Positions 1-33,188 of a stretch of DNA of 33,188 nt are shown piece by piece. Position 1 is the stretch's first letter. Each line of letters starts with the position of its first letter. The notes under the pieces were generated by a model, which ran no database searches, was not told where the DNA came from, and saw nothing but the letters and a program-made list of their open reading frames with translations. This DNA is from Ignavibacteria bacterium (lineage in GTDB: Bacteria > Bacteroidota > Ignavibacteria > Kapaibacteriales > UBA2268): the NCBI GenBank assembly GCA_026417135.1, contig JAOADV010000020.1, positions 1 to 33,188 of the forward strand, in the 5' to 3' direction. The position numbers were made by a program, and so were the translations under genes.

Positions 1-106
1 ATAAAGCTGTTGTAATCCTACCATAGTTCGATTTAAACTTAAAAAAGAAATTCTACAAGTTCTTGATTTGATGTGGGTTGTAATCCTACCATAGTTCGAT
101 TTAAAC
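1..106. CRISPR. CRISPR array end (2 repeats, 1 complete spacer)
   Basis: Two identical 30-bp repeats lie at 9-38 and 77-106 (plus strand begins GTTGTAATCC, ends CGATTTAAAC) and flank a 38-bp spacer (39-76). Bases 1-8 are the end of another spacer, so the array continues to the left of the window. The base before and after each repeat differs, which fixes the unit at 30 bp. Orientation is not certain. On the minus strand the repeat begins GTTTAAATCG and ends GGATTACAAC, and that direction gives the usual order cas1-cas2-leader-array, so minus-strand transcription is favoured. The lack of repeat decay at this end fits the leader-proximal side. A plus-strand reading with an 8-nt handle ATTTAAAC is the alternative. 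Confidence 0.93.
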
Positions 107-391
107 CTACTAATTTTTCCAGAAAAAATTGCTTCTTTACTACCTTGCCCTCTTCTTTTTTTGTATAAAAATTCTCCTCTTTTCAAAGAGCAATTTAAGG
201 AAATTGACTTAATTAATTGTAATTTAATATTTTTATTTTATTTTGCCAAACCTTATTTTTTCTGTTGGCTGGAGATATCGTAAATCCTTATTTTAACATA
301 GTTTCCTTCGAAGATTATGTTTTTTTTCGTTTTTTTGCCTATGCTTTTGGCTACTTTTGGAGATTTTTGCTTTTTCAAATGAATTGTCTAA
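107..391 (-). promoter_or_regulatory. Putative CRISPR leader (AT-rich, gene-free)
   Basis: This 285-bp stretch between the last repeat and the cas2 stop codon is very AT-rich, with long T runs (for example around 320-337), and has no open frame of note. Its place between cas2 and the first repeat is where leaders usually lie in cas1-cas2-array loci. If the array is transcribed on the minus strand, this region holds its promoter and the integration-guiding sequence. No specific promoter box or IHF site could be fixed by eye. If the array runs on the plus strand, it would instead be the trailer. Confidence 0.5.
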
Positions 392-661
392 CTAATCGAT
401 AAGATTGGAGCTTAGGTAGCTTTTGTCGATACCCAACATTTCTTTATAAATATATTTTTCGGACGACATTATGTAGATAATTAAAGAATCTTCGGCTGGG
501 TCGATAATATCGAGTGCTTTCAATTTTAGTTCTTCGATTTGCGAAGCTGAAAGATTGCCTTCGAAAACTGAGTTTTGTATCCAATTAAGATATTGGCGTA
601 AAAGTTTGAGCATTTTGTGAACTCTTTTCTCGTTGACGTCGTAGACAGCGATGCAAAACAT
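392..661 (-). CDS. cas2: CRISPR adaptation protein Cas2
   Basis: The 89-residue product has the length and fold pattern of Cas2, the small ferredoxin-like subunit that joins two Cas1 dimers to insert new spacers. The N-terminal strand ends in AVYDV, with the conserved Asp at residue 8, followed by a helix rich in Lys and Arg, a strand containing WIQNSVFEG, and a later strand DSLIIYIM. It lies 31 bp downstream of cas1 on the same strand and next to the array, so the two are very likely one transcript. The upstream ribosome site (GGGG about 5 bases before ATG) is weak. The family assignment is secure. Any nuclease activity of its own is not implied. Confidence 0.95.
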   Translation of the reverse strand: MFCIAVYDVNEKRVHKMLKLLRQYLNWIQNSVFEGNLSASQIEELKLKALDIIDPAEDSLIIYIMSSEKYIYKEMLGIDKSYLSSNLID

Positions 662-692
662 AAGGACCCCGTAAAATAATTGTAAAAAAATT

Positions 693-1763
693 TTACCACC
701 AGATTTTAAATGGTTTGTATTCAGCTTCTTTTTTGATATGACGGACGAGATTGTAGCATTCCAATCGGACGAGTCGGCGATAGGAAATATTTCTTTTGAT
801 TTTTCTGTGGAGAATAGTTTTGTTGAGTTTTGTATCGAATTCTTCGACGAAGATTTTTCGGCCTAAGTTGTTTAGATAGCAAGCGTTGTCTTTGTATTCG
901 AAATGTTCGAGTTTTATTCTTTTTGTGTTGAGAAGTTTAAAGATAATTCTGTCGGCAAGGATTGGTTTGAAGATTTCGGCGATATCGTAGGCAAGCGAGA
1001 AGCGTTTTTCGCCGGGTTCGTGTAGGAAAGAAATAAATGGGTTTAGATGGGTTTTGAAGATTTCCGAGATTACGAGTGAATATACGAGAGCATTTGCGAA
1101 AGAGATTAGAGCATTCATAGGGTCGGGGGGCGGGTGGAATTGGCGTTTAGTAAATTTTATTTCTGAATCGAGAATAAGATTGAAAGTTGAATAGTAGATT
1201 TTTCGGATTTGACCTTCGAGAAACATAAGCTGAGGGACAAGGTAGAAGGAATCGGCAGAAGAAAGTAGGGAGCGAATTTCGGCGACTTGATTTTGAAGAG
1301 GTAAGCCACGCGAAATATAGCGGGCAAGGTTTTGAAGGATATTGTGGGCGGCGCCTTCGACAAACTTTTTGGCAAGGACAAGTCGGCGTTGGTATTTCAA
1401 GTAGAAAGAGCATTGTTTAAGGATAAACGTACCGCTATAGACTTCGCTGAAAGGGTAGAATGTTCCCTTGTAGTAGCCGTAGTAATTAAAGATATGGACT
1501 GGGATGTAGTTTGTTGCGGCAAATTCGATAAAGCGGGAATTGAAATTGACATTGGAAAGGATGAAGATAGAATCGATATCGTTGATTGGGATAATTTTTC
1601 GTGCGCCAATGTTGATATTGGAGGACTTTTCGGAAGATAAAAGAATCGAATCTTGAAGATTTTCGTCTTCGGCTGGTTCAGTCGTATCGTAGGGTTCGAA
1701 AACGATTGTATTGTTCGAACGGCGAAGGATTCCGGGTTTGAAGAAGTAGTAGTTCCTTTTCAT
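693..1763 (-). CDS. cas1: CRISPR integrase Cas1
   Basis: The 356-residue product is a full-length Cas1, the metal-dependent integrase that inserts protospacers at the leader-repeat junction with Cas2. The N-terminal beta domain begins with the typical YYFFKPGILRR segment, and the helical catalytic domain carries Glu183 (in FLEGQIRK), His248 (in SFLHEPG) and the acidic pair Asp260/Glu263 (in AYDIAEIFKP), which correspond to the metal-binding E-H-D/E set. A GAGG ribosome site lies about 8 bases before the ATG. The gene is minus-strand, divergent from the lipoprotein and csm genes, and followed by cas2. No reverse transcriptase or other domain is fused to it. Confidence 0.96.
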   Translation of the reverse strand: MKRNYYFFKPGILRRSNNTIVFEPYDTTEPAEDENLQDSILLSSEKSSNINIGARKIIPINDIDSIFILSNVNFNSRFIEFAATNYIPVHIFNYYGYYKGTFYPFSEVYSGTFILKQCSFYLKYQRRLVLAKKFVEGAAHNILQNLARYISRGLPLQNQVAEIRSLLSSADSFYLVPQLMFLEGQIRKIYYSTFNLILDSEIKFTKRQFHPPPDPMNALISFANALVYSLVISEIFKTHLNPFISFLHEPGEKRFSLAYDIAEIFKPILADRIIFKLLNTKRIKLEHFEYKDNACYLNNLGRKIFVEEFDTKLNKTILHRKIKRNISYRRLVRLECYNLVRHIKKEAEYKPFKIWW

Positions 1764-2023
1764 AATGTTGCCTCGATTATTCGAAAAATAATGAAAGACA
1801 AATGTTTAATTATAGAACCATTGATAAAAACGGAATAGATTGGGTAAAGTTGGTGAAAATAGAAGAAAGTACAAAGATAAACGAGGCAAAGCTTGATGTA
1901 ATCAGTTGCGAAAGAGAGAAGGGTTAAGGAAAAAGAATATTTCGAGAAGGTTTCGAGAATCTTCTTTAAGTTTTTTTAGAGTGAATAGAGGAATATTTTT
2001 GTTTTTTTTAATTGGAGTTCGAG
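1764..2023. promoter_or_regulatory. Divergent intergenic region between cas1 and the csm-side genes
   Basis: This 260-bp gene-free stretch separates the minus-strand adaptation genes from the plus-strand lipoprotein and csm genes, so it should carry promoters for both directions. A direct repeat TTTCGAGAA occurs twice in tandem near 1940-1958, two bases apart. Near the lipoprotein start, TATTTTTG at 1994-2001 fits the Bacteroidota -7 box TAnnTTTG, but no clear TTTG -33 box was found at the right distance. Promoter assignment is therefore weak. Confidence 0.35.
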
Positions 2024-2521
2024 ATGAAACTTTTTGTATTTCTCTTAGCTTTTGTATTCATTTTAGTTGTGGGTGGATGTAGTTCCTACAAGCCACCGAG
2101 TAAATATAATTATAAAGATTGGGCCGATTATTGGCAAGATTACGATTATGTATGGAGCAAAATTATCCAATTTTTTGGCCAAACTGGGATACAAATTAAG
2201 AATATGGACAAATCTTCGGGTTTTATTGCGACCGAAATGGCTTCGTTTTCGGGTGGTTTGGGGACGTATTTGGATTGCGGGGAGCCGGGTTCGGCGTTGT
2301 TCTATTTGGAGCAATTCGAACGACCATACGGATATTTCAATATTATTGTAACTAAACAAAGCGAAAATATTACAAGGGTTCAAGTTAAAACCTTTTATAA
2401 GGTTTATTATGTAATTTACAGATACACTGACTACGGCTATACGAAGATGCGGGAATATTTGCTTGATTGCAATTCGACTGGATATTTAGAAAAAGTTCTT
2501 TTGAACTTTATAGAAAATTAA
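2024..2521 (+). CDS. Small predicted outer-membrane lipoprotein, unknown function
   Basis: The product (165 residues) begins with a short charged end, a hydrophobic stretch and a lipobox V-G-G-C with the lipidated Cys at residue 19. Serines follow the Cys and there is no Asp at +2, so outer-membrane sorting is likely. The ATG at 2024 was chosen over an in-frame TTG at 2012 because GGAG (2014-2017) lies 6 bases before it and the signal peptide starts there. The mature part is rich in Tyr, Trp and Phe and has an alpha/beta pattern that could be a small helix-grip-like fold, but no family was recognised. It lies 43 bp before the NE0113-family CRISPR gene on the same strand, so it may be cotranscribed with the type III genes. 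It may equally be an unrelated neighbour. Confidence 0.85.
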   Translation: MKLFVFLLAFVFILVVGGCSSYKPPSKYNYKDWADYWQDYDYVWSKIIQFFGQTGIQIKNMDKSSGFIATEMASFSGGLGTYLDCGEPGSALFYLEQFERPYGYFNIIVTKQSENITRVQVKTFYKVYYVIYRYTDYGYTKMREYLLDCNSTGYLEKVLLNFIEN

Positions 2522-2564
2522 ATTTTGTTTTTTTGAAAGAGTTTCTTATTTTAGCAAATTGAAA

Positions 2565-3611
2565 ATGGACGAAGGGACACCCGGTTGCAATATTCTGTTG
2601 GCAGTAGGCGGATTGAACCCCCAAGTAATAACCGAAGGATTGTTTTGTTTAGTTGTAAAGAAGAAAATCTTAATAGATGAGATTTTTGTGCTGACAACAA
2701 GAGAATGCAAAGACGAAATTGGAGCAAATCTTAAAAGGGAAATTTTAAGAATGGCAAAGATGTATCGATTCGAACCACCAAGGTTCAGCAACGAAAACAT
2801 TTTGTATGCCGAAACCGAGGCATTGGGCTCCGACGAGACGTTCCAAGAATTATCGTTCAAAACTATTCAGAAGTTGACAAAAGCAAAGGAAAACACGATA
2901 CATTGTTTGATAAGTGGCGGGCGAAAGACTATGAGTGTCGATGTAGCTTTTGCGATGGGTTTATTTGCACGGGACAACGACAGGATGTATCACATTTTAG
3001 CCAGCAAGGAATTTGAAGCGAGTGGAAAATATTTCCCCGAAACTAAGGAAGAAGCGGAAAGTCTATTGCTGAAAGAAAAACAATTTATCCGTTTGCGACA
3101 TTATTTGTCGGATACAGTTTTAAACAGAGAAATAAGTTATCGAGATTTAGTCGGCTATGTTCAAAGAGAAATCGAACAGCGAATAGAATTAAAGCCATTA
3201 ACAATAAATATCGAAAAACGAAGTATAAGAATAGGGGACAAGGTTATAACTTTCCCGCCGTTCGTTTTTGCTGTTTATTTATTTTTTGCAAAGGAGGGAC
3301 GATTTATTCGGGGAGGGAAGAACTTTTCGCGAAGCAATTCAGAAAAGTTATGGAAAATATATCGTCGAGTCTCGACATCGCGTGGGCAACTTGAAAGAGT
3401 GCGAAAGTATGCATTCCACAATGGATATGTGGATTTCGATGTGGTGCAAAAAGCTATATCGAATATAAGGAATGCTATAAAAACAGCATTAAGTAGTAGC
3501 CCGCTTGCCGAATATTATACGATAAGTGTCGAAGGGAGCTATGCCGATAAGAAGTATGGAATCCGTCTGGGACGGGACAAGATAAGAATTGAAAAAAAAA
3601 TTGAGGAGTAG
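2565..3611 (+). CDS. NE0113-family CARF protein (type III CRISPR ancillary)
   Basis: The product (about 348 residues) matches the Cas_NE0113 family, which databases label ring nuclease or Csm6-like. The N-terminal CARF/Rossmann part has the family motif G-G-L-N-P-Q-V-I-T-E-G (residues 15-25), VLTTREC on a later strand, and SGGRKTMS (117-124), which is expected to contact cyclic oligoadenylate. The C-terminal part (about 209-345) resembles a winged-helix domain and ends with the family-typical YGIRL segment. The Cys-rich insert I remember from other members is replaced by a short Gly/Arg/Ser stretch. No convincing HEPN site is present. The ATG at 2565 is preferred to a TTG at 2559, although neither has a good ribosome site. 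The csm1 ribosome site overlaps its 3' end, which places it in the csm operon. Sensor, regulator or ring nuclease are all possible roles. Confidence 0.88.
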   Translation: MDEGTPGCNILLAVGGLNPQVITEGLFCLVVKKKILIDEIFVLTTRECKDEIGANLKREILRMAKMYRFEPPRFSNENILYAETEALGSDETFQELSFKTIQKLTKAKENTIHCLISGGRKTMSVDVAFAMGLFARDNDRMYHILASKEFEASGKYFPETKEEAESLLLKEKQFIRLRHYLSDTVLNREISYRDLVGYVQREIEQRIELKPLTINIEKRSIRIGDKVITFPPFVFAVYLFFAKEGRFIRGGKNFSRSNSEKLWKIYRRVSTSRGQLERVRKYAFHNGYVDFDVVQKAISNIRNAIKTALSSSPLAEYYTISVEGSYADKKYGIRLGRDKIRIEKKIEE

Positions 3612-3614
3612 AAA

Positions 3615-6056
3615 TTGACCGAAAGAGAAGCAAAATATTTAGGTGCATTTCTGCACGATATTGGAAAATTTACGTATAGGGCGTATGGTGGCACAATGGG
3701 GCACGAAGACTTGGGCGTAGGCTTTTTCGACGAACACATTAGTCCAAAACAAGTCTTCGGCAACGATAGACATCTGAGAGAAATTGCGAAAAAATCGATA
3801 AAAAGAGCATTTTACGAAATTGAAAAAGCCGATTACTTTGCTGCAAGCGAACGAGAAAAAGAAAAAAAAAGCACCCAAAAAACAAGAAGGCCTTTGGTTT
3901 CAATTTTATCCAAAGTAGAAATTGGGAAAGCTTCGATTTCACAAAAGTTACAAGGCTCAAAAAAAACATACTTTTACCTACCCGACCCAATAACCTTAGA
4001 AACAATCTGTGATGTGCGCGACAGAGAAATAGAGGTAAGCAAATGGGAGCTTACCGGTATAGAAGACCTTCAATTTCAACATCGTCATCAAGTAAGTTAC
4101 GACAAATTTGTTAATGAACTCAAGATTTTAAGAGGCATTAGTAAATTTCGACCTTTCTTTGCAACATTATACAAAATAGTCGAAAAATATACTTCAAGGG
4201 TTAGTTCGGCTAGTTATGCCAGTTCGCCCGATATATCGCTATTCGACCATTCACGAGTTGTTGCAGCTCTTTCCGTTTGCCACGAAGAAGGGGAGAAAGA
4301 TTTGGAATGTTTACTAATAAAGGGGGACATATCTGGGATACAAAATTTTATATACTATCAAATCGAAGAGGCTGAACGAGCAGCGAAAGAGTTGCGAGGT
4401 CGTTCGTTCTACGTCAAACTATTAGGCGATACACTTGCCAACTATTTAACGCTTACCTTAGAAATTTACGATGCAAATATTCTTTTTTGTAATGGAGGGA
4501 ATTTTGAAATAATTGCCCCAAATAATGAAAAAAATAGGACGAAGCTTAAGGAAGCCGAACAACATATAAATCAATATCTTTTGCAAAGGTTCGGGGGCCA
4601 ACTACAAGTAGTAATGGCTTCGATTCAGGTGGGGTCGGAAAAATTGATGGAAAACTATTTTGATTGCCGAAATCAACTCGAATTCGAATTACAAAAGCAA
4701 AAAAGGAAAAAGTCTTTTTCCGTGCTCGAAGATTTGATGTTGGAGCCAAAAGAGTTACTTTATTCCACTTGGCACGAAAAAATGTTCGAAGGGATAGGGA
4801 AAAATATCGTTCACAAGGAGTTTTTAATCGAGGTACGATTTCCGCCACAGCGACGCAGTGGCTATCTCGATAATCTTGATGTTGAAATTATCGATTTCAG
4901 CGAACTTGGAATAGCCTACTTTTTCGCCGAAAATTCTGAGTTGAAAGAAAATTTGAACCTTCTTGAACAACACCAAATTGACTACGTAATTGTACACAAT
5001 CTAAAAGACACAGACTTAGAAATGTGCTACAACAAAGTCAAAGATACAAAAGTTTCAACAGATGTTGCTTACTCATATAAATTTATTGGTTCGTTCATAC
5101 CAACCGATAAATATCGACCTTTGACTTTCGAAGAATTAGCCGAAATTGATAGTAAAAACTACCCTTTATTAGGTGCGTCAAGATTAGATGTTGATGATTT
5201 AGGAAAAATTATAGCTTTTGGTTTAACAGAAGCCAAAGTCAGCGATGAGGAGAGTTTGTTGTATAGTATTTCTCGTGTTGCAACCCTTTCTCGGGAAATT
5301 GACCTATTCTTCTGTGGTTATATTAATAAAATTGCAAAGGAAAACGATATTTATTTGGTATTTGCTGGCGGGGACGACCTTTTTGCTGTGGGTTCTTGGA
5401 CAAAAATCATAGACTTTGCAATAAAAGTTAAACGAGAGTTTAGGAAATTTTCTTGTTCGAACGACAACATTACGTTATCTTGTGGAACTGTTTTCTTTAA
5501 GCCAAGTTATCCCACTTCGCGATTTGCGAAAGCTGCAAAGGAACAAGAAGAAAGAGCTAAAGGAAAAGACAAGCACAAGGATAAAATATCAATTTTTTAT
5601 CGAGAAGTAACTTGGAGAAATTTGGGCTATTTACTTAGGATTGGTAAGATATTATACGAATTAGTTCAAGGGGACAACGGCAGAGGACACCTTCCGAGAA
5701 GTTTTATACATAAGCTATTGGATCTTACCAAGCTATGCTTCGACGAAGAGGGTAAATTAGTCATAGATAAGTTAAATACAATATTGCCAAAGTTACACTA
5801 TGCCTTTGCTCGACGCGGAATAACTGCAAATGAATTAAATAACGAAAATAATAAAGTAATTGATAGAAATTTGAGTAATATTTTAAAAATTTCCGATTCG
5901 AATATCGAAAAATACAAAAACAAAATTACCAATTTCGAAAGGTTCATAGCAAGGTATTTTATCGAGTCCACAAGCGAAGAAAGAAAAAATTGGTTCGAAA
6001 ATTTCCAAATTCCAGCATCTTATGTTTTGTTGAAAACAAGAAAAGGTAAAAAATAA
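3615..6056 (+). CDS. csm1: Type III-A CRISPR large subunit Csm1 (Cas10)
   Basis: The 813-residue protein is the signature subunit of the Csm complex. It has an N-terminal HD nuclease domain with His14-Asp15 (in FLHDIGKF), which in this family cuts single-stranded DNA. The first palm domain (from LLIKGDISG near 233) has a degenerate GGNF in place of a catalytic motif. The second palm domain contains LDVDDLGK (524-531) and the cyclase motif GGDD at 585-588, which makes cyclic oligoadenylates from ATP when target RNA is bound. The C-terminal helical domain follows. Both active sites look intact. The start is TTG at 3615: AGGAG (3604-3608) lies 6 bases before it and overlaps the end of the preceding gene, and the reading begins just before the HD motif. 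csm2 follows 16 bp later. Confidence 0.96.
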   Translation: MTEREAKYLGAFLHDIGKFTYRAYGGTMGHEDLGVGFFDEHISPKQVFGNDRHLREIAKKSIKRAFYEIEKADYFAASEREKEKKSTQKTRRPLVSILSKVEIGKASISQKLQGSKKTYFYLPDPITLETICDVRDREIEVSKWELTGIEDLQFQHRHQVSYDKFVNELKILRGISKFRPFFATLYKIVEKYTSRVSSASYASSPDISLFDHSRVVAALSVCHEEGEKDLECLLIKGDISGIQNFIYYQIEEAERAAKELRGRSFYVKLLGDTLANYLTLTLEIYDANILFCNGGNFEIIAPNNEKNRTKLKEAEQHINQYLLQRFGGQLQVVMASIQVGSEKLMENYFDCRNQLEFELQKQKRKKSFSVLEDLMLEPKELLYSTWHEKMFEGIGKNIVHKEFLIEVRFPPQRRSGYLDNLDVEIIDFSELGIAYFFAENSELKENLNLLEQHQIDYVIVHNLKDTDLEMCYNKVKDTKVSTDVAYSYKFIGSFIPTDKYRPLTFEELAEIDSKNYPLLGASRLDVDDLGKIIAFGLTEAKVSDEESLLYSISRVATLSREIDLFFCGYINKIAKENDIYLVFAGGDDLFAVGSWTKIIDFAIKVKREFRKFSCSNDNITLSCGTVFFKPSYPTSRFAKAAKEQEERAKGKDKHKDKISIFYREVTWRNLGYLLRIGKILYELVQGDNGRGHLPRSFIHKLLDLTKLCFDEEGKLVIDKLNTILPKLHYAFARRGITANELNNENNKVIDRNLSNILKISDSNIEKYKNKITNFERFIARYFIESTSEERKNWFENFQIPASYVLLKTRKGKK

Positions 6057-6072
6057 AAACAAAGGAGGGAAA

Positions 6073-6450
6073 ATGGAACAAATACCAGATTTAGCAACTT
6101 TGAATGGGGAATTACTTGATAATATTGCTAAGAGGGAAGGAGAAAATTACCGAAAAATTAAGACCAACCAAATCAGAAATGTCTTTAGCCACATCAATCA
6201 TTTAAAATCGAAATTACTCAAGGAACCGAACAAGTTGGATGAGCTTAAAGATGAATTAATTTTGCTTAAGCCGAAGTTAGCTTATGCGAAAGGAAGACAT
6301 CCAATTGTACAGCCATTTCAAGAATTTATGTTCAAGGTGATTGACTCTACTGTTAATTCAAGTGACTTTCAGAAAGCCTTAAAAAATTTCTTTGTGCTTG
6401 TCGAAGCAATAGTTGCTTATCATAAATTCTTTGGCGGTAGGGAAAATTAA
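6073..6450 (+). CDS. csm2: Type III-A CRISPR small subunit Csm2
   Basis: The 125-residue, mostly helical, Lys-rich protein fits Csm2, which forms the inner filament of the Csm complex and contacts the crRNA-target duplex. The segment KTNQIRNVFSHINHLK (about 30-45) is the usual helix with the conserved T-x-Q-I-R pattern. A second conserved helix (KPKLAYAKGR, then FQEFMFKVID) and the C-terminal helix around VLVEAIVAYHKFFGG complete the pattern. The length is typical. A strong GGAGGG ribosome site at 6064-6069 precedes the ATG. The gene sits between csm1 and csm3, the usual order. Confidence 0.93.
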   Translation: MEQIPDLATLNGELLDNIAKREGENYRKIKTNQIRNVFSHINHLKSKLLKEPNKLDELKDELILLKPKLAYAKGRHPIVQPFQEFMFKVIDSTVNSSDFQKALKNFFVLVEAIVAYHKFFGGREN

Positions 6451-6469
6451 TCAAAATTAGGAGATAAAT

Positions 6470-7273
6470 ATGGCACAAGCAGAATTCATAGGAAATATTA
6501 TTTTAAAAGGTAAAATTGAATGTATCACTGGTTTACATATCGGTGGTTCAAAGGAAAAACTCGAAATTGGGGCCGTCGATTCCCCCGTCATTCGCGACCC
6601 CGTAACTAATTACCCGTATATTCCCGGTTCTTCTTTAAAAGGTAAGCTTCGTAGCCTTTTATCTTATTCTCTTGGGTTTAAATACGATTCCGCTGGTAAG
6701 GACGATTACAAAGAACACGAAACGATATATTTCATCTTTGGTGCCGGTGCTAACGATAAAAACAGACCCGATGGACCAACACGGCTTATTGTTCGGGATG
6801 CATATCCCGACGAAAAAACAATAAGAATGTGGGAAGAACTTGATTCGGAATTGTTGTACACAGAATACAAAGCCGAAAATACATTGGACAAACTTACCAG
6901 TGCAGCGAATCCTCGTTTTCTTGAAAGAGTGGTCAAAGGTTCGCATTTCAATTTCGAAATAATATATGGAATTTACCAAATCGGCGAAAATAAAGATAAC
7001 CCAGAGGATTTTAAATTCGTTGTCGATGCGATGAGACTTTTAGAAAATTCTTATCTTGGGGGTAGCGGAACTCGGGGCTATGGGCAAGTCGCTTTCAAGT
7101 TGATGGAACCAATAATTTTGTTCCGAAAAGATTACGAAGAAGGTAGCGAGAATTTCGTGCGAGCATCGAAATCTATTGATGTTCTTTTCCCCGATGGGTT
7201 TAAACATCTTAGGCTTTCGGATTTCGACGATAAATTTATTCAAGAAAACATTATGGGGAAATTTCAGGGATGA
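6470..7273 (+). CDS. csm3: Type III-A CRISPR backbone RNase Csm3
   Basis: The 267-residue RAMP (Cas7) protein forms the helical backbone on the crRNA and cuts target RNA at 6-nt steps. The catalytic Asp is visible at residue 37 in IGAVDSPV, equivalent to the well-studied Asp33 of other Csm3 proteins. The N-terminal segment CITGLHIGGS and the Gly-rich IPGSSLKGKLR (51-61) are family hallmarks, and a second Gly-rich loop GGSGTRGYG occurs near the C-terminus (about 197-205). The ribosome site AGGAG lies shortly before the ATG. Its stop overlaps the ATG of csm4 (ATGA), so the two are translationally coupled. Confidence 0.96.
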   Translation: MAQAEFIGNIILKGKIECITGLHIGGSKEKLEIGAVDSPVIRDPVTNYPYIPGSSLKGKLRSLLSYSLGFKYDSAGKDDYKEHETIYFIFGAGANDKNRPDGPTRLIVRDAYPDEKTIRMWEELDSELLYTEYKAENTLDKLTSAANPRFLERVVKGSHFNFEIIYGIYQIGENKDNPEDFKFVVDAMRLLENSYLGGSGTRGYGQVAFKLMEPIILFRKDYEEGSENFVRASKSIDVLFPDGFKHLRLSDFDDKFIQENIMGKFQG

Positions 7274-8259
7274 AAGCTGTATATCTTTACCCAAAATCGT
7301 CCTATGTTACTGAATTGCGGTCCGATACCCTCTGGGGTTTGATTTTGGTAGCTATTCGTTATGTTTTCTCCGAAAATAAACTTTTGGAACTGCTCGAAAA
7401 GTATTTGAAAAACAAGCCTCCTTTCGTTGTTTCATCTGCTTTTCCATTTAAGATGGAAACCGATGGAACAAAAATTCACTTCTTCCCCAAACCAATTTGG
7501 GGTAAAGGTTTTAAGGTTAAAACAACAGATTTTAATGCTCTCGAAATACGAAAGAAATTAAAAAAAGTTAAATCTTTGCCACAAAATATTTTCGAAGAAT
7601 TTATAAACGGTGAAATTACGGATGAATCATTTATTGCTAAGTATTCTGGGAATAATGTTGACAATTTAGAAAGTTTAGAAAATATTATTCCTAAAATTTT
7701 GGATTATTCGACTGTGCATAATAGAATCGACCTCCTAAAAGGAACAACTATGGAAACCGAAGAAGGTGGTCAGCTTTTCTTAACTCATGAATTTTTTGTC
7801 CAGAAGGGAGGATTGTTTTTCCTTATCGAAGGTGAAGATATTTCTTATCTCGAAGCTGCTCTTAGATTTTTGAGTCATTTTGGCTTTGGTGGCGACCATT
7901 CGACTGGCAAAGGAGCTTTCGATTTTGAAATAAAGGATTTTTCGATTCGAGTGCCACAAGACCCGTATTGCTTCGTTACACTTTCGCTTTTCAATCCAAC
8001 CCCGGAAGAGCTTAATTATTTCAAAAGCGATGCAGATAAGTTCTGGTATGAGCTTGTTCAACGCAATGGTATAATCGGAGCGCAATTCAAAAGAGCAGAA
8101 TTTCGAAAAAAATCCTTTTTTGCTTTTGCCGAAGGTTCGACTTTTCCTATTATCGAGGGGAAAAAGTATTATGGCAGAATATTAAAGACAATGGACGAGC
8201 CAAGTGCCTATTCGAATTGTCTTGCTTTCGCAATTCAGGCAAAATTTACGGAGGTATAA
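7270..8259 (+). CDS. csm4: Type III-A CRISPR subunit Csm4 (Cas5-like)
   Basis: The 329-residue RAMP protein matches Csm4, which caps the 5' handle of the crRNA and docks Csm1. It starts with the usual strand AVYLYPKSSYVTELRSDTLWG and carries the RAMP Gly-rich loop at 205-215 (F-G-F-G-G-D-H-S-T-G-K-G). The segment VHNRIDLLKGTT is also typical of this family. The start overlaps the csm3 stop by 4 bp. The csm5 ribosome site GGAGGT overlaps its last codons, so the csm operon is tightly packed. Confidence 0.94.
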   Translation: MKAVYLYPKSSYVTELRSDTLWGLILVAIRYVFSENKLLELLEKYLKNKPPFVVSSAFPFKMETDGTKIHFFPKPIWGKGFKVKTTDFNALEIRKKLKKVKSLPQNIFEEFINGEITDESFIAKYSGNNVDNLESLENIIPKILDYSTVHNRIDLLKGTTMETEEGGQLFLTHEFFVQKGGLFFLIEGEDISYLEAALRFLSHFGFGGDHSTGKGAFDFEIKDFSIRVPQDPYCFVTLSLFNPTPEELNYFKSDADKFWYELVQRNGIIGAQFKRAEFRKKSFFAFAEGSTFPIIEGKKYYGRILKTMDEPSAYSNCLAFAIQAKFTEV

Positions 8260-8260
8260 T

Positions 8261-9607
8261 ATGCCGGTAAAGGTTAAATTGAAGACAATTACTCCGATAC
8301 ACATTGGAACTGGTTTTTCTGTTCTACCCGAAGACTATTTTCAAAAAGCTAATAAACTTTTCTTTATTAATAAAGATAATTGTTTAAGGTTCATTAAAGA
8401 AAAAGTTGGCTCGGAAAAATTTTATTTAAAATTTAATGAATGGATAGAGGAAATTTCATTCAAGCTTGAAGGAGAAGGTGGCAGAAAACCCCGAAAAGAA
8501 TTTAAACTTTCCATTTTGGATTTTGTCAAGAAACATTTAAATGAAGAACAACTTTATAATGAGTTATGTTCCCAAATTCCGATCGATAATAGTTTGTATC
8601 ATTATTATCTTTATTCTAATGCTGTACCAAAACGTGAGACTAACCCTCATATTAAAACTGCCGACAATTTACCATATATCCCTGGCAGTTCAGTGAAAGG
8701 ACTATTAAGAAACTGTTTAACCAACTTAGTGGTTAATGAGCAAAATACCGTTCAAAAAATCTTAATAAATTATTTAGATAAATTTGAAAATGAGTTTAAA
8801 AGTAGTTCAAACAAACAACAAGTTATTCAAAAATTTAAAACCGATAAAGATTCTGTTGTGAACCAAATTTTTCAGTGTAAGAAAAGAAATAATCACAATA
8901 AAGAAGTTTTCGATGTTAAGTACGACTTGTTTAAGTTCATTCAAATAAGCGATTTTTACCCCGAAGAAAAGGACTGCCTTGTTCTAATTGAACCCACCAA
9001 TTTTACTGCTCGCGGCAAAACCGCAATGACCCCATTTTTGGAAGCAATAAAGGAGAATACGATACTTGAAGGTCAACTAACTGTTAAAGTTGACGAGTTA
9101 AAGGAGATACAAAAAAACTTAAAATCTTTACAGTCTGCAGGCAAATGGATTGAACTCGAAGAAAAATTTCGATTTCTTTTTGATATAGATTTTAACCATA
9201 TTTCGAATATCGATAATGACCAGTTTGAAAGGAAATTCATCGAAAGATTAACTCTTGCGGTGGAAGATTTTTCAAATGCAATCATAAACAAAGATATTCT
9301 TTGGATAAATAGAATTTCTAAATTTGACAACAAAGGAAAATTGATACATTTCTACGACAATTTGCCAACAAATGCTGTTAAAATTGGTTACTCGAGTGGT
9401 TTCCATTCTGTTACCATTTTTGACGCACTTACTTCCGAAAATTCAAATTCAAACAATGATTTAAAGAGCAAGTATGAACAATTCCTCCAAAAATTAAAAA
9501 TTTTAAAGACCAGAATTGACGAGTTTCCCAAACATAGAAAATTAGTAAAACTACCCAACAACGTAGAAGCAACATTTGGTTGGATTTCGATTGAATTTAT
9601 CTTATAG
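8261..9607 (+). CDS. csm5: Type III-A CRISPR subunit Csm5 (Cas7-like cap)
   Basis: The 448-residue protein fits Csm5, the RAMP subunit that caps the 3' end of the crRNA filament and is involved in crRNA maturation. It starts VKLKTITPIHIGTG, as in other Csm5 proteins, and has the Gly-rich motif IPGSSVKGLLR near 140-150. A second conserved segment FTARGKTAMTPF lies around 250. The ATG at 8261 was chosen over an upstream in-frame codon because GGAGGT (8250-8255) lies 5 bases before it and the csm4 stop ends 1 base earlier. The next gene begins directly after its stop codon. Confidence 0.94.
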   Translation: MPVKVKLKTITPIHIGTGFSVLPEDYFQKANKLFFINKDNCLRFIKEKVGSEKFYLKFNEWIEEISFKLEGEGGRKPRKEFKLSILDFVKKHLNEEQLYNELCSQIPIDNSLYHYYLYSNAVPKRETNPHIKTADNLPYIPGSSVKGLLRNCLTNLVVNEQNTVQKILINYLDKFENEFKSSSNKQQVIQKFKTDKDSVVNQIFQCKKRNNHNKEVFDVKYDLFKFIQISDFYPEEKDCLVLIEPTNFTARGKTAMTPFLEAIKENTILEGQLTVKVDELKEIQKNLKSLQSAGKWIELEEKFRFLFDIDFNHISNIDNDQFERKFIERLTLAVEDFSNAIINKDILWINRISKFDNKGKLIHFYDNLPTNAVKIGYSSGFHSVTIFDALTSENSNSNNDLKSKYEQFLQKLKILKTRIDEFPKHRKLVKLPNNVEATFGWISIEFIL

Positions 9608-10510
9608 ATGAATTCTCATATGAAAAATCTTAAATTAAGCTTAATCGATACACCCGAAAATTTTCAAATTTTAGAGATAATTTTGGAAAACGATGGCATT
9701 ATTTCCCCAGAAGAAATATCCAGCATTACAATTCCAGAAGAGATAAATTGGGCAAAAGGTATTGTTATTTTTGGTCGAGCCCCAATTTGGCTCTATTCTT
9801 ATCTTGTACACCGTTGTCACCCTTCTGCTTGGGTAGCAGTTTACGACCCGCGTTACGGTGGAATCGTTGTCGAAGCACATAAAACCGATTCTCCAAACGT
9901 TGGGGAAGTTTTAGAACAAGAGCGAATCTTGAAATATCGCAACTCTTTTTTGCAATCGAAAAAAATTATCGCTTTTCTTGGTAACCCGCACACTGGAAAG
10001 TCCGTTTTCCTTAGGGCTGTCCGAAGAAAATTAAGAGAAATATTACCAATAGATAAGTTTAATCGAGAATTATTTCTTATCAAAGCTTGCCCAGATGGAG
10101 AAGGCGATTGGTTCGAGGACTTAGGCGAAAAAGAAGGCAGAATTTATCGTTATAAAAATCAATTTACTTTGGATTTCGTGGATAAAGTTTGTAGGGATAT
10201 TGATAGTATCTCTAATGAAAAATCCTTGATTTTTGTAGACTGTGGTGGTAAAATCGATAAGTTCAATCAAATGATATTGAATAAATGCACTCATTCCATA
10301 ATTTTGGGAAGAGATGATGAATCGATGTCGGAATGGCGTGGTGCGGCTAAACTGTGTGAGTTAAATATCTTGTGCGAAGTAGAATCCTCGCTTGAATATG
10401 TATCGAAAATTCTTACCGTAAACCCTTTGAAAATAAAGTTTGGACCTTTGGATAGAAGTCAAAAACAATTTCCAGACCTTCCCAAGGAATTGATAGATAA
10501 ATTAGTTTGA
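9608..10510 (+). CDS. csx3: Csx3 ring nuclease domain fused to a P-loop ATPase
   Basis: The 300-residue protein has two parts. Residues about 48-95 form a Csx3 (Crn3) domain: GRAPIWLYSYLVHRCHPSAW, then VYDPR and VVEAH, with candidate active residues His68, His71, Asp80, Arg82 and His91. Csx3 proteins degrade cyclic tetra-adenylate and so switch off type III signalling. Residues 118-300 are a P-loop NTPase with a Walker A motif G-N-P-H-T-G-K-S (125-132), a conserved CPDGEGDWF (161-169) and a Walker B-like LIFVDCGGK (207-215). I recall Csx3-AAA fusions from other type III loci, so the fusion itself is probably not new. What the ATPase does is unknown to me. The ATG directly follows the csm5 stop. 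A second ATG four codons later is an alternative start. Neither has a ribosome site, which suggests coupling to csm5. Confidence 0.9.
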   Translation: MNSHMKNLKLSLIDTPENFQILEIILENDGIISPEEISSITIPEEINWAKGIVIFGRAPIWLYSYLVHRCHPSAWVAVYDPRYGGIVVEAHKTDSPNVGEVLEQERILKYRNSFLQSKKIIAFLGNPHTGKSVFLRAVRRKLREILPIDKFNRELFLIKACPDGEGDWFEDLGEKEGRIYRYKNQFTLDFVDKVCRDIDSISNEKSLIFVDCGGKIDKFNQMILNKCTHSIILGRDDESMSEWRGAAKLCELNILCEVESSLEYVSKILTVNPLKIKFGPLDRSQKQFPDLPKELIDKLV

Positions 10511-10517
10511 ACAATAA

Positions 10518-11711
10518 ATGAGATTTGGTTTATCATTTTTAGGAAAAGGCAACTATGAGGTAGCTACATATAGCTTTGCTAACCAAAAGGAGACAACTTC
10601 GCTTTTTCCATTTGCTTTTTGCAAATTTTTTCAAATTGAAAGATTGTATTTAGTAATGACGGACGAATCGAAACAAAAGAATTTCAATAATCTTAAAATT
10701 TTGTTCGAAAATGATGGAAATTCTTGCGAAATTTATGAGGTTTTAATACCTTTTGGCAGAAACGAGCTCGAATTGTGGAATATTTTTAATTCTATCGCAA
10801 ATGTTTTGCCAGAAAATTCTGAAATTTACTTCGATATAACACATTCTTTCCGTTCGTTACCTTTTATTGCTATCGCAATTTGCAATTACTTGTCTATTGT
10901 GAAAAATATTAATATTTCCAAGGTTGTTTACGGGGCATACGATGCAAGGGATGGCGATATAGCCCCTGTTTTCGATTTAACTCCGTTTCTCGAGTTGATT
11001 AGATGGTCGAATGCAGTAAATCAATTTATTAAATTTGGTAATTCGAAGGAACTTAGAAATTTAGTTGGCGAAATTAACAATCAAAGTTACAAGGCACAGG
11101 TTTCTTATAAACCTAAGGCATTAGGTTCCTTTGCTAATCATTTGAACGAAGTAACAACGGCATTGGCTGTTGCAAGAATAGAAGAATCTTTGAAACACGC
11201 AAATAAAATGCTCGAAAAACTCGATGATGTCGTAATTGATATTGAAAAAATAAGTAAGATACAACCTTTAAAATTATTGCTGGAGAAAATTAAAGAGAGA
11301 TTCCTCGGTTTTTGTGTGAAAGATGACAATATCTTTTCGAACGAGGGTTTTTCGGCTCAATTGAAAATGATTGAATATTATCTCGAAACTGAACAATATA
11401 TGCAAGCGATTTGTCTTGCGAGGGAAATAATTGTTTCGAAAATCGCAGCCGACAGAAATCTTTGCCCGAAAAAGAGAAGTGATAGGGAAAATGTTGAAAA
11501 AGAATTGAACGAGCTTGTCAAGGAATTGAGCGAAAAGTCCAACACAAAAAACGATTTAGCCAAACTATGGAGCGAAATTACAAGTACCCGTAACGATATT
11601 GCTCATTTAGGAATGAATGAAAACCCTTTGCGTGCTTCGAGAGCTATTGTTAATGTTAGAAATATATGTTTAAGACTAAGGAAATTTATTGAATCTGAAA
11701 TAATTAAGTAG
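10518..11711 (+). CDS. csx1: Csx1-type CARF-HEPN RNase (type III effector)
   Basis: The 397-residue protein has an N-terminal CARF domain with FDITHSFRSLP (105-115), the D-x-T-H-[GS]-F-R motif of the Csx1/Csx2 (TM1812-like) group that binds cyclic oligoadenylate. The helical C-terminal half ends in a HEPN domain with the RNase motif R-N-D-I-A-H (Arg358 to His363, RX4H). In this group, activator binding to CARF turns on unspecific RNA cutting. The active-site residues are present. It starts 7 bp after csx3 and is the last plus-strand gene of the operon. Its stop overlaps the stop of cas6, which faces it. No terminator lies between the two. Confidence 0.9.
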   Translation: MRFGLSFLGKGNYEVATYSFANQKETTSLFPFAFCKFFQIERLYLVMTDESKQKNFNNLKILFENDGNSCEIYEVLIPFGRNELELWNIFNSIANVLPENSEIYFDITHSFRSLPFIAIAICNYLSIVKNINISKVVYGAYDARDGDIAPVFDLTPFLELIRWSNAVNQFIKFGNSKELRNLVGEINNQSYKAQVSYKPKALGSFANHLNEVTTALAVARIEESLKHANKMLEKLDDVVIDIEKISKIQPLKLLLEKIKERFLGFCVKDDNIFSNEGFSAQLKMIEYYLETEQYMQAICLAREIIVSKIAADRNLCPKKRSDRENVEKELNELVKELSEKSNTKNDLAKLWSEITSTRNDIAHLGMNENPLRASRAIVNVRNICLRLRKFIESEIIK

Positions 11712-12501
11712 CAACATCGAGCATCCCGAAGCCCATTGAATTTTTTTGTCCGATGCCGCATTCATATGCAACTCTTTGAATCGAAGGATTTCCAAAAATT
11801 TTGACTGGGCACAAAAATCCTTTTACTTTTGTTTCCTCTTTTTTTCCTTCCGCAAGCGTAATCAATTTACTTACGTTTTCGGCGCCTCCTTTCGTTTCTA
11901 TGTATTTTTTGTCCAAGATGATTTCAAGCTTATCGACATATTCTTTTTTAAAAACAATTTCGTATTTCTTTTTTAAATTGTTAGCTAAATTTTCTTCGAC
12001 TCCAATTTCGTCCACCCGATAATAATGTTCAACAAGTTCGTTATTTCTTTCCACAACAGTTGACGAAACTGTTGGCGACAACATTAGATAGTTCATTTCG
12101 TTGCTGAATTCGGGTTCTGGGATAAGACCGGCAGACTTCAAGATAAATTCGGCACCAACATAGTTATTTGCAATAACGATTTTCCGTTTTATCATAGCAC
12201 CTATTAGGAAATTTTCGATTATTGAGTATTCGAATGGCGAAGAAAAAAGGAACCAGCATCCGTCTGTGCTATGAATTTTGTCGCCTTCAATTTGAAATTT
12301 TTTAAAAAACAAGCGGGAGAAAGTGAATAACTTCAATTTTTTCCCATCTGGTGTTATAAAGCCTTTGTCGTGTAACCACTTAGAAAAACTTGGAGAACTT
12401 TCGTAAAAAATTTGATATAGTGCTGAACCCAGAGGGTAGTTGTAATTTACTGGGATTGTGAAATGCCGTTTAACTGATTTTAGTCTTATTTCTAATCTCA
12501 T
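11704..12501 (-). CDS. cas6: CRISPR repeat endoribonuclease Cas6
   Basis: The 265-residue protein matches Cas6, which cuts the precursor crRNA within each repeat to leave an 8-nt handle for the Csm complex. It opens with a RAMP strand (RLEIRLKSVKR) and ends with the Gly-rich loop CGIGQKNSMGFG (248-259), the diagnostic Cas6 C-terminal motif. His44 in SKWLHDKGF is a candidate general acid, as in other Cas6 proteins. The gene is on the minus strand, convergent with csx1 and overlapping it by 8 bp, so it is transcribed separately from the csm operon and may be read from its own promoter in 12502-12690. No ribosome site is visible before its ATG. Confidence 0.93.
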   Translation of the reverse strand: MRLEIRLKSVKRHFTIPVNYNYPLGSALYQIFYESSPSFSKWLHDKGFITPDGKKLKLFTFSRLFFKKFQIEGDKIHSTDGCWFLFSSPFEYSIIENFLIGAMIKRKIVIANNYVGAEFILKSAGLIPEPEFSNEMNYLMLSPTVSSTVVERNNELVEHYYRVDEIGVEENLANNLKKKYEIVFKKEYVDKLEIILDKKYIETKGGAENVSKLITLAEGKKEETKVKGFLCPVKIFGNPSIQRVAYECGIGQKNSMGFGMLDVAT

Positions 12502-12690
12502 TTTATGATTTTAATTTTTCCCATATACCATTTGGTTACCAAGATTATAATATTCATTTCGGAATTGATTATGATTTTGAAAAATTTGCATTGGTTACTC
12601 GGCATAATTTACATTCGGAACTATTTAAAAATACTTGCTACGAGGTAAAATTTCAAAATATTCAATTTACAAAATTTTTGATTGTCTAAG
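12502..12690. other. Intergenic region upstream of cas6
   Basis: This 189-bp AT-rich stretch lies between the kinase-like gene (ends at 12691) and cas6, both on the minus strand. No open frame, hairpin with a T run, or clear promoter box could be supported by eye. It is the only place for a cas6-specific promoter, otherwise cas6 depends on read-through from the kinase-like gene. Confidence 0.4.
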
Positions 12691-13662
12691 TTATTTTCTG
12701 GGGAAATTGGTTTCGAGCATATCGGCATAATCTTCGAGAAATTCTTTGATATTTGAATAAAATGCAACTGGTCGTATTGTAAAGTGAAGCAAAAGATTAC
12801 TTAACTTTTCTGGTATGTAAGGATAAAGTTTCTTTAAGTTCATAATTCGGTAATTGTAGAAAGCTGATGAATCTTCGTAGCTAAGTGATTTTTTTATCGA
12901 TTCGGTAAATTCATTCCCTTTTTGAACTTGGTCGAAAGTCTTTATACCTTTTGCAACAGCATAAGAAACAATATTCCCACAAGTCCACAAATCGAAATCG
13001 GAGACATCTTGCATTAAGTCGAAATCTATCCAGCGAAAATTCCCAGTCTCTGCTTCGACAATTATATGGTCCGTTCGGATATCGCCGTGGCACAAATTGT
13101 TTTCGTGAAGATATTCAATTGCTTTAAAAGATTCAAAAAGTTTCCAAAGTATTGCGGGTAAATCTTCTTGAAAATACTCGAAATGTGGCTTTTCGTTCAA
13201 TGGTATATACTGGAAGAAAGATTTTCCTTTAATAAAATCTATTATTCTAACTGCGTTTCCTTTTTCGTCGTAGCAGATTTTGCCTTGCATAAATCTTTTG
13301 TCTTCGCGCACCAAATTCAAGACTTTTCCTTCCTTTTCGGGATTTCGGTAGCAACGAATTTTTAAAATTCCTATGTGTACGTAGAATGATTCGTGGAAAA
13401 CGGTTTTAATTATTTTTTCGGACTTGTTGTTCAAATCGATAACATTAAAGACCCAATATTTTGGTTGGTCTTCTATACCAAATCTTTGCTCTTTCATATT
13501 TCCACGAACCACATAGTCGCCGCATTCCAATCGGATGATATCGCCCGGTCTGATTTTCATCCAATCGGTTGTATCGGTTACGATGTTAATTCTGTTTGGA
13601 TTGAGCTTCCAACCCAGAATTTGTCTTACTCTTTCAACAAGGTACTCCTTTTCCGTTACCAT
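12691..13662 (-). CDS. Protein-kinase-like fold protein (HGD-type), function unknown
   Basis: The 323-residue product has a kinase-type catalytic segment: YLHENNLCHGDIRTDHIIV with His192-Gly193-Asp194, then WIDFD with Asp213 in place of the DFG Asp. This is the pattern of HGD kinases and aminoglycoside/choline-kinase relatives. The usual Asn after the catalytic Asp is replaced by His199. No Gly-rich loop is clear in the N-terminal part, although a small beta region (about 38-105) with VHIGILKIRCYR could be an N-lobe. Substrate is unknown and it may be atypical or inactive. It overlaps the end of the upstream MmcQ-like gene by 29 bp, so they are cotranscribed. The neighbour cas6 does not by itself imply a CRISPR role. 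Confidence 0.8.
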   Translation of the reverse strand: MVTEKEYLVERVRQILGWKLNPNRINIVTDTTDWMKIRPGDIIRLECGDYVVRGNMKEQRFGIEDQPKYWVFNVIDLNNKSEKIIKTVFHESFYVHIGILKIRCYRNPEKEGKVLNLVREDKRFMQGKICYDEKGNAVRIIDFIKGKSFFQYIPLNEKPHFEYFQEDLPAILWKLFESFKAIEYLHENNLCHGDIRTDHIIVEAETGNFRWIDFDLMQDVSDFDLWTCGNIVSYAVAKGIKTFDQVQKGNEFTESIKKSLSYEDSSAFYNYRIMNLKKLYPYIPEKLSNLLLHFTIRPVAFYSNIKEFLEDYADMLETNFPRK

Positions 13663-14023
13663 CTTCCATAAATTCGATGATTTGCTTTTGTTTGTATTTC
13701 GGAAGTTTTTTCACAACTTCAATAAACGATTTATCGATTAATTCTTTTACGAATGTTTCGGAAATAGTATCGACGAGCGAAACCGTTATCCAATGTTTTT
13801 TGTTCATATGGTAACCCGGTGAAATAAATTGGTAGTTTTCGACGTAACTCACGACTTCGTGTGGCTTTAGTTTGAGATTGAGTTTAATTGGAATTGAAGA
13901 TAAGTCGAAAAGAGCAAACATCTTATCGAAAACTTTGAAAACAAGGGTGGTTTCGTCGAATGGAAAATCGTCGTATGTATAAGGTTTCGAAAGACAGTGG
14001 TTAATTAAAATTGCTACATCCAT
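13634..14023 (-). CDS. MmcQ/YjbR family protein
   Basis: The 129-residue product matches the MmcQ/YjbR family (CyaY-like fold, often described as putative DNA-binding). Its hallmarks are visible in order: LSKPYTYDDFPFDETTLVFKV, then DKMFALFDL, the LKLKPHEV segment, and GYHMNKKHWITV near the middle. The length is standard. It is the first gene of a minus-strand pair with the kinase-like gene, whose start lies inside its last codons in another frame. Upstream, 86 bp separate it from the divergent glutamine-synthetase-like gene. Its physiological role is not established. Confidence 0.88.
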   Translation of the reverse strand: MDVAILINHCLSKPYTYDDFPFDETTLVFKVFDKMFALFDLSSIPIKLNLKLKPHEVVSYVENYQFISPGYHMNKKHWITVSLVDTISETFVKELIDKSFIEVVKKLPKYKQKQIIEFMEDGNGKGVPC

Positions 14024-14109
14024 ATTCTAATTTCAACAAAAAGCGGAAAGCATTTTTTACCTTAAATATAATTAACTTGCAATTTATGTTGAACATAAAA
14101 TAATAAAAT

Positions 14110-15654
14110 ATGCAAAATTCGGATTATTACCTTAGCTTGAGTAATCCAATATCGAAAATTGCTGGTAAACCACGTGAAGAATTAATACGAGAAGATTTTT
14201 TAAAGATTATCGAAAAATTAGAGCTTGAACGGATTACATTGCATTTCGTTGCAAGCGATGGTCGTTTACGGCAAATACAGCTGCCGATTCAAAGTCGTTA
14301 TCAAGTTGAATCTTTACTTGCAAATGGGGAACGAGTCGATGGGTCGTCCCTTTTTAAAGGTTTTGTAAAAGTCGGAAAATCCGACCTTTATGTTGTCCCG
14401 GTTTACAAGACTGCCTTTATTAATCCTTTCGATAGCAAAAGCTTGAATTTTATGTGTAGGTTTTTCGATAAAGATGGCGAGCTTGCTTCTTTCACTCCCG
14501 ACAATATACTTGCAAAAGCCCATAGACTTCTTGTCCAAAGGACAGGATTTGATATTAAAGCGCTCGGGGAGCTTGAGTTCTATATCATATATACAAATGC
14601 TAACAAAATTTATATGCAAAGCAAACAAGATGGCTACCATTCGAGTCCACCATTTGCTAAAACCACTCCAATCTTAAATGAAATATCTTCTTCGATTGCA
14701 AGAATCACAAGCTCAGTAAAATATTCCCATAACGAGGTTGGTTATATTGAATCCTTCAATAGTGAACTACCAGAGTTAAATGGAAAAACTGGTGAACAAG
14801 TCGAAATAGAATTCAATTTGGCAGACATTGAAGATATGGCAAGTTACATTGTGTTGTCTTCCTGGGTCATTCGTAATGTTGCCTATAAAAACAATATGAT
14901 TGCGACTTTTTTCCCGAAAGTCGATATCGGTCATGCTGGTAATGGATTACATTTTCATTTAGCTTTATTAAAGGATGGAAAAAATGTTTTAATCGATAGC
15001 GAAGGAAACTTAAGCGATGATGCTTTGAAATTAATTGGCGGGCTATGTCATTACGCCCCAAGTTTAACAGCTTTTGGGAATACAGTTGCTGCTTCGTACT
15101 TTCGCCTTGTTCCTGGGCAAGAAGCACCAACCAAAGTTTGTTGGAGTCAATTCGACCGAAGCGCATTGATTAGAGTGCCTTTGGGATGGTCCAAAGTAAG
15201 CAATTTGGCAAGCAAGGTTAATCCACAACAAAAAAGCGATTTTCGTTTTATCGACTCACCTCAAACAATTGAATTTCGTAGCCCCGACGGAAGTGCTTTT
15301 GTATATTTACTTCTTGCTGGTATCACCTTAGCCGTTGAATGGGGGCTTACTAATGCACAAAGAGCAATAAATATTGCGAAGTTGTATAATGTTTCCGATG
15401 GTACCCCAAGTTCTTTGGAGCAAGAGCTTGAAGTTCTTGGAACAAGTTGCGTCGAGTCTGCCGAAAAATTACTTCGTCATCGCCAACATTACGAGCGCGA
15501 AGGGGTTTTTCCACCCGAAGTTATTGATTACTATGCAAAACTGCTTCTTTCTGAAAACGATAAGGATTTGAACCAAAGGCTTATATCTATGCCCGAAGAG
15601 GAAAGAATTATTGAATCCCGTAGAATAATGCATCGGAACTTGTATAAATGCTAA
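14110..15654 (+). CDS. Glutamine synthetase family protein (divergent)
   Basis: The 514-residue product has the glutamine synthetase architecture. An N-terminal beta-grasp part contains VDGSSLFKGF, with the Asp and Ser that help bind ammonium. The catalytic part has ELEFYI, GNGLHFHL, RLVPGQEAP, DRSALIRVP and IEFRSPDGSAF. The family makes glutamine from glutamate, ammonia and ATP. Several normally conserved positions differ: NS before Y-x-RLVPG is AA, NRSA is DRSA, and the Asn of the last motif is Ala. It may be an ordinary lineage-specific enzyme or a gamma-glutamyl ligase for another amine, so no symbol is given. It faces the TPR-like gene with only 2 bp between the two stop codons and no terminator. 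Confidence 0.88.
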   Translation: MQNSDYYLSLSNPISKIAGKPREELIREDFLKIIEKLELERITLHFVASDGRLRQIQLPIQSRYQVESLLANGERVDGSSLFKGFVKVGKSDLYVVPVYKTAFINPFDSKSLNFMCRFFDKDGELASFTPDNILAKAHRLLVQRTGFDIKALGELEFYIIYTNANKIYMQSKQDGYHSSPPFAKTTPILNEISSSIARITSSVKYSHNEVGYIESFNSELPELNGKTGEQVEIEFNLADIEDMASYIVLSSWVIRNVAYKNNMIATFFPKVDIGHAGNGLHFHLALLKDGKNVLIDSEGNLSDDALKLIGGLCHYAPSLTAFGNTVAASYFRLVPGQEAPTKVCWSQFDRSALIRVPLGWSKVSNLASKVNPQQKSDFRFIDSPQTIEFRSPDGSAFVYLLLAGITLAVEWGLTNAQRAINIAKLYNVSDGTPSSLEQELEVLGTSCVESAEKLLRHRQHYEREGVFPPEVIDYYAKLLLSENDKDLNQRLISMPEEERIIESRRIMHRNLYKC

Positions 15655-15656
15655 TT

Positions 15657-16079
15657 TTAAAGTTCAAGCTTTTTGAATTTAAAACTTGTAGGCAATTGGA
15701 TAAAACAAAAAACCGAGTTACATAGTATTTTTTCTTCCCATCGGTTAATTTCATTTTCACTTTCTAATGGAGCGTCCCCTTCTGGAATCGTCGATAGTTC
15801 TTTTTTTGTTTCGGTAAATTTTGATTTTTCTTTTAAAGTTGAATTTAAGTTTTTTATCGTTTTGTTGAATGGGAAGCTTTCGTAAGCTTTTTCTGCGAGT
15901 AATCGGGCTTTATCAAACTCTTCTAAGTGTATGTAGGCGGAAATTAGTGAGATATGAATGAATGGAAACTCGGGGAATTTTTCTATACCATTTTCACATA
16001 ATTTGGAGACATTATGCCAATTTTGTTCGATTATATTCTTTCGTATCTCTTCGAGCAATTTCGATAGATTTGAGTCCAT
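15657..16079 (-). CDS. Small TPR-like protein
   Basis: The 140-residue product has at least one TPR-type helix pair: WHNVSKLCENGIEKFPEFPF followed by IHISLISAYIHLEEFDKARL and AEKAYESFPFN, which show the W/L/G-Y-A-F/A-P spacing of tetratricopeptide repeats. After about residue 80 the sequence is polar and lacks a recognisable domain. It has no signal peptide or membrane segment, so it is probably a cytoplasmic binding protein of unknown partner. It starts 3 bp after the stop of the Bax-inhibitor-1 gene on the same strand and is likely cotranscribed with it. Confidence 0.7.
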   Translation of the reverse strand: MDSNLSKLLEEIRKNIIEQNWHNVSKLCENGIEKFPEFPFIHISLISAYIHLEEFDKARLLAEKAYESFPFNKTIKNLNSTLKEKSKFTETKKELSTIPEGDAPLESENEINRWEEKILCNSVFCFIQLPTSFKFKKLEL

Positions 16080-16082
16080 TAA

Positions 16083-16778
16083 TTATTCTCGGCGGCCAAA
16101 TAATCGAAGTAAGAATAGGAATAAGTTGATAAAATCTAAATAGAGCATTAGCGCTGCAAGTATAGAATATCGACCAAGAGCCTCGTTGTCCCCGCTTAGT
16201 TCGTAAAACATATTTTTTATTTTTTGTGTGTCGTATGCAGTTAAGCCAACAAAAATCAAGGCACCGATGATAGAAATTGCAAAATTGAGAGCACTGCTGG
16301 AAAGGAAAATATTTATTATAATTGCAATTATTACTCCAAATAACCCCATTATTAGAAAGCTTCCAAGTTTGGTTAAATCGCGTTTGGTTGTATATCCATA
16401 AAAACTCATTGCTGCAAACAAAGCTGCAGTTGTAAAGAATACATTCTGAATAATTACAGAAGTGTAAATAAGAAATATGGTCGATAAAGTTAGACCTGTA
16501 AGAAAAGAGTAAAAAATAAAAAGAAAGCCAGCAGTTCCGACTCTTAACCTCATTACCCTTGCAGAAAGGAATAAAACCAAACCAATCTGCCCTAAAAACA
16601 AAAACAACAGCAACAGTGGGTTAAGAAGAAAAAAATAGATAAGAGTTTCCGAAATGAAATATGCTGTAAAGCCAGACACCAACAAACCGCCTACCATCCA
16701 AGCATATGTTTTTTGGATGTATGACTGTAATGCAATCGAAAGAGATGGATTTTCGAACGAACTTAAATCCTGTCTCAT
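16083..16778 (-). CDS. Bax inhibitor-1/YccA family membrane protein
   Basis: The 231-residue product has seven hydrophobic segments and fits the Bax inhibitor-1 (TMBIM, YccA/YbhL) family of inner-membrane proteins. Typical motifs are the N-terminal YIQKTYAWMVGGLLVSG, the middle SFYGYTTKRDLTKLGSFL, and the C-terminal FVGLTAYDTQKIK with the conserved Asp of the family. Bacterial members include calcium-leak channels and an FtsH-interacting protein. The exact role here is open. AAAGG lies 5 bases before the ATG. It is the first gene of a pair with the TPR-like gene. Confidence 0.93.
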   Translation of the reverse strand: MRQDLSSFENPSLSIALQSYIQKTYAWMVGGLLVSGFTAYFISETLIYFFLLNPLLLLFLFLGQIGLVLFLSARVMRLRVGTAGFLFIFYSFLTGLTLSTIFLIYTSVIIQNVFFTTAALFAAMSFYGYTTKRDLTKLGSFLIMGLFGVIIAIIINIFLSSSALNFAISIIGALIFVGLTAYDTQKIKNMFYELSGDNEALGRYSILAALMLYLDFINLFLFLLRLFGRRE

Positions 16779-16838
16779 TTTAACCTTTAAGAAAAGTTTA
16801 ACAAAACAAAGATTTCAAAAGAACAAATTTACTAAAAA

Positions 16839-17909
16839 TTATATTTCGATATGAACAATCCAATTGTATTTATCTTCGATTTCCCCGTGTTGAATGCCAG
16901 TTAATGTATCGTACATCTTTTGTGCAATTGGTCCAATTTGATTGTTATTGATAATCATCTCTTTATCTTTGTAATAAAGTTTTCCAACTGGGGAAATTGT
17001 TGCAGCAGTACCAGTCCCAAAAACTTCTTGTAGTGTTCCAACTTCGTAACTTTCGAGCACCTCTTGGATTTTGATAGAACGTTCTTGAACCTTTATTCCC
17101 ATATCGCGAGCCAACTTGAGCACTGAATCGCGAGTAACACCCGGTAGGATTGACCCTTGCGAAAGTGGTGGTGTAATTAGAACATCGTCTATTACAAACA
17201 TTATGTTCATTGCGCCCACTTCGTCGACAAATTCGTGTTGAATTCCGTCGAGCCAAAGGACTTGCGAGAAGCCTTTTTCCTTTGCTTTCATTCCAGCATA
17301 AAGCGAAGCAGCATAGTTTGCAGCAGTTTTTGCCATACCTAATCCACCGCGAACAGCACGAACATATTCGTCAACGATTAATATTTTAACTGGATTCAAT
17401 CCTTCGGGATAGTAGGATGCAACAGGGGAAGTGATAATAATAAAAGTGTACTCTTTCGAAGGATGCACTCCAAGGAAACAACTACTACCGAAGCAAACTG
17501 GTCGAATGTAAAGGGATTCACCTTTCTTTCGGGGGACGAACTTTTGGTCCAACTTAACTAACTCGATAATTGCTTCGACAAATTTTTTTTCATCGAAAAG
17601 GGGAATACAAAGGCGTTCGGCACTTGAATTCATTCGCTTGGCATTCATATCCGGTCGAAAAAGATTGATACCACCTTTAACATTGTAGTATGCTTTTAAC
17701 CCTTCAAAAATAGTTTGACCATAGTGCAAAGTCATCATCGACGGTTCGTACGAAATTGGCCCGTAGGGAATAATTTTGCCGTCGTCCCATCGAGTTCCAT
17801 CATAGATACTAATAAACATATGGTCGGAGAAAAATTTACCAAATCCTAAATTTGCCCAATCGATGCTGTCGTAACGTGTAATTTCAGATTTAACTATTGA
17901 AATACCCAT
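16839..17909 (-). CDS. ilvE: Branched-chain amino acid aminotransferase
   Basis: The 356-residue protein is a fold-type IV PLP aminotransferase of the longer BCAT type, which catalyses the last step of leucine, isoleucine and valine synthesis, reversibly, with glutamate as donor. Visible motifs are HYGQTIFEGLKAY, FRPDMNAKRM, the arginine-containing SLYIRPVCFG, GLGMAKTAANYAASL with the likely PLP-binding Lys194, and LWLDG..EFVDEVGAMNI. TGTAATISPVG binds the phosphate. The start at 17909 was chosen because AAGG (17919-17922) lies 8 bases before that ATG. Upstream in-frame GTG and ATG codons are too near the ribosome site. Confidence 0.95.
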   Translation of the reverse strand: MGISIVKSEITRYDSIDWANLGFGKFFSDHMFISIYDGTRWDDGKIIPYGPISYEPSMMTLHYGQTIFEGLKAYYNVKGGINLFRPDMNAKRMNSSAERLCIPLFDEKKFVEAIIELVKLDQKFVPRKKGESLYIRPVCFGSSCFLGVHPSKEYTFIIITSPVASYYPEGLNPVKILIVDEYVRAVRGGLGMAKTAANYAASLYAGMKAKEKGFSQVLWLDGIQHEFVDEVGAMNIMFVIDDVLITPPLSQGSILPGVTRDSVLKLARDMGIKVQERSIKIQEVLESYEVGTLQEVFGTGTAATISPVGKLYYKDKEMIINNNQIGPIAQKMYDTLTGIQHGEIEDKYNWIVHIEI

Positions 17910-18381
17910 CAACATCACCTTGAAAATATTTCAGAAATATAATTTTACAAAAAAAAATTTATATAGAGGTATTTGCTTTAAAAATTTGAGAATAGAATGT
18001 TGTAATTCTTCTTCGATATATACTTTCGATTATTCTTGTTTTTGCTTCGCCCCAAAGCTATTATTTAATTTTGATGAAACATTGAAATAAATTTTCGAAT
18101 ATCCATTTCTTAAAGAAGTAGTTATATTCTTGTTGAATTGAGTAGGTTTTTGATTCTGCTTTGCAAAATATTATAACAAAGACCAAGGAAAAGGAAAGTC
18201 TTAAAATTCAAATTGTTAATCTTTAAAAAGAGTGTGGCAAAAAGTTTAGAAAATTTATTCATTTACAAACCGATATCCATAGATTATATCTAATGGTCTT
18301 GTCCTTGACCTTTCGATTGTATTCTTATCATTCTTTTTCTATATTTGTAATTTGCTTGTATGGAAGAGAAAGGCAATAAAA
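17910..18381. other. Gene-free region between ilvE and the glycosidase-domain gene
   Basis: About 470 bp of AT-rich sequence with no believable gene lie between two divergent genes, so it should hold the promoters of both. The only supported element is the plus-strand promoter candidate at 18316-18347. Short in-frame stretches are broken by stops. No hairpin followed by a T run and no RNA gene was recognised. Confidence 0.5.
18316..18347 (+). promoter_or_regulatory. Candidate Bacteroidota-type promoter
   Basis: TATATTTG at 18340-18347 fits the -7 consensus TAnnTTTG of the Bacteroidota primary sigma factor. ATTG at 18316-18319 stands 20 bases upstream, within the usual spacing for the TTTG -33 box but with one mismatch. 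A start site near 18355 would give a leader of about 27 bases with AAGG before the TTG at 18382. The match is by eye only. Confidence 0.35.
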
Positions 18382-19839
18382 TTGAATTATAAAATTGGAC
18401 GCGTAATTTTTTGGGTAATTTTATTTTCGATTGGACTTTCTTTGTCTGGCGAAAATTTCTCCTTTGCATCGACTAAATCGAAAGAAAAAGTCATTAAAAC
18501 AAAAACTTATAGCATAGGGAAGGAAAAAGTTTCGAAAAAAAAGAAAGGAAGTAAAAAGAAAAGAAGCAAATATATTCCTTCGAAAAATGTTTTGTTGAAT
18601 ATTATCGAAACACTCGAAAATCAAAAATTAGCCGAAGGAGTACATTATAAAAAAATCCAATTTGGCAAGCCAAATGCTAAGATAATCTGCCACTTTGTCG
18701 AAGTTGTAATCGACTCACTTCCAAATAAAATTAGATTAATAAAGGCTAAGAACTCTGTTGACCAGTTGGATTACATACAAAACATATTCGACGACTATCA
18801 GTTCAATTTAACAAGAATTTATGGTGGCGAGCTCGTTGTACTTATGAACGGAAGCTTTTGGAGTGCCCATTTTAATTATCCCATAGGTCCTTTGGTAATT
18901 GATGGAGAAGTCATTTCGATGAAAAAATACAAAGAATGGTCGTCGGGGTTTTTCGATACTGATGGAAGATTATATATAGACAATTTTGAATTATCTGGAA
19001 AAATTGTTTTCCCTATAGGAAAAGAATTAAAGATTGATAACGTAAATCGAAGGGCTGAAAACGACTTGGTTGTTGCATACAATAAGTATTATGGTGAAGT
19101 TCTTCCTAATGTTCGTATAACGAGTGTCGAAAAGGAATTGGCAAAAGCAATCGAAGAGATAGTCGAAAGTAATGAACTAGAAATGGAAAACGAGTTAGAA
19201 ATCGACACAAACTTTATTCGGAACCAGATTATTTTACAAAAACAGATGGAATCTGTTGAATTCGCTACATTTAAAATAACATTTCGGTATTTGGAAAGCC
19301 CAATAATAAATCGAAAAACTAAAGTCGAAATTGTTTCAATCGATACACAGATTGTCGAAATACCAGCCGACGGCTTTGTCCTTTCATTACCAAGGGAGCA
19401 ATTGCTGGGACTGACCCCAAAAGTTGGTACCGTTTGCGAACTTTTCTTTCATACAAACAAGCTTCTATATATTCCATTTTCGAATGCAATTTCTGGGACG
19501 CCGCGGCTTGTTCGAAAAAGTATTGCAAAGCACGAAGCCTACGAGGAAGGTTCTCGGGGTTATAGATTCATCGGAAGTCAACTTCCCAGAAGTGTTATCG
19601 GAACAAATATGTCGAAAACGAAAATATTTTTAATAAAAATCGAGGCAAACAAATCGAACAATAGTTTGGGAGCAAATTTGACTCAGCTTGCTAAAATTGC
19701 AAAGAAACTTGGCTGTTTCGATGCAATGAATTTGGACGGAGGTGGCTCATCTATGCTTTTAGTAAATGGGAAATATGTTGGAACGAGTGGAACAAACAAG
19801 AGGAGAATTTCTGTTGCAATCGGAGTCGAAAAGTTTTAA
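18382..19839 (+). CDS. Secreted phosphodiester glycosidase (NAGPA) domain protein
   Basis: The product (about 485 residues) starts with a signal peptide or membrane anchor (IGRVIFWVILFSIGLSLSG), followed by a Lys-rich low-complexity stretch (about 35-65). The remainder matches the phosphodiester glycosidase / NAGPA fold (DUF2233-like). MNGSFWSAHFNYPIGPLVIDG lies in the middle and the diagnostic NLDGGGSSMLLVNG (450-463) near the C-terminus. Members remove sugar-phosphate caps or act on cell-wall sugars, and the substrate here is unknown. An insert between about 215 and 370 is not recognised. TTG at 18382 is chosen because AAGG lies about 8 bases before it. An upstream in-frame TTG at 18352 lacks a ribosome site and would start at or before the predicted transcript start. 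Confidence 0.82.
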   Translation: MNYKIGRVIFWVILFSIGLSLSGENFSFASTKSKEKVIKTKTYSIGKEKVSKKKKGSKKKRSKYIPSKNVLLNIIETLENQKLAEGVHYKKIQFGKPNAKIICHFVEVVIDSLPNKIRLIKAKNSVDQLDYIQNIFDDYQFNLTRIYGGELVVLMNGSFWSAHFNYPIGPLVIDGEVISMKKYKEWSSGFFDTDGRLYIDNFELSGKIVFPIGKELKIDNVNRRAENDLVVAYNKYYGEVLPNVRITSVEKELAKAIEEIVESNELEMENELEIDTNFIRNQIILQKQMESVEFATFKITFRYLESPIINRKTKVEIVSIDTQIVEIPADGFVLSLPREQLLGLTPKVGTVCELFFHTNKLLYIPFSNAISGTPRLVRKSIAKHEAYEEGSRGYRFIGSQLPRSVIGTNMSKTKIFLIKIEANKSNNSLGANLTQLAKIAKKLGCFDAMNLDGGGSSMLLVNGKYVGTSGTNKRRISVAIGVEKF

Positions 19840-19900
19840 CATTAAGATGTAACTTTTGAAAAAACTTAATTGTCTTATCTTTCGGTCGAGGGTTTAAAAG

Positions 19901-20467
19901 TTGAAAAAGTTTGGAAAAAATATTTACGATGAAGATAAGTTACAATGGGCTACCGAAGAGCTGCGTCGAGGAAGTGCCGAAGCATTCCAAATTTTGTACG
20001 AACACTACAACAAAAAGGTTTACACATATTGTTTGAAAATGTTAGGAAATAAGGAAAAAGCCGAAGATGCTTTTCAAGAAGTTTTCATTAAAGTTTTCGA
20101 AAATGCGAAAAGTTTTCGTGGCGATAACTTCCCAGCCTGGCTTTTCACAATTGCCAGGCATATATGCTTAAACGTGATAAGGTTACAAAAGCCTTATCAA
20201 GAAATTAGCGACAATTCACTTTCGTTATCATATTTAAACACAAATGATGTTGGGATGCGCGAATTTGTTCAACGAGCAATTATGCAACTACCAGTTAGCC
20301 TCCGCGAAGCCTTGATATTGCGAGAATATGAAGATTGCTCCTACGAAGACATCGCAAAAATATTGGGTATCAATTTATCGCTTGCGAAAGTTCGTGTTCA
20401 TCGGGGTAGGCTTTTGTTAAAAAAATTTTTGGCACCAATTGCAAGAGAATACTATGGGAATCGATAA
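19901..20467 (+). CDS. ECF-type RNA polymerase sigma factor
   Basis: The 188-residue protein has the two domains of an ECF sigma factor. Region 2 (about 27-95) contains YEHYNKKVYTYCLKMLGN, AEDAFQEVFIKVFENA and FPAWLFTIARHICLNVIR, which bind core polymerase and the -10 element. Region 4 (about 127-180) contains LPVSLREALILREYEDCSYEDIA and a helix-turn-helix ending in AKVRVHRGR for the -35 element. The start is TTG, with GAGGG (19888-19892) 8 bases before it. It overlaps the next gene, a membrane-anchored anti-sigma-like protein, by 14 bp. The pair probably controls surface genes, plausibly including the block downstream. Confidence 0.94.
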   Translation: MKKFGKNIYDEDKLQWATEELRRGSAEAFQILYEHYNKKVYTYCLKMLGNKEKAEDAFQEVFIKVFENAKSFRGDNFPAWLFTIARHICLNVIRLQKPYQEISDNSLSLSYLNTNDVGMREFVQRAIMQLPVSLREALILREYEDCSYEDIAKILGINLSLAKVRVHRGRLLLKKFLAPIAREYYGNR

Positions 20468-21812
20468 GTTTATTAATGATTATTTAGATGGAATAATTTC
20501 GCCCGAAGACGACCAAAAATTCAGGAACCTTTTGGAAGAAGATCCAAAAGCAAGGGAAGAGTTCGAATTGATGCTTAATCTTCATTCGCTTTTGAAAGAT
20601 GATGCAAATTCTGTCGAAGTTCCTAACGATTTAAAGCAAAGGACCGAAGAAAGAATCTATGCACACTATCTCAGTTTGTATAAGCCAAAGCCAACCTATT
20701 GGCGGGAGAACAGACTTGTTGCTGTTTTAGCCTCTGTAGTTTTACTTTTCTTGCTTTTGACAAACAGAATCGACGAAGGCAGGTTGGTAAAAAACAACTT
20801 GCTCTTTTTGAATGAGCTTAGCAAGCAAGAAGAAATTCTACGGGCGTCGGTTCCGCAATTCGACGAGGAATTGATTTCGTACGAAAGCTCGGGAAAGATA
20901 CAAAAGTTTCCAAGCAATACGAGCTTTGAAAGAAATTTGACTGGTACCTCGAATCAAATGCAAAATGTTCCCATCTTAACTTTCTCGAATGTTGATAGAG
21001 TTGCAGAAACTTTTGTCCACTTTTCCAATAATATCTCATCTTTTGAAGAATTTATCCTTCCCAATGCTGAGGATGGTAAGTATCTTAATCCAAAGTTAGA
21101 AACCTATTCTGTTTCATATAGCCCTTTACATCTAAATTTAGACCTTTTAAACAATGTTTCTACTTTTAGAACACACGGGAACGAGTTCCGCTTTATTCCT
21201 TCCGAATTGAGTTTATATGGAATGCTTATGAATGGGTTTATCTCGTCGCCGATTTTAAAACTTGGTTTCGGAAATGCCAAGATTCGCAATTTTTCGGATT
21301 TTTCCCAAAGTTTTGGCTATCGGTTTGGCGAAAATTTTCGGCTTGGGCTCGAATTTGGTTATTTTTCATTTAGTTTTGATGAACGAACAACTATTTTAGT
21401 TCCCGGAATTCTTTCGAGCAAAACTACACCAAATTCCATTAGCGAGAGCAAAGAAAGCGATGCAACTTTGTCGAAAGGAAGCGATAACCAAAATGGTCAT
21501 TTCATTCAAATTCCTGTCCAAATTCAACAAGACTATCAGCTTTACTGGGGAAGCTTATACATTGAATATGAACATTCAATTAACAAGTACCTAAACTTGA
21601 TTGGCCGAGGCAATTTTGGTACGACAAACGAAGGTCCATTTACTCGGTTAATATTGTATTCCGAAGTGAAACCAATCAGTGGACTTGCCATAAATTTTGG
21701 AATAGAAAATAAATCATTTTGGATTAAAGGCAGAAACTCGATACCCGGAGCTTTCAAATCGGTCTTTGGTATTGTTTATGGCTTGTCTTTTAAATTAAAT
21801 TTTGAAGATTGA
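20454..21812 (+). CDS. Anti-sigma-like protein with a C-terminal beta-barrel-like half
   Basis: The product (452 residues) begins with an acidic helical segment FINDYLDGIISPEDDQKFRNLLEEDPKAREEF, as seen in cytoplasmic anti-sigma domains (no zinc HxxxCxxC motif), then one membrane helix (about 88-103, LVAVLASVVLLFLLL). After a spacer, residues about 200-452 show alternating hydrophobic/polar strands with many aromatic residues (RLGLEFGYFSFSF, YWGSLYIEYEH, GLAINFGIENKSFW) and end VYGLSFKLNFED, as in outer-membrane barrels. Similar anti-sigma/barrel proteins follow ECF genes in other Bacteroidota, as I recall. ATG at 20454 is used. AAGAG precedes it, and an earlier in-frame TTG at 20439 is less likely. 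The start overlaps the sigma gene, which suggests coupling. Confidence 0.78.
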   Translation: MGIDKFINDYLDGIISPEDDQKFRNLLEEDPKAREEFELMLNLHSLLKDDANSVEVPNDLKQRTEERIYAHYLSLYKPKPTYWRENRLVAVLASVVLLFLLLTNRIDEGRLVKNNLLFLNELSKQEEILRASVPQFDEELISYESSGKIQKFPSNTSFERNLTGTSNQMQNVPILTFSNVDRVAETFVHFSNNISSFEEFILPNAEDGKYLNPKLETYSVSYSPLHLNLDLLNNVSTFRTHGNEFRFIPSELSLYGMLMNGFISSPILKLGFGNAKIRNFSDFSQSFGYRFGENFRLGLEFGYFSFSFDERTTILVPGILSSKTTPNSISESKESDATLSKGSDNQNGHFIQIPVQIQQDYQLYWGSLYIEYEHSINKYLNLIGRGNFGTTNEGPFTRLILYSEVKPISGLAINFGIENKSFWIKGRNSIPGAFKSVFGIVYGLSFKLNFED

Positions 21813-21888
21813 GTTGTAAAATTTTAAAGAAAATTATAATTTTGAAAGATGTATATAAATTTTGTTTAATTGTTATTTGAGGGTCATT

Positions 21889-23820
21889 ATGTTAAAATTT
21901 AACTTCTTCTACTTGCTTCTTATCTTTTCGGTTAGTTCTAATTTTCTATACGCAATAGAACAAATTACCCCACAAAGGCTATTGAATAATTCTTGCATAT
22001 TAAAAGAATTTTCGCCACCAAATATACCTTTTCCTTTAGTAAAAGTCAATAAAGAAGCAACGCAATCTGTGAACTTTGTTATTCTTGATTCAATTGCGAA
22101 TGCATTTTCTTACTTTACCGAAAGTCAGCAACCATTTGTTTTTATACCCGAAATAAATCAACTTATTACAATCAAAAGAGGATATTGGGATGTCGAAAGA
22201 TATCCAGATTACATTGGCGACGATACAAAAGATAACTTGTTCATCTTGTATTCGACGAATTGGGGCAAAACTTGGTCGAAGCCGATTCTTGTATACAAAG
22301 TTGCTACAAGCGGGTCCTATTGGAATTGGTACGCTCGATATCCGAGTGTCTATGCTTTCGATTACGATAACGAAGTTGCTTATGTTTTTACTGCTCCGGT
22401 TACGAATAGGTCTGGCTGGGTTGGTTTTATAAATGGTTTGTATTATCAGGAAAATTCATTTATTAACTATTCGAGAGTATTTACTTGGAAAGATGGAAAT
22501 CGTTACAATTGGGGCGGGACCGACTCGCGAATTGTTGCTGGAATGGACGGTGGAGAACCCTATGCACAAGCAGTTGGAACAATTATGATTACTGGTGGGC
22601 TACCTTTAACTCTTACAAGTCATCTTGGTTTTCGTAGAACCACTGACTTCGATATTTGGAAAGAAGAAATACCTCCGCAATGGGAAGCAAGTAAATTCAA
22701 AACCCCTGTTAGCCAAACTGGAGAGGATAGTTTGAGAACTTCTGCTATTGCTGGATTTAAGTACGCAATCGACGGAAATTTATATATGGCAGCCTATGCA
22801 AATTTTGCTGAATCTCCACTAAATCGTTTCTATTTTGGCGTATCCAAATCGACTGATAAAGGAAAGACTTGGAGCGATTTCGATATTGCACCACCAGACC
22901 TCTTGAACTCATATCTTGCAAATTATGGACTCGATATTAGTGTAGTAACCTGGCAATTACCGCAATTTGTACCATTAGGCAACAACAATTACTCTTTTGT
23001 AACAAATCTGAATGAAGATACAACAAGAACACTTCGTCCTTATTCCGATGCCTTGCACCAGTTGGTCGAAATTTACAAAGAAAATGGAGTATGGGGAGTT
23101 AGGAAGGTTGCAGACTTGTCTGGTTTTATTTTGGCTTATGTTGGGGTGAACAACCAAATGGGCGAAGAAACCCAACTTTCGATTACTGTCGATGGGACAA
23201 CTCTTGTTTGCAAATGGGTCGACTTCGTAGATGTCCAAACCCCCGATACAATCTATCGTAGGCTAACAAATGATATTTTCGCTTCCTATAGGCGTCTGGG
23301 CTCGAGTCTATGGTCCGTACCTAAAAACATAACGGAAAGTTTAGACTTCGACCGAATTACTTGGATACCCGATAAAGTACCAAGTGAACTAAATAATATC
23401 CCCATTCTGAAGCTTCAATCTATACCTTTACCGGGACAAAGCGATGCAGAGGCAAGGATAAGGCAAAGAACTCTCGATACAGTTCCGCAATATTTAATGC
23501 TTGGGTTCTTTAATTTAGACGGTGGAACCCCCGCACCAGTAATTGGGGATAGTAATCCCGAAATTTTGATCGAAAGTGTCTATCCGAATCCAATATTCGA
23601 TAGAGGATTTGTTCATTTTTCGTCATCTGGGAACAACTTTTTGACTATCGAGCTTATTGATATTTTTGGAAGGAAAATAGAGACAATATTTTCTGGCAAC
23701 GTTGGTATCGGTTTGCAAGGAATAACATTTTCGACGGAAAACATACCGAGCGGAAACTATCTTGTAGTGGCAACGAGTAATGGAAAAATTTTCGCAAAAC
23801 CAATAACAATATTGAAATAA
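21889..23820 (+). CDS. Secreted Asp-box (sialidase-fold-like) protein with T9SS sorting domain
   Basis: The product (643 residues) has a signal peptide ending in YA near residue 22. The middle part resembles a BNR/sialidase-type propeller: two Asp-box-like motifs S-T-N-W-G-K-T-W (122-129) and S-T-D-K-G-K-T-W (321-328) are visible. Catalytic residues of true sialidases were not found, so an enzymatic role is not claimed. Residues 564-643 form a type A T9SS sorting domain: VYPNPIFDRGFVHF, then IELIDIFGRKIETIF, and IPSGNYLVVATSNGKIFAKPITILK. This predicts export across the outer membrane by type IX secretion. GAGGG lies 5 bases before the ATG at 21889. An earlier in-frame TTG lacks support. Confidence 0.87.
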   Translation: MLKFNFFYLLLIFSVSSNFLYAIEQITPQRLLNNSCILKEFSPPNIPFPLVKVNKEATQSVNFVILDSIANAFSYFTESQQPFVFIPEINQLITIKRGYWDVERYPDYIGDDTKDNLFILYSTNWGKTWSKPILVYKVATSGSYWNWYARYPSVYAFDYDNEVAYVFTAPVTNRSGWVGFINGLYYQENSFINYSRVFTWKDGNRYNWGGTDSRIVAGMDGGEPYAQAVGTIMITGGLPLTLTSHLGFRRTTDFDIWKEEIPPQWEASKFKTPVSQTGEDSLRTSAIAGFKYAIDGNLYMAAYANFAESPLNRFYFGVSKSTDKGKTWSDFDIAPPDLLNSYLANYGLDISVVTWQLPQFVPLGNNNYSFVTNLNEDTTRTLRPYSDALHQLVEIYKENGVWGVRKVADLSGFILAYVGVNNQMGEETQLSITVDGTTLVCKWVDFVDVQTPDTIYRRLTNDIFASYRRLGSSLWSVPKNITESLDFDRITWIPDKVPSELNNIPILKLQSIPLPGQSDAEARIRQRTLDTVPQYLMLGFFNLDGGTPAPVIGDSNPEILIESVYPNPIFDRGFVHFSSSGNNFLTIELIDIFGRKIETIFSGNVGIGLQGITFSTENIPSGNYLVVATSNGKIFAKPITILK

Positions 23821-23835
23821 ATAAGAGGGGCAAAA

Positions 23836-26800
23836 ATGATGGTTTTAACTCGTTTTTTTATCTTTATTGTTTTAATTCTACTTGTTCCTATCGGTCTCGA
23901 AGCTGGTAATTATGGTACCTTGAAAGGTACTGTTGTCGACCAAGATGGAAATCCAGTTGTCGGAGCTTCTGTTCGAATTCAAGGCACACGTCTTGGCGGG
24001 GTTGTTCGTGCCGACGGTCGCTTTATAGTTGTCAGTATTCCGCCTGGTACATACGAAGTTAAAGTTACTGCCGTTGGTTACAAAGCTTCGGAAGTAACTG
24101 TTAGAATATCTGCAGACGATGAAACCGAAATTCGCGTTGTTTTGGTCGAAGAAGGCAAAGTAACCGAAGAAGTTACTGTAGTTGCCGAACGATTAGTCTC
24201 GCACAAAGATATTGGGGTTAAGCGTCAGTTCGAAAATCAACAGTTGACATCTATCGCTCGCGAAGGATTGCAAGCAATAATAGGTTTGAGTGCTGGAGTT
24301 TTCAACACTGGTGGTGGTTGGGTAATTCGCGGTAGTCGTACAAGCGAAAGCCAAATTCGTATCGATGGACTCGATGTTAGTGATAAATTTACTGGTGGAT
24401 TTGGCATTGTTGGCGCAACGTACTATCCGATGGTTAGTGCTTTTGCAACCGAAGAAGTTCAAGTTTTAACTGGTGGTTTTTCGGCTGAATACGGTAATGT
24501 TCTCGGTGGTTTTGTCAATACAACATTAAGAAGTGGTCGAACAGACCGCTACGATGGTTTCGTTCGTTGGCGAACTGATGTGCCAGCTTTGTTTGGTCGT
24601 CAACGACACGACCTAAAATTAATCCGAGAAGGCGACCGGTATAAAGCAATAGATTGGGGCGAAGGTCGGAAACTTCAAGGAACTAACGAACACACTTTTG
24701 AATTTGGTATTGGTGGTCCTATTCCATTGATTGATAAAGCCACCTTCTTTTTCGCTGGCAACTTGTTCTACGAAAAATATCGTTCTGCAAGTTACGACAT
24801 TTACGACCCTGTTCATATTAATAATTTAGGTAAAGTTGACCAAAACAATCTTGGTCGATTGCCAAACAATCAATCTTGGAAAAAGAGTTTTCAAACAAAA
24901 TTGAAGTTCCCAGTTGCCAAGGATATCGATTTGATTGCCTTTTACAATTTTGGTTTAACAAACCTTGAAACGCTGGATTGGGGATGGTTATATGCAATTC
25001 AACCTGGGGCTATTCCCGGCTTACCATCTTATGGTGTTCCCGAAAGAGCTGCAAAATCGCCCGTTTATAACCAGTTTGCAATAAGTGGTTATTTGCAAAT
25101 ACAACATAGGATTGGTTCTAATAGTTTCTACGAATTTAAAATTTCGAACACATCAAATAATAGTGATGCATCCAAGAGAAAAACCTTCGACCCACCTCAT
25201 TTCTTCAAAGGTTTCGATATTTGGTATCCCCAGGACAATTACGCTGTTGCTCTTGGTTCTCTTGAAAACGGTAAGGACAAAATTGTCGACCAGTATTCAC
25301 CTATTTCACAAATTGGTCCATCGAAAGATGGTTTTATCAAGATGGACTTGCCAATTGTTAATCCGTTGACTGGATATATAGAAGGTAGTTCAAGTACCCA
25401 GCACGCACAAAACGCTTATGGTCTTACTGGGATTTTCGACCTTCACGGAAACGAAAGGACATTCGAGTTTCGAAGGAGTAATTACTGGCAAATCGATGGA
25501 AACTACACATTAGCTGTCGAAGGGGAATTCAGTCATATGTTCAAAGCTGGTTTCGAAGTTCAATTTTACCAACTACGTCGCCATATGAATAATTTACCTT
25601 GGGATGCTAATCCATTCTTTGACGTTTACACAGACGATTGGGGTGGAAATCTTTATGCCGATAATGAGCAGGTTTACAAAAAGACAAGCAAACCCTATAA
25701 ACCTATTACTGGTGGTTTTTACATTCAAGACCAAATTACATACAAGGGTTTGATTATTACTCCAGGATTGAGATTCGACTTTTTCGCACCGAATTCCGAT
25801 TATCGAACTATTGTTGAAAATTTTGTCCCAATCTCTTCGGATAAAGGTTTTGCCAAAGCGAGTGTTAAAACCCAAATTAGCCCAAGAATAAACGTTACTT
25901 ATCCGATTACAGACCGTTCGAATATTTCAATTTCTTATGGAACGCTTTTCCAAATGTCCCCGATGCAATACCTTTACGACGGATTTGCAGTCGAACAACT
26001 TCGTGGTAATGCTATTATCGGCAATACTAATATGAAACCACAGAAATCGAATATGTATCAAGTTACATATAATAACCAACTTACCGACGACTTTGCTCTC
26101 GATATATCTTCATACTATAAAGACAATTACAACCAAGTTGGGTTAGTTTATGTTGCTGCTGTTCCGACACCTTACTATCTGTTTAGTGTAAGCGAATACG
26201 GGAGTGCACGTGGGATTGAGTTCACTTTGCGCAAAAGACCCACAAACCATATACAACTGAACCTAAATTATAATCTTTCTTTTGCTACTACTACTGGTTC
26301 TTCGCCCGGGTCAAACTACCTTGTTGCTGTTGACCCGTTCACTGGCGAACAAGCTTTTCCGCTTGCTGAATTTCCTTTTTCTGCCGATAGGACACACCGC
26401 GTAAACGCAATTATAGATTTTATTTGGGGACCAAAGCAAGGACCTTCCATTGCTGGAATTTATCCGTTGGAAAATCTCATAATAAATCTTACTGGCTTCT
26501 TTCAAACTGGGACCCCATACACTCGATTGGACCGTGGTGGTAATGCAATCGGAGAATTCAACGCTGAACGTCATCCTTCAATATGGAATGCCAATATGAG
26601 AATAGTAAAAGGATTCTTCTTACGTGATTGGTTCGGCGAATCTGCAAAAAATGCGCGTTTAGAATTCTTCGTCGATGTTAACAATGTCTTTAATTTAACT
26701 ATGGCAGTTGCACATTTCGCACGCTCGGGCGACCCAATAGACGACGGAGTAAACTTTTATCGTCCAGAAACTGACTTTAGTGCTATTGTTTACTACCGCG

Positions 26801-27018
26801 AAGCTGATTACGCTCGTGCAGAATCTTTTTCGACAGAGCAATATACAATATATGGTGACCGTTTCTACAGCGTCAATTCCGATTTCGACAGAAATGGAAT
26901 TGTAACTCGAACCGAAAAGTTCCAAGCCTTTACCAAATATCTCGAAGATGCACGGCGTTTTCGAGGGAATTTCTTTGCTCCGAGAACCGTTTACGCTGGT
27001 ATTATGTTTAGATTTTAA
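23836..27018 (+). CDS. TonB-dependent outer-membrane receptor
   Basis: The 1060-residue protein has a signal peptide (about 1-24), a carboxypeptidase-regulatory-like domain (GTLKGTVVDQDGNPVVGASVRIQGT to about 110), a TonB-box-like EEVTVVAERL, a plug domain (about 130-240, containing GGGWVIRGSRTSESQIRIDG and GGFSAEYGNVLGGFVN), and a long barrel ending in the terminal Phe typical of outer-membrane barrels (AGIMFRF). It lacks an N-terminal STN signalling domain. Residues 1016-1027 form an EF-hand-type loop D-F-D-R-N-G-I-V-T-R-T-E in the last extracellular loop region, suggesting calcium binding. It is preceded by AGAGGGG and follows the Asp-box gene by 15 bp. Substrate is unknown. Confidence 0.92.
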   Translation: MMVLTRFFIFIVLILLVPIGLEAGNYGTLKGTVVDQDGNPVVGASVRIQGTRLGGVVRADGRFIVVSIPPGTYEVKVTAVGYKASEVTVRISADDETEIRVVLVEEGKVTEEVTVVAERLVSHKDIGVKRQFENQQLTSIAREGLQAIIGLSAGVFNTGGGWVIRGSRTSESQIRIDGLDVSDKFTGGFGIVGATYYPMVSAFATEEVQVLTGGFSAEYGNVLGGFVNTTLRSGRTDRYDGFVRWRTDVPALFGRQRHDLKLIREGDRYKAIDWGEGRKLQGTNEHTFEFGIGGPIPLIDKATFFFAGNLFYEKYRSASYDIYDPVHINNLGKVDQNNLGRLPNNQSWKKSFQTKLKFPVAKDIDLIAFYNFGLTNLETLDWGWLYAIQPGAIPGLPSYGVPERAAKSPVYNQFAISGYLQIQHRIGSNSFYEFKISNTSNNSDASKRKTFDPPHFFKGFDIWYPQDNYAVALGSLENGKDKIVDQYSPISQIGPSKDGFIKMDLPIVNPLTGYIEGSSSTQHAQNAYGLTGIFDLHGNERTFEFRRSNYWQIDGNYTLAVEGEFSHMFKAGFEVQFYQLRRHMNNLPWDANPFFDVYTDDWGGNLYADNEQVYKKTSKPYKPITGGFYIQDQITYKGLIITPGLRFDFFAPNSDYRTIVENFVPISSDKGFAKASVKTQISPRINVTYPITDRSNISISYGTLFQMSPMQYLYDGFAVEQLRGNAIIGNTNMKPQKSNMYQVTYNNQLTDDFALDISSYYKDNYNQVGLVYVAAVPTPYYLFSVSEYGSARGIEFTLRKRPTNHIQLNLNYNLSFATTTGSSPGSNYLVAVDPFTGEQAFPLAEFPFSADRTHRVNAIIDFIWGPKQGPSIAGIYPLENLIINLTGFFQTGTPYTRLDRGGNAIGEFNAERHPSIWNANMRIVKGFFLRDWFGESAKNARLEFFVDVNNVFNLTMAVAHFARSGDPIDDGVNFYRPETDFSAIVYYREADYARAESFSTEQYTIYGDRFYSVNSDFDRNGIVTRTEKFQAFTKYLEDARRFRGNFFAPRTVYAGIMFRF

Positions 27019-27044
27019 TTGTGGATTTTAATTAAGGGTGTTAT

Positions 27045-30000
27045 ATGAGAAAATTATTCACAGTTTTAATTTCTTTGGTCTTTCCTATTGTTCTGCTTTC
27101 CTTACCAAAAGATTACGAGAAAAAAGAGAAAAAGGGCGAAGAACCTCAACCTTTGCGAACTTATAACAGATTTTTCGATTTACAACAAAACAGCGTTAGC
27201 AATATACAATTTTACACAACGAACTACGGAATTTTTGGATTAAATATAGCACAAAATCGTGGAGGTGGATATTGGCCAAGAGGCTCGAATAATCAATACA
27301 TCTTTGGTGGTGGCCTTTGGTTCGGTGCAATTAAACCACGCCCCGACGGGCAGTTAAAGAAATATGTCGAAGTTACATACAACCCAAATAGCGGCGAGTC
27401 GTGGATGGTCCCCGGACGAATAACCGATGGCGATGCACGCGATGAATCCGATATTTTCAAGTATAGAACATACTTTTCAACAGATTTTAAGAAAGGGGAT
27501 GGAACACCGCTCGACCCCGACCATAAGACAAACTGGCCAATTTGGGATACTAACCCAAACGACACTTTGAAATATAATCGTTATTTTGGCTATTACATCG
27601 ACGATGTAAATCAACGAAATACTACGCTTTACCCGAAGGGTCCAGCTTTCATCTCGGGCGAAGATATTTTTGCTACTTATAAAGATACCGATTTGAGTCG
27701 GTTTGAAGGTGGGGCTGGTTTGAGAAAGAGCCAAGGTTACCCACTCCGACTTCAATTCGAACAAATGATTTACTCTTGGGGATTTGGCGATTACAAAGAC
27801 TTTATCTTTATAAAGTACGAAGTTATTAACTTTAGTAAGGACACTTTGAAAGAATGTTGGATGGGCTCGGTCCAAGACATTGATATTGCCCGAGCTCCAA
27901 ATCTAATAAACGGTGCAAGAAACGACCGAGCTCGCTTTTACAACGAAGATACAACATTAAATCTTGGTATTCAATGGACAAATGTTGACCAAGGCGAAAA
28001 GGGTTTTGGGTTTGGATATCTTGGCTTCGACTTTCTTGAAAGCCCAGCTGTTTATCGTTCCGACAGAAGTCAAGTTGCCTACGAAGTTCAAGGCAAAGAT
28101 ACACTCTTCCGTATAGTTGAATATATGTGTTTAGAGCCGGTAATTTATCAAGTTCCTATTTACGATAATTCAGGGGTTATTATTGGGTATCGCGACTCTG
28201 TCGCTTGCCTTAAGGAAGAGGTTGTAAAACGATGGACTTCTCTACATAAGCCTACCGATACAGGTTTGGTAGTTATCAACAATATTGAGTTTGATAAAAC
28301 AAATTTTATTCGAAAGGATAGGCGAGTCTTTTCGAATCGCGAACAACTTGGCTTGAAAACATTTCGTAATTGGCATATAGACGACGATAAAATTGAGGAC
28401 GAGCCAAGGTATGATTTTATGGCTTCGCAACTACGCGACGGAGATTTTGGTCCCGGCGACCGTAGGTTGATGATGGCTACAGGTCCCTTTAATATGCTAC
28501 CCGGCGACACTGCACGGCTCGTCGTTGCACTGATTTGTGCACCCACTGCTGTCCGCGAAGATGCCGACGGTTCGACAGAAGATGTTGCAGAGTTGGTGCG
28601 GAAGAATAAGTTTGCTCAACAAGTTTACGACGATAATTTCCGTGCACCTTCACCTCCAGAACGCGCTAGTTTTGTCTCTTGGACGCCTTTGAACAACGGT
28701 TTCATTATTAAATGGGACCATTCAGCTGAAATTTCTAAAGATTTTTACGAAAAAGGAATGGATTTCTTAGGTTACCGATTGTATCGTGCAAGAAGAACTG
28801 ACCTCGATACCTTCGATGTCGACAATATTAGCCCAAGTTTAGAATATCCTTCGGGCAAAGGTCCTTTTGGTTGGAAGCAAATAGCCCAATGGGAAATTCC
28901 AACTCCATTTTACAAATCAGTTTACCGAGCTGGGAGCAACACTTCTTCGAGCTTTCCCTTAATCGATTCGCTGAGAATTGTCGGACCTTATATGGAAAAC
29001 CAAGGTGGTATAACTGTTATTGATTCTTTCACTATTCGTGTACTTCGAGTAGGTAGGGGCATTTTATTAAATCCGACCAATCGTTGGGTTATTCAAAATA
29101 TAAACCCAACTACACAACATATTTTCCCCGTTATTTGCGGCGTAGATACCGCATTGATTGCTCAGCCTTGGGGACCTTTCTGGGCATCGAAGATTAATCT
29201 TTCCGCCAGAGAATTGCCTATTTACTATGACCCATTTAATACTATTAATCCGCGTCGTCATTATTTGCTCGATAGCGTTATGCTTGGAGTTGTTAAGTTA
29301 AATCGTTTGTTCTTACCTTATAATCCATTACTTTGGAGGAAAGAGACAATAAATATTAGCCCCAGCGATACTCTTGGATTACCCGACCGAACTGGTCCAA
29401 ATCTCGACACCATATATCTTAAAAGAACCTATCGCCGAGCTGTTGTTGGTGGGCAAAATGTTCTTTTGGTCGATAGAATGGTTCCGATGAATATAAATCT
29501 TGTCCTAAGGGATTCTGTCCACATTCAACAAGCTCTCGATTCTATTTATAAATACATTCAATTGGGTTTAGCTAAAGTTGAATTCCCCAATTTTGAACAA
29601 TCGGACGAAGCGTTGATGAAAGTCGTTGTTCCTTATATGGCAGATATAACTAACAATAGAACCTTCTACGATATCGGCGACGACAATAGAGATTTGGTTG
29701 TTTCATACAACGACAACCCAGTAAAAACTGAAAAAATCATTAACAATGTTGACTATTATTATAAACTCCTTTCTTACGACGAAGGTGATTTCTTACAACA
29801 AACCCCTCAAAAGTTAAATGATGCATCTCCGGGTTTGCCAAATCTCATAAATGTTTTTGCTCGGTCCGCACCTGTTGGAAAGCCATTGGAATTTACCGTA
29901 ACGTACATAGATACCGCACGAATCGGTGGACTGTACAATTTCAAATTATTTGCAACCGACCCCGACCGTGCTATTCAATTGTTTTCGGGTAGGGAATTGG

Positions 30001-31685
30001 AACTTGAATTTCAACCATATTGGACTCTCGACCGAATTAGTTTCCCCGGAAGGACTACTCAATTAAGTTTCGGTCTTTACTTCCGAAGGATGATACTTAG
30101 AGACCTCAAAACAAATACAATTTTGTTCAACGGAATCACTCTTTTAGAGGAAAGCCCCGGGTCTTTGCGTTATTCTGGTTCTCCAACTGAAAATGCAGCT
30201 TCGTTCATTCTAAGCGATACTGCAATTGTTGACCCAATTACTGGTAAAGTTACTACTTTTGGATTACCTTTTAACAATGAAATTAGGTCTCGTTCGGGCC
30301 GTATAACTACAAGCGACTTTACAATTCCAGGTTATTTCTATAGCTGGGGATTTATGCCCGAAGGCAGTCCAAGTCCCGCATTCGGTGTCCTTGGATTTAG
30401 TTTCGACTACACCATTCATCAATTTGGGGGAATATTGAGGCCAGATTCTTCCTCGATTAGAATGCTGCCGAATAAGACCCCTATAAACATTATGACCGAT
30501 GTTTCCAAAATATTTACTACACAACAAGTTGGCTTTCAAGTCCTTCGCCAAGAATTTCTTGGCTACGACCGGAATCAACAACCCGTTTACCAAGGCTATG
30601 GACGACCAATTTATGGTAGCTTCAACAATGGACCTGGCGATTTCGAAATAACATTTTTACCAGGTGGCGAAGAAACTATGGAATTGGTCTGGGGACCAGC
30701 GACCGACCGTAAGCGAAATACTTTCCGTGTCAAATATTTAAATCTGAGTGTAAGAAATATTATGAAAATGAAGCGACCTTCGGAGAAAGGCGATTCAGTC
30801 GATATATTTTATCCTATTAAATACGAGCATATGACTATCGACTCGGTACCCGGAGTTCAATATCCACTTCCAACAAATCTTGGCACACGCAATAATGAGT
30901 TTATCGATAAATTTAACATCAGTGCATACGGTTGGGTTAATGGACGGCGAAACAATTCGGCAATTAGAATGCGAGAGCAACAAGCAAATCCATCGTGGAA
31001 TACAGGTACTTCTTCCGTAAACACCTATATCGGAACACAAGGTCGTTACTATTTATCTGCTGTTAGCCTTGATGGAAGAGATACAGTCGATTTCACTCAC
31101 GTATTAATCATTGGTGGATGCCAATTTTCATTTGATTATGCGAACAAGGGAAGACGCTTTGGAAGTGCAGAATGGAGTTTCATCCCCGTTTCCGAATATC
31201 AGTATGGCGAAGATTTTAAAGAAGGCGATAAAGTTGTGTTAAGCATCAGAGGGGGTGCTTTTGGATTACCCTTGCCCGGAGCAAAAGTCCGCTTCCGAAT
31301 TAGCGAATCGAAACCAGAAAACGAAAATTATACCGACGAGATGCTCGAAAAGTTCAAGGTTGTTCCTAATCCATATTACATTTCGCATCAAGGTCAAAAA
31401 TCTCCTTATGATGCAAAAATATACTTTACAAAATTGCCTCCTCGTTGCACAATCGATATTTATACTCTTGCAGGGGACCACGTCCGAACTATTGAACATA
31501 ATGAAACAACGAGTAGCTCCCCCGACCAGCATTCAATTGAAGTTTGGGACTTACTTTCGAAGAATAACTTGCGAGTTACCAGCCAAACCTTTGTTGCAGT
31601 TTTAAGGACCCCAAATGGAGCACAAGCAGTGCAAAAATTCTCTGTAGTAGTTGGTGGTTTCAGACTAATTCAACAACAACAATAA
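27045..31685 (+). CDS. Very large secreted protein, unknown function
   Basis: The 1546-residue product starts with a signal peptide (RKLFTVLISLVFPIVLLS). The body is rich in aromatic residues, Asp and Asn. A segment from about 533 (SPPERASFVSWTPLNNGF) resembles the start of a fibronectin type III-like domain. The C-terminal 108 residues begin KVVPNPYYIS and continue with KIYFTKLPPRCTIDIYTLAGDHVRTIEH and TFVAVLRTPNGAQAVQKFSVV, which resembles a T9SS sorting or FlgD-like Ig domain, although the end (GGFRLIQQQQ) is unusual. No enzyme motif was found. It lies 26 bp after the TonB receptor and 21 bp before the PorV/PorQ-like gene, so the three are likely one transcript. Confidence 0.85.
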   Translation: MRKLFTVLISLVFPIVLLSLPKDYEKKEKKGEEPQPLRTYNRFFDLQQNSVSNIQFYTTNYGIFGLNIAQNRGGGYWPRGSNNQYIFGGGLWFGAIKPRPDGQLKKYVEVTYNPNSGESWMVPGRITDGDARDESDIFKYRTYFSTDFKKGDGTPLDPDHKTNWPIWDTNPNDTLKYNRYFGYYIDDVNQRNTTLYPKGPAFISGEDIFATYKDTDLSRFEGGAGLRKSQGYPLRLQFEQMIYSWGFGDYKDFIFIKYEVINFSKDTLKECWMGSVQDIDIARAPNLINGARNDRARFYNEDTTLNLGIQWTNVDQGEKGFGFGYLGFDFLESPAVYRSDRSQVAYEVQGKDTLFRIVEYMCLEPVIYQVPIYDNSGVIIGYRDSVACLKEEVVKRWTSLHKPTDTGLVVINNIEFDKTNFIRKDRRVFSNREQLGLKTFRNWHIDDDKIEDEPRYDFMASQLRDGDFGPGDRRLMMATGPFNMLPGDTARLVVALICAPTAVREDADGSTEDVAELVRKNKFAQQVYDDNFRAPSPPERASFVSWTPLNNGFIIKWDHSAEISKDFYEKGMDFLGYRLYRARRTDLDTFDVDNISPSLEYPSGKGPFGWKQIAQWEIPTPFYKSVYRAGSNTSSSFPLIDSLRIVGPYMENQGGITVIDSFTIRVLRVGRGILLNPTNRWVIQNINPTTQHIFPVICGVDTALIAQPWGPFWASKINLSARELPIYYDPFNTINPRRHYLLDSVMLGVVKLNRLFLPYNPLLWRKETINISPSDTLGLPDRTGPNLDTIYLKRTYRRAVVGGQNVLLVDRMVPMNINLVLRDSVHIQQALDSIYKYIQLGLAKVEFPNFEQSDEALMKVVVPYMADITNNRTFYDIGDDNRDLVVSYNDNPVKTEKIINNVDYYYKLLSYDEGDFLQQTPQKLNDASPGLPNLINVFARSAPVGKPLEFTVTYIDTARIGGLYNFKLFATDPDRAIQLFSGRELELEFQPYWTLDRISFPGRTTQLSFGLYFRRMILRDLKTNTILFNGITLLEESPGSLRYSGSPTENAASFILSDTAIVDPITGKVTTFGLPFNNEIRSRSGRITTSDFTIPGYFYSWGFMPEGSPSPAFGVLGFSFDYTIHQFGGILRPDSSSIRMLPNKTPINIMTDVSKIFTTQQVGFQVLRQEFLGYDRNQQPVYQGYGRPIYGSFNNGPGDFEITFLPGGEETMELVWGPATDRKRNTFRVKYLNLSVRNIMKMKRPSEKGDSVDIFYPIKYEHMTIDSVPGVQYPLPTNLGTRNNEFIDKFNISAYGWVNGRRNNSAIRMREQQANPSWNTGTSSVNTYIGTQGRYYLSAVSLDGRDTVDFTHVLIIGGCQFSFDYANKGRRFGSAEWSFIPVSEYQYGEDFKEGDKVVLSIRGGAFGLPLPGAKVRFRISESKPENENYTDEMLEKFKVVPNPYYISHQGQKSPYDAKIYFTKLPPRCTIDIYTLAGDHVRTIEHNETTSSSPDQHSIEVWDLLSKNNLRVTSQTFVAVLRTPNGAQAVQKFSVVVGGFRLIQQQQ

Positions 31686-31706
31686 GCTTTTTTAAAGGAG
31701 TGGGAA

Positions 31707-32744
31707 ATGAAAAGAATAATTTTGATAGTGATTTCAATTTTATTGCTAAATAAAATTGATACTTACGCAATTGGTGGGGCGATTTCTGGTTCGACCTTAG
31801 GCGAAACTTTCGTAAAAGTTGGTGCCGCAGGCTCGCAATTTTTAAAAATTCCAATTGGTGCACGAGCCAACGGTTTAGCTGGGGCTTACTCTTCTATGTG
31901 TAGCGACTTGACCTCTATTTTTTGGAATCCCGCTGGGTTAGCCGATGTCAAATCTATTAGTGCAGACTTTTCATATACCCAATGGTTTGCTGGATTTCAG
32001 CACAGTTTTGGGGCATTTGCTCTACCTATTGGACGGAACTTTACCGCTGCAATCTCTTTGGTTGCTTTAAACAGTGGTAATATCGAAATTACAACTCTTG
32101 AAAAGCCTAATGGTACTGGTTTAAGCTATCGGGTCAACGATGTTTCGATTGCATTCACTTTTTCTGGTTATCTGACCGACCAGTTCTCGTTTGGCTTAAC
32201 TGGAAAGTTTGTTAATAATTCTATATCCAATTTGAATAGCAGTGGCATTGCCTTCGACGTTGGAACAATGTACGAAACTGGGATACAAGGAATTCGACTT
32301 GGTTTTTCGATACACAATCTCGGGATAAAGCAAGCATATAGTGGGCAAGATTTAAATAGCTCTCGGAAACTTTACGAGGCTTTGAATGCTGCTCCACTCG
32401 ATATAGCTTACATCGCGAGTAGCTATTCTCTCCCGCTTATCTTTCGTGCTGGTGCCTCGTCGAAGGTTTGGGAAACGGATGACCATCGCGTGGTTGTTTC
32501 GGGCGACTTTATTACACTTTCGGACACTCCGGAACATTTTGCTCTTGGAAGCGAATACACTTTCAAAGATTTCCTTGCAATTCGTGCTGGATATCAATTT
32601 GGAACTGATATTTTTGGACTTTCCGCTGGTGTTGGTCTAAAATACTTTGCTGGTGGATTCGAAGGAGAATTCGATTACTCAATAACCCCAACTAAAAACA
32701 TAGGCCTTGTCAATCGTTTAAGTATTAAAATTGCAGTAAACTAA
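31707..32744 (+). CDS. PorV/PorQ-family outer-membrane beta-barrel protein
   Basis: The 345-residue product has a signal peptide (about 1-22) and the conserved family segment KIPIGARANGLAGAYSS, then IFWNPAGLAD, near residues 50-80. The rest is a series of amphipathic strands with Gly and aromatic residues, as in the PorV/PorQ (UPF0164-like) barrel family. In T9SS organisms, such proteins dock sorting-domain cargo at the outer membrane or in its export. The specific member (PorV versus PorQ-like) cannot be told apart by eye. GGAG before the ATG (around 31698) is a good ribosome site. It is the last gene of the surface block, followed by hairpins. Confidence 0.85.
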   Translation: MKRIILIVISILLLNKIDTYAIGGAISGSTLGETFVKVGAAGSQFLKIPIGARANGLAGAYSSMCSDLTSIFWNPAGLADVKSISADFSYTQWFAGFQHSFGAFALPIGRNFTAAISLVALNSGNIEITTLEKPNGTGLSYRVNDVSIAFTFSGYLTDQFSFGLTGKFVNNSISNLNSSGIAFDVGTMYETGIQGIRLGFSIHNLGIKQAYSGQDLNSSRKLYEALNAAPLDIAYIASSYSLPLIFRAGASSKVWETDDHRVVVSGDFITLSDTPEHFALGSEYTFKDFLAIRAGYQFGTDIFGLSAGVGLKYFAGGFEGEFDYSITPTKNIGLVNRLSIKIAVN

Positions 32745-32771
32745 AATTTGTAAGCGATTTAGATTCTACTC

Positions 32772-32795
32772 GACAGGCGGGTTATCCCGCCTGTC
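32772..32795. terminator. Perfect 10-bp hairpin 27 bp after the PorV-like stop
   Basis: The arms GACAGGCGGG and CCCGCCTGTC pair perfectly around the loop TTAT. This is the first strong hairpin after the last gene of the surface block. It is GC-rich in an AT-rich setting. No T run follows it directly (CGTATATTTG comes next), so it could be an attenuating or bidirectional stop, or a repeat-derived palindrome. Confidence 0.5.
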
Positions 32796-32837
32796 CGTAT
32801 ATTTGAAGTAACGAAATTTCCCAGTTTTCCCAAAGTA

Positions 32838-32859
32838 TCGAAAGCATCTTTGCTTTCGA
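32838..32859. repeat. Hairpin copy A of a repeated palindrome
   Basis: Arms TCGAAAGCA and TGCTTTCGA pair perfectly around the loop TCTT. The core CGAAAGCATCTTTGCTTTCG recurs at 32964-32983, 125 bp downstream, which marks it as a repeated palindrome and not an isolated terminator. Confidence 0.75.
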
Positions 32860-32886
32860 ATTTAAGTTTTCTGAACACCCCTTAAT

Positions 32887-32916
32887 CCCCTCTATAAGAG
32901 GGGAATTTTTCTTTTT
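32887..32916 (+). terminator. Probable intrinsic terminator
   Basis: Arms CCCCTCT and AGAGGGG pair around the loop ATA, followed by AATTTTTCTTTTT, a good U-rich tail on the plus strand. A partial relative (CTCTCGTAGAGGGG) begins at 32921. It probably ends the transcript of the surface gene block if the first hairpin does not. Confidence 0.6.
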
Positions 32917-32961
32917 CCCACTCTCGTAGAGGGGTTTAGATGCTTTTGTTACTTCGGAGGT

Positions 32962-32985
32962 GGCGAAAGCATCTTTGCTTTCGCC
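32962..32985. repeat. Hairpin copy B of a repeated palindrome
   Basis: Arms GGCGAAAGCA and TGCTTTCGCC pair perfectly over 10 bp around the loop TCTT. It shares its 20-bp core with copy A at 32839-32858, with different end bases that still pair (a compensated change), so selection for the hairpin is likely. Confidence 0.75.
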
Positions 32986-33188
32986 TTAGCATTACAACTT
33001 GCAATAAGAACAAGTTACTATAAAGTATTTTTTGGTTTAAAAAAATTTTTTGACCACGAAGTTTTACGATTTTCTTACAAAAAATTTCTAAACTAAAAAT
33101 TATAATTTAGAATAAATTCCCCTTCGTAAATATGTTTATTTTGAAATTTTGTTCTTTTCATATTAAATTTTTTTTAATTTGGTTTTTT

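Follow-up and report, generated by a model that had tools for sequence, protein, structure and literature searches.

A Csx3 ring-nuclease domain joined to a predicted SIMIBI-class NTPase in a type III-A CRISPR operon, a possible NTP-gated off-switch

A gene in the window, the whole 33,188-nucleotide stretch of Ignavibacteria bacterium DNA analyzed here, encodes what is almost certainly a Csx3 domain joined to a P-loop NTPase domain, and structural models indicate that the NTPase half very probably belongs to the SIMIBI class (MinD, ParA, GPN, BioD). As the best explanation of this pairing, we tentatively propose a two-part off-switch of type III-A CRISPR, in which NTP-driven dimerization would gate a two-dimer cA4-cleaving site. 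The fusion of Csx3 with a P-loop domain is not new. It has been in print since 2020, PADLOC contains models for both domain orders, and in a 2025 survey the fusion of Csx3 with an AAA-ATPase is still given as 'of unknown function'. The interest lies in the function of this known fusion and in its copies outside CRISPR.

The fusion gene begins at the base after the end of csm5 (9607) and is followed 7 bases downstream by the next CARF gene (10518), and the reverse strand of 9608-10510 is interrupted by stops (Table 1). An initial annotation of this DNA had read the product as a Csx3 domain joined to a P-loop ATPase; the two domains, the second as a predicted NTPase, were borne out by the motifs and by matches to PF09620, TIGR02579 and the PADLOC Csx3-AAA profile (PDLC01045, E 8.7e-58, residues 15-296 against profile positions 20-277 of 286). 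The five motifs that it quoted are all present (HRCH at residues 68-71, VYDPR at 78-82, GNPHTGKS at 125-132, CPDGEGDWF at 161-169 and LIFVDCGGK at 207-215).

The Csx3 half matched Pfam Cas_csx3 (PF09620) over residues 27-102 (E 4.8e-27, 94.1 bits against a cut-off of 21), and the fusion protein matched NCBIfam TIGR02579 (E 5.9e-26, 90.6 bits against a cut-off of 55.4). The AF2 model of this half matched 6yud_H in the VIA search (Z 15.9, rmsd 1.7, 103 aligned). The domain fold and the five functional residues are common to the window protein and A. fulgidus Csx3/Crn3 (AF1864; PDB 6yud, 3wzi, 6vjg), a solo domain of ~110 aa, whereas the window protein adds an NTPase after Csx3. These residues are discussed as H57, H60, D69, R71 and H80 in the eLife 2020 paper on the A. 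fulgidus protein (PMC7371418), and alignment to that protein showed that all five are present in the window copy. The initial annotation had taken His68 and Asp80 as the active pair; Asp80 is indeed the counterpart of Asp69, but the catalytic His60 corresponds to His71, and not to His68, the counterpart of His57. By profile, modeled fold and residues, the domain is a member of the Csx3/Crn3 family and an intact predicted cA4 ring nuclease. According to the same paper, Csx3 cuts cA4 when the latter is sandwiched by two Csx3 dimers that assemble cooperatively, with the D69 face contributed by one and the H60 face by the other (PMC7371418), which makes the assembly of both dimers the control point. 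Cleavage of cA4 by Csx3/Crn3 enzymes depends on Mn. The fusion protein was the sole match at E ≤10 in its own genome (98% complete), in searches with the protein and with PF09620, so no solo Csx3 was found there to help the fusion copy.

Judged by its sequence, the fusion gene is within a type III-A operon having a predicted cyclase-type Cas10 and a likely CARF-HEPN RNase. The Cas10 contains both the palm GGDD and an HD motif, and as a predicted cyclase is thus expected to synthesize cOA. The HEPN_Apea profile matched the TM1812-type protein (10518..11711) below its cut-off (E 1.7e-4, 22.5 bits against 24.4). NCBIfam names the NE0113 family 'CRISPR-associated ring nuclease Csm6'; the operon may thus encode two ring nucleases, and the fusion gene may not be its sole off-switch. 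In Candidatus Kapaibacterium sp. Ch6, the nearest named relative, the genes between and including NE0113 and cas6 are arranged as in the window, and the NTPase is 62% identical over 184 residues. Rfam gave 0 matches in the window at the gathering score. A small protein-kinase-like gene adjoins cas6 (12691-13662, minus strand; Pkinase 32.1 bits, just above the cut-off of 31.7), and in Nostoc sp. UHCC 0302 an annotated protein kinase gene lies between csm5 and cas6.

Table 1. Features of the window, with coordinates, strand and the evidence for each.
Feature	Coordinates	Strand	Evidence and remarks
33-base direct repeat, 2 copies	9-109	n/a	Probable CRISPR array end, at the start of the contig
cas1	693..1763	-	PF01867 E 9.9e-80
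NE0113-type CARF protein	2559..3611	+	TIGR02584 E 7.3e-27; PF09623 E 1.4e-21
cas10/csm1	3615..6056	+	TIGR02578 E 6.7e-136; HD motif FLHDIGKF, palm motif AGGDDLF
csm2, csm3, csm4, csm5	6073..9607	+	Profile search
Csx3-NTPase fusion gene	9608..10510	+	ATG start, 300 aa, uninterrupted ORF; PADLOC Csx3-AAA E 8.7e-58
Csx3/Crn3 domain, predicted ring nuclease	9629..9916	+	Residues ~8-103; Pfam PF09620 residues 27-102; fold match 6yud_H
Codons of H68, H71, D80, R82, H91 (= A. fulgidus H57, H60, D69, R71, H80)	9809..9880	+	Alignment to A. fulgidus Csx3
P-loop NTPase domain, predicted SIMIBI class	9956..10507	+	Residues 117-300; AF2 model, MinD 1g3q match
Walker A GNPHTGKS	9980..10003	+	Residues 125-132; G125, G130, K131, S132 each 78/78 rows
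CPDGEGDW, switch-I-like	10088..10111	+	Residues 161-168, after strand 2 (AF2 model); D163 in 78/78 rows
DCGG, Walker B / switch-II-like	10238..10249	+	Residues 211-214, after strand 3; D211 77/78, G213 and G214 78/78
TM1812-type CARF protein, likely Csx1-type CARF-HEPN RNase	10518..11711	+	TIGR02221 E 1.5e-30; C-terminal RNDIAH (RxxxxH)
cas6	11704..12501	-	TIGR01877 E 5.9e-28

To examine the class of the NTPase half, AF2 models, both of monomers, were compared for the window protein (78 rows, mean pLDDT 89.4, pTM 0.71) and for a Chlorobiaceae protein with the reverse domain order (44 rows, pLDDT 91.3). In the VIA search, window residues 117-300 matched MinD 1g3q first (Z 14.1, rmsd 3.5, 174 aligned), with ParA, BioD (Z 13.3), NifH and HypB within 2 Z of MinD. 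The Chlorobiaceae model matched MinD (Z 15.3, rmsd 3.3, 177 aligned) and cobyrinate diamide synthase (Z 13.7). We take the 50 VIA matches listed for the latter model to be SIMIBI members, and the leading fold-match families to be of the SIMIBI class. Foldseek with the window model returned 13 Csx3 rows and then, led by the GPN-loop protein Npa3 (E 1.8e-5), GPN-loop GTPases, Get3, BcsQ, Wzc, NifH, ParA, SRP54, FlhG and MinD. With the Chlorobiaceae model the result was mixed, the CARF protein Cat1 coming first (8.4e-5), followed by ParA, SRP, GPN, Get3 and MinD. Adenylate, APS and shikimate kinases were interspersed among these (best kinase E 6.6e-4, best SIMIBI rows 9.4e-5). No Csx3 chain was among the 50 Foldseek matches or the VIA matches listed for this model, whose Csx3-like half was identified by sequence profile only.

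SIMIBI NTPases are characterized by a Walker A motif, an Asp after strand 2, and an Asp and Gly after strand 3. The window protein contains the Walker A motif, D163 after strand 2 and D211-x-G213-G214 after strand 3. Comparison with MinD, ParA/Soj, Npa3, dethiobiotin synthetase, HypB and NifH showed a like fold over residues 117-300 (Z 12.3-14.1 among the matches listed) and the P-loop, the Asp after strand 2 and the Asp-x-Gly-Gly after strand 3 in common, but sequence identity of only 8-15%; the window protein also differs in having a ring nuclease as partner and in lacking two motifs. One is the signature Lys of MinD and ParA, which occupies the second P-loop position and was found in 0 of the 78 aligned rows (Pro 76, Asn 2). 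The other is the GTPase motif, [N/T]KxD, absent from the window NTPase and matched somewhere in the NTPase half in 8 of 78 rows.

The published label 'AAA' for this half is doubtful and probably wrong. In AAA+ proteins the Walker B motif carries a catalytic Glu (hhhhDE). The residue after D211 was V in 41, I in 19, A in 7, L in 5, C in 4 and T in 2 of the 78 rows, and never Glu; the missing Glu and the SIMIBI fold matches among the rows listed led us to reject AAA+ as the likely class. No Pfam AAA profile exceeded its cut-off on the window protein (AAA_22, 13 bits against 27), and outside Csx3 the protein gave no Pfam match above cut-off, kinase profiles included. No AAA+ row was recognized among the 50 VIA matches listed for either model, a statement limited to the families listed. 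In the divergent L102 protein (613 aa), Pfam AAA_18 scored 31.1 bits, which is over its cut-off of 29.4. A PDB sequence search with the NTPase profile returned mixed P-loop classes among the best 60 of 98 matches, with GTPase Der best (E 1.6e-5 over 26 positions), and was given no weight.

Relatives were collected with an NTPase-only alignment of 9 rows (A1), which contains no Csx3 residues and was seeded with matches to the full-length window protein. The A1 scan yielded 115 relatives from 136 pattern matches, of which the best 80 were kept. Addition of five plasmid records and further loci, and removal of seven duplicates (L019, L022, L030, L032, L057, L058, L059) and the fragment L021, gave a set of 82 loci. 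The window protein alone gave 96 pattern matches in genome contigs and 4 in viral contigs, with 0 confirmed in either. A1 gave 13 matches in viral contigs, 0 confirmed, and thus no phage-borne relative at that sensitivity. Of 296 genomes sampled from the phylum to which the window belongs, 10 gave a match at E ≤0.01. The four weakest of these matches (L007-L010, E 0.003-0.008) were set aside; L008 and L009 are presumably PstB-like ABC ATPases, and L010 a PrkA-like protein.

Conservation was examined in 78 aligned NTPase rows (A2) from cyanobacteria, Bacteroidota, Patescibacteria and others, leaving out duplicates, the L074 protein at 8856-9641, and two sequences that are cut or split (L021, L082). 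G125, G130, K131, S132, G213 and G214 are invariant in 78/78 rows and D211 is present in 77/78; Walker A and DxGG lie outside the pattern with which most rows were collected. That pattern holds A160, D163 and their neighbors, so the presence of D163 in all 78 rows is partly by construction, and D163 is also present in 9/9 rows of A1, gathered without the pattern. Beyond the pattern letters, G166 (77/78) and W168 (76/78) are nearly fixed after the DGE motif. The initial annotation had named loss of the Walker Lys across relatives, or a C-terminal half that is only a structural extension, as arguments against itself. K131 is kept in every row of A2, the excluded L074 protein at 8856-9641 being a real exception, and the C-terminal half is not a mere extension.

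The NTPase is closely associated with Csx3. A Csx3 domain was fused, on either side, or encoded in a neighboring ORF in 79 of the 82 NTPase loci (77 plus L062 and L067, which were added later, L067 being a weak match with E 0.003). A1 contains no Csx3 residues, so the scan did not select for this pairing, although the nine seeds of A1 had been obtained via the whole window protein. In the three loci with no Csx3 (L034, L042, L082), the NTPase gene is no more than 0.5 kb from a contig end. Relatives of the NTPase alone, a search for which the initial annotation had suggested, do exist, and they stand beside solo Csx3 genes. All 19 separate pairs measured (including one duplicate locus and the second NTPase of L102) are on the same strand and ≤364 bases apart. 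On a tree of 83 NTPase domains, which leaves out the A2 exclusions and L099, the fused-N, fused-C and separate arrangements require at least 9 changes; none of 200 label shuffles did as well. This repeated switching among arrangements is strong evidence that both halves act together.

The previously described homologs show both orders. Csx3', or Csx3-AAA, of cyanobacteria (Slr7080, Synechocystis pSYSA, WP_011153748) has the same two domains in the same order as the window protein, with 29% identity between the NTPases over 136 residues. PADLOC PDLC01059 (AAA-Csx3, C3a67) has a homologous NTPase (window E 2.2e-36) in the reverse domain order. PDLC01515 (length 183) matched the window protein in the NTPase half only (E 1.8e-42), and its length and match range indicate a model without Csx3. 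Other layouts were also observed. A 444-aa protein of a Pseudanabaena galeata plasmid (L016, 5446-6780) contains two tandem Csx3-like domains followed by the NTPase. Three Ktedonobacterales proteins (L027, L039, L052) are NTPase-Csx3 proteins of ~400 aa with an extra ~125-135 residues between the domains, and their Csx3 domains have lost most catalytic residues.

Csx3 residues were scored in 94 domains including that of the window, with R or K allowed at position 71 and D or E at position 69. All 30 solo copies contain all five residues. At least one catalytic residue is lost in 23 of 64 fused domains, one of which (L036) is falsely scored, being cut by a contig start. Loss of the Csx3 active residues in relatives was a further argument that the initial annotation had named against itself, and such loss does occur, but not in the window copy or in L023, its nearest relative, both of which are intact; the Bacteroidota relatives L024 and L025 are degenerate. 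Degenerate fused copies make up 9/41 of those with Csx3 on the N side and no solo Csx3, 10/14 of those on the N side with a solo Csx3, and 4/9 of those on the C side. The intact or degenerate label changes at least 9 times on the tree (60 fused rows coded). In L012 and L024 all five Csx3 residues are lost and the NTPase motifs are kept.

Among the 14 fused copies beside a solo Csx3, an H60-face residue is lost in 10, and an Asp or Glu at the D69 position is kept in 13. The association of H60-face loss with a solo partner gave a Fisher p of 0.002 with kinship ignored; on the tree there are 2 (starred) to 5 independent pairs, and the association is not significant. Complementation of the lost face by the solo Csx3 is attractive, but not proved. 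In Slr7080 the H60 face has lost its two His and the H80 position, whereas the window protein keeps them. The spacing is H-x3-H-x8-DPK in the Slr7080 subfamily and H-x2-H-x8-DPR in the window. An apparent loss of His60 across the Slr7080-like subfamily was rejected as an alignment artifact, because this subfamily has one extra residue between its two His, and the second His reappears when positions are counted backward from the Asp. In Cyanosarcina radialis (L074), the protein at 8856-9641 keeps its Csx3 residues but contains neither P-loop nor DGEG motif, both having been lost, and that at 9572-10579 keeps the NTPase and has a degenerate Csx3 site. This reciprocal tandem loss, a single case read from sequence, has the look expected of two copies sharing one device.

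To investigate the occurrence of the pair outside CRISPR, genomes of the relatives were searched for Cas proteins. Thirteen NTPase relatives are in small genomes (0.7 to 1.5 Mb), of which 10 are titled as Patescibacteria lineages and 3 only as 'bacterium'. Csx3 profile matches were found in 11 of the 13, over the cut-off in 10; in the other two (L067, L082) the NTPase is near a contig end. The Cas10 palm (PF22335) and RAMP (PF03787) profiles each matched 0/13, a suggestive absence only, these being mostly metagenome drafts, and L023, L051, L056 and L099 matched both in those searches. Cas1 was found in 2/13, on other contigs. A source of another cyclic-nucleotide signal was sought in 16 genomes, again mostly metagenome drafts, and none was found: mCpol gave 0 matches over the cut-off (one weak match, E 0.05) and SMODS none at E ≤0.1. 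Given the 13 genomes with no Cas10 or RAMP match, cA4 removal may be only a part of the role. Between the NTPases of L079 (Harrisonbacteria) and the cyanobacterial CRISPR locus L035, identity is 60% (111/186 residues). In the limited literature covered, neither the SIMIBI assignment nor the Patescibacteria copies were found in print. In the Chlorobiaceae genome of L018 and L057, an AAA-Csx3 gene, a repeat array (by a crude repeat count) and a 774-aa Cas1-matching ORF (E 2.9e-88) were observed on one contig, with no Cas10 or RAMP match in the genome.

Several neighbors recur. In L079 (8357-15370), the pair is adjoined by genes for HD_4 (PF13328), a MoxR ATPase (PF20030) and a VWA protein (PF13519), with E values of 2.6e-7, 8.3e-20 and 1.2e-8, respectively. 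Such genes accompany the NTPase and Csx3-like genes in small genomes that gave no Cas10 or RAMP match, the Pfam identification being that of L079. BLAST found relatives of this MoxR in six of the loci that were clustered (L026, L041, L062, L084 and L102 besides L079). MoxR-vWA systems have been described as conflict systems, with Csx3 named among their domains (PMC7159879). HD_4 lies within 8 kb of the NTPase in 24/82 loci, 7 of which are seeds of the HD_4 profile. Cyanobacterial CRISPR loci also have it next to Csx3-NTPase (E 2.1e-26 in Synechocystis). We take HD_4 to be of the SpoT/MESH1 type; its substrate could be the linear product or alarmones. HD_4 was seen in 19 cyanobacterial loci (L014 5368-5949, L015 5455-6027 and 17 more), 18 of which also contain a TIGR03985 relative. 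A regulator-like gene, TrmB-like by eye and a candidate only, is often upstream of the small-genome NTPase and Csx3 genes. The L079 protein at 11218-11877 and the C-terminal part of the L102 protein at 9860-11701 contain a common domain (ETICV...PGDEIVYA...LLTAF.G..AP.EPWD), which in L102 comes after the NTPase and a Csx3-like domain. This domain had no Pfam or PADLOC match in L079, and may presumably be a candidate BECR-type RNase.

SIMIBI proteins such as MinD, ParA, NifH and GPN are typically dimers when bound to NTP, and change upon hydrolysis. With one such domain per chain and a Csx3 site that closes on cA4 between two dimers, closure could be made NTP-dependent. We hypothesize that the NTPase halves would hold or release neighboring Csx3 dimers, that cA4 removal would depend on the nucleotide state of the NTPase, and that cA4 binding would in turn alter NTP turnover. 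Against such gating we count the missing signature Lys, the tandem L074 copy (8856-9641) with no P-loop, and the fact that some SIMIBI proteins are plain enzymes, BioD and cobyrinate diamide synthase being among the fold matches. Deletion of slr7080 reportedly left defense against an invader plasmid unaffected (PMC9676260), and is counted in the same way. The NTPase half may instead be a BioD/CobB- or APS-kinase-like enzyme, working as a kinase, ligase or transferase to modify the linear cA4 product or another nucleotide, with Csx3 delivering the substrate. This is doubtful, but it would explain why G166 and W168 are nearly fixed, as in a substrate pocket, and it fits the BioD and cobyrinate a,c-diamide synthase matches, the kinases in the Foldseek result for the Chlorobiaceae model, the AAA_18 match of L102 and the recurring HD_4 neighbor; a kinase/transferase domain is also the name used for this half in the eLife 2020 paper (PMC7371418). 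No small-molecule site was recognizable, however, the best kinase row ranked under the best SIMIBI rows, and the window protein fell below every Pfam kinase or AAA cut-off.

Degeneration of the fused Csx3 domains, repeated on the tree and complete in L012 and L024, beside invariant K131, G213 and G214, would suit an arrangement in which Csx3 is a cA4 sensor and the NTPase an output switched on by cA4, through ATP depletion or a downstream complex, as a self-limiting effector. We consider this unlikely; the window protein, like L023, keeps every catalytic residue, and its operon already contains a likely CARF-HEPN RNase. The initial annotation had suggested that the ATPase might sense ATP depletion; as Cas10 spends ATP on cOA, it could in this way adjust signal removal. 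This is a special case of gating, and an NTP-gated ring nuclease could answer the ATP:ADP ratio, but ATP and GTP are indistinguishable as the nucleotide, [N/T]KxD being absent from the window protein, and we regard the suggestion as very unlikely. Still more improbable is a C-terminal half that is a scaffold only, devoid of NTP chemistry: no assay of the NTPase domain was found in the accessible parts of the literature searched, but across cyanobacteria, Bacteroidota, Patescibacteria and others, 77 or 78 of the 78 rows retain Walker A and DxGG. The NTP-gated off-switch is the explanation that we tentatively retain.

A wider form of the gated switch, which we put forward with considerable doubt, is that Csx3 and the SIMIBI NTPase form a general nucleotide-signal device. 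The NTPase would be its more constant half, its NTP cycle would open and close the two-dimer site, and paired Csx3 copies would each give one face. Such a device might run in Patescibacteria with no Cas10, with HD_4, MoxR and VWA partners, on another signal nucleotide.

What the 'AAA' half of Csx3-AAA does has been a question since 2020, and recasting that half as a SIMIBI switch ties it to the assembly of Csx3 dimers. If this is true, the nucleotide state would set the rate of cA4 cleavage, placing a ring nuclease under energy control, to our knowledge the first such case. If the gating device is true, a nucleotide signal beyond those so far described would also be suggested by the copies that lack Cas10.
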